This document shows, one piece after another, positions 1-64,000 of a stretch of 64,000 bases of DNA. The position numbers and the translations under genes were made by a program. Position 1 is the stretch's first letter, and every line of letters starts with the position of its first letter. This DNA is from a virus. Location: positions 1 through 64,000 of the IMG/VR virus record IMGVR_UViG_3300009370_002293; one strand, written 5' to 3'. The notes beneath the pieces are model-generated. The model had not been told where the DNA came from, ran no database searches, and saw nothing but the letters and a program-made list of their open reading frames with translations.

Positions 1-14
1 CTTAAAAAAGTCAA
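1..14 (-). promoter_or_regulatory. -35 half of a promoter cut by the window edge
   Basis: The minus strand shows TTGACT (9-14) followed by TTTTTAAG, the same -35 context seen upstream of the genes starting at 819 and 3473. The matching -10 box and its gene lie outside the window to the left. Confidence 0.5.
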
Positions 15-63
15 CCCCTAAAATGAAAAAAAGTAAAAAAGTTTTTTGGGATTTTGCTTGAAG

Positions 64-96
64 TTGGCACGGAATGGGCAGCCCACCGCGTGCCAA
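64..96 (-). repeat. 33-nt hairpin repeat A, copy 1
   Basis: Inverted repeat with arms TTGGCACG and CGTGCCAA and an inner TGGG/CCCA stem. It lies 22 nt after the stop codon at 119. Four other 33-nt copies lie at 904, 3561, 5518 and 7054. No U-tract follows, so it may be an mRNA 3'-end or processing hairpin rather than a classical rho-independent terminator. Confidence 0.75.
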
Positions 97-118
97 AAGT
101 CAAGCGGTGACCGTAATG

Positions 119-322
119 TTAACCTGTCACCTTGGCGACGTGTGCCGCCATGCGACGAACTAGTGCCGCCTCATCGGGCTTCAGGAACGGCCCATGGATG
201 GCCTCAAGGGCTTCCCAGCGTTCGCGCTCCTCGTTGCCCCGTTCCCACTCGCGATGCTCGATCTCGGCGGCGATATCGGGGGTGATGGTTTCTTCGATTG
301 TTGGCATCATGTCGTTCATCAT
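119..322 (-). CDS. small acidic protein, unknown
   Basis: 67 aa, acidic and Glu/Arg-rich, with a central helical stretch (residues 15-45). It starts with ATGATGAACGACATG, and the initiation region MMND recurs at the genes starting at 819 and 3156. The promoter at 329-357 puts the first ATG 6 nt after the -10 box, so the mRNA is probably leaderless. Repeat A copy 1 follows the stop. No function recognised; probably an early gene. Confidence 0.7.
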   Translation of the reverse strand: MMNDMMPTIEETITPDIAAEIEHREWERGNEERERWEALEAIHGPFLKPDEAALVRRMAAHVAKVTG

Positions 323-328
323 GAGAGT

Positions 329-357
329 ATTAAATCAGAAATTCGGCGGGAGGTCAA
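329..357 (-). promoter_or_regulatory. sigma-70 promoter for the gene starting at 322
   Basis: -35 TTGACC (352-357), 17-bp spacer, -10 TTTAAT (329-334), then 6 nt to ATG. There is no room for a Shine-Dalgarno site. Confidence 0.6.
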
Positions 358-378
358 TAGCAGAATCCAAAAAGTTAT

Positions 379-819
379 TCACAGGGAGCAAAGCTCCCCG
401 ATGGTGAACGATGGGGAGGGCTTCAGTGCCTCCTTAACGGCGGCGGTGTGTTCACCCTCAAGCTGCCGCTGATACTCCTCCTCGGCCCTGTCGGCTTCGT
501 CCTGTGCGCGGATGTCTTCGTAGGCCATTCTGGCCTGCCGGTCGAGCCTCACGATTTCGGCCTTTAACTCGGCCTCTGTGGTGGGCATTTCAGGCCAATA
601 AGGCTTGTAGCCGTCAGCCTCCCGAATTGCCTCATGGCGGTCACACGCGGCCAGATACCAATCTAGCTGCAAGGGGGTGTGGATGCCGTACTCGGCCCAA
701 TGGTCGAGGTCTTCAACGAGGGTGGTGGCCCAACGGCCCTCCCCTGCGTTCACCCACGCGAGGGTCTTGGCGTTGCGGTCTGCGAGGTAGGCGGCGAGGT
801 CTTTGCTGTCGTTCATCAT
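379..819 (-). CDS. hypothetical protein with charged C-terminal helix
   Basis: 146 aa. The ORF is open to 837, but that ATG lies upstream of the -10 box, so the start must be at 819 (MMND, shared with other genes here). Residues 80-125 are very rich in Ala, Glu and Arg and look like a long helix or coiled coil. No family recognised. It is more GC-rich than genes beyond 12 kb. Confidence 0.7.
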   Translation of the reverse strand: MMNDSKDLAAYLADRNAKTLAWVNAGEGRWATTLVEDLDHWAEYGIHTPLQLDWYLAACDRHEAIREADGYKPYWPEMPTTEAELKAEIVRLDRQARMAYEDIRAQDEADRAEEEYQRQLEGEHTAAVKEALKPSPSFTIGELCSL

Positions 820-825
820 GGGAAT

Positions 826-853
826 ACTATACCACATTTTTTAAAAAAGTCAA
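826..853 (-). promoter_or_regulatory. sigma-70 promoter for the gene starting at 819
   Basis: -35 TTGACT (848-853), 16-bp A/T spacer, -10 TATAGT (826-831), then ATTCCC and ATG. It lies directly upstream of a gene and downstream of repeat A copy 2. Confidence 0.8.
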
Positions 854-903
854 CCCCTAAAACGAAAAAAAATAAAAAAAAATTTTGTTTTTTTTACTTG
901 AAG

Positions 904-936
904 TTGGCACGGAATGGGCAGCCGCCCGCGTGCCAA
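904..936 (-). repeat. 33-nt hairpin repeat A, copy 2
   Basis: Same TTGGCACG/CGTGCCAA arms as copy 1, with a slightly different interior (GCCGCCCG). It lies 64 nt after the stop codon at 1000. Confidence 0.75.
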
Positions 937-999
937 AGTAAAGAAAAAAAGAGGGCGCGAGGGAAACAACAAAAACCTCGCACCCCCTTTACCACCGCG

Positions 1000-1260
1000 T
1001 CAAATACTCTCTGCGTTTGCTGGACGAGGAAGAGGGGGCAAACCCAAACGCATGGTTGCGTTTTCGGATTCTTCCTTGTAAGATTTTACCTCTTCATCAC
1101 TAGCTAGCCGCAGGTAACGCACTGGCGTAGCTTGCAATGATTCTTTATGATGTTGCGTCCATAGCCGCGCCCCATTAATTGACCCAATTGCCCTTTCTAC
1201 TCTCCCAGCCGCCACATTAAAATACAGCGACCCGTTTTGAATTTTTTTGGTGGTTTTCAT
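1000..1260 (-). CDS. hypothetical protein
   Basis: 86 aa from MKTTKKIQ. The frame is open further upstream to 1299, but the start at 1260 gives the more natural N-terminus. It has a compact core (residues 8-50: NGSLYFNV, IGSINGARLW) and a charged tail. No family recognised. Repeat A copy 2 lies downstream. Confidence 0.6.
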   Translation of the reverse strand: MKTTKKIQNGSLYFNVAAGRVERAIGSINGARLWTQHHKESLQATPVRYLRLASDEEVKSYKEESENATMRLGLPPLPRPANAESI

Positions 1261-1302
1261 GTCTTTTATGATTGTCTGTTTTTTTTGATTAGGGGTCAAG
1301 TG

Positions 1303-1374
1303 TTAATTGCCCCGCGTAATGTCTACTACAATCCACATCGCTAATGCTATTAATACTATAGAAACGCAAAGCAT
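1303..1374 (-). CDS. tiny membrane peptide
   Basis: 23 aa that are almost one transmembrane helix (MLCVSIVLIALAMWIVVDIT, ending RGN). It starts 3 nt after the stop of the gene at 1378, which fits translational coupling. Similar tiny membrane ORFs occur at 8248, 40114 and 50093. Coding status rests only on hydrophobicity and position. Confidence 0.4.
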   Translation of the reverse strand: MLCVSIVLIALAMWIVVDITRGN

Positions 1375-1377
1375 GGT

Positions 1378-1557
1378 TTACTGTTCCAAAAAATGTTTCA
1401 AAACAATAAGCTGCCCTTGTTTGATTTTATAAAGGCGATAGGCCTCGGCCTTGGCCTTGGCGTGAGATACGCCAAGTTTCTTTTGGGCTTTGATGTGGTT
1501 GGTAACTTCGGCGGCTTTAACCGCATTCCGAGCTTGGTAGGTTTTATATGTTTTCAT
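1378..1557 (-). CDS. small basic helical protein
   Basis: 59 aa, Lys/Ala-rich and helical (HAKAKAEAYRLYKIK). ATG at 1557 follows an A-rich stretch. It is preceded by a 70-nt leader with a closing stem at 1580-1628 and by the promoter at 1636-1664. No family recognised. Confidence 0.65.
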   Translation of the reverse strand: MKTYKTYQARNAVKAAEVTNHIKAQKKLGVSHAKAKAEAYRLYKIKQGQLIVLKHFLEQ

Positions 1558-1629
1558 GGTTTTTTTTTAGTTAAAGTTTTGCGTAGGCCGCTACCTCTCA
1601 CGGGCGTTTAATGTTCTTCACCTACGCAT
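1558..1629 (-). promoter_or_regulatory. structured 5' leader
   Basis: Arms TGCGTAGG (at 1628-1621 on the minus strand) and CCTACGCA (1587-1580) form an 8-bp stem enclosing about 33 nt. The predicted start site (about 1629) puts the stem at the 5' end of the transcript. It could stabilise the RNA or control translation. It shares CCTACGC and GAGGTAG with the leader at 3854-3976. Confidence 0.45.
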
Positions 1630-1635
1630 TCATTG

Positions 1636-1664
1636 ATTATGATTAATTTTTTAAGATAAGTCAA
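1636..1664 (-). promoter_or_regulatory. sigma-70 promoter
   Basis: -35 TTGACT (1659-1664), overlapping the TGA stop of the upstream gene, 17-bp spacer, -10 CATAAT (1636-1641). Unlike most promoters nearby it makes a long leader. Confidence 0.65.
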
Positions 1665-1873
1665 TTCCTTTTTGCAACTTTTTGTTGGTAAATAGAAATC
1701 AAATCTTCCAACACCATTTGCCGTGTGCCTGACAAATGAAATTCTTCTTTCGCAAGAGAGTGACAAGAACGGCCTTTCTTTTTCATGCCTAGCATTTCAA
1801 GTTTAATACCTTGGCAAAGCGTTTTAATTCTGAAAAGTTCAATTTCTTCAATAGAGTCGTAAGCAATCATCAT
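1661..1873 (-). CDS. hypothetical protein
   Basis: 70 aa, helical and basic (MKKKGRSC, IYQQKVAKRN). The start ATGATG overlaps the TGA of the upstream gene at 1870, so the two are probably translationally coupled. No family recognised. Confidence 0.6.
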   Translation of the reverse strand: MMIAYDSIEEIELFRIKTLCQGIKLEMLGMKKKGRSCHSLAKEEFHLSGTRQMVLEDLISIYQQKVAKRN

Positions 1874-2133
1874 AGTTTTTTAATAGTGTTTATCCAGTTC
1901 TCAACGTCACTTTCATTTTGCCAACCTTTAACAGTATCGCCCCACTCAGCAGGGTCAACCATGTGATTGTTAAAGAAGCAACCAATTTCATACATACCCT
2001 TTTCGCTACCGTAAGAAAACTTGTGCTTCACCACGGAAACATCGTAGCCATTAGGTAATTCTACATAAGCCTGAATCGCACCCTCTCCGTGCGTATCAGA
2101 TATGTCGTCAAATTTCAAATCTTCAAATTTCAT
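1870..2133 (-). CDS. hypothetical protein
   Basis: 87 aa, acidic, with alternating hydrophobic residues suggesting a small beta-rich fold (GEGAIQAYVELPNGYDVSVV) and a Trp-rich C-terminus. It overlaps neighbours by 4 nt on both sides, so it is inside a small operon (1661-2595). No family recognised. Confidence 0.65.
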   Translation of the reverse strand: MKFEDLKFDDISDTHGEGAIQAYVELPNGYDVSVVKHKFSYGSEKGMYEIGCFFNNHMVDPAEWGDTVKGWQNESDVENWINTIKKL

Positions 2134-2297
2134 ACTTCAATGAGCTTCTGTGTTTCAGTCGGGTTTTTTCCTTTTCTTATGAGGTGAACGTCAAAAGTAA
2201 AAGCGTTCAGCATATCGGTTGGGTCTGCGCCTTTCGCGGATGCCATTGCTAACAATGCGAGGCAAATATCTAATTGTTTTGATTCTTTAGTTGTCAT
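2130..2297 (-). CDS. small hypothetical protein
   Basis: 55 aa from MTTKESKQ. The frame is open to 2324, but ATG 2297 immediately follows the stop of the upstream gene (TAAAATG). It is helical (LDICLALLAMASAKG). No family recognised. Confidence 0.6.
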   Translation of the reverse strand: MTTKESKQLDICLALLAMASAKGADPTDMLNAFTFDVHLIRKGKNPTETQKLIEV

Positions 2298-2298
2298 T

Positions 2299-2595
2299 TT
2301 ACATTTCCGAATAAGTTCCGTCATAAGGGTTTGGCTCGTAATACTCTTGAGAGCTTACCTCGTAATCATAACCATAAGTTTCTTCGTAGCTCATTGGCAC
2401 AGCCGTCTCTTGGTCACTTTGCCATATCGCTTGGTCGTCTTTGCTGGAGTAAATCTCACAAAGGGCATTACCTTGAGCTTCGGCGGCTTCGGCCAAAAGG
2501 TCGTTGTATGTTTCGCGAGTGTGAGGGCCGGTAGCGATCAGTTGATCGTCAATCCAAAGGGTGTAGGTTTCTTTTTTTAATGGTTCTGCGTTCAT
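2299..2595 (-). CDS. small acidic protein, Tyr-rich C-terminus
   Basis: 98 aa. Residues 8-45 form a compact unit (YTLWIDDQLIATG, a beta-hairpin-like start). The last 35 residues are Tyr/Glu-rich (SYEETYGYDYEV). It heads the operon running down to 1661. No family recognised. Confidence 0.65.
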   Translation of the reverse strand: MNAEPLKKETYTLWIDDQLIATGPHTRETYNDLLAEAAEAQGNALCEIYSSKDDQAIWQSDQETAVPMSYEETYGYDYEVSSQEYYEPNPYDGTYSEM

Positions 2596-2611
2596 GTTTT
2601 GGTTCTCCAGT

Positions 2612-2866
2612 TTAACAAAAGTTGTTGTAGCCTGACTCTCCGAATGTTTGGCCGTTACGATGAATTACTTTTGGTTCATCATCTTTCACAACCTCAAGGC
2701 TGCCAACAGTGTTTCCGTTTATGTCTGCGATGCCAATAAACGTGCCAAGGTTCGGGCCGTTTATGTATTCGATGTCGTCCGCTAGGTTGCGAAAGATTCT
2801 TGCTAACTCAAGCGGGTTTTGCTCGAACGCATCGTTGTTCATTTTGATTTCTAGCTTTGCTTTCAT
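2612..2866 (-). CDS. hypothetical protein
   Basis: 84 aa from MKAKLEIK. An extended ORF to 2947 would run through the promoter at 2874-2901, so the start is 2866. Residues 15-45 are helical (LELARIFRNLADDIEYI), followed by a Gly-rich beta segment. No family recognised. Confidence 0.65.
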   Translation of the reverse strand: MKAKLEIKMNNDAFEQNPLELARIFRNLADDIEYINGPNLGTFIGIADINGNTVGSLEVVKDDEPKVIHRNGQTFGESGYNNFC

Positions 2867-2873
2867 GGCGTTG

Positions 2874-2901
2874 ATTATATCAGATTGGTTAAAGTTGTCA
2901 A
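2874..2901 (-). promoter_or_regulatory. consensus sigma-70 promoter
   Basis: -35 TTGACA (2896-2901), 16-bp spacer, -10 TATAAT (2874-2879), then CAACGCC and ATG (7 nt). Both boxes are perfect. A leaderless or nearly leaderless transcript is predicted. Confidence 0.85.
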
Positions 2902-2904
2902 GGT

Positions 2905-3156
2905 TTAATATCCTTCGTAACCGTCGAAATGTGAGCATCCCTGCCAATCGTCAGTGTTTTCGTAAATAAAATCTTCAGCGCAAGCCTCTACCATGTTTTT
3001 GTAGTCGGCGGGATGGTTGGCAATGTCCGCGTCCCAATAATCAGCGAAACGAAAATCGGGCAAATCGTGAATGCTAAAGCCTAGCTGGGACTCGACAGTA
3101 AGGTTTACGTCATTAAGAAATGTGCTGTAGGTTGCTTTCTTCGTGTCGTTCATCAT
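2905..3156 (-). CDS. small acidic phage protein
   Basis: 83 aa, starting ATGATGAACGACAC (MMND). It has a Phe/Asp/Tyr-rich centre (IHDLPDFRFADYWDADI), a pattern I recall from small phage proteins of unknown role. The acidic charge could suit a DNA-mimic, but that is speculation. Confidence 0.65.
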   Translation of the reverse strand: MMNDTKKATYSTFLNDVNLTVESQLGFSIHDLPDFRFADYWDADIANHPADYKNMVEACAEDFIYENTDDWQGCSHFDGYEGY

Positions 3157-3162
3157 GTGTTT

Positions 3163-3191
3163 ATAGTCTCAAAAATTCGGATTGTTGTCAA
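3163..3191 (-). promoter_or_regulatory. promoter for the gene starting at 3156
   Basis: -35 TTGACA (3186-3191). A 17-bp spacer gives -10 GACTAT (3163-3168) with 6 nt to ATG. TATAAA three bases further on is an alternative -10 with a 20-bp spacer. The -10 is the weak part. Confidence 0.5.
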
Positions 3192-3194
3192 TGA

Positions 3195-3473
3195 TTAGTT
3201 TGGATTGATTTCACGGTCATCCACAAAGCTATTCCAGAAAGGCAAACGGGCGAGCGTCTCCGTGCCTTGTTCGGTTACTTTGACCAGTGATAAACCGAGA
3301 CGTTGACGACGGTGTGCGTTCATGCCATGATTGATGTCCTCGATGGGGTAAGGGTGAAAGGTGTGGTCTGCGTATGTAAACCGTGCGTGAGTTGCCCCTG
3401 CTGCCACGGCGTCAGCGTACTGCTTCCAATTGTCTGGCGTAAGTTCTTTAAGTAGGTTCTTCATGTCGTTCAT
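3195..3473 (-). CDS. hypothetical protein
   Basis: 92 aa, starting MNDMKNLL, a variant of the MMND start region. It contains HAPY-type aromatic and His residues (THARFTYADHTFHPYPIEDINHG). No family recognised. A strong promoter lies 9 nt upstream of the ATG. Confidence 0.65.
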   Translation of the reverse strand: MNDMKNLLKELTPDNWKQYADAVAAGATHARFTYADHTFHPYPIEDINHGMNAHRRQRLGLSLVKVTEQGTETLARLPFWNSFVDDREINPN

Positions 3474-3482
3474 CTTGGTAAT

Positions 3483-3510
3483 ACTATAACAGATTTCTTA
3501 AAAAAGTCAA
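3483..3510 (-). promoter_or_regulatory. sigma-70 promoter for the gene starting at 3473
   Basis: -35 TTGACT (3505-3510), 16-bp spacer, -10 TATAGT (3483-3488), 9 nt to ATG. It is near-identical in its first 14 bases to the promoter at 826-853. Confidence 0.8.
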
Positions 3511-3560
3511 GGGGTAAAATGCATTTTTTTGAAAAATTTTTTTGTGAATCTTGTTGTGTT

Positions 3561-3593
3561 TTGGCACGGGATGGGCTGCCCGCCGCGTGCCAA
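3561..3593 (-). repeat. 33-nt hairpin repeat A, copy 3
   Basis: Arms TTGGCACG/CGTGCCAA, inner GGGCTGCCC. It lies 19 nt after the stop codon at 3612. Confidence 0.75.
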
Positions 3594-3611
3594 ATATACA
3601 ATTAAAATAGT

Positions 3612-3839
3612 TTAATAATTATCAAAGGTGAATGTTTTGCACTCGTCAAAAGAATAAATCTCCCGAACGATTCCCTGATAATTAATTACCTTGAAAACAT
3701 AGAAGGTTGCACCGCCACGCTGGTGGTATAACGGCGCGGTAAAATTATGACGAGCGATAATGGAATGCAATACGCCATCAATCGTCATAAACTCGCCATC
3801 GTGAAGTTCAACCGTGGGTTTGTTTTTTATGTTTTTCAT
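3612..3839 (-). CDS. hypothetical protein, small beta-rich
   Basis: 75 aa from MKNIKNKP. An upstream GTG at 3863 is in frame but lies inside the 12-bp leader stem, so ATG 3839 is preferred. Alternating hydrophobics (GEFMTIDGVLHSIIA, ATFYVFKVINYQG) suggest a beta barrel. The long structured leader just upstream probably controls it. Confidence 0.65.
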   Translation of the reverse strand: MKNIKNKPTVELHDGEFMTIDGVLHSIIARHNFTAPLYHQRGGATFYVFKVINYQGIVREIYSFDECKTFTFDNY

Positions 3840-3853
3840 TTGATTAAATAATT

Positions 3854-3976
3854 CCCCCTTCACCCTACCTCTTTAGTTTTACTCATCACGCTGTCTTGCT
3901 CATGGCGTGTAACCATCTCATTCCGCTCAAGCGTAGGTTTTTAAACTTAAAGGTTTTACCTTTCGGGTGAAGGGGG
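3854..3976 (-). promoter_or_regulatory. candidate cis-regulatory RNA (long structured leader)
   Basis: A perfect 12-bp stem (CCCCCTTCACCC at 3976-3965 on the minus strand, GGGTGAAGGGGG at 3865-3854) closes about 99 nt. Inside are AAAGGT/ACCTTT, CACGC/GCGTG and ACCTAC/GTAGGG pairings. The 3' arm ends 14 nt before ATG 3839. It begins right after the DUF932 stop. It resembles a riboswitch or attenuator in layout, but no known class is recognised. Confidence 0.6.
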
Positions 3977-3982
3977 TTAGCC

Positions 3983-4864
3983 CTACTCTGTTACAGTAAT
4001 TTGAACATCCTTCGGCTCTTCCACAAACGTGGTAAAAGCCTTTGGGTCTTGCGTCACCTTGTACAAACGCCGAGTCACTTGCGTAGTTGCACGATTCGCC
4101 AACTCAAAACGATCACCTTGCACCTCGTGGGTTAAAAATTGGGTGCTGGCATTCAAAAGGTTGTAAATGTTTCTTTCGTGATCGTTTTCATGGGTTGGGT
4201 TGTTCCAAATTTTAGAGATACCCTCCCGATGCACTTCAGAAATAACATTTTTCTTTACAAGATTGTGAAGAATGTAAAGCCCTTGCTCTTGGGTGATTTC
4301 CTTTTCGGCCATTTGGCTATATATGTTATTAGGATTTGCAAAAGCCCGAAACGATTCCACCGCTTTCATCATTGCATCTTGAATGAAATCCAAATTTAAT
4401 TTGTTGGAATGTTTTTTGGTGAATGCGAAATCTTGTTCGGTTCCCACCATTCCGTTGGTGCAAAGCAGACGCAAAATGCCGCCCACCGTGGAAATTTTGG
4501 TAGACCGATCAAATGAATTGTTCACGTCTAAACGCAAGCCCATTTCATCGCCCACCTTGGGAAGTTTAATCGTCTCATCCTTGAACGTGTAACGTCCATA
4601 GACACGCGCACCACCACGAGCAACAATAATCTCCTCATCATAATCACCCAAGTCATTCAAGCCCTTCAAAGCTTCCCGAACGGTATCAAACAACTCCGCG
4701 TTGTTAACGATGCCATAATCCTTGGTGACTGGTGAAAGCACCGCCCCAGTGTCTAATCGACGGGTGCATTTCAAACCGCTTTTTTTGCCGTCAGCGGTAA
4801 ACAGGTCTTCCATGACAACGGTGTAATCATAATCAGAGGAGGTCGGTTGTGTAGTTCTAGCCAT
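3983..4864 (-). CDS. DUF932 family protein
   Basis: 293 aa. The centre matches the DUF932 (phage/plasmid-like TIGR03299) pattern, including STVGGILRLLCTNGMVG around residues 135-151, an acidic N-terminus with a GxRVxGR-like strand (GGARVYGRYTF), and a helical C-terminal half. DUF932 proteins are common on phages and plasmids and their biochemical role is not established. The ATG follows an A-rich leader. It is the largest gene of the left block. Confidence 0.8.
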   Translation of the reverse strand: MARTTQPTSSDYDYTVVMEDLFTADGKKSGLKCTRRLDTGAVLSPVTKDYGIVNNAELFDTVREALKGLNDLGDYDEEIIVARGGARVYGRYTFKDETIKLPKVGDEMGLRLDVNNSFDRSTKISTVGGILRLLCTNGMVGTEQDFAFTKKHSNKLNLDFIQDAMMKAVESFRAFANPNNIYSQMAEKEITQEQGLYILHNLVKKNVISEVHREGISKIWNNPTHENDHERNIYNLLNASTQFLTHEVQGDRFELANRATTQVTRRLYKVTQDPKAFTTFVEEPKDVQITVTE

Positions 4865-4932
4865 TTTTTTTCTTTCGGTTTAGTGTTAACTGTTTTTTGA
4901 TTATCGTTTAATTTTTTTATAAAGTCAAGCTT

Positions 4933-5106
4933 TTACCACGTCCATTTGCCATTGATTAACGCTGGGCCTTGAGGTGGTTGGATTTTGTGACCATAAGGTA
5001 ACGCGGCCTTTGCTTGGGTGGTTACGTTTTTGATTGTGTCCTTGTCCTGTTTAATGCTCACCAAAATAGCGGTGAGAGGTTTTTCGGATTGTTTTTTGTT
5101 TTTCAT
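4933..5106 (-). CDS. small basic protein
   Basis: 57 aa from MKNKKQSE, Lys-rich with a Pro-rich C-terminus (IQPPQGPALINGKWTW). It starts 8 nt after the stop of the gene at 5114, so the two are co-transcribed. No family recognised. Confidence 0.55.
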   Translation of the reverse strand: MKNKKQSEKPLTAILVSIKQDKDTIKNVTTQAKAALPYGHKIQPPQGPALINGKWTW

Positions 5107-5113
5107 AATTTTT

Positions 5114-5272
5114 TTAATACTGGTCAATTTGATCAATGGTTAAGCCTAGATGCAAGCCATCTTCGTCGATGCACCAAAAGGTTTCTCCGTCAATTTCGTC
5201 AACGATTAACAGACTGAATCCGTAACGGACTTCGTCTCCAACTTTGATTTGTTTTTCTTTCATTTTCATCAT
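5114..5272 (-). CDS. small acidic protein
   Basis: 52 aa, starting ATGATGAAAATG. It has a compact beta-type core (VGDEVRYGFSLLIVDEI) and a Trp/Cys pair (FWCIDEDG), ending DQIDQY. Expressed from the hairpin-promoter module at 5279-5315, with the ATG 6 nt after TATACT. No family recognised. Confidence 0.65.
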   Translation of the reverse strand: MMKMKEKQIKVGDEVRYGFSLLIVDEIDGETFWCIDEDGLHLGLTIDQIDQY

Positions 5273-5278
5273 GCGATT

Positions 5279-5315
5279 AGTATATCACAAGGGGTAGGAC
5301 ATCCGCAGTCCTACC
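5279..5315 (-). promoter_or_regulatory. hairpin-promoter module B, copy 1
   Basis: Inverted repeat with arms GGTAGGAC and GTCCTACC around TGCGGAT (5293-5315), 8 nt, -10 TATACT (5279-5284), 6 nt, ATG 5272. No TTGACA-like -35 is present; the inverted repeat occupies its place. Other copies are at 6468, 6715 and 6984. The hairpin also covers the stop codon of the ArfA-like gene. Confidence 0.7.
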
Positions 5316-5433
5316 AATTTTTTTTCTGATGTTTTTCTTTGCGACGAAAAGAGCCCTTGCCCTTTTTGGTTTTATGCTGACGCACCGCGCTCCCCATAAA
5401 TCCCTGCTTGTTCACTCGTGTTTTAATTTTCAT
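5311..5433 (-). CDS. ArfA-like alternative ribosome-rescue factor
   Basis: 40 aa, very basic. The stretch KKGKGSFRRKEKH followed by NW at the C-terminus matches the ribosome-binding tail of ArfA (E. coli KKGKGSYMRKGKH...NW), with a short Gly/Met/Val segment before it where ArfA has its RF2-recruiting part. ArfA frees ribosomes stalled on stop-less mRNA by recruiting RF2. The TAG stop lies inside the inverted repeat at 5293-5315; in E. coli a hairpin near the 3' end of arfA makes its own mRNA stop-less, a tmRNA-sensitive switch. Family call comes from motif reading. The N-terminal half is shorter than in E. coli, and a ribosomal-protein-like peptide is the alternative. Confidence 0.68.
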   Translation of the reverse strand: MKIKTRVNKQGFMGSAVRQHKTKKGKGSFRRKEKHQKKNW

Positions 5434-5517
5434 GAGGTGAGTTTCTCATAATTTCCAAAAAAAAGCAATCACAAAATAATGTTTTTTTTCACAGCTGTGA
5501 ATGTTTTTTGTTTGACA

Positions 5518-5550
5518 TTGGCACGCGGGGGGCTGCCCGATCCGTGCCAA
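5518..5550 (-). repeat. 33-nt hairpin repeat A, copy 4
   Basis: Arms TTGGCACG/CGTGCCAA with a divergent interior (CGGGGGGCTGCCCGATC). It lies 25 nt after the stop codon at 5575. A perfect 14-bp palindrome TTCACAGCTGTGAA (5489-5502) lies just beyond it. Confidence 0.7.
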
Positions 5551-5574
5551 CTATACAAATAAAATATTTTTTTA

Positions 5575-6000
5575 TTACTTTTTATATAGTTCTCCAGTGG
5601 TGCTAGGTTCGGGTAGAAAAGCCCACACCCCATCCCTCCGAATCTCAATGAACCACGCTTCTGTTACGGAAACCGATTCATTGTTTACCAAAACAAAAGT
5701 CTTATGTTTATAAGGATTATAAGTAATTCTCTGCCACTCGTGGGATTCGATGCCTGTGCTGTAATCATCAATCAGAGACTCCCGCATTCTCATGCCTTGA
5801 ATGTAAGCGTGAACATTTTTCCGCATTTCATCACGCACACGCTGATTACCTTTCGGGCCAACCCTCAAGACAGGACGAGACAATGCGATTTCTGTGACGT
5901 GATCCACAACGATACCTTTTTCATCACGAACACTGTAAACCGCCGTGCCTTCTTTGGTGGTCTTGTGTAAGTTGCGATATACTTGGACTTGATTTTTCAT
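5575..6000 (-). CDS. hypothetical protein
   Basis: 141 aa from MKNQVQVY (TAAAAATG right after the upstream stop; an earlier in-frame ATG at 6018 overlaps the neighbour). The N-terminal half is beta-rich and basic (RVGPKGNQRVRDEM), the middle helical. No family recognised. Confidence 0.65.
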   Translation of the reverse strand: MKNQVQVYRNLHKTTKEGTAVYSVRDEKGIVVDHVTEIALSRPVLRVGPKGNQRVRDEMRKNVHAYIQGMRMRESLIDDYSTGIESHEWQRITYNPYKHKTFVLVNNESVSVTEAWFIEIRRDGVWAFLPEPSTTGELYKK

Positions 6001-6002
6001 TT

Positions 6003-6314
6003 TTAGCGATATTGGCAAACCTGTTTGAAAACGGGCTGACTGCGATGCCCTTCAAAATAAGCGGGACTCATGCAAGTGACTTCCTCGCGATGAGTTTCCA
6101 CGAATGTCGCGCCAATGGTGTAGCCTGTCCACGCACGACTAGTTTGTTGACCGCCGATTTTTTTAACGGCGTCCGCTTGCGCGATGATAAATTCAACCGT
6201 GCCAACTTCGGCGGCTGTACTAAAGTGAGCGCAAACTTTTTCGGTGGCGTAATGCTTTGCGGTGGGTTTAATCTCCATTGCATGGAGTTCGGTGTAGTAG
6301 TGTTTTTTTTCCAT
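6003..6314 (-). CDS. hypothetical protein
   Basis: 103 aa, His/Thr-rich (MEKKHYYTELHAMEIKPTAKHY). It begins with an A-run before ATG and sits between the small membrane gene at 6321 and the gene at 5575, with gaps of 2-6 nt. No family recognised. Confidence 0.6.
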   Translation of the reverse strand: MEKKHYYTELHAMEIKPTAKHYATEKVCAHFSTAAEVGTVEFIIAQADAVKKIGGQQTSRAWTGYTIGATFVETHREEVTCMSPAYFEGHRSQPVFKQVCQYR

Positions 6315-6320
6315 AATCTT

Positions 6321-6461
6321 TTAGTTAGTAAGTGCTAGAGCGATGATAGCGACTAGCAAAAGAGTTGCGGTGTAGGTTACGCTTACAATAGCAAGCACAG
6401 TGTCATAGTTTAGTTTTTTGTTCATAATCTTAATGTTCTCCTGATCTTCTTTAATTATCAT
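6321..6461 (-). CDS. small single-pass membrane protein
   Basis: 46 aa. ATG 6461 is placed 6 nt after the -10 box of module B copy 2, and an in-frame ATG at 6425 preceded by AGGAG is a second possible start. The C-terminal half is one transmembrane helix (LAIVSVTYTATLLLVAIIAL). It overlaps the end of the gene at 6451. Confidence 0.55.
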   Translation of the reverse strand: MIIKEDQENIKIMNKKLNYDTVLAIVSVTYTATLLLVAIIALALTN

Positions 6462-6708
6462 AATGAAATTGTATCATACAGGGTGGGACATCCGCAGTCC
6501 CACCAAAATCTTTTTCAATTTTTTCGTGTAACATCCAAACAGGGTGAATGGTAACAATTTTGGGAAGGTCATCCCAACGAACGGCCAATCGTCCGTTCAC
6601 GTGCATTCGCGGGGTATCCAATAACCATGCCACCGTGCCAACCTTTGAGGGGTTGCGATAGTGATAAACACGTTGGCCAATGTGTGCCTTGTTCATTTTG
6701 ATCTTCAT
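6451..6708 (-). CDS. hypothetical protein, basic beta-rich
   Basis: 85 aa, with strands such as GQRVYHYRNPSKVGTVAWLL. ATG 6708 is exactly 6 nt after TATAAT in module B copy 3. Its last 17 codons run through module B copy 2, so the promoter of the next gene is embedded in its coding end. No family recognised. Confidence 0.65.
   Translation of the reverse strand: MKIKMNKAHIGQRVYHYRNPSKVGTVAWLLDTPRMHVNGRLAVRWDDLPKIVTIHPVWMLHEKIEKDFGGTADVPPCMIQFHYDN
6468..6504 (-). promoter_or_regulatory. hairpin-promoter module B, copy 2
   Basis: Arms GGTGGGAC/GTCCCACC around TGCGGAT (6482-6504), 8 nt, -10 TACAAT (6468-6473), 6 nt, ATG 6461. Both arms differ from copy 1 at the paired position (T-A versus C-G type change), so the pairing is conserved rather than the sequence. 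Confidence 0.7.
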
Positions 6709-6714
6709 GCGTCT

Positions 6715-6750
6715 ATTATATCAGGCGGGTGAGACATCCGCTGTCCTACC
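6715..6750 (-). promoter_or_regulatory. hairpin-promoter module B, copy 3
   Basis: Imperfect arms GGTAGGAC/GTCTCACC around AGCGGAT (6728-6750), 7 nt, -10 TATAAT (6715-6720), AGACGC, ATG 6708. The first base of the repeat is the last base of the TAG stop of the gene at 6750. Confidence 0.7.
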
Positions 6751-6977
6751 TAAAACTTTTCTACAAAAAATTCTTCGCCCACACACTCAAGGTGGAATTC
6801 GTGTTTTGGTAACCAGCCAAGCCAACCGTCAGAGGCACGCAGCAACCATGTTCTAGCTCCATCAATAGCCTCTTCTACCATAAAGCCATTTGCACCATGC
6901 TCGCGGATACGGTTCTTAGTGCGCTGCGTAGCTTTAGCGTTGGGGCTGATTAGAATCCTCTGTCCTTTAATCTTCAT
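6750..6977 (-). CDS. hypothetical protein, small beta-barrel-like
   Basis: 75 aa from MKIKGQRILIS. A longer ORF to 7061 would translate through the promoter module, so it is rejected. Basic N-terminus, then ARTWLLRASDGWLGWLPKHEF and a Phe-rich end. Expressed from module B copy 4. No family recognised. Confidence 0.65.
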   Translation of the reverse strand: MKIKGQRILISPNAKATQRTKNRIREHGANGFMVEEAIDGARTWLLRASDGWLGWLPKHEFHLECVGEEFFVEKF

Positions 6978-6983
6978 GCGTAC

Positions 6984-7020
6984 ATGGTAACATAGAGCGT
7001 GGGACATCCGCAGTCCTACC
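6984..7020 (-). promoter_or_regulatory. hairpin-promoter module B, copy 4
   Basis: Arms GGTAGGAC/GTCCCACG around TGCGGAT (6998-7020), 8-9 nt, -10 TACCAT (6984-6989), GTACGC, ATG 6977. It has the same geometry as copies 1-3. Confidence 0.65.
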
Positions 7021-7053
7021 AAAAAAAACTTTTTGGCCCTTGAGGGGTTGACT

Positions 7054-7086
7054 TTTGGCACGGGATGGGCTGCCCGCCGCGTGCCA
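7054..7086 (-). repeat. 33-nt hairpin repeat A, copy 5
   Basis: Arms TTGGCACG/CGTGCCAA with an interior identical to copy 3. It lies 37 nt after the stop codon at 7124. Confidence 0.75.
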
Positions 7087-7123
7087 ATTACAAGCTTTTA
7101 ATACTAATTTTTTTATAGTAATT

Positions 7124-7330
7124 TCAGTTGCTATTAAATTCGCTGGCTATGGTATGCAATGTTTCACTAGGGTTTTTTGAATTAAAAAGAATTTCGTTCA
7201 GTTCTTTAAAACCATCAAACTCTCTTTCGCCAAGCTTTAGCCATCGACCCTCAAATTCATTTTGGCCGAACCACACAAAAGTTTCACGAGTGTTTTCGTT
7301 TTGAATAACGCAATAAGGATTATGTTTCAT
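7124..7330 (-). CDS. small hypothetical protein
   Basis: 68 aa with a beta-type start (YCVIQNENTRETFVWFG) and a helical end. It overlaps the endolysin gene by 4 nt (ATGA), so the two share a transcript. No family recognised. Confidence 0.6.
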   Translation of the reverse strand: MKHNPYCVIQNENTRETFVWFGQNEFEGRWLKLGEREFDGFKELNEILFNSKNPSETLHTIASEFNSN

Positions 7331-7800
7331 TTTTTTAGTTTGTAGAATTTATGGTTTCCAATAATACACACAGGCTTTTTGCCCTTTGCCCAATAAGGAT
7401 TCGACCTACGCGCACAATAATGGTCTGCGCCTTTTACATGGTCACTTTTTAATTGTGACAAATTAACAGCCAAAACTTTCGCCCAATAGCCGGCGTCAGT
7501 TTCCAAAAGTTTCGGAAGCTTTGCACGGTTGGGGTCTTTTATATTCCAACAGGAAAATTGTTTACGCTGCAAACACACTTGTGCGGGCGTTAAGTTTCTA
7601 TTCGTGGCACGTTGTTTAATAACACACGCCACCGCATACATCCCCGCATACCCTTCCCCCCGCGCCTCGCCAAGCAATGTCATTGCAACAATTTTTTGAG
7701 AGTCCGTCAAAACGCTTTGGCCTTGGGAAAAGGATTGAATGGCAAAATAAAAAACAAATGCCCACAACCACAACGCTGCACGATTTTGAATTTTTTTCAT
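7327..7800 (-). CDS. SleB-type cell-wall hydrolase (endolysin)
   Basis: 157 aa. A signal peptide or anchor (residues 6-28, WLWAFVFYFAIQSFS) precedes a Hydrolase_2 (SleB/CwlJ) domain: the catalytic-Glu region MTLLGEARGEGYAGMYAV near residue 41, then QFSCWN, and GADHYCA-x-W...GNHKFYK at the end, the typical order. It would cleave peptidoglycan, acting in the periplasm after Sec export, hence a signal-anchor-release style endolysin. It is the only clear peptidoglycan hydrolase in the window. The spanin-like pair at 25.6-26.1 kb could complete lysis. Confidence 0.85.
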   Translation of the reverse strand: MKKIQNRAALWLWAFVFYFAIQSFSQGQSVLTDSQKIVAMTLLGEARGEGYAGMYAVACVIKQRATNRNLTPAQVCLQRKQFSCWNIKDPNRAKLPKLLETDAGYWAKVLAVNLSQLKSDHVKGADHYCARRSNPYWAKGKKPVCIIGNHKFYKLKK

Positions 7801-7801
7801 T

Positions 7802-8224
7802 TTAAGAATCAGAGTCTAAATTTTCAGCTTTAACCGTTCCGAGTTGGTGAACGTCCGAAGGATCACGGGGACGCCACCACCTGTCAGTATTCGCCAAAAG
7901 TTTTTCCATACGTTCCTTTGCCAACGCTTTAATTTTGTGCGCGAGTCTAACGCCTTTAACCATTGGATGCAATGCAGGGGAGGCTTCTTCTCCTTCCGTT
8001 TCATTCATTACGATTGCGTGACTGCTCCTCAAAAAATACTTTTCTAACCTTTCTTTGTCCGTCCAAATGTACGAAAACGATTCTGACAAATGCGTAACAT
8101 CTTCCACGCTTTCAATCGCGCCGTGAGTAAAAAACGACCACACTTGCCGTTCAATTTCTTTGGGGTTGTCGGATTGCATACCTACCGACCATTGACTTCC
8201 ATTAGGTTGAAGAAATAATTTCAT
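7802..8224 (-). CDS. hypothetical protein
   Basis: 140 aa with a soluble mixed fold. Residues 25-60 look like a small alpha/beta unit (QVWSFFTHGAIESVEDVTHL), followed by a helical basic part (ALAKERMEKLLANTDRWW). It lies directly upstream of the endolysin with a 1-nt gap. No family recognised. Confidence 0.6.
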   Translation of the reverse strand: MKLFLQPNGSQWSVGMQSDNPKEIERQVWSFFTHGAIESVEDVTHLSESFSYIWTDKERLEKYFLRSSHAIVMNETEGEEASPALHPMVKGVRLAHKIKALAKERMEKLLANTDRWWRPRDPSDVHQLGTVKAENLDSDS

Positions 8225-8247
8225 AATTTTTTTTCAGTTTAGTTTGT

Positions 8248-8328
8248 TTAGTTATCTCGATTTTTTACAAATGCGGTAAAGACTGCACCTGTAAAAAACA
8301 CAATGGCAAATGCGATTAAATATCCCAT
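8248..8328 (-). CDS. tiny membrane peptide
   Basis: 26 aa: one transmembrane helix (LIAFAIVFFTGAVFTAFV) with a short basic tail KNRDN. It starts 9 nt after the stop of the gp88-like gene and precedes the endolysin operon. It could be a holin-like peptide, but that is only inferred from position. Confidence 0.45.
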   Translation of the reverse strand: MGYLIAFAIVFFTGAVFTAFVKNRDN

Positions 8329-8337
8329 GACTCTACC

Positions 8338-9069
8338 TTAATTAAGTTTTGACCGATTGGCAAGCACAAAACCGCTCTCGATTGCGTCATGGATAGCGGT
8401 GACGTTTGCTTTGTAAAGCAATCCAACAATTTTCCCCATAGGATCACGAAACCGCAAATCACTTTCATCGCCGTTGATAACCTCTGACCCGAAATCTTCA
8501 ACGGGCAACGCGCCAGCGTACACCACCGCAACATTCGCGCCCCTTTTCAAAAGATCACGCACAACCGAATCGGAGGTGTCCTCACTACGCGAAAACGTCA
8601 AATGATAGTTTTTCGGCAACTTGCCATTGCACCAATCTACCATCCGAGATAATGACTTAGTGTAATCATAAAATTGAAGCTCTGGAAAATGCTCCATAAT
8701 AGACGCGCCATCAATTTTGATTTTGTGCCACGGCAAATCACTTGTGCCGTTTAATCTTTCGCACGGAATTAAATCACGTTTTTTCGCCCGTTTAATAAAT
8801 GCGGCGGTTTCTTTTTTGAGTTGGGCCATGTACGTCTCACGATCACGCGCAAAAAATATGGTTTTATTCACACGCGCTTGCATAACGGGCGACATACGGC
8901 CACGCCCCGACGTAAACAAGCACGCCGCTCGACAACCTTCACTTGCGTTGGCGCACGTGTTAATTTCGCCGCTCGCATCACTAGGCGCGAGATAAGAGAT
9001 TGCCGTCATGTAACCACGTTGTTGGCCTTTAACGGTTTTTGCGTTTGTGTCGATTCCTAGAATTTGCAT
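8338..9069 (-). CDS. gp88-like phage protein
   Basis: 243 aa from MQILGIDTNAK. The ORF is open to 9195, but the promoter at 9080-9108 and an overlapping lipoprotein gene fix the start at 9069. It matches the phage Gene product 88 pattern: AISYLAPSDASG, a Cys cluster C-x6-C-x3-C followed by SGRGRM (residues 37-57), conserved Arg/His residues, and a C-terminal alpha/beta half with Asp/Ser-rich loops. The cysteines could hold a metal. The function of this family is not known to me. Confidence 0.7.
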   Translation of the reverse strand: MQILGIDTNAKTVKGQQRGYMTAISYLAPSDASGEINTCANASEGCRAACLFTSGRGRMSPVMQARVNKTIFFARDRETYMAQLKKETAAFIKRAKKRDLIPCERLNGTSDLPWHKIKIDGASIMEHFPELQFYDYTKSLSRMVDWCNGKLPKNYHLTFSRSEDTSDSVVRDLLKRGANVAVVYAGALPVEDFGSEVINGDESDLRFRDPMGKIVGLLYKANVTAIHDAIESGFVLANRSKLN

Positions 9070-9079
9070 AACGAGAGCG

Positions 9080-9108
9080 ATTTTATCAAATGCCGTGGGT
9101 GGCGTCAA
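9080..9108 (-). promoter_or_regulatory. sigma-70 promoter for the gp88-like gene
   Basis: -35 TTGACG (9103-9108), 17-bp spacer, -10 TAAAAT (9080-9085), 10 nt to ATG 9069. Confidence 0.75.
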
Positions 9109-9118
9109 TACTTTTTTT

Positions 9119-9256
9119 TTATTCGTCGCCGTACCATTCCACCATTGGCCGCGGATTGGTTGCCGCTTCACACTTGGCGCAATCGCATGGGGCATGGATC
9201 GTGGAACAACCCACGCTTAAAAATATAATAAAAAAGAATAGTAAAATTTTTTTCAT
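9119..9256 (-). CDS. small lipoprotein
   Basis: 45 aa. MKKILLFFIIFLSVGC is a lipoprotein signal with lipobox LSVGC; the mature part has three more cysteines (PCDCAKC) and an acidic end. It would be lipidated and anchored in the membrane, facing the periplasm. Too short for most gene finders. TTGACA lies upstream (about 9286-9291) but no good -10 follows. Confidence 0.65.
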   Translation of the reverse strand: MKKILLFFFIIFLSVGCSTIHAPCDCAKCEAATNPRPMVEWYGDE

Positions 9257-9487
9257 TGTTTTAATCGTTGTGTGTAGGATTAGCACTTGTCAAATTATCA
9301 GAAATTTCTTAATTAAATGCAAGGCAAAAAAAGTTTTCGTAAAAAGGGGCATTTTCTCATCCGAGAAAACAGGGGAAAACACGAAAATTCAAACGAGGAA
9401 AACCTAGAAAAACAGGAGGATCCGAAAAAAATTTACCCCACTAAAAATCAAAAAATGGGCGGTAAAAAATATCACAAAATAAGAGGG
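9257..9487. other. intergenic, purine-rich, no convincing gene
   Basis: The plus strand is A/G-rich. A plus-strand ORF (9317-9511, 64 aa, Lys-rich) is open, but its composition is what A-rich DNA gives by chance. A short hairpin TTTTCTC/GAGAAAA lies near 9354-9371. A plus-strand transcript ending at the terminator at 9488 is possible. Confidence 0.4.
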
Positions 9488-9512
9488 CGGCGAATTTTGC
9501 CGTTTTTTTAAT
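9488..9512 (+). terminator. rho-independent terminator, plus orientation
   Basis: Stem CGGC(GA)/(TT)GCCG followed by seven Ts. It is the only sign of plus-strand transcription in the left 10 kb. Confidence 0.45.
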
Positions 9513-9584
9513 TTTTTCCTCAAAAACCAAATATTGGACTTTTTTGGATTTTTTGAGATTTTTGGCAATATTCTATTTTTTAAC

Positions 9585-9777
9585 TATATTTCAATATCGC
9601 GCGTTCTTAATTACTTATATTTTAGAATATCGCGTTCTTAATTACACGCCGCTTCCGCTTCCGCGCGCGCCCACACCACAAAAGTATATTTTACAAAATC
9701 AGGTTAGTAATTATATAATATTTTACAATATCCCATTCTTAATTATATAATATTTTAGGAAATCGCATTCCTAATTA
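9585..9777. repeat. 29-bp repeat cluster, copies 1-5
   Basis: Copies at 9585-9613, 9616-9644, 9685-9713, 9717-9745 and 9749-9777. Each is 29 bp: (T/A)ATATTTT-like, a variable middle, then TTNNTAATTA. Period is 31-32 bp within pairs. A GC-rich 40-nt segment (9645-9684) splits the cluster. Further copies are at 10052, 11901-12529, 21596, 21836 and inside a gene at 23733. Confidence 0.8.
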
Positions 9778-9789
9778 GAAAAAGAAAAA

Positions 9790-9860
9790 GGCCAGTGGTG
9801 TTAAACTACCTCAACTGAAAAAGGCGTCCATGACTCTCTCATGACTCTATTCCACTGACC
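9790..9860 (-). ncRNA. structured RNA, copy 1
   Basis: 71 nt closed by a 9-bp stem (plus-strand arms GGCCAGTGG and CCACTGACC). An inner hairpin CATGA-CTCTC-TCATG (9829-9843) is followed by ACTCTATTCCAC, and GTGGTGTTNAA stands at the other end. All three elements recur in copy 2 at 12006-12079 with compensatory changes in both stems. The strand is uncertain; minus is assumed from the neighbours. No known RNA family recognised. Confidence 0.6.
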
Positions 9861-10051
9861 TATCGAGTGCGGGTACGTGGCGGATAACCAAACGCCGAGG
9901 CCGTCACTGATCTCATTTCCGTAACAACTCTAACCGCTCTCTAAATACCCGAGGCATCCTTAAAGGTTTTTGTAAATCCAACGGGCCTCAATAAATTCGA
10001 GATAACCTCTCCTAGCTTCCCATGACTTCACTCACCATCATAAATAATTAC
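9861..10051. other. non-coding segment with inverted repeats
   Basis: No ORF of note. The base composition is richer in GC than its flanks, with a CGGGTA/TACCCG pairing (about 9870 and 9945) and a GCCGAGGC/GCCTCGG-like pairing. It may be the 5' part of a longer RNA that includes the element at 9790-9860. Confidence 0.4.
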
Positions 10052-10080
10052 ACTATTTAGAAGGAGTTAATTAGTAATTA
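10052..10080. repeat. 29-bp repeat, divergent copy
   Basis: ACTATTTAGAAG...TTAGTAATTA aligns with the 29-bp repeat and closes the RNA segment that began at copy 5. It includes the stop codon of the RuvB-like gene. Confidence 0.5.
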
Positions 10081-11130
10081 ATTCAATTTTGTAGCAGCAG
10101 TTGGCACATCACATGGTTTAGGTAAAACAATCCTTATTGGTGTAGGTTTACTCAATGCCGCCGAGGTCGCCGCAAGGTCGCACAAATATGCTTCTATATT
10201 TTTTAAATACTCTTGGCCTTTTTTAGTTAATGCTCGACCCCCACGACCAATTTCCATAAGGCTATGTTTTTGCAAATACATTTCAAAATCTTTTTGCAAG
10301 CACGACCGTGTAAGACCTGTCTTTGAAGCAAGAAACGTAAGGCTACATTCCTTCTTCTCCTCAAGCAGACGAAGAACTTGCAACTCGATACGACTCAAGC
10401 CCAAGGGTAAAATCCCTAATGCGTGAGAGAGATGCTTCCAATCGTTTTTATTAAAATGATTTTTATTTTTAGATTTAAGAAAAGAAGAAATATGCGTACT
10501 CATTTTCTGTGCCTGACGCGCATTACCCCGAAGCACCGTTGCGATCTCTGGCAGCAGACCATCTTCAAATGTCTTGTCTTGATTTAAACGCTGAACAATT
10601 TCGCCCAACTCATCATACGAATACTCCTCCAGATCAACTCTTTCACACCTGTCCATTAACGCATGAAAAATATCCTGCGCTTCTGTCGTAGCAAACATGA
10701 AAGATTGCCTACTAAAATCAAAATCAATTACATACTCATCATACGAAAAGGTAGTACGATTATGCTCATTAGGATTTAACATAGTCAGCAACGCCATAGT
10801 TACATCCTTGGGTAATTCTGATGCCTCGTCCAAAAGCACGGTACATTCCTGTTGATGCACATGAGGAATAAGAATCTGATTAACAAATTGTTTTATATTC
10901 TTAATTGTTGAGCAATTAATCTCAAGAAAAGGTTTGGCCTTCCCCTTGCCCTTGAGATTCATTTTACTCCCCATCGCCTTGGCGAGAGTAGTTTTGCCGC
11001 ATCCCTTGGGCGCAACAAACATAAGGTGAGGCATCACATTGGTAGCGTGATAATTTTTTAAGTAAAAAGACAAACGCCGTTTGGCAACATCTTGCCCAAC
11101 AATTTTTGGAAACAGTTCAGTAGTAGTCAT
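10078..11130 (-). CDS. RuvB-like AAA+ ATPase (branch-migration helicase)
   Basis: 350 aa. Walker A PKGCGKTTLA (41-50), Walker B TVLLDEASEL (97-106), sensor 1 FMFATTE (144-150), a sensor-2-like GNARQAQK and a C-terminal winged helix (about 240-305: LSRIELQVLRLLEE, IGRGGRALTKKGQEYL) follow RuvB order. RuvB drives Holliday-junction branch migration with RuvA. No RuvA or RuvC is seen nearby, so it may work with host RuvA or in replication-fork restart. It lies beside the repeat-rich candidate origin. A strong promoter is at 11143-11170. It could also be a clamp-loader-like relative; the winged helix favours RuvB. Confidence 0.8.
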   Translation of the reverse strand: MTTTELFPKIVGQDVAKRRLSFYLKNYHATNVMPHLMFVAPKGCGKTTLAKAMGSKMNLKGKGKAKPFLEINCSTIKNIKQFVNQILIPHVHQQECTVLLDEASELPKDVTMALLTMLNPNEHNRTTFSYDEYVIDFDFSRQSFMFATTEAQDIFHALMDRCERVDLEEYSYDELGEIVQRLNQDKTFEDGLLPEIATVLRGNARQAQKMSTHISSFLKSKNKNHFNKNDWKHLSHALGILPLGLSRIELQVLRLLEEKKECSLTFLASKTGLTRSCLQKDFEMYLQKHSLMEIGRGGRALTKKGQEYLKNIEAYLCDLAATSAALSKPTPIRIVLPKPCDVPTAATKLN

Positions 11131-11142
11131 GGTAGTTCAGTT

Positions 11143-11170
11143 ATTATACTCGTAGTTGACGCGAGGTCAA
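11143..11170 (-). promoter_or_regulatory. sigma-70 promoter for the RuvB-like gene
   Basis: -35 TTGACC (11165-11170), 16-bp spacer, -10 TATAAT (11143-11148), 12-nt leader. Confidence 0.8.
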
Positions 11171-11172
11171 GG

Positions 11173-11412
11173 CTAAAAATCGGTCAAGTCTTCTGACTTA
11201 AATTCGATTGGTGTGTGAGAGTTCATTTCTGCACGACCCTCTTTTGATCCAGTGCTAGTCTCTACACGCTTGCCCGTGATACCATTAGTCTCCGCAAATT
11301 TACGAGAAACTAAAATTAATGCACCCTCTTTAAAAGTCTCATTTAATATACCCAATGGGATTGAAACGAAGCTGGTTGCACCTTTTGTTTTACCCTGTTT
11401 TTTCGTTGCCAT
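11173..11412 (-). CDS. hypothetical protein
   Basis: 79 aa, basic N-terminus (ATKKQGKTKGATSF), a middle beta/alpha unit and an acidic tail ending EDLTDF. Tails of this kind occur in phage single-strand-binding-type proteins, but nothing else supports that. Its own 17/6 promoter lies immediately upstream. Confidence 0.6.
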   Translation of the reverse strand: MATKKQGKTKGATSFVSIPLGILNETFKEGALILVSRKFAETNGITGKRVETSTGSKEGRAEMNSHTPIEFKSEDLTDF

Positions 11413-11418
11413 GTCCTC

Positions 11419-11447
11419 ATAGTAGGGACATTTTTGAAATAAGTCAA
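11419..11447 (-). promoter_or_regulatory. sigma-70 promoter, 17-bp spacer, 6 nt to ATG
   Basis: -35 TTGACT (11442-11447), 17 bp, -10 TACTAT (11419-11424), GAGGAC, ATG 11412. GAGGAC looks like a Shine-Dalgarno site but would be upstream of the predicted start of transcription. Confidence 0.75.
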
Positions 11448-11489
11448 CATTTATTTTTATTTATTTTTAATTACTAAAAAATATAATAT

Positions 11490-11774
11490 TTATTGCGATT
11501 TATGAAAATTTTGATATTTTTCCCTCCAGTTTTCCATTGGTGCAGGAATCTTACGATTTGATTCGGCCAAGCTCATTACCTCTTTAGCAATCTCATCATG
11601 TATTTGGGCCGTTCTACCTCCCGCCTCATCGGCCTCCTCTGGGGTTAATTCTATGACAATTTCCTGTTTCCAAGGAGCAGCATTAGAAACCACATAATTC
11701 CACGCATCCTCGTACCTTAATACCAGACTATTATCTACGGGACGTTTTTTGGTCTTTTTCTTTTGGGCGGTCAT
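11490..11774 (-). CDS. hypothetical protein
   Basis: 94 aa from MTAQKKKTKK. The promoter geometry sets this start over the longer frame to 11819. Basic first 12 residues, then an acidic helical body (IELTPEEADEAGG). No family recognised. Confidence 0.6.
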   Translation of the reverse strand: MTAQKKKTKKRPVDNSLVLRYEDAWNYVVSNAAPWKQEIVIELTPEEADEAGGRTAQIHDEIAKEVMSLAESNRKIPAPMENWREKYQNFHKSQ

Positions 11775-11780
11775 GTCATT

Positions 11781-11809
11781 ATTATTTACACTTTTTTTGC
11801 CAAAGTCAA
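11781..11809 (-). promoter_or_regulatory. sigma-70 promoter, 17/6 geometry
   Basis: -35 TTGACT (11804-11809), 17 bp, -10 AATAAT (11781-11786), AATGAC, ATG 11774. Confidence 0.65.
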
Positions 11810-11900
11810 ACAAAATCAAAGTGCGCCAAAATATTTTATTTTATTTAAAAATAATCTAAATTAATCATTTTATTTAAAAATCGCGGCTCTTATATTGTGT

Positions 11901-11999
11901 TATATTTTAGTGAATTGCATTAGTAAATAGCACTATATTTTACAAAATCGCATTAGTAAATAAGCTCCATTATATTTAAGGAAATCGCATTAGTAAATA
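11901..11999. repeat. 29-bp repeat cluster, copies 6-8
   Basis: Copies at 11901-11929, 11934-11962 and 11971-11999: TATATTT(T/A), nine variable bases, then CATTAGTAAATA, identical in all three. Periods are 33 and 37 bp. The cluster ends 6 nt before structured RNA copy 2. Confidence 0.85.
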
Positions 12000-12005
12000 A
12001 GAAGA

Positions 12006-12079
12006 ATAAGTGGTGTTCAATGATGGCACATACGAAGTTAAGCCCGTTCGTAACTCTCTTACGACTCTATTCCACTTAT
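12006..12079 (-). ncRNA. structured RNA, copy 2
   Basis: 74 nt closed by an 8-bp stem (plus-strand arms ATAAGTGG and CCACTTAT). Inner hairpin CGTAA-CTCTC-TTACG (12049-12063), then ACTCTATTCCAC, with GTGGTGTTNAA at the other end. Compared with copy 1 the loop CTCTC and the two flanking blocks are unchanged while the stem bases differ and still pair, which is strong evidence for a conserved RNA fold. Confidence 0.65.
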
Positions 12080-12117
12080 GCAAAACAAAGTAACAAATTT
12101 TTGTTTTATCCGCAAGC

Positions 12118-12239
12118 TATATTTTGCAAAAAATCATTCATAAATATAATAGTTTTGGCCGCACCAATTTTAATATATTTTAGCTATTTTCATTTGTAAA
12201 TAAGGCTTAATATATTTTGCTTTTTTTCATTCGTAAATA
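12118..12239. repeat. 29-bp repeat cluster, copies 9-11
   Basis: Copies at 12118-12146, 12174-12202 and 12211-12239: TATATTTT(G/A), a variable middle, then CATT(C/T)(A/G)TAAATA. Confidence 0.8.
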
Positions 12240-12464
12240 GAATAGGCTTGACATAAAATAAAATAATTTTTAATTTGATTTCACTTCAATGAACCTAAAC
12301 TAAAACTGGTTCTAGTTTAAGTTTGTTATGTATGTATTGAATTAAATAGCATATACTGCATAATAATATATGGAAAAGAATATAATTTTAAATAATTTTA
12401 AATAAATATATTTTTTCCATACCCAATTTGAATAATTATTCTTAATAAATTAAGTTCTTTACTC
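12240..12464. other. very AT-rich non-coding DNA with a large inverted repeat
   Basis: No gene is visible. TATGGAAAA (12369-12377) pairs with TTTTCCATA (12413-12421), with an extra AATATA/TATATT pairing inside, so an AT-rich cruciform or hairpin can form. A plus-strand TTGACA (about 12248) with TAATTT 17 bp later is a possible promoter. Flanked by 29-bp repeats on both sides, it is the best candidate for an origin. Confidence 0.45.
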
Positions 12465-12529
12465 TATATTTTATACTATATCATTAGTAAATAGAAAGGG
12501 TATATTTTGGGCAAAAGCATTCATAATTA
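12465..12529. repeat. 29-bp repeat cluster, copies 12-13
   Basis: Copies at 12465-12493 and 12501-12529, period 36 bp. The second ends CATTCATAATTA. They overlap the 3' end of the small ORF at 12471. Confidence 0.8.
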
Positions 12530-12656
12530 AAGAAAAAACGAACAAATCCCACTCATCAAACCCTCTCTGAACCATTCCTTCATTTTCGTTTGTAAAGAAG
12601 GCATCATAGATAATTGATAGTATAAGCGCACACCCTGCAATTCCGATCCAAAGCAT
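12471..12656 (-). CDS. small membrane protein, doubtful
   Basis: 61 aa. The N-terminus is a transmembrane helix (LWIGIAGCALILSIIYDAFF) and an acidic middle follows. Its last 20 codons run through two 29-bp repeats, which weakens the case. The start has no clear ribosome site. Confidence 0.4.
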   Translation of the reverse strand: MLWIGIAGCALILSIIYDAFFTNENEGMVQRGFDEWDLFVFSLIMNAFAQNIPFLFTNDIV

Positions 12657-12725
12657 ATAAAAAGATTCCTTTTTGCATATTACAAGGTAGGTTTTTTTAA
12701 TTAAAGGTAGGTTATGGTAATGTGT

Positions 12726-12857
12726 CTACTTTTTTAAGTCAGCTATAAGCATAATAAAATCATGCGCCAAACATACAAGCGCAATGCCAACAATAATAGG
12801 TAATACTAAAAGGGCGATCCATGTTACTAAAAAGCCCCAATTAATTAATACTTCCAT
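12726..12857 (-). CDS. small membrane protein
   Basis: 43 aa, mostly hydrophobic (LVTWIALLVLPIIVGIALVC), ending DLKK. Its ATG lies within the last codons of the gene at 12845, which suggests coupling. No family recognised. Confidence 0.55.
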   Translation of the reverse strand: MEVLINWGFLVTWIALLVLPIIVGIALVCLAHDFIMLIADLKK

Positions 12858-13072
12858 TTGTCTTTGTCCTTCCTCTTTTTGGTTAAGGTTTCACACACTC
12901 TGTTTACTATAAATTCTCGCGCAGATTCAGACTCAAGGTTCACCTGCATACCCTTATATGCGCCCAAAACGCTCTCTACGGCGTTTTTAACGTCAAGGGT
13001 GCTGTGGAGTATGGGTTCTTCTGACCCAAGGTCAGCGTAATAATCTTGCCCATTGGTATTTTTACTCATCAT
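12845..13072 (-). CDS. small hypothetical protein
   Basis: 75 aa with a helical C-terminal half (NAVESVLGAYKGMQVNLESE) and a basic tail (KKRKDKDKWKY). It has a clear Shine-Dalgarno site (AAAGGAG, about 9 nt from ATGATG), unlike the leaderless genes. It lies downstream of DNA ligase. No family recognised. Confidence 0.65.
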   Translation of the reverse strand: MMSKNTNGQDYYADLGSEEPILHSTLDVKNAVESVLGAYKGMQVNLESESAREFIVNRVCETLTKKRKDKDKWKY

Positions 13073-13087
13073 TTTTTAATCTCCTTT

Positions 13088-14269
13088 CTATTCATAGTCT
13101 CTAATAGCAATCACATAAGGAAAACGAGGTACACCGTCAGGTGTAAGATTAAAATACTTAATCGTAGCCTCTTTGCCTATTAGTGTATCTGCTTTTTTAA
13201 GTAAATCTGCTAGATACTCAAATGATCCTTTTACATTAGAGTGAAATTCTTTACCATTTTTATTCTTAAATTTAAAGTGTTTAATTGTTCCAGCACGATT
13301 ACCATCACCCTCCTCGTAACCAAGAATTTTATATTCTTCATCTACAAACTCTTTTCTTTTAAGCAAAAGAGAAGAACGCTTATTCTCGTAAGGCCCGTCG
13401 AGTCTAATCATTTGACCTTCGTAACCATGCTCAACATATTCTCCATACAATTCGTCGAGATGCTCTTTGCTCTCTACTTCGGTAGTCTCAACAATTACAA
13501 GACAATCTTCTTTGTCTAAACCCAAATTTGGAAATTGAGCATCCAAGATTGAAGTCCTATCAGAAAATGAATCCTTCTCTGTCCAGCACTTGCTTCCTGC
13601 AATCGAATCACCTATTACTGGCGCATCATAAATATGATATTGAATCATTTCCTTACTCTCTGACAAATGTTCATCAGTAAGATTCTGCTTACGAACAAGG
13701 TGAATGATTTTGTTAAAATCATCTTTGTAAGCATGATTATACAATTCGCCATCAAGAACAGCATTGGGATACTTATCAAAAAATGCCCCCAACGCCTCGC
13801 TAATATGCGGTACAGCAGTAATTGGTTTACCAGTACGAGTAAACAATCCATCTTTCATGGCAATGCAACGTATGCCGTCCAGCTTGGGTTGAGAGAATAC
13901 AGGCGCACCAATACCCTCCTCATCAATCTCAAACATTACTTCCTTCTGACGATTCTTGTTCTTGAAGTCCTGTGCAAGCATAGGCTCATAAAAACGCTTC
14001 TTGCTGATATTCTCCACGCTCAAATGGTATCCAGCTTCCAGTTTTTTCTTATGTTTTGCCTCTGCTTCTTTAAGTGCCTGTTCCGCACCAGTAGTAGCGT
14101 TTTTCTTTCCCTCATTCTTACCTTCACAAACAGTCCAGTTGTTTGTGATCTTTTTGCCGTCCTGTTGGCCCGAAATTGTACGATACTTGTTATCCTCAAC
14201 TTCAATCGTCCAAACTTGAGTTTTCCCAATCGTAGTTTTTTTGTAAAGTGTGGGTAATGTATTTTTCAT
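13088..14269 (-). CDS. ATP-dependent DNA ligase with N-terminal WGR-like domain
   Basis: 393 aa. The adenylation domain begins near residue 110: motif I KLDGIR with Lys129 as AMP acceptor, then DGELYNH (motif III region), EGQMIRLDGPY (motif IV) and LLLKRKEF (motif V). An OB-fold follows (about 310-390). Residues 10-85 (KTQVWTIEVEDNKYRTISGQ ... NNW ... AEQALKEAEA ... LEAGY) look like a WGR-type domain found on some viral ligases. It seals nicks during replication and repair. The gene at 14271 is 1 nt upstream, and the tiny genes to 15418 run in the same direction. Confidence 0.9.
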   Translation of the reverse strand: MKNTLPTLYKKTTIGKTQVWTIEVEDNKYRTISGQQDGKKITNNWTVCEGKNEGKKNATTGAEQALKEAEAKHKKKLEAGYHLSVENISKKRFYEPMLAQDFKNKNRQKEVMFEIDEEGIGAPVFSQPKLDGIRCIAMKDGLFTRTGKPITAVPHISEALGAFFDKYPNAVLDGELYNHAYKDDFNKIIHLVRKQNLTDEHLSESKEMIQYHIYDAPVIGDSIAGSKCWTEKDSFSDRTSILDAQFPNLGLDKEDCLVIVETTEVESKEHLDELYGEYVEHGYEGQMIRLDGPYENKRSSLLLKRKEFVDEEYKILGYEEGDGNRAGTIKHFKFKNKNGKEFHSNVKGSFEYLADLLKKADTLIGKEATIKYFNLTPDGVPRFPYVIAIRDYE

Positions 14270-14270
14270 T

Positions 14271-14447
14271 TTATTCTCTATAATGGTTATCGTCTAGTTC
14301 TAAATCCATTGCTCCGTTTTCATAAAGTAGTCCAATTTGATCTTCCATAAAATTGGTAGCTTCTTTATAGGTATTAAAAGGCCCGTACATATCAGTGTTA
14401 TCTGCTACATAGTAAATCTCGCCTATTCTTTTAACTTGAAAGCTCAT
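14271..14447 (-). CDS. small acidic protein
   Basis: 58 aa: beta-type start (FQVKRIGEIYYVADNTDMYG), a helix and an acidic end (DLELDDNHYRE). Directly upstream of ligase. No family recognised. Confidence 0.6.
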   Translation of the reverse strand: MSFQVKRIGEIYYVADNTDMYGPFNTYKEATNFMEDQIGLLYENGAMDLELDDNHYRE

Positions 14448-14468
14448 TTTTAAAATAATTTTTTTAAT

Positions 14469-14651
14469 TTAATCGTACTTAAATTCAAACTGTTCATGTG
14501 GCTTTACTTCCATAATATCAAAATGTAATGCTTTACCTCTCGCTTCATAAGCCTTACGGACTGATCTATCGTCGTTATACTTCCCCGCCGTGAGTTCCCA
14601 ACGCACAAGGCCGTCCTTATATTTAAGTTTTATCCAGTATTGAGTTTTCAT
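14469..14651 (-). CDS. small basic protein
   Basis: 60 aa, beta-rich with an aromatic start (QYWIKLKYKDGLVRWEL). No family recognised. It is in the run of small genes 14271-15418. Confidence 0.55.
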   Translation of the reverse strand: MKTQYWIKLKYKDGLVRWELTAGKYNDDRSVRKAYEARGKALHFDIMEVKPHEQFEFKYD

Positions 14652-14654
14652 TGT

Positions 14655-14825
14655 TTAATCCTGCTTTTTACCTTGTTTTAAATAAGGGACTAATTCTGGT
14701 CTTTCCCGTTCGATCATATCCCGAATATCCATACAACGATCAAAACATTGGTCAAGAGTGTATTGATGCTCGGTGAAATCTGGGCATCTATCGTAGATTG
14801 CCTTAATTAATTCGTAGTTTCTCAT
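14655..14825 (-). CDS. small helical protein
   Basis: 56 aa, helical, with three cysteines (CPDF, QCFDRC). The stop lies just before the start of the gene at 14469. No family recognised. Confidence 0.55.
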   Translation of the reverse strand: MRNYELIKAIYDRCPDFTEHQYTLDQCFDRCMDIRDMIERERPELVPYLKQGKKQD

Positions 14826-14833
14826 CGTTAAAT

Positions 14834-15094
14834 TTATATCCCCCTCATGCCTTCAACCATGTTCATCGCTTCAATGTCTAGTGATATACGCATATCATCT
14901 AAATTCGCCCCGCATTTTTGGTCAAATGTTTTAACTGCTTCGGTACTATGTTCTAGCTCTTGCTTCCACAAAGCATTGTTAGGCAAACGCTCGCTTAATA
15001 ACTTTGCACGGTAACGAGCAACAGCAAGTATTTGCCGTATCTCAAGTGCTTGTTCGGTAGTAAGATTTAGTTTTAAGATTTCGTTTTTTTTCAT
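14834..15094 (-). CDS. small helical protein
   Basis: 86 aa, all-helical by pattern (ALEIRQILAVARYRAKLLSE). The start overlaps the previous stop (ATGA). No family recognised. Confidence 0.6.
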   Translation of the reverse strand: MKKNEILKLNLTTEQALEIRQILAVARYRAKLLSERLPNNALWKQELEHSTEAVKTFDQKCGANLDDMRISLDIEAMNMVEGMRGI

Positions 15095-15252
15095 CGTTCT
15101 ATCTTTTCAAAGTGTCTGTCTACAATATCGAGGATGGTAGATTTTAATTCTTCAGCTTCCTCTTTATCTTCGTCTCGGCTATAAAATGCGTCCACAAATG
15201 CTTCCACTTCTGCGTGGATGTCTGCTTTAACGTCTAGTATCTTGTATCCCAT
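15091..15252 (-). CDS. small acidic helical protein
   Basis: 53 aa, Glu/Asp-rich (EVEAFVDAFYSRDEDKEEAEE). AGGAG lies about 10 nt before the ATG. It overlaps the next gene by 4 nt. Confidence 0.6.
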   Translation of the reverse strand: MGYKILDVKADIHAEVEAFVDAFYSRDEDKEEAEELKSTILDIVDRHFEKIER

Positions 15253-15256
15253 AATT

Positions 15257-15418
15257 TTATCTCCTAATTAAATCGTTGCAATAATCTTCAACAATTTCAA
15301 TCGCCTGTCGTTCAAGGCTGGCTTGTGCTTCCTGTTGAGCATACATTATGTCGTGTTCAGCAAGGGTGTTAGCTTTTGCCAATTTTAATACAATATCAAA
15401 TGCTTCTTTGTTTGTCAT
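15257..15418 (-). CDS. small helical protein
   Basis: 53 aa, helical (EAFDIVLKLAKANTLAEHD). It follows the glycosylase gene without a gap. No family recognised. Confidence 0.55.
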   Translation of the reverse strand: MTNKEAFDIVLKLAKANTLAEHDIMYAQQEAQASLERQAIEIVEDYCNDLIRR

Positions 15419-16174
15419 TTAATCCTCCAATACATAGCTCCAGTAACGGCTATCTTTTTCCCCTTGTTTTCTGTCCCACAAAATGCAACGTGCAATATAA
15501 GATGGTACTTGCCACATAGCACACATTTCCAGCCAGTGATTTTCAATGGCATTATACCGAGTGGCATCTTTAGATTGGTCAAGACCGTAGGCTTGGAATA
15601 AATGAGTATCCATGCACGTTACTTTAGCCGCATTAGGGTAAATCATTTCTAGTGCAAAGGAAACCTTCGCAATTCCTAGCCCCAAGATATTCTTTACCAA
15701 CCTGTTACGAAATTGTTGCCAATCGCCGCCTTGATACTTGTACCATTCGGGGTCTTGCCAAAATTTTTCAGCAAATTTAGAAATAAACTTTACTCGATTG
15801 TTGTGTAGACCAACCCGTGCATTTACGATTAGTTCCATTAATTTTTCATCGTTTTTAAACCAAGCAGTCCAATCTTTGATTGCTTGATACCCCTTAACAT
15901 TAGCCTCCCATGTAGTGTGTACCGACATAAAAGCAAATAACCAACGGTGAAAAACCTCGGTATCGTTTTTGGGTTCTACGGAGTTCCAGTAATCTTTATA
16001 GTTTTGAACCTCAACAACATCTAGTCTGTTGAAAAGTTTTTCTACTGAAGAAAAATCAATGTCTTTTTTGATCTTGTTGGGTTTGCCATTACAATCCCAC
16101 AAGTCAAATTGTTTTTCTTCTCTGACTACTTTAGGAGTCCCGATGAAATCAAGTTGCTTTGTGTCGCTCACCAT
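15419..16174 (-). CDS. HhH-type DNA glycosylase-like protein
   Basis: 251 aa from MVSDTKQL. The promoter geometry (ATG 6 nt after -10) selects this start over GTG 16180. The C-terminal half has a helix-hairpin-helix signature (RLVKNILGLGIAKVSFALEM, about 160-182) followed 10 residues later by CMDTH, the catalytic-Asp position of the endonuclease III / AGOG superfamily; the Lys in GIAK fits a bifunctional AP-lyase. It would excise damaged bases, or a base the phage removes from host DNA. The substrate cannot be told from sequence. Confidence 0.65.
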   Translation of the reverse strand: MVSDTKQLDFIGTPKVVREEKQFDLWDCNGKPNKIKKDIDFSSVEKLFNRLDVVEVQNYKDYWNSVEPKNDTEVFHRWLFAFMSVHTTWEANVKGYQAIKDWTAWFKNDEKLMELIVNARVGLHNNRVKFISKFAEKFWQDPEWYKYQGGDWQQFRNRLVKNILGLGIAKVSFALEMIYPNAAKVTCMDTHLFQAYGLDQSKDATRYNAIENHWLEMCAMWQVPSYIARCILWDRKQGEKDSRYWSYVLED

Positions 16175-16180
16175 AAACAC

Positions 16181-16209
16181 ATGGTAAGGCTTTTTTTAAA
16201 AAAGGTCAA
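16181..16209 (-). promoter_or_regulatory. sigma-70 promoter, 17/6 geometry
   Basis: -35 TTGACC (16204-16209), 17-bp spacer, -10 TACCAT (16181-16186), GTGTTT, ATG 16174. Confidence 0.7.
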
Positions 16210-16234
16210 GCAACTTTTTTAAGTTTTTTCAAAA

Positions 16235-16459
16235 TTAAATGAGACTTTTAACTGTACCGTCAGGCCCGATTTCTAAACCCCTGTGACGTTCAATTTCTTT
16301 AACGTCAAGGCTATCAGCATTTTTTTTATCTTCTTTTTGCCATTCTTGTTCGATGAAATTAGTTAATTCCTGCACAAGACGCGCATGGTTAACCTTTGGG
16401 CTTTTACGGCTCATAAGCATAGTTTGATGAACTACATCCAGAATTTCTTTATCAGTCAT
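16235..16459 (-). CDS. small hypothetical protein
   Basis: 74 aa, helical, acidic (QELTNFIEQEWQKEDKKNAD). ATG overlaps the upstream stop. No family recognised. Confidence 0.6.
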   Translation of the reverse strand: MTDKEILDVVHQTMLMSRKSPKVNHARLVQELTNFIEQEWQKEDKKNADSLDVKEIERHRGLEIGPDGTVKSLI

Positions 16460-16622
16460 TTTGTTTCCCTTCTCGATCTTCTTTTGTTAATTTGCTTCTA
16501 TCTTTTTCGTTGTATTTTTCGCAGATTTTAGTCCACGCATCTTTTTCTTTTTCCCGTTTGTAAGGGTTAGCCAAAGACACTACGGGCGTATTCTTAATTA
16601 CGGGTTTGTATTGACTATTCAT
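16452..16622 (-). CDS. small basic protein
   Basis: 56 aa, Lys/Glu-rich (YKREKEKDAWTKICEKYNEK). It overlaps both neighbours by 8 nt. No family recognised. Confidence 0.55.
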   Translation of the reverse strand: MNSQYKPVIKNTPVVSLANPYKREKEKDAWTKICEKYNEKDRSKLTKEDREGKQND

Positions 16623-16917
16623 TTTGTTCCTCTGGTAAATCTGCTACTTCTTTGCCGTTCCAATACCAAACATCATCCAACCATTCTTGGAGAATTTTTT
16701 GTTTTTTATCCATTCTTATGTAATAGAAGTCTCCAGTTACCCCTTGAAAACACCCCATGTCACATATAGGAAGCGTTACCATCTTTGGTCTACCTTTATG
16801 GTCGTAGTCATTGTGAAGCACCATACGGGCGTGTGTAGCGTGTTTTGGCGGTCTTGGAATATGAACCTGCCAATCCCGTGTGCCTACTTTTACAACTGGT
16901 TTAGCTTTGTATGGCAT
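16615..16917 (-). CDS. hypothetical protein
   Basis: 100 aa, basic, His/Pro-rich start (VHIPRPPKHATHARMVLHND), a CDMGC pair (Cys 53 and 56 region) and an acidic end. The Cys/His content could bind metal, but there is no recognised motif. Confidence 0.6.
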   Translation of the reverse strand: MPYKAKPVVKVGTRDWQVHIPRPPKHATHARMVLHNDYDHKGRPKMVTLPICDMGCFQGVTGDFYYIRMDKKQKILQEWLDDVWYWNGKEVADLPEEQNE

Positions 16918-16918
16918 T

Positions 16919-17125
16919 TCAGATAACTTGTTTAACTTTTAGCGCATCCATAAGTGTGTCCATGTTTTCGGTAACTGTAATAGGGTGATTTTTTTGACCC
17001 ATGAAATAAATCTCGGTTGCCATATCGGGCGAAACAGTAGATTTACGTTGTCTAATAAATGTGACATTATTCACATTAATGATTGCATCGTTACCATGTG
17101 TATCTGTTACTTTAAGCATTTGCAT
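16919..17125 (-). CDS. small FlbD-like protein
   Basis: 68 aa. The arrangement MLKVTDTHGNDAIINVNNV, then a beta hairpin, then PITVTENMDTLMDAL resembles the small FlbD-type fold (bacterial flagellar protein of unknown activity), a pattern also seen in phages. The similarity is by shape only. Confidence 0.5.
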   Translation of the reverse strand: MQMLKVTDTHGNDAIINVNNVTFIRQRKSTVSPDMATEIYFMGQKNHPITVTENMDTLMDALKVKQVI

Positions 17126-17209
17126 AATGGTTAATGGTAAAAATTTTTTTGAAATTAATCAAGTGTTTTTTTTGTGATGAACTTTTTTAATAAATTTAAA
17201 TAAATAATA

Positions 17210-17260
17210 TCCATCAAAAAACAAAAACCCAGCACCTCATGTCTAGGAAAGGTGCTGGGT
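17210..17260 (-). terminator. rho-independent terminator after rIIB
   Basis: Perfect 11-bp stem ACCCAGCACCT/AGGTGCTGGGT (17227-17260) followed on the minus strand by TTTTTGTTTTTT. Confidence 0.9.
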
Positions 17261-17286
17261 CTTGCCCTTTAACTATGGTATTGATT

Positions 17287-18099
17287 TTATTCTATACCAT
17301 AATCCTCCTTGGCTTGTGCGTATCCCGCATCGTAATCATTTTCATAATCCTCGTAGTAGTCATCATTGTACCCATCGGTCAACGGTGCTTTCTCCAAGGT
17401 TTCATAATGTCCCACTACCTTATACTTGGCAGTCCTCAATTTCTGACACTCACAATCATTAGGAACGCTCACTACGTCAGCAGGGTCAATTTCAACAATC
17501 ATCAAATTGCCGCCGCCTCCAGCCCAACCTTTCGCGTATTCATACGATCCCGCATGAAATCCATGCGAACAACCAATGTTGGCATCATCACAAACAGTAT
17601 TTCTGGTCATTTCCAGAACACTTCCAACCGAATTATCAAATTTACCACTATACTTGTCGGTAAAATCTTCATTCACACCTTTATAGGCAAGAAAATTGCC
17701 TTCGGGAGTGATCGGCATATTCTTATGTTCTAAAAAAGAATAAAGCTCATTTACTGCACGACGAGAAGGGTTTTCCATTAATTTCCCCAAAAATTTCACA
17801 AGAGGCTTAAATGGGTTGCCGTTCCTCATAAATTTAAGGATTTTGTCCACGACCAAATTGTGGACTATCTCTCCTCTAAAGTAGACAACATTATCCTCTA
17901 CCTTGATTTGTGCTTCATCGTCGAAATAATCTTCAACGGCAAGACCAACATCAAACAATTTTGGTAAAAGGTCATATTGATCGTTAGCGAGTGCATCCTT
18001 TGCTTGAAGCCAAGCAGGATGAGAATTGTGCATTGTATGGGCTTTTCCATCAATTACAACGGTTAAGCTATTGTCAGTGAGTATGTACGGTATTTTCAT
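17287..18099 (-). CDS. rIIB: rIIB-like protein
   Basis: 270 aa. The middle (about 120-185) matches rIIB-type proteins: PITPEGNFLAYKGVNEDFTD, then CDDANIGCSHGFHAGSYEYA, and a beta-strand LMIVEIDPADVVSVP. In T4, rIIA and rIIB associate with the membrane and are needed to grow in lambda lysogens (Rex exclusion). The last 30 residues are Tyr/Asp-rich. It has its own promoter and a strong terminator, and the rIIA-like gene lies 0.8 kb upstream. Confidence 0.85.
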   Translation of the reverse strand: MKIPYILTDNSLTVVIDGKAHTMHNSHPAWLQAKDALANDQYDLLPKLFDVGLAVEDYFDDEAQIKVEDNVVYFRGEIVHNLVVDKILKFMRNGNPFKPLVKFLGKLMENPSRRAVNELYSFLEHKNMPITPEGNFLAYKGVNEDFTDKYSGKFDNSVGSVLEMTRNTVCDDANIGCSHGFHAGSYEYAKGWAGGGGNLMIVEIDPADVVSVPNDCECQKLRTAKYKVVGHYETLEKAPLTDGYNDDYYEDYENDYDAGYAQAKEDYGIE

Positions 18100-18127
18100 T
18101 TTTTTTTGGTTTATCGTCTATGTTTTA

Positions 18128-18156
18128 ATACTATTCTTTTTTTGTTTTGAGATCAA
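18128..18156 (-). promoter_or_regulatory. sigma-70 promoter for rIIB
   Basis: -35 TTGATC (18151-18156), 17 bp, -10 TAGTAT (18128-18133), then a 28-nt A-rich leader, so this gene is not leaderless. A short TTCTTCTC/GAGAAGAA hairpin (about 18175-18195) just upstream may end the previous unit. Confidence 0.6.
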
Positions 18157-18199
18157 GTCTTTTTTTTAAAAAAGTTTCTTCTCGTAGAGAAGAAAAATC

Positions 18200-18358
18200 T
18201 TAATAATCTAAAGGTTTTTGACTTTCATTTTCTACTGACCCCTTTAAATCCTCAATGACCTCTCTTAACATCTGTGCCTGACCCCCATCGTAATCGTCCA
18301 TAACAACCATATCTTGTAATTTTTTTTCGTAAATATGAATTAATTCGTGTTTGTCCAT
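18200..18358 (-). CDS. small acidic protein
   Basis: 52 aa, helical (MDKHELIHIYEKKLQDM), acidic middle. No family recognised. It ends just before the hairpin ahead of rIIB. Confidence 0.55.
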   Translation of the reverse strand: MDKHELIHIYEKKLQDMVVMDDYDGGQAQMLREVIEDLKGSVENESQKPLDY

Positions 18359-18365
18359 AATAATT

Positions 18366-18641
18366 TTATAGTTTTTGCTCTCCTAAATCTAATTTAATAA
18401 ACGCTGGAGTAAATTCTCCTACATAAGCACCCGCTACGTTAAATTCCATAAATTCTATCGCTTCGCCTTCATCCATATCTTTCATCAGAATGTCGATGCA
18501 AGTATCGTAATTGTAACACGCTTTCGGTGCTGAACCGTAGCTCTCCGCAATTCCAATAAACGCATCCTCAAATCCATCAGCGAGAAGTATCTCTTGATCT
18601 TCATAGCCATGTTCTTCTAAATAAGAGTTAATTCTTTTCAT
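18366..18641 (-). CDS. hypothetical protein
   Basis: 91 aa from MKRINSYL. A longer frame to 18683 overlaps the upstream gene. GGAGGAGG lies 13 nt before the ATG. It is a compact alpha/beta protein (GEAIEFMEFNVAGAYVGE). No family recognised. Confidence 0.6.
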   Translation of the reverse strand: MKRINSYLEEHGYEDQEILLADGFEDAFIGIAESYGSAPKACYNYDTCIDILMKDMDEGEAIEFMEFNVAGAYVGEFTPAFIKLDLGEQKL

Positions 18642-18643
18642 AA

Positions 18644-18778
18644 TTATTCCCATACCTCCTCCGCTTCTGGCACTGTATCCCATGCGGAATCTTCTTTGGC
18701 GGCTCTAATTTTTTCGAGGCTATCTCTGATTCCCTCAACAATCCAATTCGCGTTTTCTAATTCTGTTTTCAGTTCCAT
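18644..18778 (-). CDS. small helical protein
   Basis: 44 aa, helical, acidic (NANWIVEGIRDSLEKIRAAK). Its last codons hold the GGAGG used by the next gene. No family recognised. Confidence 0.55.
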   Translation of the reverse strand: MELKTELENANWIVEGIRDSLEKIRAAKEDSAWDTVPEAEEVWE

Positions 18779-18822
18779 AATTTTTTAAATAATTATTCTT
18801 TTTTAATTAGCCCAAAATTAAT

Positions 18823-18865
18823 GGGGCGAGTGCCATGACCTACCATGAAACATGACACTCACCCC
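18823..18865 (-). terminator. hairpin terminator after rIIA
   Basis: Long imperfect stem GGGG-GAGTG-CATG / CATG-CACTC-CCCC. Only a short T-rich stretch (ATTAATTTT) follows on the minus strand, so termination may be partial and allow rIIB-side genes to be read. Confidence 0.6.
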
Positions 18866-18871
18866 CTCTAG

Positions 18872-21100
18872 CTAGAGAGAACAAATGTCAACAACATTGA
18901 CGTAATCAATAACCGCCCTTTGCTTATCCACATTATTGCAATAACCCCATCTATCCACGAATAACAACATACTGTATTTTTTGTTCACTTTATGAACAAG
19001 GGAATCAAGATCGTGAGTAGGGGGTACATTGCCAAAGACAGACTGCAATGTATCACCATATACAATAGCAAACGAATCTTGAAGGGAGTCCAACTTTTTA
19101 CCTTTACTATCATTCCCCAGCATTTCAGTAATGGCCCGAAAAAGCATTGAGTAATCTCCGTCTACATTTTTTATCTCGGCACACTGGTTCTTCCACACCC
19201 CAATGTTAACCCAAGGTGCTTGCCTATGATCGCACACATCCAATGCCGCCTTTCTATCATTCAAAGATTGAACAAGGTTATCATTTTCAATTTTTTCCTT
19301 GAAAACCTCTTTGGCCCAATCCCAAAGATTAATCATCTTTTTGTTTTTTTCTACCTTATCCTTCATTTTAGTTTTAAAAGCATAAATTTCGGAAGGAAAC
19401 TTAACTCCAAGAACATTAAACGCTTCAACGATCTCTTTCATCCTAATTGGTGAAAAAGAAGTGTCGTGATCTTTTTCGATAAGAAATTTATCAATAATAA
19501 CATAATAACCCGAATCATTACTAATATCTACTTTCGCGCACTTGTAAAAATCCGAATTAGGTTTTGAACCCCAATAACGACGATCCTCATCAATTACTTC
19601 AAAGTCTAACGTAAAAGCATTCACGCTATGTTTTGGTGAACCAGATATAGACCCTCCAGAAGAAGTGCTAACTGCATAAAAATCACGCAAAGGTTGCTTT
19701 TTTAATTTAGATGCCAACAAAATTTTAGCATCAAAATTTTTATCGGTTGTAAGTTCTTTCTTTTTCTTTTTATTCTTAAAGGTAAATACATAAACTGTCT
19801 TGTCCTCATTAAAGATTAAAGGAAGAACCCTGTTTGCAATGCCCCGTCCTGACGGAAGATCGTTTTCAATAACGACTACACCTTTTGAACAATCAAGGAC
19901 TGCTGTTTGGTGTGGGCTATACCTTTTTGAACCATGCCTACTACTCTTTTTGTAAACCACTAATTTTGAACCTTCTGAACCATCACAATCCGAATAACTC
20001 CAGCTAAATTGACTGCCTTGGATACGAGTACCCTTCCACTCTAAATCTTTATCCAAGATATGCCTAAAGTCATAAAGACCACTTTCCCAATCTAAAATAG
20101 TGCCATACAAACATTTGGCATCAAAGAGTGTTTTACAATTTTTAAATTCTTTTTTTGCAGTCGCTACAATTTCTTTTTGCAAAACCTTGAGACGTTTAAC
20201 TATCGTCTTTCTGGTTCCATCCGTAAATTGAAGTTTTTCTCGACTAGCAGAAATCTCTAATTCTCCAATGTCAAAAGTCATTACAAGATTACCAGACACT
20301 AAAGAATTGAGAGTTTGGTCATCGTCCGATAACGCAAGATCATAAGACTCTACTGGATAAGCAATGTTACCCATTACGGCAATGGCATTTCCAGATGCGC
20401 CCCAACGATTATCACTCTCATGTCTAAACCACTTCCATCCTGTACCCTCAAAGAGAAGGCTTCTTTCTTTATACTCGAAAGGAGTAACCCCTTTTATCAG
20501 AGGTTGCACGGGAAAGTATTTGAATAAATCTTTAGCTTTACTTACAAACTCATCAAAATCGTCCTCTTGAACAGGTACAACAATTTCAATGCCGTTTTCT
20601 TCATTAGAATCCACAACCTCCAACTTGGAAATTTGACCAATTTGAGAGGGGTCTATAAAAGCATTATAGGTATGCTTTTTGCCGTTCAGATAAGAATTAA
20701 TTACAAAATTATCACCATAAGCGAATGCTGCTTTAGAACCAATTCCAAGCATACCAATCTGGTCGTTCGTATTTCTTTTGGTTGATTCCCCATAAAAGGC
20801 ATAAATATCCTTAATCTCATTGTCGCTCAAGGCATCTCCGAAATCACGAACTTTAAAATAAGGATTCAACAACGAAGGAAGCGTTACTTGAATAGGGGTA
20901 TCCCTTTTCTCTGCCGCAACCATTGCGTCTACGGCATTACAGGTATATTCCCGAATAACTGCGAGTATCTTGTCGGAATACAACTGATTACGCAATACAT
21001 TAAAGATATGGGCAAATCCGCTCTCTTTGATTCCAAATGAAACGGAACTCTTGATACCGTTTGTTTCCAATGTCTGATTGCTGGTAGGCTTTAACTTCAT
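18872..21100 (-). CDS. rIIA: rIIA-like protein (GHKL ATPase fold)
   Basis: 742 aa, the size of T4 rIIA. The N-terminal 200 residues show the Hsp90/gyrase-type ATPase: REYTCNAVDAM (N-box, Asn57 region), VRDFGDALS, IGMLGIGSKAAFAY (G-box) and a downstream Lys. The rest is poorly conserved. Together with the rIIB-like gene it forms the rII pair that in T4 counters an exclusion system and affects lysis timing. A 17/6 promoter lies directly upstream. Confidence 0.85.
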   Translation of the reverse strand: MKLKPTSNQTLETNGIKSSVSFGIKESGFAHIFNVLRNQLYSDKILAVIREYTCNAVDAMVAAEKRDTPIQVTLPSLLNPYFKVRDFGDALSDNEIKDIYAFYGESTKRNTNDQIGMLGIGSKAAFAYGDNFVINSYLNGKKHTYNAFIDPSQIGQISKLEVVDSNEENGIEIVVPVQEDDFDEFVSKAKDLFKYFPVQPLIKGVTPFEYKERSLLFEGTGWKWFRHESDNRWGASGNAIAVMGNIAYPVESYDLALSDDDQTLNSLVSGNLVMTFDIGELEISASREKLQFTDGTRKTIVKRLKVLQKEIVATAKKEFKNCKTLFDAKCLYGTILDWESGLYDFRHILDKDLEWKGTRIQGSQFSWSYSDCDGSEGSKLVVYKKSSRHGSKRYSPHQTAVLDCSKGVVVIENDLPSGRGIANRVLPLIFNEDKTVYVFTFKNKKKKKELTTDKNFDAKILLASKLKKQPLRDFYAVSTSSGGSISGSPKHSVNAFTLDFEVIDEDRRYWGSKPNSDFYKCAKVDISNDSGYYVIIDKFLIEKDHDTSFSPIRMKEIVEAFNVLGVKFPSEIYAFKTKMKDKVEKNKKMINLWDWAKEVFKEKIENDNLVQSLNDRKAALDVCDHRQAPWVNIGVWKNQCAEIKNVDGDYSMLFRAITEMLGNDSKGKKLDSLQDSFAIVYGDTLQSVFGNVPPTHDLDSLVHKVNKKYSMLLFVDRWGYCNNVDKQRAVIDYVNVVDICSL

Positions 21101-21106
21101 GTCCTC

Positions 21107-21135
21107 AAGGTACAGGCTTTTTTAAACTGGGTCAA
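21107..21135 (-). promoter_or_regulatory. sigma-70 promoter for rIIA, 17/6 geometry
   Basis: -35 TTGACC (21130-21135), 17 bp, -10 TACCTT (21107-21112), GAGGAC, ATG 21100. The same GAGGAC lies before the gene at 11412. Confidence 0.65.
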
Positions 21136-21588
21136 CTACTTTTTTAAGTTTTTTTTCTCCTTTAAAACATGAGAGTATAAATTCTTCAAAAACCCTTGAT
21201 ATTCAGCCCATGTATAATGTTTCCACCCCTTGTCTTTAGAAAGGTTATACACCGCAAGTGTGCTTACCTCCCTATTAAATAAAATAATAAATACACTTAC
21301 ATTTAATTGTTTTGCCAAAGATGTGATAAATTTACCTTGGGTTTCTTTTTTGAACCTTTCTGTAATTGCGTTAAGATAATTAATTGGATATTCTTTTTTA
21401 TTTTTATTTAATTCACCCAAGGTCAACTCCATAAGCGCAATAGGAACTACTTCATTATCAATAATAGTATATTCCACATGGTCTATATCTTGAACCGCAC
21501 CAAATTTAGGAGTCATTTTGTGCCATCGAGCATCCCTGTATGGTTTTGCTCTGTCCTCGGTATCTTTTCTATTACGCTCTTTTGCCAT
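21136..21588 (-). CDS. hypothetical protein, possible PD-(D/E)XK-like fold
   Basis: 150 aa. DIDHVEYTIIDNEVVPIALMEL (about 34-56, quoted in part) has the Asp ... Glu-x spacing of small PD-(D/E)XK nucleases, and later strands (VSVFIILFN) fit. The Lys normally following the Glu is replaced by Thr, so it may be inactive or not a nuclease. It lies between the rII block and the tRNA genes. Confidence 0.5.
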   Translation of the reverse strand: MAKERNRKDTEDRAKPYRDARWHKMTPKFGAVQDIDHVEYTIIDNEVVPIALMELTLGELNKNKKEYPINYLNAITERFKKETQGKFITSLAKQLNVSVFIILFNREVSTLAVYNLSKDKGWKHYTWAEYQGFLKNLYSHVLKEKKNLKK

Positions 21589-21595
21589 CTTATAT

Positions 21596-21624
21596 CTTAT
21601 TTGGCGAATTTCTATTCTTAATTA
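21596..21624. repeat. 29-bp repeat, left flank of the tRNA pair
   Basis: CTTATTTGGCG...CTATTCTTAATTA aligns with the 29-bp repeat and ends next to the CCA of tRNA-Arg. Confidence 0.65.
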
Positions 21625-21701
<77 letters not shown>

Positions 21702-21705
21702 AAAT

Positions 21706-21792
21706 TGGTAGGGAAAGCGGGACTTGAACCCGCACGAACTAATGTTCGACAGATTTTAAGTCTGTTGTGTCTGCCAATTCCACCATTTCCCC
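21706..21792 (-). tRNA. tRNA-Leu (TAA)
   Basis: 87 nt with encoded CCA. Acceptor GGGGAAA/TTTCCCT, anticodon stem ACAGA/TCTGT with loop CTTAAAA (TAA), long variable arm CGAAC/GTTCG typical of class II tRNAs. It reads TTA, the favoured Leu codon here. Four bases separate it from tRNA-Arg. Confidence 0.95.
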
Positions 21793-21835
21793 AGTTGGGC
21801 TTATTAAAGAGTTTTTTTTGAATTAAAACAAGTAA

Positions 21836-21864
21836 ATTATTTGGCAATTTTTTATTAGTAAATA
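21836..21864. repeat. 29-bp repeat, right flank of the tRNA pair
   Basis: ATTATTTGGCA...TTATTAGTAAATA. It shares TATTTGGC with the left flank copy. The sigma-factor gene ends 3 nt further on. Confidence 0.7.
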
Positions 21865-21867
21865 AGG

Positions 21868-22782
21868 TTAATTTATTTTCATCTCTTTATTTACCATACG
21901 CTTGAGCTTTCTCATGGCTATTAATTCAATTTGTCTAATACGCTCTCGCGTAATACCAAATTTTTTTCCTATCACTTCCAGTGTTTGGGGTTTTCGTTCG
22001 TTAAAACCAAACCTTTTTTTAATAATATATTTTTCCCTGTATGTTAGCTTATCTAAACACTTATTTAGTATTGCATTGTTATTAAGTAATTCTGTTGCGG
22101 CTGACGGATCAAGATTTAGTGGATCAAAAATTTGATCTCCAACCTCCGAATCACCATCATCACCATTAAAAGAATCCTTTTTTAAAGGATTATTAAGAGA
22201 TAATATATTAAGAGAGGATTCTTGGAGTAAAAGTACCCTCTCTAGTGAAAGGTTAAATTTTTTAGCTATCTCTTTATTTGTGGGTTTTCTGTTATTTTCC
22301 TCCTCAAATTTATTAATATATTTTAAAATCTTTAATTTTTGTTGAACTGCACCGGCTGGCAACCTAATTGTTCTACCAGTATTTGCTAATGCCCTCATTA
22401 TGGATTGCTTGATCCAAAATCCAGCGTAATGGGAGAGTTTTGCCCCTTTGTCTAATTTAAATTTATCAACCGCTTTTATTAAACCAATGTTACCCTCGTT
22501 TATTAAGTCGGATAAATCCAAACCTAGCATTTTGTAATCGTTGGCTATTTTAATCACCAAGCGAAGGTTTGATTTTATTAAAATATCACGAGCTATTTTA
22601 GCTTTATTTCGCACCGAACCACCACAATTAGATTTATTATATGACCATTTATGTAAGGTTTTAAATAGGTCTATTTCTTCTTTACGGGATAAAAGTTTAT
22701 ATTTGCCCGCTTCTTGGTAATAAAGATTTAGTACGTCCTCTGAATTTGAGGGGGAGTAGACTTGTGTAGTTGAAGTATCCAT
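21868..22782 (-). CDS. sigma-70 family RNA polymerase sigma factor
   Basis: 304 aa with a short region 1.2 (residues 14-45, DVLNLYYQEAGKYKLLSRKEE), full region 2 (KSNLRLVIKIANDY, DLINEGNIGLIKAVDKF, FWIKQSIMRALA), region 3 and region 4 with helix-turn-helix (GKKFGITRERIRQIE). It looks like a group 2 (RpoS/SigA-like) factor, far larger than T4 gp55. It would redirect host RNA polymerase to phage promoters. Region 2.4 keeps the Gln/Trp-Ile-type contacts expected for TATAAT-like -10 boxes. Confidence 0.9.
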   Translation of the reverse strand: MDTSTTQVYSPSNSEDVLNLYYQEAGKYKLLSRKEEIDLFKTLHKWSYNKSNCGGSVRNKAKIARDILIKSNLRLVIKIANDYKMLGLDLSDLINEGNIGLIKAVDKFKLDKGAKLSHYAGFWIKQSIMRALANTGRTIRLPAGAVQQKLKILKYINKFEEENNRKPTNKEIAKKFNLSLERVLLLQESSLNILSLNNPLKKDSFNGDDGDSEVGDQIFDPLNLDPSAATELLNNNAILNKCLDKLTYREKYIIKKRFGFNERKPQTLEVIGKKFGITRERIRQIELIAMRKLKRMVNKEMKIN

Positions 22783-22784
22783 GT

Positions 22785-23108
22785 TTAAAAAAACTCGTCG
22801 AGAGGAAATCCTCCCTCATTTTCATCCAATTCAGACGGAAAAAAATCACAATCATATTCATTTTTTCCGTGTTTTACAATTAATTTAATAGGTTCTGTTA
22901 GGCTATTATTATTTTTTGCTACCTCGTATAAAATACACTCATTACAATATATTTTACTACGAGTTTTTGGGGCTTTATATTTAAAATAAATTAATTTTTT
23001 ATTCTTAAAAAGAATGTCGTATTCAGAAGGGCGGTACATTAACCCACACCTCCCGCACTTTATAGCGCGTTTACGGCTGGATGGGTTTAATATATTTATA
23101 GAAGCCAT
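22785..23108 (-). CDS. zinc-ribbon-like protein
   Basis: 107 aa. CGRCG (residues 18-22) and YCNEC (54-58) form a four-Cys zinc site. The tail is acidic. It lies 2 nt upstream of the sigma gene, so it may assist transcription. No family recognised. Confidence 0.6.
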   Translation of the reverse strand: MASINILNPSSRKRAIKCGRCGLMYRPSEYDILFKNKKLIYFKYKAPKTRSKIYCNECILYEVAKNNNSLTEPIKLIVKHGKNEYDCDFFPSELDENEGGFPLDEFF

Positions 23109-24143
23109 TTAAATTTTAGATTTAATATAATTACTTATCCATTCGGGGTTAAAGTAAGTGTCTACAATTTTATTTTGTTGTTCTAATGCTTTGTCGTATA
23201 AATTATTATTATTTTTTAATTGTTCGTGTTTTGATAAAAATTCTTCAACGCTATAAAATATAGTATTTTCGTCAAACTTTTCATCAAAAGGAAAATTAAC
23301 GTGCATTAATTGTTGCATCATTAAAACTCCAGCAGAAAGTCCTTCAAAAAAAACCTTACACAAATGACCGCTCCCATTTAAATGTAGTGCAAACTTACCC
23401 TCTTTAAAAACATTACTAAACATTTCGGTGGGAACACCGCTCACAGGCAAAACTATTTCTTCTTTTTTTTCATTATAAATTTCTATGACTTTTTTCATAA
23501 AATCATATCTATTACACAACCTGAATACATCATCATGTTTTCCTCTAAAAATTACATGAGAACCCCACACGCAATAATTTGAACGCTTATGAAGGTCAAT
23601 GGGGCAAACTCTTTCTTTATAGAGTAACCAAGTGGGGTCTATTTCTCCAAAAACAACAAACGGAAACGGGTAAACATTATCGGCGTAATCAAATGAACAA
23701 GTAAACCTATGTTCTCTTTTAAAAACGGCATCTATATTTAGATTGTAATCATTAGTAAATACGTCAATACCCCGTGAACACAAGGGGAAATCCGAATAAT
23801 CAATTATAATTATTTTTTTAAAATTAATGTGGGAAAGCCGCGAAAGAATTTCCCCCCATTTATCATGTGAAAAACTATCTGTAATTGGGTCGCTACCACC
23901 CCATTCTGATGATAAGTCTTGGTTTACAAAGGGCAAATCCATTATCAGACATAAAATATCATATTTTTTTGACGTTTTATTAATGGGGCAAATGTCAATC
24001 CCATAACGCTGCTTAAAAAAGGCTTCATCCTGAAAAGTGCCGCTCCCCCATAAGGAGGGGGCAGCGACATAATCCCCTTTTTCAAAAAGGAGTGTTGCAG
24101 AAGGAAAATTCTGCAAGGGGTCAACAATTAAGGCTGTAGACAT
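23109..24143 (-). CDS. putative GT-B glycosyltransferase
   Basis: 344 aa. The C-terminal half carries FALHLNGSGHLCKVFFEGLS (about 247-266), like the donor-binding part of family 1/CgeB-type glycosyltransferases (acidic residue after a Gly-rich turn), followed by GVLMMQQ and a helical end FNPEWISNYI. A 29-bp repeat copy lies inside the coding sequence (23733-23761). Substrate unknown. Confidence 0.55.
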   Translation of the reverse strand: MSTALIVDPLQNFPSATLLFEKGDYVAAPSLWGSGTFQDEAFFKQRYGIDICPINKTSKKYDILCLIMDLPFVNQDLSSEWGGSDPITDSFSHDKWGEILSRLSHINFKKIIIIDYSDFPLCSRGIDVFTNDYNLNIDAVFKREHRFTCSFDYADNVYPFPFVVFGEIDPTWLLYKERVCPIDLHKRSNYCVWGSHVIFRGKHDDVFRLCNRYDFMKKVIEIYNEKKEEIVLPVSGVPTEMFSNVFKEGKFALHLNGSGHLCKVFFEGLSAGVLMMQQLMHVNFPFDEKFDENTIFYSVEEFLSKHEQLKNNNNLYDKALEQQNKIVDTYFNPEWISNYIKSKI

Positions 24144-24379
24144 TAAGCCTCTGGAGGGGCGAGATACGACTGCATTTCTGCTTGACGTTGCTCTTGTTCA
24201 CGTTGATGCTTCTCCATAGCTTCTTGTTGGGCCTTTTGATGCTTAATAATTTCAGCCTTAACTTCCGATGCCTTGTCTAATAAAAAAGCCTTGTCCGACT
24301 TGGATAAAGCCTTCACCTCTGACCACGGCATTTGAAGTACCGACATCAATTCCCAGTTTTCTTCTTGGATTTTACTCAT
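24143..24379 (-). CDS. small coiled-coil protein
   Basis: 78 aa, helical, with a Gln/Glu-rich coiled coil at residues 45-70 (KAQQEAMEKHQREQEQRQAE). It shares its first base with the last base of the glycosyltransferase stop region. No family recognised. Confidence 0.6.
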   Translation of the reverse strand: MSKIQEENWELMSVLQMPWSEVKALSKSDKAFLLDKASEVKAEIIKHQKAQQEAMEKHQREQEQRQAEMQSYLAPPEA

Positions 24380-24551
24380 AATTTTTATTTTTTAATTTTC
24401 CCCAAAACCACATACTCAACAAACTTTTTTCCTCTTGTTCGAGTTTTTCTTTAAGAGAGGACGGCTGCTTAATAGCAGGAGTATCATTTTTTTTTAAATA
24501 AAAAACTGTAAACTCACTTCCATCAATGGTCTTTATTTGGCGTTTTTTCAT
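24372..24551 (-). CDS. small basic protein
   Basis: 59 aa, beta-type start (KTIDGSEFTVFYLKKND), then a charged helix and a Trp-rich end (SMWFWGKLKN). It overlaps both neighbours. No family recognised. Confidence 0.55.
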   Translation of the reverse strand: MKKRQIKTIDGSEFTVFYLKKNDTPAIKQPSSLKEKLEQEEKSLLSMWFWGKLKNKNYE

Positions 24552-24756
24552 TAGTATTTAATGATGTTGGACGTTGGACGGTTAGTTTAAGCGCACGACT
24601 ACGATCAATGCCGAGTTCTGGAACCAGACTCCCAAGATCGCCCCCAACACCTACGGCTCCACCATGTAGCCATGTACGGCGTTGATGACGCCCCTCTTGA
24701 ATCCATTTGGCCTTTTTTCTGATTCCTTTTTTTCTTTTTTTATTTTTTTGTTTCAT
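24523..24756 (-). CDS. small basic protein
   Basis: 77 aa with a very Lys/Arg-rich first 30 residues (KKRKKGIRKKAKWIQEGRHQ) and a Gly-rich middle. It could bind nucleic acid. No family recognised. Confidence 0.5.
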   Translation of the reverse strand: MKQKNKKRKKGIRKKAKWIQEGRHQRRTWLHGGAVGVGGDLGSLVPELGIDRSRALKLTVQRPTSLNTNEKTPNKDH

Positions 24757-25083
24757 AAATTAAATGAGCGAGTCACGGCGCAGAGTCCGACTAGGCGAAA
24801 CGGTTCCGATGAAGCAACCACACCCGACGGCGAATAATCGCTAAACTCATCGCTATCGCTCAAATTTTAAATTAATGGGTAGGAGGATTCTCATTTACCT
24901 CCATCGTTTTGGGGTCACAGCTTGAGTTTTCAAGTCAAAACCCTACTTTGAGCCAACCCTCATCGGCCCCCAGACTTGGTGAGTCCTGCCAACGAGCATT
25001 GCACGTTAACTGCCGCGACAGCAGCTTATTCCGTCATACCCTTTGCCACTCCGTCGAACAGCAAAATTATTTTAAAGAACAAA
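24757..25083. other. GC-richer non-coding segment with hairpins
   Basis: 327 nt with no convincing ORF in a region that is otherwise fully packed. Inverted repeats: CTGC/GCAG near 25010-25025, AACG-GC/GC-CGTT near 24990-25006, CTTGA/TCAAG near 24922-24935 and GTTTTG/CAAAAC around it. Composition and structure fit an RNA gene or a structured leader for the gene at 24523. No RNA family recognised. Confidence 0.4.
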
Positions 25084-25266
25084 TTAAGAGCCTGTAAGCT
25101 CCGTCACATGAGACATTAGCTCCTCGTGACTATAAGAAGTAGATTCTTCTTGTCTGCTTTTAAGGGCGGTATAACTACCGTCTTTATTTGCAGTATAAAC
25201 ATGAGACGCTTTCCGCGCAACTCTATCATCTACTTGCTTATTTGGATTATTATTAATTACAATCAT
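25084..25266 (-). CDS. small hypothetical protein
   Basis: 60 aa, polar, Ser-rich (SRQEESTSYSHEELMSHV). No family recognised. Confidence 0.5.
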   Translation of the reverse strand: MIVINNNPNKQVDDRVARKASHVYTANKDGSYTALKSRQEESTSYSHEELMSHVTELTGS

Positions 25267-25283
25267 TTTATTTCCGTTTATAT

Positions 25284-25628
25284 TTAAAGAACAAAAATTT
25301 TATTTCCTTCTAGGAAAAGTTTCGTGGAATAGCCTTTAACCGGCTTTTTAGTTTTAATATCAACAAGCTCTGTCACCCCTTGACTAGAGGAAACCAATTC
25401 TACTTGTTGTTTCCACTTTGGTCTTGGAGCTTTCTTTCTCTCCAAATTATTAACTTCGTCTAAATCTACGGCTCCTTTGAGCCAGCCACCCTTTTCAATA
25501 CGTTCAAGCGTCATGCTGAAAGCGTGACTCTTCTTCAGCCTTGGTTTACCTCTCCCACGAAAACTCTCTTTGAAGCCCTTTATTTGAATGGACTTTTTCT
25601 GCGGGATATATTTTGCTATTACGTTCAT
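25284..25628 (-). CDS. hypothetical basic protein
   Basis: 114 aa from MNVIAKYI. The start overlaps the upstream stop (TAATG). It is Lys/Arg-rich (FRGRGKPRLKKSH) and beta-rich at the C-terminus. No family recognised. Confidence 0.55.
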   Translation of the reverse strand: MNVIAKYIPQKKSIQIKGFKESFRGRGKPRLKKSHAFSMTLERIEKGGWLKGAVDLDEVNNLERKKAPRPKWKQQVELVSSSQGVTELVDIKTKKPVKGYSTKLFLEGNKIFVL

Positions 25629-25813
25629 TAACAATACTCTTTGGGATAATCAGAGGGCTGCGGATAATTTTTTCTGGCTAAAACATCTTGGATATACAGT
25701 AAATGATTAGTGTCAGGTAAAACTTCGGGGTGTTTAGGGAGGCCACCCTCTTTATTTGGGCTTGAGCAACCCGCAAATAACAAAAAAACAATCGTTAAAT
25801 ATGTTAATCTCAT
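25628..25813 (-). CDS. small lipoprotein, o-spanin-like
   Basis: 61 aa. Lipoprotein signal with lipobox LFAGC (residues 12-16), then a Pro-rich mature chain of about 45 residues ending in Cys. This size and make-up fit an outer-membrane spanin subunit. It lies directly downstream of a membrane coiled-coil gene, the usual order for spanin pairs. The call rests on architecture only. Confidence 0.5.
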   Translation of the reverse strand: MRLTYLTIVFLLFAGCSSPNKEGGLPKHPEVLPDTNHLLYIQDVLARKNYPQPSDYPKEYC

Positions 25814-25855
25814 TTGCTTATGATAGAAAAATTTTTAAACAGAGTCAATCTTTTT

Positions 25856-26143
25856 TTACTTTTTTTCCGAAATTATTTTACCAAGATGCTCGATATATTC
25901 AACGAGAGAAAAGTTTTCCCTCTGCATATGAAGTAAATCATTTTTTAATTCTTGATTTTCTTTAATTAAATTATTAATTTTAACAGTAGATTTAGTTACA
26001 GACTTATTATTAAGTTCGATACTTTGATAAATATATTTATCTATGGAATAATTATAATACATCTGAAAGACACAAAGGCAGCTTATAGCCGCAAACACAG
26101 ACCATAAAACCCTTTGTTTAAAATTATATTTTTTTATTTCCAT
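25856..26143 (-). CDS. single-pass membrane coiled-coil protein, i-spanin-like
   Basis: 95 aa. N-terminal transmembrane helix (WSVFAAISCLCVFQMYY, about 14-30), then a long periplasmic coiled coil (KINNLIKENQELKNDLLHMQ). It matches inner-membrane spanins in layout. It overlaps thyX by 10 nt. Confidence 0.5.
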   Translation of the reverse strand: MEIKKYNFKQRVLWSVFAAISCLCVFQMYYNYSIDKYIYQSIELNNKSVTKSTVKINNLIKENQELKNDLLHMQRENFSLVEYIEHLGKIISEKK

Positions 26144-26787
26144 TCTAATGCCTCGCTTATTGTTGGAAATTGACTAATAAAAACATCTTTAATGGCTAAC
26201 GCCACCTGACGATGCTCTTTTTGAGTGTTTTCTTCGGTTCTTAAATCAATGTAATGAATCCAGCTTCTAACAGAGCCATTCATATACATGGTAGTCTGCG
26301 TTCCTAGTGGCAAAACCATACGCGCACACTCCTTTGCTACACCCCCTTCAATTAATTGATTATACACCTGAAGGGAAGATTGCATCATGGTATTGATTAA
26401 GCTATTAGGGATATCTTCGGTAAGAACCTCTGAACTGCTTTGTCTATTTGTTTCAGCAGGAATACGCAGTTCTACTGGCTCCAATTCGGTGGCTTCACTA
26501 TAACGCTGGCTAAACTCCTGAAAACTAAAACTTCTATGTCGTAATATTTGGGCGGCGATTGCACGACTAGTCTTTATTTCCACACACATATTTACCAACT
26601 CAAATGGCGACCAATGTTTGTGTTTAATTAAAAATTTAATTAATTTAGGCGCAGTTGCCGTGTTCATTTGATTTTTAGGATTTGAAACCCTAGCGCAAAA
26701 GGCTATCAAATCTTCTGCGGTCATAGGAGAAGCCCCTGTTGCTGTACTAACTTTAGGTTCTGTAACTGATACTAATGCAATATTCAT
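26134..26787 (-). CDS. thyX: flavin-dependent thymidylate synthase
   Basis: 217 aa from MNIALVSV (an upstream TTG at 26802 is less likely). It contains the ThyX signature RHRSFSFQEFS (RHR-x7-S) followed by QRYSE. It makes dTMP from dUMP with FAD, NADPH and methylenetetrahydrofolate. It works with NrdAB and dCMP deaminase in this genome to supply dTTP. Length is typical for the family. Confidence 0.93.
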   Translation of the reverse strand: MNIALVSVTEPKVSTATGASPMTAEDLIAFCARVSNPKNQMNTATAPKLIKFLIKHKHWSPFELVNMCVEIKTSRAIAAQILRHRSFSFQEFSQRYSEATELEPVELRIPAETNRQSSSEVLTEDIPNSLINTMMQSSLQVYNQLIEGGVAKECARMVLPLGTQTTMYMNGSVRSWIHYIDLRTEENTQKEHRQVALAIKDVFISQFPTISEALEWK

Positions 26788-26792
26788 ATCTA

Positions 26793-26924
26793 TTATTGGC
26801 AAACCACCCTTTTTCGTGGGCCACCTTGACCGCGATATTTTTTCATGCCCTTACTATTACGCCCACATCCTTGGCGCGTTTTTTTACGTCTCTTTTTAGG
26901 AGAACTTATTTTTGTATATTTCAT
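26793..26924 (-). CDS. small very basic phage protein
   Basis: 43 aa from MKYTKISS: KKRRKKTRQGCGRNSKG then KKYRGQGGPRKR. I recall similar KYRGQG peptides from marine T4-like phages. High charge suggests nucleic-acid binding. It lies between the Tat-signal gene and thyX. Confidence 0.6.
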   Translation of the reverse strand: MKYTKISSPKKRRKKTRQGCGRNSKGMKKYRGQGGPRKRVVCQ

Positions 26925-26925
26925 A

Positions 26926-27477
26926 TTATGCAAAATTTCTCTTATAAGGAAGGTCTGCCGTCCATTCAATTTGGCGACCTGTATCTCCATTAAACCAATA
27001 ATGGGCTACTTTTATTTCTCTTTCTTTATAAATCTCCTCTACCGTATCTGCAACTTCAAGCTGTTCAACCTCTCTCTTAACGTAATAGATGTCATAAATA
27101 GAATCTATAAGATTAGTATCATCTTTAGCTCTAACGTGCATCTCAACAAAGTCTTGAGCCTCTTCAAGAAAAACAAAATGTAATTTACCTTGATCCATCC
27201 AACCGCAGTAAGGCGACCCATCTTCCTCTTCAAAAGTCATATACTCTCTTTCGGAGGCAAAGCTACCTCTAATGTTTTCGCTAAATGTCCACTCGCCTTG
27301 GCCTCTTTCATAACAATAAACTCTATAGTCCCAATTATAACCCGCCTCTCCAGTTTCCCCTTCGTGACCTTTTGGGTCAGTCTCATTGTTATCTTTTTCC
27401 TCGTATTTACAAGTAACTGTCCAAGTGGTCAGCGCACCCATAACCGATGCTTTTTTTATAAAATCTCTTCTATTCAT
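26926..27477 (-). CDS. exported protein with twin-arginine signal
   Basis: 183 aa. NRRDFIKKASVMGALTTW is a classic Tat signal (RRDFIKK plus hydrophobic stretch). The mature part is acidic and aromatic (WDYRVYCYERGQGEWTFSE), beta-rich. Tat exports folded or cofactor-bearing proteins to the periplasm. No family recognised. The gene overlaps the frameshifted gene by 8 nt. Confidence 0.65.
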   Translation of the reverse strand: MNRRDFIKKASVMGALTTWTVTCKYEEKDNNETDPKGHEGETGEAGYNWDYRVYCYERGQGEWTFSENIRGSFASEREYMTFEEEDGSPYCGWMDQGKLHFVFLEEAQDFVEMHVRAKDDTNLIDSIYDIYYVKREVEQLEVADTVEEIYKEREIKVAHYWFNGDTGRQIEWTADLPYKRNFA

Positions 27478-27699
27478 GTGAACGTGGACGGGGTTGATTC
27501 CTGTATACCTTTAAAGCATTTAGCGCGTCTTCTGCATTGGCAAACTTTTCTAATTGCTTCGACATTTCCTCTACGATTTGTGGGTGTTCACCAATACCCA
27601 CTGAATTAGAAAAATAAACGTCCAGAGTGGCGCTTGCCTCCTTTTTTGGGCTTCGTATTTAGATTGAAGGGCGTCGGTTAAACTCTTTTTTATGTCCAT
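27470..27699 (-). pseudogene. conserved small phage protein split by a frameshift
   Basis: The start (ATG 27699, MDIKKSLTDALQSKYEAQK) and the continuation (EASATLDVYFSNSVGIGEHP, then QIVEEMSKQLEKFANAEDAL) lie in different frames. They join at a run of six As (plus-strand T 27642-27647) followed by GGAGG. The joined product matches a small helix-rich family I know from marine phages (VGIGEHP motif). One more A restores the frame. It could be programmed slippage, a real mutation or a homopolymer sequencing error. Confidence 0.65.
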
Positions 27700-28532
27700 T
27701 CTTTAAAAATATTTTTAATTAAAAATTTAAGATTTTTCCATTCGCGTAATCTTCTTAACGTATACGGAAACCAATCGTTTCCGAACGGTACATAGATTCT
27801 AACTTTATATTGTTTTTGAAGCAAGCTTTTTTGTAAATCACGACGGATTCCGTAGAGAAATTCATAATCAAAATAATGTGGACAGGGTATCAATTCGGTT
27901 ATGTCTTCTAAAAGAGATTCATCATGCGTAGCTATAGCTGGTTTATTTGCCTTGGCTGAATAAAGAGTCGCTGCATAATGAAAAAAATTGTTTTCTATAT
28001 CCCATTCATTTTGATAAGCTATTTTTTCAGACTCTTTATAAGCCCCCTTAACTAAACGAACAGAGACATTATTATCTATTAAATGTTGCAGATCATTTTC
28101 TGTTCTAAATAGATTAGCTTGAATAGCCACACCTACGTTTCCGTATTTTTTATTAAGTGATATAGCTGTATTTCGTGTAAGCTCTGTTTTAAAATCTTTT
28201 GAGTCCTCCATGTCCAAACGAATAGTATGCCCATGTTTTTTAGCATACTTTGCAATTTTATTTAAATATTCATAAGAAATAACGGGATTAATAAGCAGCC
28301 CCAGTTGCGAGGGTTTAATAGATATATCTAGCGTAATGTCTTTATAAAACTTAATTATTTTAAAATATTGGTCAGCAGCCTTTTCACAATCTTCACGAGT
28401 TTTACTTAATTCACCTAAATAATCTACAGAAACATCAAACCCATCATTTATTAGCCCCTCAATAACTGGACGCGCGGATTTAAAGTCATGTCCCGCAATA
28501 AAGCGTTTAGCTAATGGATATAATAGGTTCAT
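27690..28532 (-). CDS. proline dehydrogenase
   Basis: 280 aa, a TIM barrel of the monofunctional PRODH family. Signatures: DISIKPSQLG (about 69-78), IRLDMED, VSVRLVKGAYKES, AIATHDESLL, FEFLYGIRRDLQ (here YEFLYGIRRDLQ) and VYVPFGxxWxPYxxRRLRE-type RIYVPFGNDWFPYTLRRLRE. It oxidises proline to pyrroline-5-carboxylate with FAD, passing electrons to the membrane quinone pool. It overlaps the ornithine-cyclodeaminase gene by 1 nt, so the pair should be made together. Known as a host gene, and unusual on phages. Confidence 0.9.
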   Translation of the reverse strand: MNLLYPLAKRFIAGHDFKSARPVIEGLINDGFDVSVDYLGELSKTREDCEKAADQYFKIIKFYKDITLDISIKPSQLGLLINPVISYEYLNKIAKYAKKHGHTIRLDMEDSKDFKTELTRNTAISLNKKYGNVGVAIQANLFRTENDLQHLIDNNVSVRLVKGAYKESEKIAYQNEWDIENNFFHYAATLYSAKANKPAIATHDESLLEDITELIPCPHYFDYEFLYGIRRDLQKSLLQKQYKVRIYVPFGNDWFPYTLRRLREWKNLKFLIKNIFKEWT

Positions 28533-29464
28533 TAAATATTTGGACCATTATACAGTTTATAGACAAGTATAGCTACAGCAATATCCTCAAGGGCTACACC
28601 TGTTGAATCAAAAATAGAAACCCCTTTATTTAGCTGCATTGTTTTATGATTGGCAATTAAAGTGGGTAAACTTGTCACTGGTAAATAAGGCCACTCGTTA
28701 TACTGTAACTCTCCAGAATGAAAAGCTTGAACCGAATCATCGCAAATAACGTCAGCGGCTCCATCAATCACATTAGGCATCAACTCTCTTTTACCAACTG
28801 CGTCAGCACCAACAGCGTTAATATGACAATCGCTTTTAAGATCAAGAATATTCAAATAAGGTTCAGTGGATGGAGTAAGAGTTGTAATAACGTCAGCATC
28901 TCTAACTGCACTTTGTACCGACTCATTTCGCCCATAACTAGAGGCAGAAAGGTTTACACCAAGCCAACGCATCATATCTTTTTGAGCTTTTTCGTTTCTA
29001 TCGTAAAATTGAATATTAATATTAGTTCCAAATACTTCATTGTAAGCGTTTATGTGATATTTAGCTTGCAAGCCACAACCTATGATTGCAAAGTTTTTAG
29101 CTTTTGGGGCACAGTATTTAGCGGCAATCGCAGAAGTAGCTGCGGTTCTATACGCAGTAAGAGTAGTGCAGTCCATAGCCCCCAGTGGTTTACCCGTGAA
29201 CCTATCGTTTAAAAGAAGTGTGCCAATGGTAGTGGGCAAGTTAAATTGTTTATTATTTGGAAATACACCGATCCATTTTAACACAGCGTAGCCCTCTAAA
29301 GCCGCTGGCATGGCCCTAAAATCTCCATTTGAGTGAGCGTTCAGGTAAACCTTTGGAACCATTTTTGCTGTCTTGTCAAGAAAAGCAGACTCAATAGACT
29401 TTATTATATGACTCCATTTACCATCTAAAATTTCGCCCACCTGAATATTATCAATATATTTCAT
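28532..29464 (-). CDS. ornithine cyclodeaminase / mu-crystallin family protein
   Basis: 310 aa. N-terminal substrate domain (VPKVYL, FRAMPAAL, DRFTGKPLGAMDCTTLTAYRTAATSA) and a Rossmann domain (IIGCGLQAKYHINAY, VGADAVGKRELM). The family turns ornithine into proline plus ammonia using NAD; relatives act on lysine, or reduce imino acids and dehydrogenate alanine. The adjacent proline dehydrogenase makes the ornithine-to-proline reaction the most economical reading. Upstream it overlaps the membrane gene at 29461 by 4 nt. Confidence 0.85.
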   Translation of the reverse strand: MKYIDNIQVGEILDGKWSHIIKSIESAFLDKTAKMVPKVYLNAHSNGDFRAMPAALEGYAVLKWIGVFPNNKQFNLPTTIGTLLLNDRFTGKPLGAMDCTTLTAYRTAATSAIAAKYCAPKAKNFAIIGCGLQAKYHINAYNEVFGTNINIQFYDRNEKAQKDMMRWLGVNLSASSYGRNESVQSAVRDADVITTLTPSTEPYLNILDLKSDCHINAVGADAVGKRELMPNVIDGAADVICDDSVQAFHSGELQYNEWPYLPVTSLPTLIANHKTMQLNKGVSIFDSTGVALEDIAVAILVYKLYNGPNI

Positions 29465-30042
29465 TCATTTGGTTTCTCGTGTATATCTGATGGTAAAAGC
29501 TCATGGAACTCCCATTCTTGATTTTGCGATTCGCTTCCTTCACCCTTTTTATCAGAAGGCGCTTTACCTTTTCCTGTTCCGTTTTTCTGTTCACCTTTTG
29601 TTTTATTTAGCTTGCCAAATACGGGTTGTCCCTTTTTTAGTTTTTGGCTGATCTTATTGAGTTGCTCGTGTAATTTACGATTATATTTTATTTTATATAA
29701 ACGAGGTTCAATTAAGTTATTTTTATATCCAAAAAAATCTACTATATTTCCTTTGTTGGATTTATTGGCTGATTCTGCTAAAATATATATTGAGCCTTCC
29801 CTCTTGGTGAGTTTATTGGGTTCTTTTATTATTACCCAGTGAATTAATATTTTTTCTGGTAAGTCATTCTCGTTAGCACCCCAGCCCAAAAAAGTATGAA
29901 TTGAAGTCCAAAAAACAATAGTAAAAACACAAAAGGCTGTAATACAAACGGTTTTAAAATACCATTTTAATGCTGATTCAGTTAGTAACCAAAAAGTTAA
30001 AGCCCCAAATACTAATAATAAAATGGGTAGTGCTATATTCAT
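29461..30042 (-). CDS. membrane protein with low-complexity tail
   Basis: 193 aa. Two transmembrane helices (ALPILLLVFGALTFWLL, about 4-20, and VCITAFCVFTIVFWTSI, about 32-48), a soluble domain and a Lys/Gly/Glu-rich tail (about 145-180). It overlaps both neighbours by 4 nt. No family recognised. Confidence 0.6.
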   Translation of the reverse strand: MNIALPILLLVFGALTFWLLTESALKWYFKTVCITAFCVFTIVFWTSIHTFLGWGANENDLPEKILIHWVIIKEPNKLTKREGSIYILAESANKSNKGNIVDFFGYKNNLIEPRLYKIKYNRKLHEQLNKISQKLKKGQPVFGKLNKTKGEQKNGTGKGKAPSDKKGEGSESQNQEWEFHELLPSDIHEKPNE

Positions 30043-30197
30043 TTCTGCTTTTTCCCTTTATTATCCACAATTATTTCCCCACACCCCTCACACAAAACGT
30101 GAACATACTCACCCTCTTCGCAAAGGTTTTTCATATCATTTAATTCGCTTTCCACCCCAAGGGTTTCCCAAGTGCAATCCCAGCAAAAATCAGCCAT
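30039..30197 (-). CDS. small zinc-finger-like protein
   Basis: 52 aa with CWDC near the start and CEGC near the end, a possible four-Cys zinc site. No family recognised. It overlaps the next gene (ATGA). Confidence 0.6.
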   Translation of the reverse strand: MADFCWDCTWETLGVESELNDMKNLCEEGEYVHVLCEGCGEIIVDNKGKKQK

Positions 30198-30215
30198 AAA
30201 TTATTTTATCCTCCT

Positions 30216-30407
30216 TCACTTATATTTATCGGGGTCTTTTTTAAACTTCTTAATACAGGGGGCGCAACACACCCAGTATTTCTTACCTTCATGCTTAAAA
30301 GATACGGGGTCACCCATTGACCCGAGTTTATTTCCCGTTACGATACAAACCCCCTCCTCCTCGCAGCCGAGTCCAAAAATTGCCACTAAAATTATAATAT
30401 ATTTCAT
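30216..30407 (-). CDS. lipoprotein with TRASH/YHS-like metal-binding domain
   Basis: 63 aa. Lipoprotein signal with lipobox GLGC, then CIVTGNKLGS ... GKKYWVCCAPCIKKFKKDP, the spacing of small TRASH/YHS-type domains that bind heavy metals through cysteines. It would be membrane-anchored in the periplasm. Metal and role unknown. Confidence 0.6.
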   Translation of the reverse strand: MKYIIILVAIFGLGCEEEGVCIVTGNKLGSMGDPVSFKHEGKKYWVCCAPCIKKFKKDPDKYK

Positions 30408-30425
30408 TAAGAATACCTTATCTTA

Positions 30426-30977
30426 TTAATCCCACAAATTCAAATAATACTTACCGTACAAATCTAATCCTTCTTGTACTTTTTTAGCGTGTTTTCTCGC
30501 TTCTGACCAATCCCATTCCCTATCATCGAAAGGTTCATAACACACAGAACCGTCATCATACTCAATTCTAGTGTGTCGAGGGTCATAATCGTCTGGCTTC
30601 TTGGGGGATGGCTCGTTATCTAAATTTTCAAAAGACCAAATAATTTTATTTAATATTTTTTTCCACTCTTTGGCACCCTCTTCTACATCCTTACCTTCTG
30701 ACGCAAATTCTGCTGGGCAACCATGTAAATTATCTCTGAACATTTTTAACCTTGGGACGGCCATTTTTGCATTCCAATGAAAATAATCAAAAGACTCGTG
30801 ATGCTCGAAGCCCGTGGTTAACCTTTGCCATTTACGCCTAACCCAATAGGAAAAATCCGACCACCACCAACTCGGCTTATAGTAAAACCATCTCTCGAAA
30901 AATGATATCTTACCCGTAATGTCACCAAACATTTTAGGTACGACTTTTTTTGATACTATTTTTCTTTCAGTTTTCAT
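30426..30977 (-). CDS. conserved phage protein, Trp-rich
   Basis: 183 aa. The stretch WWWSDFSYWVRRKWQRLTTG followed by a helical part with WKKILNKIIWSFEN resembles a widespread phage protein of unknown role. An acidic, Trp-rich C-terminus follows (DDREWDWSEARK). It overlaps the gene at 30967 by 11 nt. Confidence 0.6.
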   Translation of the reverse strand: MKTERKIVSKKVVPKMFGDITGKISFFERWFYYKPSWWWSDFSYWVRRKWQRLTTGFEHHESFDYFHWNAKMAVPRLKMFRDNLHGCPAEFASEGKDVEEGAKEWKKILNKIIWSFENLDNEPSPKKPDDYDPRHTRIEYDDGSVCYEPFDDREWDWSEARKHAKKVQEGLDLYGKYYLNLWD

Positions 30978-31161
30978 TTTCTCTCGCCACCTCTTGCTCT
31001 ATCATATCCACGAACCATTTACTCAAGCTTTTTTCGTGAACACGCTTTTTGCCCGTGGCTTTTTTATAAAGCTCTTCAAAACTTTTGGAGTATTCTACTT
31101 CCCATTCCACACCACCACCTTCAAGGGGCGTTTCTTTAATTATTTCAAAGTATCTATTCAT
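30967..31161 (-). CDS. small hypothetical protein
   Basis: 64 aa: beta-type start (YFEIIKETPLEGGGVEWEVE) and a basic helix. No family recognised. Confidence 0.55.
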   Translation of the reverse strand: MNRYFEIIKETPLEGGGVEWEVEYSKSFEELYKKATGKKRVHEKSLSKWFVDMIEQEVARENEN

Positions 31162-31162
31162 T

Positions 31163-31792
31163 TCAAAATTTCAACTTACCTTCTATTTTCCAAGAACTGT
31201 TTAACTTATCTCCTAACCAGCGAACCCCTCGGAAAACACGATTTATTAACCTATTCCAATACTGACCGAAAAATCTATAACGCCATTTCTGCTGATACTC
31301 TTTACGAGCTTTTATCTCCGCATCAATACGAGCACTTTGCTCTTTTCTTTGCTTATTGGATTCTTCCTTAAACTCTACAAGCTGTATCTCTCCTTCCACT
31401 TTTCCATCTTTAATGTGAACTTTATATTCCACCCAAGCATCGTGTTCGGGATCAATATTTTGAATAAAGTCATAAAAATTAATATACCCAGTATATTCGT
31501 ATTTAACCCATTCTTCGGATGTAGGCTCTAAACACCACATAGGATGCCAAAATCCACCACTGTCTCTGTCTTTCTTTTCTTCTTTAGTTAGTTCTCTCTT
31601 TTCGTACTCTACTTTTTTCTCGTAGAGGACTCTATCTTTGCCGATCTTATACTCTATAAGGGCATTATCTAAATCCTTGGTTTGGTATTGATGGTCTGCT
31701 TTGTACGGTATATGCACAACAAGCTTTTCACCTTCTTTACTCTCCAATCGAGGGAGAGGCATTTCACACGTTATATAATCAAACATTCCCAT
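31163..31792 (-). CDS. hypothetical protein, paralogue of the gene at 41956
   Basis: 209 aa. The start MFDYITCEMPLP and the central strands (YINFYDFIQ, VHIKDGKVEGEIQLVEF) align with the protein at 41956 (IKCEFKLPL, IRFHLLHM, AWMRDGEVKEIHLCEW). A basic, Trp-rich helix ends it (WRYRFFGQYWNRLINRV). The pair are diverged duplicates of a phage family of unknown role. Confidence 0.6.
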   Translation of the reverse strand: MGMFDYITCEMPLPRLESKEGEKLVVHIPYKADHQYQTKDLDNALIEYKIGKDRVLYEKKVEYEKRELTKEEKKDRDSGGFWHPMWCLEPTSEEWVKYEYTGYINFYDFIQNIDPEHDAWVEYKVHIKDGKVEGEIQLVEFKEESNKQRKEQSARIDAEIKARKEYQQKWRYRFFGQYWNRLINRVFRGVRWLGDKLNSSWKIEGKLKF

Positions 31793-32030
31793 TGACCCAC
31801 CTCGCTAATTCTTTTGCCTCTTCTTTACTTAAAATTAATTGATCATCATAATAATTACCCTTGGTCAGCGCCATCCAGCATAACTTTAGTCTCATCCACC
31901 AAGTTAATTTGACGGGGTCTAAGCCCTCTCGCCAAAAACTAACATAGATTTCTTCTTCGCCATCAAACTTGGTAAGTAACATACCTTCGCCGTGACAGCT
32001 ACATTTAATAAATTTTTCTTTATCAGCCAT
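31779..32030 (-). CDS. small protein with Cys/His start
   Basis: 83 aa from MADKEKFI. CSCHGEG near the N-terminus, then a Trp-rich helix (LTWWMRLKLCWMALTKG). A frame to 32054 overlaps the upstream gene more, so ATG 32030 is preferred. A recurring but uncharacterised phage type. Confidence 0.55.
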   Translation of the reverse strand: MADKEKFIKCSCHGEGMLLTKFDGEEEIYVSFWREGLDPVKLTWWMRLKLCWMALTKGNYYDDQLILSKEEAKELARWVNGNV

Positions 32031-32539
32031 CACCTTAAATTTTTTCTGACCCAAGGCTGCATCCTGTTAGTCTTGGGATCATAGTATAACGTAGGTCTAC
32101 CATATAGATAGCCATTATTTAAATGAAATCTGCGAGTGAATAACGGAACATTATTGGTCTGGGGTTGTTGGGGTCTCTGCGGCGCAGTAATATTTGGCTG
32201 TTGTGGAATAGAAGGTTGATAAGGTTGTGCTTGCCAGTTTTGCTGTGGAGAGTATTGTTGCTGTGGCCTCTGGAAGTTTTGCTGTGGAGAGTATTGTTGC
32301 TGTGGCCTCTGGAAATTGTTTTGGAAACCGTAATTTACGTTTGGACGCCCAAGAGTAAAGTTGTTTGGTCGCTGAAACTGTTGCTGTGGAAAAAACTGTG
32401 GCTGTTGAAGGCCATAGTTAGGACGCTGGTATTGAGGCGTCATTATTCCTCTGTTGTTGAATGGATTGTAGGTAGGGGCTGCAAATTGACCTAAAGCCGT
32501 AAGACTCGTTAAACATAAAATTAATAATATTTTTTTCAT
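32030..32539 (-). CDS. secreted Gln/Pro/Asn-rich repeat protein
   Basis: 169 aa. Signal peptide (ILLILCLTSLTALG), then low-complexity sequence with the unit NFQRPQQQYSPQQ twice in a row (DNA repeat of 39 bp near 32230-32325) and a compact end (TRRFHLNNGYLYGRPTLYYD). It resembles extracellular adhesive or matrix proteins. Function unknown. Confidence 0.6.
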   Translation of the reverse strand: MKKILLILCLTSLTALGQFAAPTYNPFNNRGIMTPQYQRPNYGLQQPQFFPQQQFQRPNNFTLGRPNVNYGFQNNFQRPQQQYSPQQNFQRPQQQYSPQQNWQAQPYQPSIPQQPNITAPQRPQQPQTNNVPLFTRRFHLNNGYLYGRPTLYYDPKTNRMQPWVRKNLR

Positions 32540-32561
32540 AAAATGGGTACTCCGAATGGGT

Positions 32562-32831
32562 TTAGTTATTTGTTATTCTCTTTTTTAAATTAAATTTTTC
32601 CATCAAATTAGACACACCAATTATCTCAATGCCTACCTGAGTATTTACTTCGTCTGTATCTATCGATATCATATTATTTTGCTTATCGACGTAAACCATT
32701 ACCGAACCCACCTTACCTTGGGGTGGGGCCACATAAATATACATTGAATCGGTGCTTTGATCATAAGTAATTCTGTTATCGAAATCGTACTCGTTATACT
32801 TTCCGTAACCGTCTGGATATTCAACTTTCAT
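32562..32831 (-). CDS. DUF2283-like protein
   Basis: 89 aa. YDQSTDSMYIYV then IDTDEVNTQVGIEIIGVSNL follows the DUF2283 pattern of short beta proteins. Function unknown for the family. Confidence 0.6.
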   Translation of the reverse strand: MKVEYPDGYGKYNEYDFDNRITYDQSTDSMYIYVAPPQGKVGSVMVYVDKQNNMISIDTDEVNTQVGIEIIGVSNLMEKFNLKKRITNN

Positions 32832-32850
32832 TTGGTTATATCAGTTTCTT

Positions 32851-33123
32851 TTACTGATAAAGTTGAGAGATGGGGACTTGTAATTTATTTATTTTTTTAA
32901 TGTTATTTTCTTTAGTTTCTTTATTTTTAATAATCCAATGGTAAAGCGTACTACTTCCGTGCCCATAATCATAAGGTAGGAGGCGATAATCTTTTGTTTC
33001 TATTTCTGGGGGCTTGCCCCAATTAACGGGGAATGGCTTGCCGTTTGGGCTATAATAACGAGTAGGTTGATTAAACAAACAGCCACCCGAAAACACAATA
33101 ATTAATATTAAATATTTTAACAT
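32851..33123 (-). CDS. small lipoprotein
   Basis: 90 aa. Lipobox FSGGC after a hydrophobic signal (LKYLILIIVFSGG). The mature part is polar (PTRYYSPNGKPFPVNWG). No family recognised. Confidence 0.6.
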   Translation of the reverse strand: MLKYLILIIVFSGGCLFNQPTRYYSPNGKPFPVNWGKPPEIETKDYRLLPYDYGHGSSTLYHWIIKNKETKENNIKKINKLQVPISQLYQ

Positions 33124-33126
33124 ATT

Positions 33127-33318
33127 CTATTTAAACTTTTTATATCGTTTATACCCCCACCATACTTTTCTGAGCGTCCACTCTTTAAAAGCAGCCTCAG
33201 GCCACTCCCCCCTTTTTTTTAAAATAAAAATCTCTTTTTCTGTTTCTCGAATTTTGCGAGAAAAATACTTCCGCACTGAATATTTCGGAACCCATGATGG
33301 TAAATGGAAATCACTCAC
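33127..33318 (-). CDS. small basic protein
   Basis: 63 aa, Lys/Arg/Trp-rich (KIRETEKEIFILKKRGEW; WWGYKRYKKFK). It overlaps the next gene by 8 nt. No family recognised. Confidence 0.55.
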   Translation of the reverse strand: MSDFHLPSWVPKYSVRKYFSRKIRETEKEIFILKKRGEWPEAAFKEWTLRKVWWGYKRYKKFK

Positions 33319-33721
33319 TCCAATGCTCCTTTATTACCTTTATGGGCGTCTCTCCTAAGTACCATATTTGGCAACTATGTATTCCTAAACAGGGCCAATT
33401 CATCACGTTTTGCATCATAAAAGTATAATCAAGCCCATTTTTATATTTAAATTTAATAAACGCACATTCTATGTTGACTTGTTTATCTTCTATGTACCTG
33501 ACTAATATTTCAGGTTTGTGTTGTATAAACCCCTCTATAACCAACTTACAATGTTCTGTTGACGCATCTGGGCTTTTTGTCATTTTAACAGACTCAAGAC
33601 CAGACCCGTCTTTGGCCACCCCATTTAACAACAAATAAATAACATATTTTTCATGTAAATCATTTAATTTTTCATAAAAAATTTTATCTACCTCGCCTGA
33701 AAATATATAGCGCTCTGTCAC
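33311..33721 (-). CDS. hypothetical protein
   Basis: 136 aa, mixed alpha/beta. It appears to start with GTG (33721), inside the coiled-coil gene at 33684. No family recognised. Confidence 0.55.
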   Translation of the reverse strand: MTERYIFSGEVDKIFYEKLNDLHEKYVIYLLLNGVAKDGSGLESVKMTKSPDASTEHCKLVIEGFIQHKPEILVRYIEDKQVNIECAFIKFKYKNGLDYTFMMQNVMNWPCLGIHSCQIWYLGETPIKVIKEHWSE

Positions 33722-33839
33722 GACCTACTTGTACAACCTTTTGTGTTAACACCTTATGCAACCTTTTGTTTTGTAATCTAAGTTCAAGGTTTTCGGACTT
33801 TAATTTTTTTAATTGATACTGAGCTATTCGTAAATTCAT
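33684..33839 (-). CDS. small leucine-zipper-like protein
   Basis: 51 aa. YQLKKLKSENLELRLQNKRL is a heptad coiled coil. It ends in a basic tail (IFRRGR) and overlaps the start of the gene at 33311. Confidence 0.5.
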   Translation of the reverse strand: MNLRIAQYQLKKLKSENLELRLQNKRLHKVLTQKVVQVGRDRALYIFRRGR

Positions 33840-33840
33840 T

Positions 33841-34344
33841 TTATATTTTTAGTAAGTTCTTTAAAGTTGCCCAATTTTCTTCTATATCACCATCAGTTGA
33901 AAGAAAATATTCGGGATCACCGGCCTCGAAATCTTTTACATGATAATCTTTTCTTAAATCTCTATTGGACTTTAAAAACACTTCAATAACATTATTTTGA
34001 TTATTATTTTTCAATTCTTTTCTTAAATGTTCATAAGGGTTTACAAGGCACATTATAACATCTGTTCCGTCTTTCACGGGGCGCCCCTGAATACTATTTC
34101 CGCCTTCTGACTTGCAATAAATGGCAACCCATTCATTTTGCTCCGCCTTTTTATTAAGATATGTAGCCACCGCATTGGCATTTTTAATATTTTCTTCACG
34201 CCCTTCCCTGCCATAATTCTTGTTTGTAAACATTTCTCTAAACTCATCACCATCAATTATAAATGGAGTGTTAAGTTCATCAGCAAGAAGCTTCCCCAGT
34301 GTTGTCTTTCCTGAGGCTGGTTGCCCATACAATACATAAATCAT
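33841..34344 (-). CDS. adenylylsulfate-kinase-like P-loop kinase
   Basis: 167 aa. P-loop GQPASGKTTLGK (7-18), DGDEFREMFTNKNYGREGR (32-50), then NIKNANAVA, which follow APS kinase (CysC) motifs. CysC phosphorylates adenylyl sulfate in sulfate assimilation. Related phage kinases may phosphorylate other small molecules or nucleic-acid ends, so the substrate is open. Confidence 0.65.
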   Translation of the reverse strand: MIYVLYGQPASGKTTLGKLLADELNTPFIIDGDEFREMFTNKNYGREGREENIKNANAVATYLNKKAEQNEWVAIYCKSEGGNSIQGRPVKDGTDVIMCLVNPYEHLRKELKNNNQNNVIEVFLKSNRDLRKDYHVKDFEAGDPEYFLSTDGDIEENWATLKNLLKI

Positions 34345-34345
34345 A

Positions 34346-34936
34346 TCATTCTTCTAGGGGGGTTATAAGGTTTGCGGGCAACTCATTTACATCTAAAATA
34401 TCACCATTTTTATCCGTTGTAAAGCGAAAAGCGGTTTTCTCTTGCCCTGTAGTTTCAAACACCCTTTCTTTTACCACTACTTCTTTAAAGGGTTTAATTT
34501 TAATCAATCTAATTGAAGCCTTTATGGGTTCGGTGTCTCTTTTGGAATAAACGTGAACAGTTACAATATTTTCACCGGCAACAACACCTCTAAATGAAAC
34601 CACTTCTTCGTGAAACTCTACTATTTTACCCTCTTGTCCTTGACCTAATTGATTATTTCTACTTCCTAGTGCATCGTGGTCTAGACTAATTAAACTCCCG
34701 TCACCACCTTCTCTATTGTTAAAATAAACCTTATGCCCCGAAGCCGATTGAACATATAAATCCAAATCGTCTGCGCTTTCTCCGCGCCATGTTAAAACAA
34801 CTTCATATATAACATTAGGTGGGCGCGCCTTTGTTTTTTCTTCTTCTGTTTTTAACAAAAAAAGAATGGCAACCAACATCAACAGACAACAAAAGAGTAC
34901 GTCAATAAAGGGCCTGAATGAAAAAAACTTTCTCAT
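34346..34936 (-). CDS. ExbD/TolR-like protein with beta-sandwich C-terminus
   Basis: 196 aa. One N-terminal helix with the key Asp in FRPFIDVLFCCLLMLVAIL (residues 7-25; Asp12 is the ExbD/TolR/MotB proton-carrier position). The periplasmic part (VIYEVVLTWRGESADDLDLY, then VYFNNREGGDGSLISLDHDA) looks like a DUF2135-type beta-sandwich, not the usual ExbD or peptidoglycan-binding domain. It is paired with the ExbB-like gene 2 nt upstream. An ExbB5-ExbD2 type motor uses proton-motive force to drive envelope work. Confidence 0.7.
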   Translation of the reverse strand: MRKFFSFRPFIDVLFCCLLMLVAILFLLKTEEEKTKARPPNVIYEVVLTWRGESADDLDLYVQSASGHKVYFNNREGGDGSLISLDHDALGSRNNQLGQGQEGKIVEFHEEVVSFRGVVAGENIVTVHVYSKRDTEPIKASIRLIKIKPFKEVVVKERVFETTGQEKTAFRFTTDKNGDILDVNELPANLITPLEE

Positions 34937-34938
34937 AT

Positions 34939-35427
34939 TTAATTATCCGCAACATCTTTTGAATCCAATTTAAATTTTAAAATCATAAGTTGAACTTGAA
35001 GTGGTAAACTAAATACAATACCACAAACTGTTGTATAAAATGCCGTATTTAAACCTTCTTTGAGGCCCGCTACTATTTGGCTTGTCTGTAAAGAGGAATC
35101 TAAGTTACCTTTAGTAGCGATAACCAACCCTATAATAGTTCCAAGTAAGCCTAAAGAAAAAAAATGTTCGGCTGCAAACCAACCAACTGCCGCTTTTTTT
35201 GCCAAAAAATTCGTGGCCTCTTTTTCCTTTTTCTTATTTATTCTATCAGCTAAGTAACAAAGCCGCCCGATGTATCCAGAAACTATAACATATAAAAACA
35301 TAATCAATATAGATATATGCGAGAGGTCATTCTTAATGATAGAAGAGATTATACCCTTTTGTTCCGCAAAAAATAAAGAAGTTATAATTACAGAATTAAC
35401 CAAAAACCACTTTATAAATGTTGTCAT
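34939..35427 (-). CDS. MotA/TolQ/ExbB-like proton-channel protein
   Basis: 162 aa. Three transmembrane helices (about 8-20, 37-55, and the conserved pair 85-105 and 125-150). FSLGLLGTIIGLVIA and NTAFYTTVCGIVFSLPLQ match the pore-lining MotA/TolQ/ExbB signature with the Thr/Gly residues. It is shorter than ExbB (about 240 aa), lacking most of the cytoplasmic loop. It forms a unit with the ExbD-like gene. Confidence 0.75.
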   Translation of the reverse strand: MTTFIKWFLVNSVIITSLFFAEQKGIISSIIKNDLSHISILIMFLYVIVSGYIGRLCYLADRINKKKEKEATNFLAKKAAVGWFAAEHFFSLGLLGTIIGLVIATKGNLDSSLQTSQIVAGLKEGLNTAFYTTVCGIVFSLPLQVQLMILKFKLDSKDVADN

Positions 35428-35429
35428 AA

Positions 35430-35639
35430 TTATACGCCCCCGGTTTCACTAGTAGTATCATATTCAGTGGACCAATCTGAATCCGAGTTATTGGTGTCAT
35501 CTTGAAGCTCCCTTTCTATAATTTTCACAGGAGAAACAAAAACTCGTGTATTGAATTCTTTAGAATAATTAATGGCATTATGGTAATGTAAAAATCTACC
35601 AACAATATGCCCTCCTTGTACTACCTCATAAAATTTCAT
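35430..35639 (-). CDS. small hypothetical protein
   Basis: 69 aa from MKFYEVVQGG (start right after the upstream TAG). A beta-type core (FLHYHNAINYSKEF) and a polar Ser/Thr/Asp tail. No family recognised. Confidence 0.55.
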   Translation of the reverse strand: MKFYEVVQGGHIVGRFLHYHNAINYSKEFNTRVFVSPVKIIERELQDDTNNSDSDWSTEYDTTSETGGV

Positions 35640-35640
35640 G

Positions 35641-35865
35641 CTAGTATTGTCTTTCGTCGTAATCCGTATAATGAAGACGGTTGGACTCGTTACTGGTATG
35701 CCATTCGTAGGTTTCAGTACGTGGTCTAATGCATTGGTCCATTTCAAATTGTCTCTGACGACACACTAAAATACTCTCAAGGTGATTTTTAACAGTCTTC
35801 TCGCGATTAAACCATAAACTTATACGCAAAAAAAACTTAAATAAAAAAAGGTTTACTCTTTCCAT
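35641..35865 (-). CDS. small hypothetical protein
   Basis: 74 aa with a hydrophobic/basic N-terminus (LFLFKFFLRISLWFNREK) and a polar end. The first 16 residues could lie in a membrane. No family recognised. Confidence 0.5.
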   Translation of the reverse strand: MERVNLFLFKFFLRISLWFNREKTVKNHLESILVCRQRQFEMDQCIRPRTETYEWHTSNESNRLHYTDYDERQY

Positions 35866-36227
35866 GTTAATTTTATTAGGTTGTCGCCAAAAAATTCTTC
35901 TGTATAATTGATTACACTTTTATAAGCAAAAGGTTTACAAGTATATATATCTATTGAAAAAAACGGAGGTTTACGGTTATCCCAGCCATAAATATGCATT
36001 CCGCTCTCTTTCCAGTGCATATAGGCGCACCACCCATAATTTGCCTCATAATTACATACAGGGGTGGTTACGGCAGTCATATTTAAGACTTTTGTAATTT
36101 CTTGGCAATATTGGGTCATTTGTTCGGGTGTAAAAGGATTATGTAGAGTCCCTTCAACAACTATACGCTGCCTGCAAATATCAGGTGCTAGATCAATCCA
36201 TTCATTATTTAAATAATTTTTGTCCAT
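35853..36227 (-). CDS. speD: S-adenosylmethionine decarboxylase-like protein
   Basis: 124 aa from MDKNYLNN. A frame to 36320 exists but overlaps the previous gene. RIVVEGTLHNPF (N-terminal strand), KESGMHIYGWDNRK (the Glu-Ser self-cleavage point and the following His) and FFSIDIYTC match prokaryotic SpeD. SpeD supplies the aminopropyl donor for spermidine. The Ser after Glu would become the pyruvoyl group. Many marine phages carry speD. Confidence 0.7.
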   Translation of the reverse strand: MDKNYLNNEWIDLAPDICRQRIVVEGTLHNPFTPEQMTQYCQEITKVLNMTAVTTPVCNYEANYGWCAYMHWKESGMHIYGWDNRKPPFFSIDIYTCKPFAYKSVINYTEEFFGDNLIKLTWKE

Positions 36228-36442
36228 TTTAAGTATCCATATAGGTTCATTAATAAAATAACAAAAGACATCACTGATGTCGAGTATGCTTTTTTGAAAA
36301 AACAATACAATCCAACGCAAAAATTACCAATAATCCAAGCGATCCAGCCAGATACACAATGGTTAGCGTTAAGATAATAGCCAGCGACCACAAAAAATGC
36401 ACCAATTCCGCCAAGAATTTCATAGAAGCCGCTGACTTTCAT
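36209..36442 (-). CDS. small multi-pass membrane protein
   Basis: 77 aa from MKVSGFYE, three hydrophobic helices (GGIGAFFVVAGYYL, IAWIIGNFCVGLYCF, VMSFVILLMNLYGYLKW). The last resembles the pore-end of PnuC/SWEET-type transporters (NxYGYxKW), but it is too short to be a full transporter. It overlaps neighbours on both sides. Confidence 0.5.
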   Translation of the reverse strand: MKVSGFYEILGGIGAFFVVAGYYLNANHCVSGWIAWIIGNFCVGLYCFFKKAYSTSVMSFVILLMNLYGYLKWTKII

Positions 36443-37004
36443 GGCTCTCTGGGAAGCATTTTTTTTCAATTTCATAAAAATTTTTTAATAAATTTACATC
36501 TATTTTAAGTTCTGTTCTTAATTGTGATATTTTTTTATGTTTTAACTCTTTGAAGTCTACCATAGAAAGATCGGTTTCACAAAGCGATCCAGCTTTAATC
36601 GCTAAGTTAAACACAAACCTTTCTTCTTCTCCAAAATTATACCCTTCTGGATATAAATATTTAGCACAAAACATAAATAAATTTTTACGCCAGCGAGACA
36701 TTTTTTTAGTGCTCCCCATTGTATAGCCAATTACAAATGCCTCATCTTTGGTCATTAGTCCTCTACCTAGCAATAAGTGAACACAATCATGTGTCTCTAG
36801 AGATACCGACCCTGAAAATAATCCTACGTCATATTTTGGGTTTTCAACAAGTCTTATGATAAATGGCACCTCTTCAGGTTTCAATTTAAAGGAATCCATC
36901 GATTTAAGTCCTCTTAACAGAGAGATTTGTTTTTTGTTAAATAATGGTATATGCCACTCTTTAACAAGCCTCTCTTGTTCCTCTATGTATTGGCGCGGTG
37001 TCAT
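36420..37004 (-). CDS. Coq4-like protein
   Basis: 194 aa. THDCVHLLLGRGLMTKDE (71-88) exactly fits HDxxH-x11-E, the zinc signature of Coq4, and the helical surroundings agree. Coq4 organises ubiquinone synthesis and decarboxylates/hydroxylates the ring. It could affect host quinones, which proline dehydrogenase uses. Good promoter at 37019-37047. Confidence 0.55.
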   Translation of the reverse strand: MTPRQYIEEQERLVKEWHIPLFNKKQISLLRGLKSMDSFKLKPEEVPFIIRLVENPKYDVGLFSGSVSLETHDCVHLLLGRGLMTKDEAFVIGYTMGSTKKMSRWRKNLFMFCAKYLYPEGYNFGEEERFVFNLAIKAGSLCETDLSMVDFKELKHKKISQLRTELKIDVNLLKNFYEIEKKCFPESHESQRLL

Positions 37005-37018
37005 TTAATCTCTATAGT

Positions 37019-37047
37019 ATTATATTTTATTTTAAATAATAAGTCAA
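37019..37047 (-). promoter_or_regulatory. consensus sigma-70 promoter
   Basis: -35 TTGACT (37042-37047), 17-bp A/T spacer, -10 TATAAT (37019-37024), 14 nt to ATG 37004. It probably drives the 37.0-34.3 kb unit containing Coq4-like, SpeD and ExbBD genes. Confidence 0.8.
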
Positions 37048-37070
37048 AGATTTTTAGTGTAATTAAGAAT

Positions 37071-37355
37071 ATGCCAACTACATATAGCGGAGTGTCGGCT
37101 TTACGGGGAGCAATCCACCAGAGTACAGTAACGGGTGATTTTATGGCAACGGGGGCTGGCGATTCATCATATCAGAGCCAAATCACTGGCCTTCTTAACA
37201 CTGGGTTACAGCCCGACAGAAAAGAGTTGACTAACCATATTGGTCGGGAATATTATAGAAAATTAAACCAACTCGACCTTACCCCAACTTATGAAGATCA
37301 ACTAGACGCAGGATTCAGGCCCACAACTTTCACGGGACTCTATACCGCCCCTTAG
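37071..37355 (+). CDS. small phage protein on the plus strand
   Basis: 94 aa from MPTTYSGV. A Gly/Ser/Thr-rich first half (GAGDSSYQSQITGLLNTG) and a basic helix. It is alone on plus between minus genes, diverging from the promoter at 37019. Its composition would fit a virion-associated or late protein. No family recognised. Confidence 0.55.
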   Translation: MPTTYSGVSALRGAIHQSTVTGDFMATGAGDSSYQSQITGLLNTGLQPDRKELTNHIGREYYRKLNQLDLTPTYEDQLDAGFRPTTFTGLYTAP

Positions 37356-37368
37356 TGGGTAAATGATG

Positions 37369-38529
37369 TTAGCTATTTTTTCCAAACACTTCATTTGATT
37401 GTTGTGTTACCCGTATAAAGGTGGCGCATTTGGGCATATCCTTTATCCTCTTGGCTCCAATATAAGTACAAGTAGAACGCAGTCCGCCAAGAATACTTTC
37501 CATAGTATCTTGAAGTCTTCCACGGTGCTTTATCCTTACTGTTTTTCCTTCTGACGAACGATAGCTCGCAACGCCACCATGATACTTGTTCATGGCTGTA
37601 TCAGAACTCATTCCGTAAAATGCTTTGTAAGTCTCTCCATTTACTATTTCTTCTTGCCCCGCTGATTCATTATGACCAGCCAGCATCCCGCCCAACATAA
37701 CAAAATCAGCACCAGCACAAAAGGCTTTGGATACATCGCCAGCAGACACGCACCCGCCATCAGCCATAATATGCCCACCAAGCCCATGTGCAGCATCCGC
37801 GCATTCAATGACCGCGCTGAGTTGAGGGTAACCGACACCAGTTTGAATACGAGTAGTGCAGACAGACCCGCCGCCAATACCCACTTTAACAATATCTGCT
37901 CCACTTAATAATATCTCCTCTGTCATTTCGCCGCTAACCACGTTACCAGCAATTATAATCAAATGCGGATGTTCCTCACGAACTCTCTTAATGAAGTCGC
38001 AGAACTTCGCACTGTAACCATTCGCAATGTCGATACAAACAAATCTATTCCAATAAAATTTCCACTGGATATCTCTCAGATAATCTAAATCATCATATTT
38101 ATCTGGGTCATATTTAATACCAATAGAGGGGCAGAGATGATCGTAGATTCTTTGCTGCCAACACTTCGCTCCTCGTTCGAATTTCCAATTATCCGAGTTA
38201 GCTTCTTTGCTTTCTTGCGTTTTATAAACCCCGTAGCCATCCAGCTTATGCGCCCATCTTTTTACATCATTGTGTTTGCTGATACAGGTCAACATATGAT
38301 ATTTGGCAAGCACCTTTGCAGTTTCAAATGTACCTGTCGTATCCATGTTAGCCGCCACAATGGGGACACCTGTCCAGCCGTAGTCTGGGTTACCAGCACC
38401 ATCTGCGCCAGCGTTCTTGAAGGTAAAAGTACGCATCAAGTCTACCTCGCTACGAGACGTAAGCTCTGAACGCTTGGGTCGTAAAAGGACGTCCTTGTAG
38501 TCTAGTTTTATTTCTGGTTCAATTCTCAT
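37369..38529 (-). CDS. guaC: GMP reductase
   Basis: 386 aa. N-terminal IKLDYKDVLLRPKRS, catalytic-Cys loop VKVGIGGGSVCTTR, then GYPQLSAVIECADAAHG, MADGGC, FVMLGGMLAGH, GMSSDTAM, EGKTVRI and GGLRSTCTYIGA are all classic GuaC. It reduces GMP to IMP, opening the guanine pool to adenine. It is about 40 aa longer than E. coli GuaC because of an insertion (about 105-150) after the N-terminal strands. It overlaps the nucleotidyltransferase gene by 4 nt. Confidence 0.93.
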   Translation of the reverse strand: MRIEPEIKLDYKDVLLRPKRSELTSRSEVDLMRTFTFKNAGADGAGNPDYGWTGVPIVAANMDTTGTFETAKVLAKYHMLTCISKHNDVKRWAHKLDGYGVYKTQESKEANSDNWKFERGAKCWQQRIYDHLCPSIGIKYDPDKYDDLDYLRDIQWKFYWNRFVCIDIANGYSAKFCDFIKRVREEHPHLIIIAGNVVSGEMTEEILLSGADIVKVGIGGGSVCTTRIQTGVGYPQLSAVIECADAAHGLGGHIMADGGCVSAGDVSKAFCAGADFVMLGGMLAGHNESAGQEEIVNGETYKAFYGMSSDTAMNKYHGGVASYRSSEGKTVRIKHRGRLQDTMESILGGLRSTCTYIGAKRIKDMPKCATFIRVTQQSNEVFGKNS

Positions 38530-38978
38530 TTACCTTTAACCATTTTAGATGACGACCTTATTTTACCCCCTAGTCCGTCAATCATTTTAATATTTACCTT
38601 TTTACAAACTTGGGACTCTGGTATCTCTCCTGTGTGTCTATCCCCTCCGTTAGCAAAAATAATGTCATAATGCTTATAGTTTCTTCTTATCTTCTGTAAA
38701 GAACCGCACACCGTTTTGTCTTCGTCAATACTAATAAACGCTGAGTCAACATAACGAATAGCTTCAACTATTTGAAGTCTATCTTCTTCGGTCATGAATG
38801 ACTTACCCTTTTTTAGCTTTGCCTGTTTATCATTATTTACAATGACCACTAGCTCATCGCCTAATTCTTTGGCCAACTTTAGCATTTCTAAATGTCCAAC
38901 ATGAATAGGGTCAAAGTACCCACTTACAACGACCACTAAATCATGTTTTATACTATGGAACCCTATTTCCTTTGTCAT
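38526..38978 (-). CDS. cytidylyltransferase-like nucleotidyltransferase
   Basis: 150 aa. GYFDPIHVGHLEMLKLAK (20-37) is the HxGH nucleotidyl-transfer motif of the TagD/RfaE family. GLGGKIRSSSKM near the end is the second family motif (ISSS-like). It activates a small phosphate as a CDP or ADP derivative. A related enzyme is at 41429. Confidence 0.8.
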   Translation of the reverse strand: MTKEIGFHSIKHDLVVVVSGYFDPIHVGHLEMLKLAKELGDELVVIVNNDKQAKLKKGKSFMTEEDRLQIVEAIRYVDSAFISIDEDKTVCGSLQKIRRNYKHYDIIFANGGDRHTGEIPESQVCKKVNIKMIDGLGGKIRSSSKMVKGK

Positions 38979-40111
38979 GGCCTCCAGTCTTCTTCAGGCT
39001 GCTCTAAGTCTTTATCTTTAGTATAATCAACCAAAATTTCTTCACCCTTTTTCATCGGCTTTAAGGTATAAATAGATTTAGTTCCGTTCTCAGTTGTTCT
39101 AATTTCGCAATTTTCATAAACCGTTGAATGATTATACATACAATTAGGCTTAAGGTTAATCCAGCTTCTATTTTTCCAGCCCCATACATGCGTTACATGA
39201 ATGAATGTTGCTGCTTCGACATCCTCCATAACCTTTAAACCCTTTTTGTGGTAACCGTTTTTTTCTACAGTTACCTCTACCTGAGGAAACCTTAGGGCCT
39301 CACACAATCTAGCCCGATCATTATTAGCCCACAACTTGGGGTTATTAGGGTCTTGTTTTGGGTATTTTTTTGGATTCCACTCGTCACGCTTCATATTGTT
39401 TTCGGTTTGGGTTATGATCTCTAAATTATCTTGATGGTGGGAGCCCCCAAGAGCTATTGGAACAATATGGTCAACCTCATATACTGTACCGTCTTTAGAA
39501 GATTCATTTAGTCTAGTTCGTTCCGTGAAAAAACCTTCTATAATCTCCATGTCTGAATCGGGAAGTACGGCAGATTTTTTGATGGCCTCTCTTTTTTGCT
39601 GTAGGTGACATCTTTTTGCCTTTTTTTCGGGCATTGACCGATATTCTTTGTTGTAATTTTTAACGTGATCTTTGTTATCAGCACGCCACTTTTTCATTTT
39701 TTTAATGTTTTTATCCCTGTTCTTAATACGATTTTCACGAACTTTACCATGCTTGTGTTTATTATACCATCGCCTGCTACCTTCTTGGGCTCTAGCCCGA
39801 ACCTCAGGGTTATTATTCAGATAGTCCCTTCTATTCTTTAGTCGAAGCTCTTTTTCTTCAGGCGTTTCTTCTAAACGTCTTTTCTTATTATTTTCCCGCA
39901 CTTTAGTAAGACGCACTTCTCTTTGTTCAGGGGTTTCATTTTCACTCCGTTTTTTGTTGTACTCCCTGTTTCTGACAAGACGTACTTCTCTTTGTTCAGG
40001 GGTTTCATTTTCACGCCGTTTTTTGTTGTACTCCCTTGCATAAAGTAAACGCTCCTCTCTTTGTTCGGGAGTTTCTTCTCGACGGTTTGCGGCTGTTGAC
40101 TTTGTATTCAT
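38975..40111 (-). CDS. repeat-HNH-SET fusion protein
   Basis: 378 aa. Residues 12-100 carry four 23-aa repeats (ETPEQREVRL...REYNKKR), like those in eukaryotic transposon proteins. An HNH nuclease domain follows (VDHIVPIALGGSHHQDNLEI at 213-232, NNMK at 238-241). Residues 285-364 read as a SET methyltransferase domain: G-x-HKKGLKV, MYNHSTVYENCEI (the NHS...NC pair) and KKGEEILVDYT. SET enzymes methylate lysines, usually in eukaryotes. Its combination with an HNH nuclease is unusual. Overlaps both neighbours by 4 nt, so it is expressed. Likely acts on DNA plus protein. Confidence 0.75.
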   Translation of the reverse strand: MNTKSTAANRREETPEQREERLLYAREYNKKRRENETPEQREVRLVRNREYNKKRSENETPEQREVRLTKVRENNKKRRLEETPEEKELRLKNRRDYLNNNPEVRARAQEGSRRWYNKHKHGKVRENRIKNRDKNIKKMKKWRADNKDHVKNYNKEYRSMPEKKAKRCHLQQKREAIKKSAVLPDSDMEIIEGFFTERTRLNESSKDGTVYEVDHIVPIALGGSHHQDNLEIITQTENNMKRDEWNPKKYPKQDPNNPKLWANNDRARLCEALRFPQVEVTVEKNGYHKKGLKVMEDVEAATFIHVTHVWGWKNRSWINLKPNCMYNHSTVYENCEIRTTENGTKSIYTLKPMKKGEEILVDYTKDKDLEQPEEDWRP

Positions 40112-40113
40112 AA

Positions 40114-40203
40114 TTATTTTTTATCAATGAGAGATTCTATTATATTTTTAAAAAGGTAATAGATAAAATAAACAATATATAAAAAGAAATCTAATAATTT
40201 CAT
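40114..40203 (-). CDS. tiny membrane peptide
   Basis: 29 aa, one transmembrane helix (LLDFFLYIVYFIYYLFKNII). ATG overlaps the TGA of the sigma gene, so it is coupled to it. No family. Confidence 0.45.
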   Translation of the reverse strand: MKLLDFFLYIVYFIYYLFKNIIESLIDKK

Positions 40204-40892
40204 CGATATTTTTTGCCAAGTCGTTGCAAATACTTTCGAGCATAAAAAAGCCGTGACATTATAGTTCCTACTGGCACATGCAATAACTTTGCTATCTCAG
40301 GGTAACTCAACTGGTCTACCTCATATAAAATTATAACCTCACGATGTTTGGGTTCTAACTTATCTAATAATTTAGTGCTTAGTTTAATTTTTGATTTTTT
40401 TATATCCTTATCCACCCTTTTTTTACTCGGGGTCTCCATGTCAATCAAACCTCCACCCTCTACTGGTATTCCTTTTATATGCGCTTCCCCGTTTCGAATA
40501 GTTAAATTTTTCCCCGCATTTGATGCCGTATGGCCGCCGTCAGTGGATTCATGTTCTAAAACGGAGTTATCGGAGGATATGTATACAAATTTATGTTCGT
40601 GCCTTTGTCTTTTACGCCAATCATCATAAAAATTATTTCGTGCAATGGCATTAGCCCAGACTTTGAAGGTGGACTTAAACTTAAATTGACTAATTCTTTG
40701 CCAGCTTTTTATTAAAGTTTGTTGAAATATTTCTTCTTCTATTTCTAAATTCCCTTTTGTATAACTCTTAATCCACCCCCTTATGTATTCCTCATTCCTT
40801 ATGATAAGTTCTTCGAAAGCCGTTTCGTCTTTAGCTTGGGCTAATTTTATTAATTGTTTCTCCTCTTTTTCCTTGTAATCCGAGGTAACCAT
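40200..40892 (-). CDS. ECF-type sigma factor
   Basis: 230 aa. Region 2 (about 22-90: ETAFEELIIRNEEYIRGWIK, IFQQTLIKSWQRISQF, WANAIARNNFYDDWRKR) and region 4 helix-turn-helix (ELSYPEIAKLLHVPVGTIMSRLF). The joining part is unusually long (about 50 aa, Gly/Lys-rich) and separates the two domains. ECF factors read distinct -35/-10 pairs. It gives this phage a second polymerase-directing factor besides the one at 21868. Confidence 0.88.
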   Translation of the reverse strand: MVTSDYKEKEEKQLIKLAQAKDETAFEELIIRNEEYIRGWIKSYTKGNLEIEEEIFQQTLIKSWQRISQFKFKSTFKVWANAIARNNFYDDWRKRQRHEHKFVYISSDNSVLEHESTDGGHTASNAGKNLTIRNGEAHIKGIPVEGGGLIDMETPSKKRVDKDIKKSKIKLSTKLLDKLEPKHREVIILYEVDQLSYPEIAKLLHVPVGTIMSRLFYARKYLQRLGKKYR

Positions 40893-40896
40893 TTTA

Positions 40897-41448
40897 CTAC
40901 CTTAAATCCTCCCTTAAAAGCCTCCATCTATCGCTATCGATAGCTTTACTACCGTTATCAATTAATTTTATCATATTAAGTACATCATCAATACTATCAT
41001 AAATGTAATGATGGGGTAACATGCCCATTAACCAAAGCGGTGTTTCAGATTTTCCGCCTTCCATGGAAATAAATATAGGTTTCTTCATTCTTACCGCTGT
41101 AACAAGTTCCTCTGCGCTTCCCCAACTTGCCACATTTGGCAATAAATGTGCGATTATAAAATCTGATCTATCAACTAAATTCAGGTCATAGCTACGAACC
41201 GTGGTCATTCTTTTTGTTACGTCACTATAATGACCTAGGCTCATTGCCTCATGCATTTTTTCGCGAGCCTCTTCGTCTTCGTCAACGTCTTTGACAAAGG
41301 GTTTTTTATACGGGTTAAAAACTGTAACACCTAATGGTGCTAACCTCGCTTCGACTTCGTCTCTCCAATTACGACCATTGGCATACTGCATATGCCCAAC
41401 TAAATAGGTACGAGTTTTATTTAATAAATTAAGATCCTTTATATTCAT
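40897..41448 (-). CDS. nucleoside 2-deoxyribosyltransferase-like protein
   Basis: 183 aa. YLVGHMQYANGRNWRDEVEA then GVTVFNPYK and a central DFIIAHLLPNVASWGSAEEL fit the nucleoside-deoxyribosyltransferase superfamily (also MazG-like N-glycosidases). Such enzymes swap or remove bases of deoxynucleosides. The family call is by pattern; the active-site Glu is in the SAEE segment. Confidence 0.65.
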   Translation of the reverse strand: MNIKDLNLLNKTRTYLVGHMQYANGRNWRDEVEARLAPLGVTVFNPYKKPFVKDVDEDEEAREKMHEAMSLGHYSDVTKRMTTVRSYDLNLVDRSDFIIAHLLPNVASWGSAEELVTAVRMKKPIFISMEGGKSETPLWLMGMLPHHYIYDSIDDVLNMIKLIDNGSKAIDSDRWRLLREDLR

Positions 41449-41923
41449 ATATTTTTTTCAATATTTCTCCCTTAGAAAGATCCCTAGAAAGGGGTGCAAA
41501 TTTAATTTCAGCCTTCTTGAAGCCGTCAACTGTGCCCGAAGAATCGAGAGCATTTTTTTCTTCGTCAGAAAGATTATCAAAATTATAGTGAGGGCCCTTA
41601 AAGTAAAATTCAGGGTTTACTGTCTTAATAAACGACCCCACATCATCAATAACACAAGTAAAATCTACAAAGGTAAGGGCCAGTAATATATCTTCTCTGT
41701 CCTTTTCGGAGCAAAAGGTTTTATTACCACAAAGTTTGTCACTCTTAATTCCTACTACCAGTGTATCTGACGATCTTTTACACCATGATAAAAAATCTAT
41801 ATGCCCCGCATGAAACAGGTCAAAAGTTCCGATAGTAAGGGCCACGCCCCCCATATTTAAATATTCACGATTTTCCTTTAGCTGTTCTAAGGAAACCCTT
41901 TTCATGGTGTTTGTGGCAAACAT
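41429..41923 (-). CDS. RfaE/HldE-type nucleotidyltransferase
   Basis: 164 aa. GTFDLFHAGHIDFL (32-45) is the HxGH motif; PLSRDLSKGEILKKI near the end is the family's Ser/Thr signature. Related to the enzyme at 38526 but closer to heptose-phosphate adenylyltransferases. It probably activates a sugar phosphate for the glycosylation genes here. Confidence 0.8.
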   Translation of the reverse strand: MFATNTMKRVSLEQLKENREYLNMGGVALTIGTFDLFHAGHIDFLSWCKRSSDTLVVGIKSDKLCGNKTFCSEKDREDILLALTFVDFTCVIDDVGSFIKTVNPEFYFKGPHYNFDNLSDEEKNALDSSGTVDGFKKAEIKFAPLSRDLSKGEILKKIYEYKGS

Positions 41924-41955
41924 TATATTGATTATTTATTTATTTTTGATTAAGG

Positions 41956-42510
41956 TCAAGAAATTTTTCTATGTATAAAGCTAACTAGGGATACTATTTT
42001 TAGTAACCCCCATTTTATAAGGCCAAAAAACTGATTTATTATCCAAGAGTAAACGGAATAAATTTTCCACGACATTTTTTTTTCAGATTCGGCCCTTTTT
42101 TCTATCATATTTTTTAATAGAACCTCTTGGTTTTTTCGATTACTATTCTCATGAACCGACCATTCACAAAGATGAATTTCTTTTACTTCCCCATCCCTCA
42201 TCCAAGCCACAAACTCAATCCAAAGGTCTTCTGTGTCGCACATATGTAAGAGGTGGAATCTAATTTCGCCTGTTAACTCAACCTTTTTAATTCCATTATT
42301 TACAACCCTTACCTGACCTGTCTCCTCGTTATAACACTTTTCAATTAATTCTTCGTATACCTGTCCATCATCTTCTATAACAAATGAGTCACCCAGCAAA
42401 GATAGAGTTAAAAATTCTTGCTCCGTCCAGTTTATACCATCAAAAGAATACTGCTCTTTAGAGAGCGGTAGTTTGAACTCACACTTTATTTTTGAGGGGG
42501 AACCAAACAT
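41956..42510 (-). CDS. hypothetical protein, paralogue of the gene at 31163
   Basis: 184 aa. Shares IKCEFKLPL, IRFHLLHM and AWMRDGEVKEIHLCEW with the protein at 31163. A hydrophobic C-terminal helix (IINQFFGLIKWGLLKIVSLV) may touch the membrane. Confidence 0.55.
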   Translation of the reverse strand: MFGSPSKIKCEFKLPLSKEQYSFDGINWTEQEFLTLSLLGDSFVIEDDGQVYEELIEKCYNEETGQVRVVNNGIKKVELTGEIRFHLLHMCDTEDLWIEFVAWMRDGEVKEIHLCEWSVHENSNRKNQEVLLKNMIEKRAESEKKMSWKIYSVYSWIINQFFGLIKWGLLKIVSLVSFIHRKIS

Positions 42511-42512
42511 GC

Positions 42513-42692
42513 CTAGATTTCTTCAATAAGCTCTTTAAGGTTTTTCAAATAAAAAACCATAAAGCTATCACCTTGAGCATTTGCACCCTTGCCCATAGAC
42601 AGACATTGTTGTTTATATTTAACGTCCTGCTTAATCGCTTCGTCAATTAATTGATCGGTCAAATCTAAAGCTATTTCTTTTTTACTTTTCAT
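42513..42692 (-). CDS. small helical protein
   Basis: 59 aa (MKSKKEIALDLTDQLIDEAI), acidic and helical, with a Met/Gly-rich middle. Overlaps the phosphomannomutase gene by 11 nt. No family recognised. Confidence 0.5.
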   Translation of the reverse strand: MKSKKEIALDLTDQLIDEAIKQDVKYKQQCLSMGKGANAQGDSFMVFYLKNLKELIEEI

Positions 42693-43404
42693 TTTCGGTT
42701 AATATTTTAAAGGTTTCCTTTGCGTTTCTAACATTGAAGCATTTACCATCACGATGCCTTTCTAGGTCTTGGCAGATGTCGTAATCGTTACCGCCCTTAA
42801 AGCATTTGTCTCCAAAAAAAATCATTTTTTTATTATGGTTCTCTCTGATCCACGAAGATGCCTGAGATTTATTCCATCCACACGGCTGTATATCTATGCT
42901 TTTCTGCCCCCCTATACGTATATCAAATTGAGGAAATTTTTTTTGTAAATCTTGTTGTATCGTTTTTCTTTCTTGGGTACGCGAATCCCAGTGGGCATAA
43001 TCATTACGCTCCTTAATAGAGGCGTGTGGGCCAATAATAGAAAAATTCAACATGCCATCCCTTGTTTCATGAAATTTTTTACTTTTTACAGGGTAAGGGG
43101 ATTTTTGGTGCCATAACAATAATTCAGTCAATAGTTTTACGGGAGGCTTCCACTCTCGTCTGTAAACATCTTTACCCTTTATTGTAAGACGATTCCCCAT
43201 CGAGCTAAAAATACCACTACTCCTATTTAGAATACTAGACGGAAGTTGTTCGCAGATTTTTTTAAATGAACCACCCCCCACCAAAAAAAACTTTTTATTT
43301 AAAGACCAACTTAAAAACTGAAGTACGTGCCCTGATTCTATAGGTCGAGTTGGTTCAGTTAAAGTTCCGTCTATATCAAATAAATAAATAGAATCTTCTT
43401 TCAT
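42682..43404 (-). CDS. eukaryotic-type phosphomannomutase (HAD family)
   Basis: 240 aa. DIDGTLTEPTRPI (10-22, catalytic Asp in DxD), ETRDGMLNFSIIG (112-124), GGQKSIDIQPCGWNKSQ (164-180) and FFGDKCFKGGNDYDI (197-211) are the signatures of human PMM1/PMM2. Bacteria normally use the unrelated alpha-D-phosphohexomutase. It interconverts mannose-6-P and mannose-1-P, feeding GDP-mannose. It fits the sugar-nucleotide genes nearby. Overlaps the protease gene at 43401 by 4 nt. Confidence 0.85.
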   Translation of the reverse strand: MKEDSIYLFDIDGTLTEPTRPIESGHVLQFLSWSLNKKFFLVGGGSFKKICEQLPSSILNRSSGIFSSMGNRLTIKGKDVYRREWKPPVKLLTELLLWHQKSPYPVKSKKFHETRDGMLNFSIIGPHASIKERNDYAHWDSRTQERKTIQQDLQKKFPQFDIRIGGQKSIDIQPCGWNKSQASSWIRENHNKKMIFFGDKCFKGGNDYDICQDLERHRDGKCFNVRNAKETFKILTENEK

Positions 43405-43697
43405 CTCCTAATTTTGCGCCAACGATTACTCCATAAAAAATGACTACACGTACTTGCAAACCTTTCTACAGCCCTCTCTGATTTATCCCAAAAAAATGCA
43501 TGGGCTAATTCATGTATAATTGTATTAAGCTCACTTTGAGAGGTTAAATTGGGGTTTATGAAAATTTTAGGATATTTATCATCAGGAGGGAAACAAACTC
43601 CGTCAGCGTCACCATACGCCCTTTTATCGGGCTTTCGAAAAGAGATTTCGTACTCCACCCCTTTAGTGTTTTTAAATTTAAAGGGCTTTTTTTTCAT
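43401..43697 (-). CDS. small HExxH metalloprotease-like protein
   Basis: 98 aa. IIHELAHAFFWDKSERAVER (60-79) is an HExxH zinc motif with a downstream Glu/Asp. Size and motif resemble SprT/ArdC-associated minimal metallopeptidases. Target unknown. Confidence 0.65.
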   Translation of the reverse strand: MKKKPFKFKNTKGVEYEISFRKPDKRAYGDADGVCFPPDDKYPKIFINPNLTSQSELNTIIHELAHAFFWDKSERAVERFASTCSHFLWSNRWRKIRR

Positions 43698-44026
43698 TAA
43701 TTCTTTTTACGTTTACGTGGAGTATTTTTTTTGTTTGTTTTAGGTTCCTTATTGGGGGTGGGTTTTGGTTCGAAGGCTTTAAGTATTTCGGACTGAGCAA
43801 TCTTATTTTCTAGTTTTTCTAATTCTTTGTTTTCCCACTCTCCTTTTAGGATAAGGTAATTCATGGCATGGGAAACCTCTTCCATGGCTTCCTCGTAATA
43901 TGGGTCGTGATCATTGTTTTCCCATTCTTCCGCTTTATTAACCCAGAAAGCCATTTGACCCTTCCACCATTGAATGGAATCGTGTAAAATTTTTGCTCTG
44001 GCCCGTAGTTCTTTATCGGCTTCCAT
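43697..44026 (-). CDS. hypothetical helical protein
   Basis: 109 aa, helical, Glu-rich (WVNKAEEWENNDHDPYYEEA), with a Lys-rich end (NKKNTPRKRKKN). ATG 6 nt after the -10. No family recognised. Confidence 0.55.
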   Translation of the reverse strand: MEADKELRARAKILHDSIQWWKGQMAFWVNKAEEWENNDHDPYYEEAMEEVSHAMNYLILKGEWENKELEKLENKIAQSEILKAFEPKPTPNKEPKTNKKNTPRKRKKN

Positions 44027-44032
44027 ACTTTA

Positions 44033-44061
44033 AGTATGGATCGTTTTTGTGGGTAAGTCAA
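44033..44061 (-). promoter_or_regulatory. sigma-70 promoter with overlapping palindrome
   Basis: -35 TTGACT (44056-44061), 17 bp, -10 CATACT (44033-44038), TAAAGT, ATG 44026. The palindrome CCATACTTAAAGTATGG (44023-44039) covers the -10 and the start codon, a good site for a repressor. Confidence 0.75.
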
Positions 44062-44086
44062 GCTCCATACAGACAAGCGCTTGTCT

Positions 44087-44266
44087 TTATTCACAAATTA
44101 TTTCACACTCTATGTCCTCGGCCACGATGAACCCTTCGTCAAACAAATATTGAACCAAAACAATAGCCATATTGTCTTCTATATCGCCTTCGGGGTCATA
44201 AATTTGTATTTTTCTTTTATAAACCTTTAGGCGATACCCCTTAACAATAAGATTGGTAGCCCTCAC
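44087..44266 (-). CDS. small protein, paralogue of the gene at 44792
   Basis: 59 aa, starting with GTG (44266); no ATG is available in frame. KRKIQIYDPEG then QYLFDEGFIVAEDIECEIICE aligns with IYIYDPC then DYLYQEGFIQDRRIKYEIIR of the gene at 44792. The signal peptidase gene lies between the two on the other strand. Confidence 0.55.
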   Translation of the reverse strand: MRATNLIVKGYRLKVYKRKIQIYDPEGDIEDNMAIVLVQYLFDEGFIVAEDIECEIICE

Positions 44267-44275
44267 ATCTATAAT

Positions 44276-44294
44276 TACACTTAAAAAGTGTAAT
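44276..44294. promoter_or_regulatory. palindrome between divergent genes
   Basis: TTACACTTAAAAAGTGTAA lies between the GTG start of the gene at 44266 (minus) and the signal peptidase start at 44311 (plus). It may be an operator or a shared terminator. Confidence 0.45.
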
Positions 44295-44310
44295 AATAAA
44301 TAAGAATGAT

Positions 44311-44802
44311 ATGGCTAAAATTTTAAATTTTTTAAGAAATAAAAAACTAAGATTTCTGCTTCTTTTACTGCTTCTGGCGGGAGTTTTTAGGAGTGGTTAC
44401 AAAACCTTTATGATTAGCGGTGATAGCATGGACGATACTTTAAATAATGGTGATGTAGTTTTAGTTAATAAAAAATATTATAATTATACCATTCCGCAAC
44501 GTGGAGATTTAATCGTGTGTTTTGGAGATGGAGACGTCGTGATAAAAAGAATTATTGGCGTACCCGGTGATGAGGTAGAAATCATAGAGGGAGTTATTAT
44601 AATAAATGGTGATATATACATAGATGAATTAACTGAAATCCCTTTAGAGGACCCACTTGCGGAAGGCTACGGTTTTTATATTAATGAACGGGCGATATTT
44701 TTAGGGGGTGGAGAGTATTGGGTTATAGGAGATAACAGGGCCGTATCTTGGTACGGGGTAATTCGCGAGGAAGATATAATAGGGTTAGTATATGAATTCT
44801 AA
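44311..44802 (+). CDS. signal peptidase I
   Basis: 163 aa. One transmembrane helix (FLLLLLLLAGVF, about 15-27), then SGDSMDDTL with nucleophile Ser39, KRIIGVPGDEV with general-base Lys79 and GDNRAVSWYGVI (about 135-148), boxes B, D and E of the S26 family. It cuts signal peptides of exported proteins on the outer face of the inner membrane. A phage-encoded one is unusual and matches the exported proteins here. Confidence 0.88.
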   Translation: MAKILNFLRNKKLRFLLLLLLLAGVFRSGYKTFMISGDSMDDTLNNGDVVLVNKKYYNYTIPQRGDLIVCFGDGDVVIKRIIGVPGDEVEIIEGVIIINGDIYIDELTEIPLEDPLAEGYGFYINERAIFLGGGEYWVIGDNRAVSWYGVIREEDIIGLVYEF

Positions 44803-45001
44803 TAAAATAGAATTAATTATACAAGATTATGTAGTGGAAATCATCTATGGAAAAACATGGGTGAAAGACAAAATTTATATATATGACCCCTGTTTAACGC
44901 TATCAACTACTACAGAATTAATAATTTTAGATTATTTATACCAAGAAGGTTTTATACAAGACCGAAGAATAAAATATGAGATAATACGATGCGAATATTA
45001 A
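44792..45001 (+). CDS. small protein, paralogue of the gene at 44087
   Basis: 69 aa. KDKIYIYDPCLT then LDYLYQEGFIQDRRIKYEII. Overlaps the signal peptidase end by 11 nt, so it is co-expressed. It ends at the tail of the minus gene at 44998. No family recognised. Confidence 0.55.
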   Translation: MNSNKIELIIQDYVVEIIYGKTWVKDKIYIYDPCLTLSTTTELIILDYLYQEGFIQDRRIKYEIIRCEY

Positions 45002-45195
45002 TCGTTATTATTTTTTTTAATTTGATCAGTAAAATCTACTTCCATTACGTTTGCCTTCGATTGTTGCCACTGCGATAAACACACTGCATACCTCTGTTTT
45101 GAATCGGAAAATTCTTTAGACATTACCTCATTAGACATACACTGTGAAATAAAATCGTCACGGTTCTGATTTTTTTGAGGTGAAGGAAGTGGCAT
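44998..45195 (-). CDS. small phage protein
   Basis: 65 aa. A pattern known from phage-associated proteins (DDFISQCMSNEVMSKEFSDS, then QRYAVCLSQWQQ). Ends with MEVDFTDQI, also present at the N-terminus of the protein at 45197. Likely structural or assembly-related, but not proven. Confidence 0.6.
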   Translation of the reverse strand: MPLPSPQKNQNRDDFISQCMSNEVMSKEFSDSKQRYAVCLSQWQQSKANVMEVDFTDQIKKNNND

Positions 45196-45196
45196 T

Positions 45197-45754
45197 TTAT
45201 TCTCCAGCTATGTCGTGTTTATCTTCGCCCTTGTCTTTTTTAAGGCTTTCGATTTCTTTATCAATATTTTTAATAGCATCTTCATGATGCTTCCTTAACT
45301 CTTTAAGGGTTTCATGTTTTGTATCATAAGAATCTTGATTTTCCATCTTATGTCGCAAACTTTCCCTCATTCCTTTAAAATGCTCCTCAATAGACTCCTC
45401 ACTGTAACCCCCCTCGTAATGTGATGCTTTGAGGTACAAGGCTTCGGAAACTTTAATCCCAAATTCTTTTGCTTTAGATTTTAATTTTTTAAAAATTTTA
45501 GCCTTTATTTCGGGAGATAACTTAGACTGAGGAAGCCGAGCTAAAGCGTTTCTTACGTGAGCGGCATCAGGAATGGGGAAATGGCGTAAAGATCGTGGCT
45601 CTGTTTTGCCGTCCACCTTCTTGCCACCGGGCTCTATATAGGCAAAATCCGAATCTGGCAAGTCATTGCGGCGCTTGCTTGTTAGTTTTTTGGCTAACGT
45701 ATCGTCACCTAAGATTTGCTCGGTGAAATCAACTTCAAAAGTGTCATCTTTCAT
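45197..45754 (-). CDS. phage protein with DSDFAYIEPGG domain
   Basis: 185 aa. FEVDFTEQI near the start, then DSDFAYIEPGGKKV, HFPIPDAAHVRNALARLPQ (about 40-80), a domain found at the end of many phage prohead proteases and other phage proteins. A long charged coiled coil follows (about 105-180). Its role is not established. Confidence 0.65.
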   Translation of the reverse strand: MKDDTFEVDFTEQILGDDTLAKKLTSKRRNDLPDSDFAYIEPGGKKVDGKTEPRSLRHFPIPDAAHVRNALARLPQSKLSPEIKAKIFKKLKSKAKEFGIKVSEALYLKASHYEGGYSEESIEEHFKGMRESLRHKMENQDSYDTKHETLKELRKHHEDAIKNIDKEIESLKKDKGEDKHDIAGE

Positions 45755-45787
45755 TTAAAATGATTACACATTTTTTGTAAAAAAGGT

Positions 45788-46744
45788 TTATTTATTGTCT
45801 ATTTTATTCTCTTTTAGAATTAAAATTTTTGGATAAGTAACCCTAAGCATAAATGGAAATAATTTTTCGGCCGCTTCCTTATCGGCATTTTTTGCTGCTT
45901 CTTTATCCTTGGGGGTATTTTCAATAGGCATTTCTTTTAGCTCGTCCTCGCTTGGCATTTTTACGTTTTTATCTAATGCCCACATAATCTTATGTTTTTC
46001 CGCATAATCAGCCATTCTGCGTACGGGTACGATTAAATTAAAGCCCTCTCCCGCTCCCCTTACAAGCATTCCCACATATCTTGCGTCAGATTTTAAATAT
46101 ACTCCACCTCCAGAACTTCCCGGGAAAGCGGTGCAAGTTGTCTGATCGAACACGTGCTTATTAAGAGATTTAATCAATCTTCCGTGTTGAGAATAAATTC
46201 CATCTGTCATGCTATTGGCACCCATTTGGCCAAGTAATGACCCCACGTGTAGCAAATCTTCACCGAGCGGTGGAATTTCTTTATCAAGGTAAAAAGTTAC
46301 CGTATCTTTAACAAAATTAAATTTACGTACCCGCAATAACGCTAAATCGTGACCATCTGTAGCATCACTATATTTTAATACCTCTGCATCCATTTGCAGA
46401 CGACCTACAGTTCGGCCATCCTGACGAATTTCTTTAACAACCAAAGGGTCTTTGAACTCTACTAATGTTTTAGAGGAGCCATTGACCACCACTTTCCTAG
46501 TAGAACGTAAGTTGTCTATAACATGAGCGGCAGTCCAAACAAAATTTACTACATTCCCTTTTGAATCTTTTCGGGTAAAAATTACACCAGAGCCTTCACC
46601 GGTAGAAAACTGACCCTCAGATCTAATGGTTACAGAAACATTTTGTAAGTGTTCTGCGGTTGAGGTTGACTTTTCAGCGGCGACCCCGTGCCTAAATGGG
46701 GCCACTAAAAAAATAACAAGAGAGGCGAGGATGAACTTCTTCAT
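45788..46744 (-). CDS. secreted trypsin-like serine protease
   Basis: 318 aa. Signal peptide (FILASLVIFLVAP, cut near AAEK). Catalytic triad in order: His74 in TAAHVID, Asp133 in GHDLALLRVR, Ser211 in FPGSSGGGVYLK. A charged Lys/Glu-rich tail follows (about 255-300). It resembles HtrA/DegP-type proteases without PDZ. Exported to the periplasm, it could cleave host envelope or surface proteins. Rare on phages. Confidence 0.85.
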   Translation of the reverse strand: MKKFILASLVIFLVAPFRHGVAAEKSTSTAEHLQNVSVTIRSEGQFSTGEGSGVIFTRKDSKGNVVNFVWTAAHVIDNLRSTRKVVVNGSSKTLVEFKDPLVVKEIRQDGRTVGRLQMDAEVLKYSDATDGHDLALLRVRKFNFVKDTVTFYLDKEIPPLGEDLLHVGSLLGQMGANSMTDGIYSQHGRLIKSLNKHVFDQTTCTAFPGSSGGGVYLKSDARYVGMLVRGAGEGFNLIVPVRRMADYAEKHKIMWALDKNVKMPSEDELKEMPIENTPKDKEAAKNADKEAAEKLFPFMLRVTYPKILILKENKIDNK

Positions 46745-46812
46745 AATGCAATTTTACCTATATAGATAGTACACCAGCCCCCTTTAAAAAACAAATTAAA
46801 TTTAAAAAAAAA

Positions 46813-47670
46813 CTAAATTACCGCTCGCCCCTTATTTTTTTCCCAGTCTTTTTCGGTTCTATCTACAGTAATATTGCGTTTTTCAGCAGCTTTTAATACT
46901 ATTGAATTGGTTTTAGATTTTTTAAGCTGGTGTAACATGGAGTTTACATCCTTCGGAAAACAAGTACCCCCATAACCACGGTGTCCATCGGGACCGGGAA
47001 CCGAGGTGTGACTCATACCAATTCTTTCGTCTATGCCAATCAATTTTGCCGCAGTATCATAAGGAATATTGTTTTTCCAGCAAAATTCACTAAATTCATT
47101 AAACAGGGAAACCTTTACTGCTAAAAATGAATTACGCCCATATTTGATGAACTCTGCAGTTCGGGTAGAGACAAAGGTTGTGTCTCCGTTTTTTATAGAC
47201 CCCTGCTCTAGGGCATTGCAAATTAAATTATTTAATTTTTCAACAACACCACTATCTACAACCGTGTCATGTCCAAAGACCCATAAATTGTTATTGTAAA
47301 AATCTTCCCTCCAGTTTCTTTCGGTTAGGAACTCTGGCATAAAATGAACCTTAAGTTTCTCACAGGTACCCACTGGAACAGTGGAGCGTAGTACAATTTT
47401 ATTTTTTCTTACACCGTTACGGGTTAAGTCTTTTATTGCGGATTTTACTATAGATAAATCACACACGCCGTTAGACCTCATGGGTGTTGGCACACATACA
47501 AAAATGAAATCACATTTTTTTAAATCTTGAAGGGTTGTACCTTTTGGGTCACATTTTTCGGGGTCTTTGTCGTAAGCGATACACTCAATAAGCTCCCCTT
47601 TTAGCAATTGAGTCGCCTTTCCTACATACCCATTTCCCACTATCCCTAGCTTTATTTTACGCTTCTTCAT
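46813..47670 (-). CDS. UDP-sugar/GDP-mannose 6-dehydrogenase, short form
   Basis: 285 aa. NAD motif GIVGNGYVGKATQ (9-21), FVCVPTPM, VLRSTVPVGT, VPEFLTER-type MPEFLTERNW, GYGGTCFPKDV with catalytic Cys (about 238). It makes uronic acids. It lacks the C-terminal third (UDP-binding) of full-length enzymes (about 430 aa), common in phage versions. Promoter at 47679-47707. Confidence 0.8.
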   Translation of the reverse strand: MKKRKIKLGIVGNGYVGKATQLLKGELIECIAYDKDPEKCDPKGTTLQDLKKCDFIFVCVPTPMRSNGVCDLSIVKSAIKDLTRNGVRKNKIVLRSTVPVGTCEKLKVHFMPEFLTERNWREDFYNNNLWVFGHDTVVDSGVVEKLNNLICNALEQGSIKNGDTTFVSTRTAEFIKYGRNSFLAVKVSLFNEFSEFCWKNNIPYDTAAKLIGIDERIGMSHTSVPGPDGHRGYGGTCFPKDVNSMLHQLKKSKTNSIVLKAAEKRNITVDRTEKDWEKNKGRAVI

Positions 47671-47678
47671 TTCATCTT

Positions 47679-47707
47679 ACTATATTATCCGTGTCAAAAA
47701 AGATCAA
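47679..47707 (-). promoter_or_regulatory. sigma-70 promoter
   Basis: -35 TTGATC (47702-47707), 17 bp, -10 TATAGT (47679-47684), 8 nt to ATG 47670. It starts right after the terminator at 47707. Confidence 0.65.
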
Positions 47708-47738
47708 TAAAAAACCCCCTTGCAATAAACAAGGGGGG
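47707..47738 (-). terminator. rho-independent terminator
   Basis: CCCCCTTG/CAAGGGGG stem (47715-47737) followed on minus by TTTTTT. Ends the unit 48.4-47.7 kb. Confidence 0.9.
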
Positions 47739-47746
47739 TAACTCCA

Positions 47747-47992
47747 TTAACTAGCAGGTGGAGAGGGCTCACTAACAGGAATTGTTAGCGCTGGTTCGGC
47801 GCCCTCATCAGGTGGAGCCACCTCACTTAGTTTTACAATGGCGTAACCGGTGAACAATACGTTTACCGCCACAAGCAATAATGCCAGTCTTGCGAAAGTC
47901 ATATTGATGGTCATAACACCATTTTGGGGTTGTTGGTCTGCGGGCGAACTTTGATCGCTCGCTTTTTCCTTTTGGTCTGTGGTCTTACTCAT
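47747..47992 (-). CDS. small single-pass membrane protein
   Basis: 81 aa. Polar, Gln/Ser-rich N-terminus, one helix (LALLLVAVNVLFTGYAIV), then a Pro/Glu/Ala-rich tail (PPDEGAEPALTIP). No family recognised. The terminator at 47707 follows. Confidence 0.6.
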   Translation of the reverse strand: MSKTTDQKEKASDQSSPADQQPQNGVMTINMTFARLALLLVAVNVLFTGYAIVKLSEVAPPDEGAEPALTIPVSEPSPPAS

Positions 47993-48050
47993 AATATATT
48001 CTGTACTGACCTACATAATACGTATACTTGCTTTAAAGTAAAGTGTTTTT

Positions 48051-48422
48051 TTACAAGATTTTTATTTTAACTGGCTTTACTTTTTCAAGTTTTTCTAATT
48101 TGACCTTAAGCATTCCGTCCACATAAGTAGCTTTCACTTTGGAAGGGTCTACATCTTCTGGCATATTAAATGAATATACGTTTTCATCACCCTCTTTCTT
48201 TATGGTAACGTAAACGCCCCCATCCCTTAATGTAACCTCTATGTCCTTTTTTCTCACCCCTGCTAATTCGATGTGGTAATCGTACGCACTTTCAGACTCA
48301 TCAAGTTTAACCTTATTATAAGTGCGCGCTGCCCTCCAGCCATCCCAAATCAACTCGTCAATATCACTAAAGGCTTTGTCATAAATTGGGAACTCTTTAA
48401 ATAATCTATTTGCTAATATCAT
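48051..48422 (-). CDS. small heat-shock protein Hsp20
   Basis: 123 aa with an alpha-crystallin domain (about 40-115): YDYHIELAGVRKKDIEVTL, then YSFNMPEDVD and the conserved YVDGMLKVKLEK. It holds unfolding proteins. sHSPs are common in marine T4-like phages, where they may help assembly. -10 TAGTAT lies 5 nt before the ATG; no clear -35. Confidence 0.88.
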   Translation of the reverse strand: MILANRLFKEFPIYDKAFSDIDELIWDGWRAARTYNKVKLDESESAYDYHIELAGVRKKDIEVTLRDGGVYVTIKKEGDENVYSFNMPEDVDPSKVKATYVDGMLKVKLEKLEKVKPVKIKIL

Positions 48423-48509
48423 AACAAATACTAAAAAGCAAATAACATGCCAAAGAAAACAAGGGAAAATACGAAGCTGAACTTAAAAAAGGGACATATT
48501 TGTCTCACG

Positions 48510-48689
48510 TTAACCGGTAGAACGTATGTCAAAAATACTCACCTGTCTCATCTCAAACGTATCAACATCTTTAACCAAAAAGGTTTCCTCGTCCACGGCC
48601 TCTTCAATGATACCTTCCCAGACTTTATCTCCTTGGACGCTAACGGGTTTACCCAGCATCTTTTTATTTATTTCAAGTTTGGCTGTCAT
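48510..48689 (-). CDS. small hypothetical protein
   Basis: 59 aa (MTAKLEINKKMLGKPVSV, then VWEGIIEEAVDEETFLVKDV), a beta-rich SH3-like pattern. The start overlaps the upstream TGA. The opposite-strand ORF here (48447-48707) is its shadow. Confidence 0.6.
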   Translation of the reverse strand: MTAKLEINKKMLGKPVSVQGDKVWEGIIEEAVDEETFLVKDVDTFEMRQVSIFDIRSTG

Positions 48690-49288
48690 AATGTTTTAAG
48701 GTGTTGATTATCATGATAAAAATATAATGTTTCTACCCCTGCTGCCTTTTTGAGATTTACCACAAGCAGGGACTCTTCGTTTAAACCATCCAAAAGTTTA
48801 CCATACAACTCTAATAACTGCCTACCCCAGTCTGCCCGCGTTGCGCAGCATGCACCGTCAAACGCCTCCTTTCGGCTGTTCAAAGTATGAAGTTGATTTT
48901 TTTCTTCTGATGAAAGATCAGATATTTTGTGCTCTTTATTCACCAAGTGTAATAGCTCGTGTGCGGATGCAATCACTAGACTTTTCCCTAAATTAACGAA
49001 TTCAAATTCCTCGTTTAAAGCCGTCAAGAAACGATCGTAGTACCTTGAGTCTATAAATGTCTCTTTAACCACGGACTCGTATGCCGCCCAACATTCTTTT
49101 AGTTGATCTGGCTTAGGTAAAGACTCACCATCAGTACAACATTGGTTGTTTTCTTTGAGTTTCTTTGTATTTTTTTTAAGACAAGATTCTAATATATGTA
49201 ATTTAATTACATCTTCAGGTGTGCAGTCTATTGCACCTAATGCAATTAATTCATGCACCGCGTTAAAGTCAATTTTTCTCATTTGCAT
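48686..49288 (-). CDS. hypothetical protein
   Basis: 200 aa, helical, with CC pairs (NQCCTDG, GACCATRADW). HELLHLVNKEH is an HxxxH-type pattern but not a clear HExxH. No family recognised. Confidence 0.55.
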   Translation of the reverse strand: MQMRKIDFNAVHELIALGAIDCTPEDVIKLHILESCLKKNTKKLKENNQCCTDGESLPKPDQLKECWAAYESVVKETFIDSRYYDRFLTALNEEFEFVNLGKSLVIASAHELLHLVNKEHKISDLSSEEKNQLHTLNSRKEAFDGACCATRADWGRQLLELYGKLLDGLNEESLLVVNLKKAAGVETLYFYHDNQHLKTL

Positions 49289-49634
49289 TATTTCCCAATA
49301 TACACATTATATAATAGAAACTTAAAGAAGTGCAAGTGTAAAAAAAGTATTTTTCAAAATTGCCAAAAACCACACATAAAAATATATTAAACCAAATAGA
49401 AAGACAAATAGGACAACACACTAACCTCGTAATAAAACAATTTTTATAAAGCATTAAATACGCCTTTAAATCTATGCCCTCACGGGAGGATTTTTCTTTA
49501 AAATCTTTTAAAAAAAGACCCCCTAAATTTAAAGCATCTAGGTACTCTACTACTACGTTAGTCTTAAACCAAAGCAATAATAACACCGACGCTAAAAACG
49601 GTTGTAATAAAAAATTATCCAACTCTGATATCAT
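49269..49634 (-). CDS. multi-pass membrane protein
   Basis: 121 aa with helices at about 9-22, 70-90 (CPICLSIWFNIFLCVVF) and 100-115. The CPIC...W pattern is seen in DUF1360-type membrane proteins. Overlaps both neighbours. Role unknown. Confidence 0.55.
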   Translation of the reverse strand: MISELDNFLLQPFLASVLLLLWFKTNVVVEYLDALNLGGLFLKDFKEKSSREGIDLKAYLMLYKNCFITRLVCCPICLSIWFNIFLCVVFGNFEKYFFYTCTSLSFYYIMCILGNNANEKN

Positions 49635-50112
49635 TATCTTCTTCTAGTACAACTTTCCTCTGGTGTTCTAAAGGGAGTTCGGAAATTTCCTCCTCCTTTA
49701 CCTGAATTAATTCGATATTATAAAAATCAAATATCTCTTTTGCTCCATCGTCTCGCTCGTATTCGTCCTTGTAAATTACCTGCGGTATACCGTAGCCAGC
49801 AATCATTGTAGCACAATATGAACACGGTAGTAGTGTTACTGCTAAAATTTTTACGTCTCCCTTTCTACATAAGGAAAGACAATTCATCTCAGCATGAATC
49901 ATAACAGGGCGACGTCGATTTCTGTCAAACAAATCCCAATCAACGTCTTTTCCTGAAGCCAGACCGTTGTAGCCAACGCCCAAAACCATGTTCTGGTGAT
50001 TAAGGGCGCAAGCTCCAACCTTTACAAAAGGGTCCTCGCTCCGTTCGGAAGCTGCCTGAGCAAGGCGAAGTGCGTACTCGCCCCAATTAAGCCTAGTTTC
50101 CAAAACTGGCAT
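49615..50112 (-). CDS. dCMP deaminase
   Basis: 165 aa. Zinc-site motifs HAEMN (about 73-77) and PCSYCATMI (about 96-104), plus SEDPFVKVGA and GVGYNG. It converts dCMP to dUMP for ThyX. The spacing fits phage dCMP deaminases. Confidence 0.88.
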   Translation of the reverse strand: MPVLETRLNWGEYALRLAQAASERSEDPFVKVGACALNHQNMVLGVGYNGLASGKDVDWDLFDRNRRRPVMIHAEMNCLSLCRKGDVKILAVTLLPCSYCATMIAGYGIPQVIYKDEYERDDGAKEIFDFYNIELIQVKEEEISELPLEHQRKVVLEEDNDIRVG

Positions 50113-50164
50113 CCCAAATTATTGAGATTGAAACAACAAGAAAAAATATTGCTATTAGTAACAT
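50093..50164 (-). CDS. tiny membrane peptide
   Basis: 23 aa, one helix (LLIAIFFLVVSISIIW), ending DASFGN. Start overlaps the stop of the gene at 50164 and it ends inside dCMP deaminase. Confidence 0.4.
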   Translation of the reverse strand: MLLIAIFFLVVSISIIWDASFGN

Positions 50165-50466
50165 TAGGAAACCTTTTTGTAAACGGAATGAGGCCGACCC
50201 ATTTTATTCTTAGTGACTCTAACCAGCACTAATTCTCCATTTTTTAAGGCAGAATTAATCTTGGTGTGAATAGAAACCCTTGAAAGTTTACCTTCCATAG
50301 CAGTTGACAATTCACCTGCGGTGAACTCTTGTTCTGGCCAGCTAACCGTGACAGGCTTTCTCCCTCGTCTTACAGTGGCCTTCATCGCCCTTTGACGATC
50401 CTTTAGCGAAATGCTCGGGGTCTTGGCTACCGGTTCTACGTGGTCTACGTTATATTTTGCTTTCAT
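50164..50466 (-). CDS. small basic protein, possible winged helix
   Basis: 100 aa from MKAKYNVD. EQEFTAGELSTAMEGKLSRV, then INSALKNGELVLVRV and basic GRPHSVYKKV look like a winged-helix fold. The longer frame to 50505 crosses the promoter at 50477-50505. Likely DNA-binding. Confidence 0.55.
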   Translation of the reverse strand: MKAKYNVDHVEPVAKTPSISLKDRQRAMKATVRRGRKPVTVSWPEQEFTAGELSTAMEGKLSRVSIHTKINSALKNGELVLVRVTKNKMGRPHSVYKKVS

Positions 50467-50476
50467 CTTAAAAAAG

Positions 50477-50505
50477 AGACTAATTCCTTTTTTAATGTTA
50501 GTCAA
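50477..50505 (-). promoter_or_regulatory. sigma-70 promoter
   Basis: -35 TTGACT (50500-50505), 17 bp, -10 TAGTCT (50477-50482), 10 nt to ATG 50466. It diverges from the plus gene at 50547. Confidence 0.6.
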
Positions 50506-50546
50506 ACTTTTTTTTGCTAAAAAGAAATAACCTGCTAAGTTAAAGG

Positions 50547-50960
50547 GTGACTGTTTTTGATGCCACCCTCATGCTGTATAATTGGTTTAATGAAAATGAT
50601 GTATTCTGCATGAAGGATAACTTTCAGCAAGCTGTTCTTTTGACCGAAAACGAAAGTCATGATAAAGCCTCTATTCAAGCTGCGCTCGGGCAACTTGAAG
50701 AAGGCGGAATTATAGCAAAACAGGATTCTGAGGGTAAAACCTATTATGTTTTAAACCAGCGCCTCGATACACTTGAACAAGACCTGAAGATTCACCACAC
50801 GACAGCTACAAAAATATCACAAAAAATAAATTATTTTTGTGAAAGGATATCTGATTTTCAAGATATCTGTGATCCATCAGACATAAAACAACGTGATTTA
50901 ATTAATCTTACCTTAATAATCGATTACTTCATCGACAAAGAAAATGAAGAAAATGATTGA
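50547..50960 (+). CDS. conserved marine T4-like phage protein
   Basis: 137 aa, starting with GTG (MTVFDATLMLYNWFNENDVF). It resembles a helical protein I recall from marine T4-like phages, with SIQAALGQLEEGGIIAKQ as a winged-helix-like unit. It is the first gene of the plus block. Role unknown. Confidence 0.6.
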   Translation: MTVFDATLMLYNWFNENDVFCMKDNFQQAVLLTENESHDKASIQAALGQLEEGGIIAKQDSEGKTYYVLNQRLDTLEQDLKIHHTTATKISQKINYFCERISDFQDICDPSDIKQRDLINLTLIIDYFIDKENEEND

Positions 50961-51427
50961 TTTAAAAACAAGTAAATATTATGGTGGCCAAAAGGTTCAA
51001 ATCCTTTTAAGCTCGCTGAGAGAAAACAGTGGAGTTTGGCTTTGGTGAGACTTAATGAGTCAGGGTAGATTTAAATATCTAAAATGGTAGCCCATATCCA
51101 AGGCATATACCATTAAAGTTCCAGAACGGTTCTTTAAAAAAATCAAGGTTAGTTACCTTGGCGTTACCCCTGCGTGTTGCGGGTTGCTGCTGTAAGAAGT
51201 TTTTAGCACATTTTCTTCACCTGTTAAAAGGTAGGCAGTACGATATGATCGTATCTCGTGTCCCCATTCACTTTAAAATTTGGGCCTCAGAAGAAAGTGG
51301 TCATCCCCCCCCCTGCGGGGGGGTTATCTCTTTATTTCCTAAAAGAAAATGGCCATGGCGTATTCTTAACTTTATTAATTTATAATAAATATTTGATTTT
51401 ATTTTATTTTGATTTATTGTTTTTTAT
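50961..51427. other. non-coding gap with hairpins
   Basis: 467 nt with no convincing ORF. GGTTCAAATCC with flanking AAAAG/CTTTT (50989-51008) looks like a T-arm, but no other tRNA arm is found. The strong hairpin CCCCCCC-TGC-GGGGGGG (51306-51323) stands near the end, and GATATGATC is palindromic. It may carry an RNA or the promoter of the plus block. Confidence 0.4.
51305..51335 (+). terminator. G/C hairpin, possible terminator
   Basis: Seven C-G pairs around TGC followed by TTATCTCTTTATTT. The T-tract is broken, so efficiency is uncertain. Confidence 0.55.
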
Positions 51428-52225
51428 ATGGACAACCTGAAGAACGAGAACCTTAAGCCCGCTCTGTCCTTGGATCAAGTCAAGGAGAAAGAGTATAAAA
51501 TTTTCATAGGTACACCTTGTTATGGAGGCATGCTGGCCCAAGAATATGTAAATGGCCTTCTCAATATAACATATCAATCCTTAATGAGGGGCATCCCGAT
51601 AGAAATTTATTTAGCTGGAAATGAAAGTCTAATTCCCCGTGGGCGCAACCATATTGTTGCCGAATTTATGGCAAGTAAATGTACTCATTTGCTTTTTATT
51701 GATGCGGATATACAATTTCATTCAGATTCTATTTTTAAACTTCTTTGCGCAGATAGAGGGGTGACGTGTGGTGCCTACCCCTTGAAAAAGACGCCTATAG
51801 AATACGTGATTAATTTTCCTAATGAAGCAGAGAGTAACACGAAAGAGGGGTTCGTGGAGGTTACGGATTGTGGGACTGGGTTTATGATGATAAAAAGGGA
51901 AACCATTAAAATAATGCAGGAGGAATTTCCAGAACTTCATTATACGGGTGATATAGACTGGGGGTATCGATCTGATGTAACTGACCCAATTAAATTAGAT
52001 TTATTAAAAGAAAATTTATATAGTCTTTTTGATACCATGCACGACGTCGAGGCTAACAACAATTATTTGTCAGAAGATTTTACCTTTTGTAGAAGATGGC
52101 AAAAGTGTGGGGGCAAGGTTTGGCTTGATCCATCTATTAAGCTTGACCATTTAGGAAAATTTACATACAATGGAGACATCTCAAAAATTATAGATTTTGA
52201 AAATTTAGAAATTAACGACACATGA
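51428..52225 (+). CDS. phage glycosyltransferase (GT-A)
   Basis: 265 aa. IFIGTPCYGGML (N-terminal strand), LLFIDADIQF with DxD-type metal site (about 97-106), DCGTGFMMIKRE, and SEDFTFCRRW with the catalytic Asp pocket. Overlaps the kinase gene by 4 nt. Confidence 0.75.
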   Translation: MDNLKNENLKPALSLDQVKEKEYKIFIGTPCYGGMLAQEYVNGLLNITYQSLMRGIPIEIYLAGNESLIPRGRNHIVAEFMASKCTHLLFIDADIQFHSDSIFKLLCADRGVTCGAYPLKKTPIEYVINFPNEAESNTKEGFVEVTDCGTGFMMIKRETIKIMQEEFPELHYTGDIDWGYRSDVTDPIKLDLLKENLYSLFDTMHDVEANNNYLSEDFTFCRRWQKCGGKVWLDPSIKLDHLGKFTYNGDISKIIDFENLEINDT

Positions 52226-52833
52226 AAATTATAGGGCTTTCTGGGGTTGCGGGAGCGGGCAAAGACCTGTTTTATGAGTTGCTATCTACACAGACATCAT
52301 GCAAGAAGTTCTCTTTAGCCGATGAGCTTAAAAGAGAGATTACCCCATACATAAAAGAAAATTTTGACATTGACCCGACCTCCTGCTCCAGAGAAGAAAA
52401 AAACTTAATTAGACCAGCATTAGTAAGTCACGGGACTATCAAAAGAAAGCAAACTAAGGGGAGGTACTGGATAGAGAAAATGCAACCCTTATTAAAGGAT
52501 TTTATTTTCAAATCTACACTCACAAATGAAACCCCTGAGTATATAGTCATTACAGACATTCGGTATCATGAGTACCGAAACGACGAGGTAACTTGGTTAA
52601 AGAATGAAATGAAAGGGGATTTAGTCCATATATCCAATTTCACAATGACTCACGGAAAAAGAAAATTCCTTGCACCGGCAAATCAAGAAGAATCGCGGGA
52701 AAACCCAAAGTTATTGGCTCAAGCCGACTATTTAGTAGAATGGGAGAAGCTTACCGGCGAAGAAACCCAAGTAAAAAACATATTAATTCGTGACGTAATT
52801 AAAGATTTTTTAAAATGGCAAAAAAAAATTTGA
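52222..52833 (+). CDS. deoxynucleoside-monophosphate-kinase-like protein
   Basis: 203 aa. P-loop GVAGAGKD (8-15), lid and DIRYHEYRNDEV (about 112-123), like T4 gp1-type dNMP kinases. It would phosphorylate dNMPs, including modified ones. The sugar genes nearby make a modified base possible. Confidence 0.7.
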   Translation: MKIIGLSGVAGAGKDLFYELLSTQTSCKKFSLADELKREITPYIKENFDIDPTSCSREEKNLIRPALVSHGTIKRKQTKGRYWIEKMQPLLKDFIFKSTLTNETPEYIVITDIRYHEYRNDEVTWLKNEMKGDLVHISNFTMTHGKRKFLAPANQEESRENPKLLAQADYLVEWEKLTGEETQVKNILIRDVIKDFLKWQKKI

Positions 52834-52858
52834 CATACATCAAAAATAATCTTAATGT
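52830..52858 (+). promoter_or_regulatory. sigma-70 promoter on plus
   Basis: -35 TTGACA (52830-52835), 17 bp, -10 TAATGT (52853-52858), 8 nt to ATG 52867. Confidence 0.65.
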
Positions 52859-52866
52859 ATACGCAT

Positions 52867-53151
52867 ATGAGCGAACAAAAAGAAAGTGAGTGGAGCAAAC
52901 GTGAAATGGGTGCCTTTTGGAAGAGGCAGAGTCAACGAGGTCAAAGTTACCTTTCTGGGCATGTAACCCTTAAGGATGATGACGGCACCGAACAAAAAGT
53001 GAAGGTTGTTGTTTTTAAAAACAAAAATCGATCACAAAATGAAAAAGCGCCCGATTACTGCGTTTATTCGTCCACACCACCCCAACAGGAAAGTGGGTCT
53101 AACGACCAAGCGGAGGAGTCCCAAGCGAACTCCGACGAGGATGTTCTCTAG
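52867..53151 (+). CDS. small phage protein
   Basis: 94 aa from MSEQKESEW. KREMGAFWKRQSQRGQSYLSG then VVFKNKNRSQNEKAPDYCVY, a pattern of small phage proteins with a beta-rich middle and an acidic tail (QAEESQANSDEDVL). The acidic tail resembles single-strand-binding proteins. Confidence 0.6.
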   Translation: MSEQKESEWSKREMGAFWKRQSQRGQSYLSGHVTLKDDDGTEQKVKVVVFKNKNRSQNEKAPDYCVYSSTPPQQESGSNDQAEESQANSDEDVL

Positions 53152-54230
53152 TGAACTTTTCCGTCAACTTTCCTATAAACTCAGTCTCTTTTGGGCAAGT
53201 CTCAAGCTTGCTCATGAGAGGCTTTTTTGAGCAAGAAAAGTTTCCACCACTTTTCGTTATTGGTGACGTTGATATATCCGCGCAAAATCAAGCAGGTGGA
53301 TTTAAGGATAACATTAATAAATGTATTAATAAATTCTCTGAACACTCACGCGATACGCCAACTGTAAAATTGTGGCATCTCAATGGTGGTCTTGATTCAT
53401 TCAGCAAGAAACATACCCTTCTTACCTTTTACGAGCTTGATCAGCCCACAAAGGCTGAAATTAATACGGCTAAAAATTGTGATAATTTAATTTTTACAAG
53501 TAGTTACTCAAAAGAAGTTTTTTCTCAGTTTCAGATTAAAAGTCATGTTATTCCCCTTGCATTTGACAAGTACCATTTTAAAACTTTAGACAAAAAATAT
53601 TTTGATGATGGACGTATAGTTTTTAATTTATGTGGTAAATTTGAAAAAAGGAAACATCACAAAAAAATAATTCAAGCATGGCTTAAAAAATTTGGAAATA
53701 ACAAAAAGTATTTTCTCCAATGTACTTTGTTCAACCCCTTTTTAAGTGAAGATCAAAATAAATCCTTTTTTGCCGAATGTTTGGCTGGAAAAAATTATTT
53801 CAATATTCAGTTTTTGGGTCATATGCCTAGTAATGAGGTTTATAACGATTATTTAAATTCAGCTAACATAATCATTGGCATGTCTGGTGGAGAAGGATGG
53901 GGTCTTCCCGAGTTCCATTCCGTTGGTCTCGGCAAACACTCGGTTATACTAAATGCAAGTGGCTATAAAGAGTGGGCAACCGAGGAAAACAGTATACTAA
54001 TTAACCCTTCTGGAAAAATTGAAATATACGATGGTATTTTCTTTAAACAAGGTGCCCCATTTAATCAAGGGTTAATCTTTGATTTTAGTGAAGACGATTT
54101 CATCTCAGGCTGTGAGGAGGCTATTAAAAGATTTAATAAGTCACCCATCAACAAAAAGGGTTTACAGATACAGAAAAAATTTACCGTAGAGAACACTCTA
54201 GATAAACTTCTAAAAATTATAAAAGACTGA
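53151..54230 (+). CDS. glycosyltransferase (GT-B, GT4-like)
   Basis: 359 aa, starting GTG at the upstream TAG. C-terminal GMSGGEGWGLPEFHSVGLGK (about 243-262) is the donor-binding loop with the Glu of GT4 enzymes; LCGKFEKRKHH marks the N-to-C linker. One of several glycosyltransferases in this block. Confidence 0.75.
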   Translation: MNFSVNFPINSVSFGQVSSLLMRGFFEQEKFPPLFVIGDVDISAQNQAGGFKDNINKCINKFSEHSRDTPTVKLWHLNGGLDSFSKKHTLLTFYELDQPTKAEINTAKNCDNLIFTSSYSKEVFSQFQIKSHVIPLAFDKYHFKTLDKKYFDDGRIVFNLCGKFEKRKHHKKIIQAWLKKFGNNKKYFLQCTLFNPFLSEDQNKSFFAECLAGKNYFNIQFLGHMPSNEVYNDYLNSANIIIGMSGGEGWGLPEFHSVGLGKHSVILNASGYKEWATEENSILINPSGKIEIYDGIFFKQGAPFNQGLIFDFSEDDFISGCEEAIKRFNKSPINKKGLQIQKKFTVENTLDKLLKIIKD

Positions 54231-54607
54231 TGCCTGTATATATTTTTGAACACCCTGAAACTGGTGAGAAAATTCATGTAACTCAAGGCATGAAAGATGA
54301 ACACGTATACCATGACGAAAACGGACTCCAGTGGAATCGTGTTTTTACATCTCCAAATACCGTAGTTCCAATCGGAGTAAACCCAAATTCCTCAAACGAC
54401 TTTGTAAATAGGACAAAGGACGTTAAAGGTGCCACAATTGGAGAAATGTGGGACTTATCCAAGGAATTAAGTGAAAAAAGAAAAAAAGAAAGAGGTGATG
54501 GCATAGACCCAGTTCAGACTAAGTATTTTAAAGATTACTCCAAGAAAAGAAAGGGGTTAAAACATAAAGACGACCCCTCTGGCAATAAAGGCGATATCTT
54601 GATATGA
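54230..54607 (+). CDS. FmdB-like small phage protein
   Basis: 125 aa. PVYIFEHPETGEKIHVTQG resembles the start of FmdB zinc-ribbon proteins but the usual Cys pairs are missing. A basic tail follows (KDYSKKRKGLKHK). Overlaps neighbours by 1 and 4 nt. Confidence 0.55.
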   Translation: MPVYIFEHPETGEKIHVTQGMKDEHVYHDENGLQWNRVFTSPNTVVPIGVNPNSSNDFVNRTKDVKGATIGEMWDLSKELSEKRKKERGDGIDPVQTKYFKDYSKKRKGLKHKDDPSGNKGDILI

Positions 54608-55869
54608 GATTTTCCGTCTTCACCCCGTCACATACCTTAAAAAGGATAGACAGACCCCTTAAATCGCTACAAGAACAATCCTTTAAAGATTTCGAATGGA
54701 TTGTCTGTCTTAATGGGGCTGCCGCATCATCAGAGGCCGAATTGAGCAGTAAGCTTTCATCCAGTGGAATTAAATATAAAATTTTAATTCATACTGAAGA
54801 TACTGACAAAATTGGTTTTTTAAAAAATCGCTGCTGTCACGCAGCCGCAGGTGAAATATTAGTAGAACTGGATCACGACGACGAACTATCCCCTGATTGT
54901 CTTGAAGAAATAGACCTACATGATAAAGAACATAATTCAGACTTTTACTATTCTGATGATATTGACATAGTAGAGTCTTCTGGTGAGTCTATAGCCCCTT
55001 ACTCAGAAGAGGGTGGGTGGAGTTATTATAAATGCGCGAGAACGGGCCACACAGCATCCAGCGCGTTCCCACCAGACCCAATCGCGTTTGGTTATATTTG
55101 GTACGCCCCCAATCATGTTCGGGCTTGGAAAAAAGATTTTTATTTTAAAATTGGTGGACACAATCCTGATATGGATGTTCTGGATGACCAAGAGTTACTG
55201 TCTCGTACTTATATCGAAGGCACTGTTACACACATAAAGAAGCCATTATACATATATTGGCGTCATGACGAAAACACTTGTTACGGTGAAAAGAATGCTA
55301 AAATACAAGCCCTAACCAGAGAACTTCACGATTACTACATTCAAAGTCTAGTAGCAAAATGGTGTGATATCAATAACCTCAAAAAAGTTGACCTATGTTG
55401 TCACGCATCAAAACCTGATGGATTTATCGGTGTGGATAATTACCCCTACGAAGATGTAGATGTGGTTGCTGATTTAGACAAAGAGCCGTGGCCCTTTGAA
55501 GATAATAGCGTGGGGTTATTTAGGTGTCAAGATGCAATAGAACACCTTAAAAACCCATTAACCACAATGAAAGAAATTTACAGGTGTTTAGCTCCACGTG
55601 GCTGGGCCTTAATTGAAGTACCAAGTACAGATGGACGAGGCGCCTTTCAAGACCCAACCCACGTTTCTTTCTGGAATGCCAATAGTTTTTGGTACTATAC
55701 AAAAAAAGAACAGGGAGCATACATCAATTCACCAGTAAAATTTCAACTGAACAGAATCTTAGACTACTATCCGAGCGACTTCCACAAGACCCACCTCATT
55801 GCCTACACAAAGGCGCATTTAGTTAAACTTATTGACGGAGACGTTCCTGCAGGTGGTAGAAATATATAA
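54604..55869 (+). CDS. GT2 glycosyltransferase fused to a methyltransferase
   Basis: 421 aa. Residues 1-220: GT2 fold (SVFTPSHTLKRI, ILVELDHDDELSPDCLEE with DxD, later DDQELLSRTY). Residues 255-400: class I SAM methyltransferase (VDLCCHASKPDGFIGVDNYP, FRCQDAIEHLKNPLTTMKEI, LAPRGWALIEVP). A fused sugar-transfer and methylation enzyme. Confidence 0.75.
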   Translation: MRFSVFTPSHTLKRIDRPLKSLQEQSFKDFEWIVCLNGAAASSEAELSSKLSSSGIKYKILIHTEDTDKIGFLKNRCCHAAAGEILVELDHDDELSPDCLEEIDLHDKEHNSDFYYSDDIDIVESSGESIAPYSEEGGWSYYKCARTGHTASSAFPPDPIAFGYIWYAPNHVRAWKKDFYFKIGGHNPDMDVLDDQELLSRTYIEGTVTHIKKPLYIYWRHDENTCYGEKNAKIQALTRELHDYYIQSLVAKWCDINNLKKVDLCCHASKPDGFIGVDNYPYEDVDVVADLDKEPWPFEDNSVGLFRCQDAIEHLKNPLTTMKEIYRCLAPRGWALIEVPSTDGRGAFQDPTHVSFWNANSFWYYTKKEQGAYINSPVKFQLNRILDYYPSDFHKTHLIAYTKAHLVKLIDGDVPAGGRNI

Positions 55870-55926
55870 TTTTTACTTTCCTTCCGTTAAAAAAAATGTA
55901 AGTATAATGTACACGCTTTACGACAG

Positions 55927-58392
55927 ATGAGTTCTCCAAAAATTAATGTAAAAAAAAGAAACGGGCGGCTAGAAAAGATTCAGATTTCCAAGATAAATAA
56001 ATGCGCTGAACGTGCTTGCGCTGATATCGAAAATGTCTCTCCTAGTGAAATTGTACTTGATGCCCATGTTCAATTTTACGATAAAATACCCACAAAAGAA
56101 ATAGACACTGCGCTAATCCTTTCTACTCGACAAAAAATAGAGAAGGAACCTAATTACTCTTATGTTGCGGCTCGATTACTATTGGGCAATATCCATAAGG
56201 AGGTATTTGGGAGTAGTGTAGATAAAGATGCATTTGACCATCAATATAGACTTTCCTTTATAAGTAACATAAAAAAACTCGTTAAAGAAAATCGACTTAA
56301 TGAAAAACTACTGGATTTTGATTTAAAAAAATTATCTGAAAATTTAATTTTAGAAAGAGACTACAAGTTTAAATACTTAGGTCTACAGATTCTTTATGAT
56401 CGTTACTTTCTGCATTCTAATGGGCGTCGTCTTGAGTCCCCCCAGTCATTTTGGATGAGAGTTGCCATGGGGCTCGCTATTAATGAAAAGGACAAGGAGA
56501 AGAGGGCTGTAGAATTTTACAATGTTCTTTCTACCTTCAAGCTCTGTTGTTCAACGCCAACCCTTTTTAACAGTGGAAGCCCAAGGAGTCAATTAAGTTC
56601 CTGTTATCTTAATACCTTCGAAGACAGTATAGATGGAATCTTTGAAGGTGCATGGCAAGAGGCACGTAAATCTAAATTTGCTGGAGGACTTGGTTTTGAT
56701 GTTACAAATTTTCGTTCCTCAGGGTCCCATATTAAAGGTACAAACGGTACGTCCAGTGGTCTTGTACCTTGGCTTAAAATTTTCAACGATCTTTTAGTTG
56801 CAGTGAACCAAGGCGGTAAACGTCCCGGTGCTGGATGCGCCTACCTTGAGCCATGGCACTTGGACATTGAGGACTTTTTAGACTTGAAAAAAAATACTGG
56901 AGACGAAAGAAGAAGGTGTCATGATTTAAACACAGCGAATTGGCTCCCTAATTTATTTTTCCAGTACATAGAAAAAAATAAAGACTGGTATTTATTTTCA
57001 CCATCCGATACAAAAGAACTACATGATCTTTATGGCGACGACTTTGATAAAGCGTACAAGCTTTTTTGCAAAAAAGCGGATGAAGGAGAGATAAAAAATT
57101 ACAAAAAAATAAATGCCAAAGATTTATGGAAGAAAATGCTTAGAGTGCTATACGAAACAGGCCATCCATGGATGACATTCAAGGATAACGCCAATATTCG
57201 TTATTCTAACTCTCACAAAGGTATTATCCATAGTTCAAATCTTTGCACCGAGATTTTTCTACACACCATTCCGTCCTCCTTCAATGGGGGCACTAAAACG
57301 ACAGTAGGCGAAACAGCGGTATGCAACCTAAGCTCCGTAAACCTTAAAGAACACCTTAAAGAAAACGGCAAACTGGACTTCAAACAGCTTTCGAAGACTA
57401 TAGCACTACAAGTACGTATGTTAGATAACGTAATTGACCTGAATTTTTACCCTACTGCAGAGGCTAAAAAAGCGAACATGTTACATCGCCCAGTAGGGGC
57501 CGGTACTATGGGGTGGGCTGACGTATTCCACTCTTATAAACTAAAATTTTCTTCAGACGACACAATTAAGTTTTCAGATGAATTATACGAGTTTATTTCT
57601 TATCACTGCATTCTTAATTCCAGTAAATTAAGCAAAGAGCGTGGAGCTTACTCTACTTACAAGGGGTCTTTATGGGATAAAGATATATTTCCTATAGATA
57701 CCTATAAAAATCTTATGGACTATTTAGGTGAAAAACCATTGGTTCATAGAGGGAAAAAGTTCGCTCCTGAAGTTGACTGGAAAACCGTCAGAGGGCATGT
57801 TAAAGAATATGGAATGCGTAATAGTAATACTATGGCAATTGCTCCAACCGCAACCATTTCTTATATTCAGGGGTGCTCTCCTTGTATTGAGCCAGATTTT
57901 TCAGTATTATTTGTTTATGAAAATAAAAGCGGAAATCTAACTATTATAAATGAATGGTTTGTTGAAGAATGTAAAAAGCTAGGTATATGGAACTCCTCGT
58001 TCATAGATGTCTTAAAGTCTGTAGACGGAGACGTAGACCTTTTACCTGATCTACCTGAAGAACTCAAGGAAAGGTTCAAGACCGCATTTAACCAAGACCA
58101 ATTTAGATTAATTGACGGTGCCGCAGCAAAACAAAAATGGATCGATATGGGGCAATCTCTAAATCTTTTTAATAAAAACACATCCCTTAAATATCTAAAT
58201 GACTTATACTTTCATGCACGAAAAAGAGGTCTTAAAAGCACCTATTACCTAAGGAATAAAAGTGCGAGCAAGATTGAAAAAGCTTCGTCTGGTGGTGACG
58301 ATAATAATAATAACGCAAGTGATACTAACCCTAATATATCTATTAGTTCATCTTGTTCGATCTTAGACCCTGATTGCGAAAGTTGCCAATAA
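55927..58392 (+). CDS. nrdA: ribonucleotide reductase class I alpha subunit
   Basis: 821 aa. ATP-cone (5-95), CCSTPTLFNSG (about 205), NLCTEIF with the catalytic Asn/Cys/Glu (about 437), AVCNLSSVNL, and a Cys pair at the tail (DCESC) for re-reduction. It makes dNDPs from NDPs with NrdB. The stop overlaps the nrdB start (TAATG). Confidence 0.95.
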   Translation: MSSPKINVKKRNGRLEKIQISKINKCAERACADIENVSPSEIVLDAHVQFYDKIPTKEIDTALILSTRQKIEKEPNYSYVAARLLLGNIHKEVFGSSVDKDAFDHQYRLSFISNIKKLVKENRLNEKLLDFDLKKLSENLILERDYKFKYLGLQILYDRYFLHSNGRRLESPQSFWMRVAMGLAINEKDKEKRAVEFYNVLSTFKLCCSTPTLFNSGSPRSQLSSCYLNTFEDSIDGIFEGAWQEARKSKFAGGLGFDVTNFRSSGSHIKGTNGTSSGLVPWLKIFNDLLVAVNQGGKRPGAGCAYLEPWHLDIEDFLDLKKNTGDERRRCHDLNTANWLPNLFFQYIEKNKDWYLFSPSDTKELHDLYGDDFDKAYKLFCKKADEGEIKNYKKINAKDLWKKMLRVLYETGHPWMTFKDNANIRYSNSHKGIIHSSNLCTEIFLHTIPSSFNGGTKTTVGETAVCNLSSVNLKEHLKENGKLDFKQLSKTIALQVRMLDNVIDLNFYPTAEAKKANMLHRPVGAGTMGWADVFHSYKLKFSSDDTIKFSDELYEFISYHCILNSSKLSKERGAYSTYKGSLWDKDIFPIDTYKNLMDYLGEKPLVHRGKKFAPEVDWKTVRGHVKEYGMRNSNTMAIAPTATISYIQGCSPCIEPDFSVLFVYENKSGNLTIINEWFVEECKKLGIWNSSFIDVLKSVDGDVDLLPDLPEELKERFKTAFNQDQFRLIDGAAAKQKWIDMGQSLNLFNKNTSLKYLNDLYFHARKRGLKSTYYLRNKSASKIEKASSGGDDNNNNASDTNPNISISSSCSILDPDCESCQ

Positions 58393-59399
58393 TGAAGGAT
58401 GGACTATTACTTGGAGAAGAGGTGGCGGGAGTTAACCAAATTTTACCGCATAAACATCACTTAGCATGGGACCTGTTTCTTAAAGGAGTGGCTAATAATT
58501 GGTCCCCTTCAGAAATAAACATGAGTGAAGATGTAGACCAATGGAAAAATGATACTTTGACCGACGATGAAAAACTTTTAGTAAAAAGATGCCTTGGTTT
58601 TTTTGCTGGAAGCGAATCACTTGTTGGAAACAATTTATTGTTAACCGTTGCAAAATGGGTAACTGACCCAGAATGCCGTCAATACATTTTACGACAAGCT
58701 TACGAGGAATCACTTCACAACTGGACTGTAGTTACATGCTGTGACTCCTATTCACTTAAAGTGTCTGACGTATACGAAGCTTACATTAATGTAGATTCAA
58801 TAAAAGCAAAGGACAATTTTTTAATGGAAATAACCACAGACGTCAATCGTCCTGATTTTAACACGACAACAACGGAGGGGAAAAGAGAATTTTTACGTAA
58901 TTTAATTAGTTACTATATAGTTTGTGAAGGTACGTTCTTTTTTAGCGGCTTCGCTATGCTTCTAGCCCTAGGACGACAAAATAAATTGCCCGGCCTCTCC
59001 GATCAAATTAGGTATACATTACGAGATGAAAGTTTACATATTCAATTTGGCACATATCTAATTAATACCATAAAAGAGCAGTATCCCTCCGTATGGACCA
59101 AGAAATTCGAACAAGAAACAGTGGAACACATCAAAAAGGCAGTTGAACTCGAGGTTCAATACGCAAATGATGTGCTCCCTAGAGGAATCCTTGGTTTGAA
59201 TGCGGAAATGTTTGTTGATTACATGCATTATATCGGTAACAGGCGTCTAGAAGGTATTGGGATTAATTATCGATTTGATAACGACAACAACCCATTTCCT
59301 TGGCTCTCTGAAATTGTAGACACCGGTGCCATGACAAATTTCTTTGAAAGAAAAGTGAAGGATTACCAAAATTCAGGTACTCTAGAAGACGATTTCTAA
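58392..59399 (+). CDS. nrdB: ribonucleotide reductase beta subunit, tyrosine-less (class Ic-like)
   Basis: 335 aa from MKDGLLLG. Ligands: Glu in GSESLV, EESLH (Glu and His), later CEGTFFF and DESLH. The residue four after the His, normally the radical Tyr, is Val (HNWTV). The surroundings match Chlamydia-type R2c (class Ic), where Phe replaces Tyr and a Mn/Fe centre does the work. The C-terminus (GTLEDDF) fits NrdA docking. Confidence 0.88.
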   Translation: MKDGLLLGEEVAGVNQILPHKHHLAWDLFLKGVANNWSPSEINMSEDVDQWKNDTLTDDEKLLVKRCLGFFAGSESLVGNNLLLTVAKWVTDPECRQYILRQAYEESLHNWTVVTCCDSYSLKVSDVYEAYINVDSIKAKDNFLMEITTDVNRPDFNTTTTEGKREFLRNLISYYIVCEGTFFFSGFAMLLALGRQNKLPGLSDQIRYTLRDESLHIQFGTYLINTIKEQYPSVWTKKFEQETVEHIKKAVELEVQYANDVLPRGILGLNAEMFVDYMHYIGNRRLEGIGINYRFDNDNNPFPWLSEIVDTGAMTNFFERKVKDYQNSGTLEDDF

Positions 59400-59406
59400 T
59401 TTTAAA

Positions 59407-59577
59407 ATGAACAAAAAAAGAAAAGCCAAAAATAGATTCAAAAATGAACTAGAGTCTTCAATCGAAGGACTCACAAATGAACGGGAAAATGCGGAAAAAA
59501 GAAACGATAAAAAGCTCGTAAAACTACTTGATCGCCGTTTACTCGAGTGTCGCCATCATTTAGACGCTCTAGAGTAG
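59407..59577 (+). CDS. small basic coiled-coil protein
   Basis: 56 aa (MNKKRKAKNRFKNELESS), Lys/Arg/Glu-rich helix. Follows nrdB by 7 nt. It ends head-to-head with the minus gene at 59569. No family recognised. Confidence 0.5.
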   Translation: MNKKRKAKNRFKNELESSIEGLTNERENAEKRNDKKLVKLLDRRLLECRHHLDALE

Positions 59578-59886
59578 GTAGCTGGCTGCTTTCATAGGAT
59601 TTACTTCTACAAAAACATTTTCTTGTTTTAATTCAAGCATTTGATCTAAAGTAAACCCCTCAGCCTTAGCCCACCTATAGCGAGGTGGGTTAACTAAGTA
59701 AGCTCGTATTTGAGGGATACCACCAAAAATATCAGACTGTAAATTTAAAAGAATTATAGTTTCGGAAGATTTATTATAAATTATAGCAGTAGTAGGTCTG
59801 TCAGTTGCAGCAACAGATAGATAAAAATTAAGCCTTAAGCAATCGCTTTTAATTTTATTAATATATTTTTTTAAAATAAAATTCAT
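59569..59886 (-). CDS. hypothetical protein
   Basis: 105 aa on minus. Beta-rich start (LNFYLSVAATDRPTTAIIY), a helical end. No family recognised. Confidence 0.55.
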   Translation of the reverse strand: MNFILKKYINKIKSDCLRLNFYLSVAATDRPTTAIIYNKSSETIILLNLQSDIFGGIPQIRAYLVNPPRYRWAKAEGFTLDQMLELKQENVFVEVNPMKAASYLL

Positions 59887-60141
59887 TTATCCGTCTTTTA
59901 TTTTTCTTTTTCTTTCCTTTAAAAAATCTGGGGTTATAACGAATTCATTTTGACATTTAATACATCTCATTATTTTTTTGTCATTTTTACAATCCACCTT
60001 TTTTGTTTTACATTCTCTCACGGGGTCACCCCAAAAATTTTCCGTAAATGGACATGAACAATAAGTGGTTACCTTAGAGTTTTGTTCCGTAAGGCGAGCC
60101 CTTTTATCTGGCAAACAGTAAGGACAAGAATAAATGTGCAT
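59887..60141 (-). CDS. small zinc-binding protein
   Basis: 84 aa from MHIYSCPY. Cys pairs CPYC, CSCP, and MRCIKCQNEF suggest one or two zinc sites. A longer frame overlaps the upstream gene. No family recognised. Confidence 0.55.
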   Translation of the reverse strand: MHIYSCPYCLPDKRARLTEQNSKVTTYCSCPFTENFWGDPVRECKTKKVDCKNDKKIMRCIKCQNEFVITPDFLKERKRKIKDG

Positions 60142-60152
60142 ACACACCCCCC

Positions 60153-60392
60153 TTAATTGCGTGCAAAAAAAGCCGTCCCTATCAAAAATATATTTACAGC
60201 CGCCAAGATAGCTACCGTAATGGACAAGCACCAAAGAGAAGAATCATACTTGGCAACCAAGCGTTTTTCTCCATTAGAATCCTCTTTATTCTTTGAGGCA
60301 TTGTTAATCTTTGCATTTTCCACATGGCACTTTTCTTTCCCAACGTACCATGTTCCGTTAGCATAATTAGTCAATGTACTTCGTTTTTTCAT
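60153..60392 (-). CDS. small C-terminally anchored membrane protein
   Basis: 79 aa. A polar N-terminal part and one C-terminal transmembrane helix (ITVAILAAVNIFLIGTAFF). No family recognised. Confidence 0.55.
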   Translation of the reverse strand: MKKRSTLTNYANGTWYVGKEKCHVENAKINNASKNKEDSNGEKRLVAKYDSSLWCLSITVAILAAVNIFLIGTAFFARN

Positions 60393-60459
60393 AATTAATA
60401 TTACACCTTTTTTTTAAAAAAAACTCCTCGCAACAAGCAATCCATGTGTAAATATTAAC

Positions 60460-60768
60460 ATGGAGGTAGACTTTCAGTTTTTTTTGAATGTAATCATAGG
60501 AATTGTAACCTTTTTTGGAGGTTTTTTATTAAAAACATTCTGGGGTCGTCTCGAAGAAATAGACAACGAGCGTGAAAAGCTATGGATATACCACGAGGAT
60601 GACATGAAAAAAATTCGCCAAGAATTAAATATACTAGCCCTAAGTCTTCCAGAAAAATATACAAGCAAAGACGACTTTCACAATTTAGTTAAAGCCGTTC
60701 ATCATCGTTTTGATAAACTTGAGGAAAAAATAGATAACCTCAATAAAGACACATGTAAAAGAAAGTAG
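60460..60768 (+). CDS. membrane coiled-coil phage protein
   Basis: 102 aa. One helix (FFLNVIIGIVTFFGGFLL), then a charged coiled coil (TSKDDFHNLVKAVHHRFDKL). This layout is common in phages next to lysis or virion genes; the role is unproven. Confidence 0.6.
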   Translation: MEVDFQFFLNVIIGIVTFFGGFLLKTFWGRLEEIDNEREKLWIYHEDDMKKIRQELNILALSLPEKYTSKDDFHNLVKAVHHRFDKLEEKIDNLNKDTCKRK

Positions 60769-60773
60769 CTCCA

Positions 60774-61433
60774 ATGACAAAACTTCTTCAATTAAATTTC
60801 ATAAGTGAAGATGGTATCAATAGCGTTTTGCCTTCCTTCAATAGTCTACCCAACACGAATCACCTTGACGGTAAATACAGATTAAGGCGTTTTGGACGAG
60901 TAGAGCTACGTACCACATTCTGGAACTGCCAACAGGAGATAGAGGTTGAATCTTTAAATGAAACAGAATTTACACAAAGCGAAGAGTTTAATAAACACCA
61001 AGGGGGAATGCTTAGAAAATTTGAAGGCATTGAAAAAGAGGTTCTTGACAGTAAAGGTCTAAAAGAAATGCTGCTAACATTCAAAACAGCAAATGATTTA
61101 CCTGATGGACAACATGTGGACATACACCAAATGAGGGTAATCCCTTGTGAAGAAGAATTTGGGGAATTCACACCTGTTTCCCCCGAAGGAGTTCACCAAG
61201 ATGGATTTAGCCACATAGCGATGATTGGTGTTGCACGTCATAATATTAACGGAGGCGAGCTATTAGCGTACAATACACAGGATTCTTCACCGTTCATGGT
61301 CTATAAATTACTTGCTGGAGAAATGTTAATGCTTGACGACTCAAGATTATGGCATAACGCTACGCCAATAAGCAGGGTATCAGAGGGTGAAGCGTTTGGA
61401 GATTGGTTTATTTTTTGTGCAAAAAAAGATTGA
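60774..61433 (+). CDS. 2-oxoglutarate/Fe(II) dioxygenase (amino-acid-hydroxylase-like)
   Basis: 219 aa. HQDGFSHIAMIGVARHNI (HxD part of the iron site, about 142-159), NGGELLAYN, and MLDDSRLWHNATPI with the distal His. This matches the 2OG-Fe dioxygenase family that includes free L-isoleucine hydroxylase. It might hydroxylate an amino acid. Confidence 0.72.
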   Translation: MTKLLQLNFISEDGINSVLPSFNSLPNTNHLDGKYRLRRFGRVELRTTFWNCQQEIEVESLNETEFTQSEEFNKHQGGMLRKFEGIEKEVLDSKGLKEMLLTFKTANDLPDGQHVDIHQMRVIPCEEEFGEFTPVSPEGVHQDGFSHIAMIGVARHNINGGELLAYNTQDSSPFMVYKLLAGEMLMLDDSRLWHNATPISRVSEGEAFGDWFIFCAKKD

Positions 61434-61450
61434 TTTAAAAGCAAAAAAAA

Positions 61451-61480
61451 CGCACACTTAGATGTGCGCTTTATTTTAAT
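61451..61480 (+). terminator. hairpin terminator overlapping a start codon
   Basis: CGCACA-CTTAGA-TGTGCG followed by CTTTATTTT. It sits after the dioxygenase stop and contains the GTG start of the next gene (61464). Confidence 0.6.
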
Positions 61481-62324
61481 AAATGATTTTTTTTCCGAAG
61501 ACCTTGCCGGTGGCGGCCACGCAGGGGGCGCTGCATTAAACGATGAGATACTCATTGACATTTTTCAATCCAACAATAAAAATGTAACAAAAATAAAAAG
61601 CCCAGACGTTAGCCATGATTTTCTTGAAAAAGAAAAAGACTCCTTTTTTATAATTTCTAATTTTTTTAGATTCCCCTCTTACGATACACTGAAGCAGTTT
61701 GAAAATCTGAAATATATTATTTACGCTCACGACTATAAGTTCGTGAACCATATGAATCCAGCTAGATACGAAAATTTTTTAGTTCCAGAAAATGAATTGA
61801 TTTGTGTAGATTTTTTTCGAAATGCTCGAGCTGTAATTTGCCAGTCTAGCTTGCAGCAAAAAATTTATGATAAAAATTTAAAGGAAAATGTTAAAACATT
61901 AAATTTTTCAGGCAACTTATGGTCCCTCGAACACCTTGAATTAATGCGCGGTTTTTCTAATGAGGAAAAAAGACCTGTAAGCTCAGTTGTTAAATCACAT
62001 TATCAAGAAAAAGGAACTCCTGAAGCTATAAAATTTTGCATAGAAAACAAAATGGATTATGAATTAATTTTTGACCCAGACTATAATTCTTTTTTGCGTA
62101 AAATATCCAAGAATCAAGGGTTAGTTTTTTGGCCAAAAACCCCCGAAACATGTGGGAGAATGATTCTTGAAGCAAAGATGATGAACGTAAAGGTTTTTCA
62201 TAATAATCTATTAGGAGCCTCACATGAACCATGGTTCACTCAAAATGGAGGAGAACTAATCGACTCTATGATTAATAAACGACAAGAAATACATGATATT
62301 ATTACTTCGGTTGCTTCAAGGTGA
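61464..62324 (+). CDS. glycosyltransferase (GT-B)
   Basis: 286 aa, starting GTG 61464; no nearby ATG is in frame. AVICQSSLQQKIYDK, then VVKSHYQEKGTPEAIKFC, then VFWPKTPETCGRMILEAKMM (donor loop with Glu) fit GT-B. The start lies inside the hairpin at 61451. Confidence 0.65.
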   Translation: MRFILINDFFSEDLAGGGHAGGAALNDEILIDIFQSNNKNVTKIKSPDVSHDFLEKEKDSFFIISNFFRFPSYDTLKQFENLKYIIYAHDYKFVNHMNPARYENFLVPENELICVDFFRNARAVICQSSLQQKIYDKNLKENVKTLNFSGNLWSLEHLELMRGFSNEEKRPVSSVVKSHYQEKGTPEAIKFCIENKMDYELIFDPDYNSFLRKISKNQGLVFWPKTPETCGRMILEAKMMNVKVFHNNLLGASHEPWFTQNGGELIDSMINKRQEIHDIITSVASR

Positions 62325-63124
62325 AAAAAGACGCTTATCAATATCTAAGCGGTAACGCGTTTAAAAGTATATGTAAATATAGCTGCGGTCACTATACCTC
62401 TGCTCGAGAGCATGGCTTCAACTTCAAAGTTGATGATAACCGTAACAATAACTATGTTTTTGTAAAAACAGAATATATACCTTCATTTTTTAATTATATT
62501 GATCTAAAATTTCCATTTACATTAATAACCCATAACTCAGATGAAAGTATTGATGAAAGATTTTTAAGTTTTATAGACCACCCTCTAGTGGAAAAATGGT
62601 ACGGCCAAAACATTAATATAAGGCACCCTAAAGTATCTTCAATCCCCATAGGTCTCGCCAACCCCAAATGGTCACACGGTAACCCCGAGAACTTTTCTAA
62701 AGCACTAGAGAACCACTCACCCCACAATAAAAACTCTTTAGTATATGTTAATTTTGATATAGGTACAAACCCCCATGAACGCTTAAAATGCCTAGAAGAA
62801 ACAGGACTCCCCAATAGTGAAAGAGTCGATTTTTCAACCTATCTAAAGGATATGGCCGAATCTTATTTTACCCTTTCTCCTAACGGAAACGGAATAGATT
62901 GCCATAAACACTGGGAGGCACTATATTTACAAACCATTCCCGTAGTTACAAAAAGTATAAATATGGAATTTTACACAGATCTACCATTTTTAGTTTTAGA
63001 TGATTGGTCTGAATTTAAAAATATTACCCTTTCAGAAGAGTTGTACAGATCAATTTGGAAAAAATTTGACCCAACATCTCTTCTTTTTAACAATTATATA
63101 AATAAAACCTTTCCTCTCACATGA
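62321..63124 (+). CDS. exostosin-like glycosyltransferase
   Basis: 267 aa, GTG start at 62321 (4-nt overlap). [19 protein letters not shown] (about 184-202), LQTIPVV, a pattern of exostosin-like glycosyltransferases in marine phages. Substrate unknown. Confidence 0.6.
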
Positions 63125-64000
63125 AAAAGAATGTTTTAATAACAGGGGCATCTGGGTTAATTGGATCGCAATGTGTAAAATTTTTTAGTAATAAAGGTTT
63201 TAATGTTATAGGGGTAGACAATAACATGCGGGCTTACTTTTTTGGAGAAGACGCGTCCACAGAATCAATCAGGCAAGAACTTCAATCCTCTTACCCTAAC
63301 TATGAATGCTATAACACGGACATCAGAGAGCTTGGTAAACTGGCGTTTATTTTTGAAAAAAACAATATTGATTTAATAATTCACACAGCAGCACAACCAT
63401 CCCACGACTGGGCCGTAAAAGAGCCTTTTACAGACTTTTCCATCAATGCTCAAGGGACTCTAAATCTATTAGAACTATGTCGCCTATATTGTCCTGAAGC
63501 TACCTTTATTTTTACGTCAACAAATAAGGTGTACGGGGATAGACCTAACCAGCTGAACCTAAAAGAACTTGAAACAAGGTATGAATGCTTCGATTCACAA
63601 GGCGCCCTTTACAGTATAAATGAAGAAATGTCAATTGATAACTGCAAGCACTCTATTTTCGGTGCTTCAAAAGTATCTGCCGACATAATGGTTCAAGAGT
63701 ATGGAAAATATTTCAATATGAATACCGGTGTTTTCAGGGGCGGCTGCCTAACTGGCCCGAACCATCAAGGCGCCAAGCTTCACGGATTTTTATCTTATCT
63801 AGTAAAATGCATTGTACATGATCAACCCTATAGTATTTTTGGCTATAAAGGAAAACAAGTTAGAGACAATATCCATAGCGCAGATTTGGTAAATATGTTT
63901 TGGGAATTTTACAAAAACCCAAAAAAAGGTGAAGTTTACAATGCAGGAGGAGGGCGACGTAATTCAATCTCAGTAATAGAAGCAATAAACAAAATTAAAA
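63121..64000 (+). CDS. NAD-dependent sugar-nucleotide epimerase, 3' end missing
   Basis: At least 293 aa, cut by the right edge. [14 protein letters not shown] (NAD site), [12 protein letters not shown] (Ser/Thr of the triad), [20 protein letters not shown] (YxxxK position replaced by a Phe-Gly-Ala-Ser-Lys pattern), [24 protein letters not shown] follow CDP-paratose 2-epimerase (RfbE/TyvE). It makes CDP-tyvelose-like sugars. Confidence 0.82.

Follow-up and report, generated by a model that had tools for sequence, protein, structure and literature searches.

A phage gene pair encoding a proline dehydrogenase and a predicted alanine-dehydrogenase-type member of the ornithine cyclodeaminase family

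Gene layout and phage origin

The window analysed here is a stretch of 64,000 nucleotides, positions 1-64,000 of a viral record of 99,812 bases (99.8 kb; IMG/VR record IMGVR_UViG_3300009370_002293). We detected two complete open reading frames on its minus strand, encoding a member of the ornithine cyclodeaminase (OCD)/mu-crystallin family and a proline dehydrogenase (ProDH) (Table 1). As the first-pass annotation had noted, the genes overlap by a single base, within a TAATG stop/start at 28532. A third gene, U193, lies upstream and overlaps the OCD-like gene by 4 bp, and the three run head to tail. A Pfam search with U193 returned no match; in two other phages (G004 and G012) it directly touches ProDH. 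A homologue of U183, the gene downstream of ProDH, sits ahead of a Coq4-like gene in four other phages. A promoter scan gave no excess over shuffles.

Table 1. Features of the gene pair, its neighbours and related genes elsewhere on the record
Feature	Position	Strand	Basis
U183, Tat-like N-terminus (MNRRDFIKKAS), downstream of ProDH	26926..27477	-	sequence, recurrence
Monofunctional ProDH (FAD), 280 aa	27690..28532	-	PF01619, PDB matches, alignment, tree
OCD/mu-crystallin-family NAD-linked amino-acid (alanine-type) dehydrogenase (predicted), 310 aa	28532..29464	-	PF02423, 1OMO, alignment
U193, phage-specific, hydrophobic N-terminus	29461..30042	-	ORF, recurrence, adjacency
SpeD-family (AdoMet decarboxylase) protein	35853..36320	-	PF02675, 33 bits (cut-off 25)
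Coq4-like protein, 194 aa	36420..37004	-	HDxxHx11E motif, weak fold match
VOC	record 75147-75698, outside window
Aldehyde dehydrogenase (ALDH)	record 75700-77235, outside window
Saccharopine/lysine-dehydrogenase-like protein (SDH)	record 79093-80217, outside window		PF16653 78 bits, PF03435 35 bits

The record carries the phage hallmark genes RIIA, RIIB, DNA polymerase, DnaB, UvsX, primase, ligase, clamp loader, ThyX and RNR. Four other records with both genes (G001, G002, G012 and G019) also carry a terminase, and related ProDH genes were found at 65 viral loci. Cellular contamination, raised earlier as an explanation of the pair, is ruled out by this recurrent viral clade, the hallmark genes and the terminases, and the phage origin claimed at first reading stands. 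The pair has the features used to recognise phage auxiliary metabolic genes, namely a viral contig, phage hallmark genes and recurrence in independent phages.

The presence of a SpeD gene near the pair was confirmed with PF02675; in G014 and G017, SpeD directly precedes the SDH gene. The gene initially called Coq4-like is a less clear case. Its product scores 14.9 bits against Pfam PF05019, below the gathering cut-off of 22.9, and the only sensible match in a fold search was weak (6E12; probability 0.69, E 0.66, TM 0.46). We take 6E12 (Alr8543) to be a Coq4 homologue. The HDxxHx11E motif is invariant in 13 phage Coq4-like homologues, and the name is thus plausible, though not proven. The suspicion that this gene belongs with the pair gained support from another phage group (G037-G039), where a Coq4-like homologue overlaps the start of ProDH.

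The window also encodes two phage tRNAs, Arg(TCT) and Leu(TAA) (21625-21792, minus strand), a phage Sigma-70/ECF-like sigma factor (40200-40892, minus strand; TIGR02937, 87 bits) and a eukaryotic-type phosphomannomutase (42682-43404, minus strand; PF03332, 110 bits). An ExbB/MotA-family channel protein (34939-35427, minus strand; PF01618, 29 bits) is encoded ahead of a product that has a single hydrophobic segment at its N-terminus (34346-34936, minus strand); together they look like a phage ExbB/ExbD-type pair, which is present in record L005 too.

A viral lineage of proline dehydrogenases

The ProDH matches PF01619 with E=4e-27 (95.8 bits, gathering cut-off 27), and its best PDB matches are the enzymes of Thermus thermophilus and Deinococcus radiodurans (2G37 and 4H6Q). 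Like these it is monofunctional, and it has all of their active-site residues that were checked. It retains Lys73, Asp107, Tyr247, Arg260, Arg261 and Glu264 together with the motif RLVKGAY, which align with the substrate and flavin residues of PutA/ProDH structures. The six residues are invariant in 31/31 aligned viral sequences and are kept in four more divergent ones. These residues lend good support to the earlier assignment of a quinone-type ProDH that would convert proline to P5C. The Thermus-type equivalog model of NCBIfam gave 178 bits against a cut-off of 500, and by this score the phage enzyme is a divergent member of the family rather than a Thermus equivalog.

Two IMG/VR scans recovered 65 and then 70 viral loci with related ProDH, in largely overlapping sets. 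The viral proteins comprise those of large phages similar to the window phage (54-79% identical), those of T4-like phages, whose G+C is low (about 46-57% identical), and several more distant sets (29-39%). The closest cellular match found is 40% identical. In a tree of 48 sequences, 31 viral and 17 cellular (mostly from Myxococcota), a branch with 100/99 support separates all viral ProDHs from the cellular ones. With its long branches and limited cellular sampling, the tree shows a distinct viral lineage among these sequences rather than the origin of that lineage. The terminase matches in two of the T4-like ProDH phages cross in-frame TAA codons (G022:33843-35522, three; G029:23938-25437, two).

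In the isolate-phage collection we found ProDH only in records that resemble host DNA, from Staphylococcus and Acinetobacter phages (the latter annotated putA). The record named Microcystis phage MaAM05 (MW495066.1, L006) has fliM, ompA, pomA, murJ and fabI around its ProDH and looks bacterial. None of these was used as evidence.

An OCD-family protein of a predicted alanine dehydrogenase type

The protein encoded ahead of ProDH matches PF02423 (OCD_Mu_crystall) with E=4e-62 (210 bits, cut-off 24), and it had been annotated as an ornithine cyclodeaminase that makes proline. In the Pseudomonas putida OCD (1U7H/1X7D), Arg45, Lys69 and Arg112 lie near the carboxylate and Asp228 at the alpha-amine (PMC3840593, PMC3497308), while Glu56 binds the delta-amine of the ornithine side chain (PMC3497308, PMC3840593). 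The phage protein shares the superfamily, the fold and three of these residues (Lys69, Arg112 and Asp228, retained as K63, R106 and D221), but Glu56 is replaced by Arg50 and Arg45 by Lys38, and the alignment has Arg and Lys at these positions in 12/12 viral homologues.

The active site corresponds more closely to that of the Archaeoglobus fulgidus alanine dehydrogenase (AfAlaDH; AF1665, 1OMO/1VLL). A modelling study of this enzyme proposed that Lys41, Lys65, Arg52 and Arg108 bind pyruvate and that Lys65 and Asp219 are catalytic (PMC10923667). The five residues (K41, R52, K65, R108 and D219) are matched by K38, R50, K63, R106 and D221 of the phage protein and are conserved in all 12 viral OCD-like proteins. 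Also shared is an Asp after beta-2 of the NAD-binding fold (Asp155 in the phage protein, invariant in the 12 viral members), which by its position points to the use of NAD(H) and not NADP(H). AF1665 was likewise the best match in every comparison: 1OMO scored 167 bits in phmmer against 92 for OCD, and 258 bits in a profile search against 168 for the delta1-pyrroline-2-carboxylate (P2C) reductase and 140 for OCD, and Foldseek with an AlphaFold model (pLDDT 87) placed 1OMO/1VLL on top.

The NCBIfam model for archaeal alanine dehydrogenase, TIGR02371, was the best of 14 models, yet its 188.6 bits fall below the equivalog cut-off of 409. Since the phage protein is in addition only about 34% identical to AfAlaDH, its substrate could be an amino or imino acid other than alanine. 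The viral OCD-like proteins form a branch of their own. The Arg-type motif (RAMP) is not confined to them and occurs in 50/79 sampled cellular relatives, a sample for which the search pattern partly contained the motif. Taken together, these comparisons suggest a function closest to that of amino-acid dehydrogenases of the alanine type, and we do not file the protein as a TIGR02371 equivalog.

A true ornithine cyclodeaminase feeding ProDH (ornithine to proline to P5C) would fit the family and the fold, the retained Asp228, Lys69 and Arg112 equivalents, the adjacency to ProDH in both gene orders and the SpeD gene on the phage. In addition, one reported OCD, from A. rhizogenes, likewise differs at Arg45 and Glu56 (PMC3840593). 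We nevertheless rejected this assignment as very improbable, given the replacement of both residues in every viral member and an AlaDH profile score nearly double that of OCD. The first-pass annotation had named action on another amino acid as the outcome that would overturn its cyclodeaminase; this is probably the case here, because Glu56 is replaced and the archaeal alanine dehydrogenase is by far the better match. The ornithine chain is unlikely because Arg50 stands for Glu56 and Lys38 for Arg45 and the AfAlaDH residues are kept; an NAD-linked and a quinone-linked oxidation running in parallel, both on predicted substrates, fit better. A common annotation trap is thereby corrected, as the gene that would be labelled ornithine cyclodeaminase probably does not act on ornithine.

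The strongest rival for the OCD-like enzyme is a cyclic-ketimine (P2C/piperideine-2-carboxylate) reductase, whose product, L-proline or L-pipecolate, would then be oxidised by the ProDH-family enzyme. This role would join the two genes into one chain. The P2C reductase of T. litoralis ranks second both among structures and in the profile search, and the superfamily holds several separate P2C reductase families (PMC4113996). However, the T. litoralis enzyme has Leu where AfAlaDH and the phage proteins have Arg, and no hydroxyproline or D-proline enzyme was identified among the nearby genes. We consider the reductase a minority candidate and retain the alanine-type dehydrogenase as the preferred assignment.

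Gene pairing, the wider gene set and a proposed role

Both genes are present in nine viral records and touch in five of them, representing four distinct phages, and the tight pairing seen at first reading is thus supported. OCD-like precedes ProDH in the window phage and in G006, and the reverse order is found in G001/G002 and in G019. The occurrence of both orders argues that closeness itself has been selected, rather than a single arrangement having been inherited unchanged. By our own estimate, adjacency would be expected in roughly 1% of cases per phage of 150-200 genes, and pairing by chance is unlikely. In the flanks of 80 cellular loci with OCD-like genes, a set picked by sequence patterns and therefore biased, we found no ProDH beside these genes.

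The genes could also be unrelated cargo that became neighbours by accident. They lie 1.6-8.6 kb apart in the remaining four of the nine records, each occurs alone (OCD-like without a detected ProDH in G005, ProDH without OCD-like in the T4-like phages, most records being fragments), and common ancestry explains part of the adjacency. Set against the contacts in four distinct phages and in two orders, this explanation seems improbable.

Further enzymes, nearly all of them of amino-acid metabolism, are encoded on the window phage and on other phages. The SDH matched 3ABI best among structures by profile (129 vs 69 bits). We take 3ABI to be the L-lysine dehydrogenase of P. horikoshii, although the PDB text itself reads "uncharacterized protein PH1688". 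The ALDH retains the catalytic Cys282. Its scores against two NCBIfam P5C dehydrogenase models are below the cut-offs (280 vs 648 and 262 vs 660 bits), and we did not adopt that name.

In a distant phage group (L075, L076 and L265), ALDH, a thioredoxin-like protein (Trx), Coq4-like, ProDH and SDH form one cluster in this order. In L265, a 126-kb record with a terminase, the cluster has a tyrosine phenol-lyase/tryptophanase relative inserted between Coq4-like and ProDH (L265:3643-5004; TIGR02618, 643 bits; PRK13238, 591 bits, subfamily cut-off 285). The end of record L077 holds Coq4-like, ProDH and SDH. SDH precedes ProDH in L270, a putative phage record of 245 kb in which our search found no terminase, and ALDH and SDH are adjacent in G011. 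A histidine decarboxylase is encoded directly upstream of ProDH-OCD in G001/G002 (L002/L003); this phage enzyme was identified at L002:5889-6992 (NF002748, 490 bits, cut-off 305), in L003 and at L007:3671-4795. The ALDHs of the window phage and of the L075/L076/L265 group are only 36% identical, and therefore this slot may have been filled twice. That these amino-acid enzymes regroup repeatedly is the strongest argument that they share a role. A 595-kb uncultured huge phage encodes an ALDH 48% identical to that of the window phage (LR756511.1:319652-321115), with no partner genes within 10 kb.

We propose, with a probability of about one in two, that the two genes belong to an amino-acid oxidation set carried by phages and not to an ornithine-to-P5C chain. 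ProDH would oxidise L-proline to P5C with FAD and pass the electrons to the host quinone pool. The OCD-family enzyme would be an L-amino-acid dehydrogenase that uses NAD(H), of the Archaeoglobus alanine-dehydrogenase type; it would interconvert a small L-amino acid (alanine is the likeliest) and NAD+ with the 2-oxo acid, NH4+ and NADH. The lysine-6-dehydrogenase-like enzyme and the ALDH could make and oxidise amino-acid semialdehydes, including P5C/glutamate semialdehyde. From the cell's amino-acid pool, such a set would yield NADH, reduced quinone, glutamate, pyruvate and ammonium, which in an infected cell may fuel respiration and the making of nucleotides. The phage origin, the pairing, the step from proline to P5C and the Coq4-like link of the original interpretation are thus kept, and the step from ornithine to proline is given up.

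The position of ALDH and SDH in the window phage, among sugar and glycan genes, counts against an oxidation set, as these two enzymes may serve something else. The genes might instead make a special building block, such as an amino-acid-decorated glycan or a hypermodified base. The VOC-ALDH and SDH genes within the sugar-nucleotide/glycosyltransferase region and the amine-forming types SpeD and histidine decarboxylase agree with this explanation. It seems quite improbable to us, as ProDH and tyrosine phenol-lyase/tryptophanase belong to catabolic classes of enzyme and the ALDH-ProDH-SDH cluster of L076 and L265 contains no recognisable glycan genes.

More tentatively, and with greater doubt than for the oxidation set itself, several unrelated large marine phage lineages may maintain a modular amino-acid catabolic system that during infection directs host amino acids straight to the quinone pool and to glutamate and ammonium, in hosts that would be marine heterotrophic bacteria. 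Its possible members are ProDH, the AlaDH-type and lysine-dehydrogenase-like enzymes, ALDH and the Coq4-like protein, sometimes with tyrosine phenol-lyase/tryptophanase or histidine decarboxylase. A ProDH lineage retained by several groups of phages, and shuffled together with NAD-linked dehydrogenases of amino acids, would offer a direct view of how phages that infect marine heterotrophic bacteria energise infection, with the host's amino acids, proline among them, burnt into the respiratory chain.

Known phage metabolic genes mostly concern photosynthesis, nucleotides, phosphate or sulfur. The present genes resemble them in being metabolic genes on contigs with phage hallmarks, but amino-acid oxidation into quinones is absent from the phage reports that could be searched. 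Our text search, which covered the main texts of open-access papers (including PMC4053976 and PMC9599517) rather than supplements or subscription papers, found neither ProDH nor an OCD-family member described as an auxiliary gene of phages. The earlier statement that no phage module of this kind had been described holds for phages in the searchable papers; viral ProDH as such is known, having been described in 2008 in the algal prasinovirus OtV5 (PMC2386258) and reported for haptophyte viruses (PMC11953307). Those enzymes are virus-encoded and marine, as are the phage ones, but their carriers infect algae and are not phages, and the relevant passages describe no link to AlaDH, ALDH or LysDH genes (PMC2386258, PMC11953307).

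Two observations give hints of hosts. Phage record G010, the carrier of a distant OCD-like gene, shares 11 kb at 99.99% identity with contig VFHP01000013.1 (L134), which is binned in the SAR202 genome OSU_TB57; we read this contig as phage DNA that was binned into a bacterial MAG, and the link to this host is a hint. In the T4-like ProDH phage L004, the capsid protein is 62-64% identical to those of Pelagibacter/Methylophilales myophages, a sequence similarity that likewise hints at the host.
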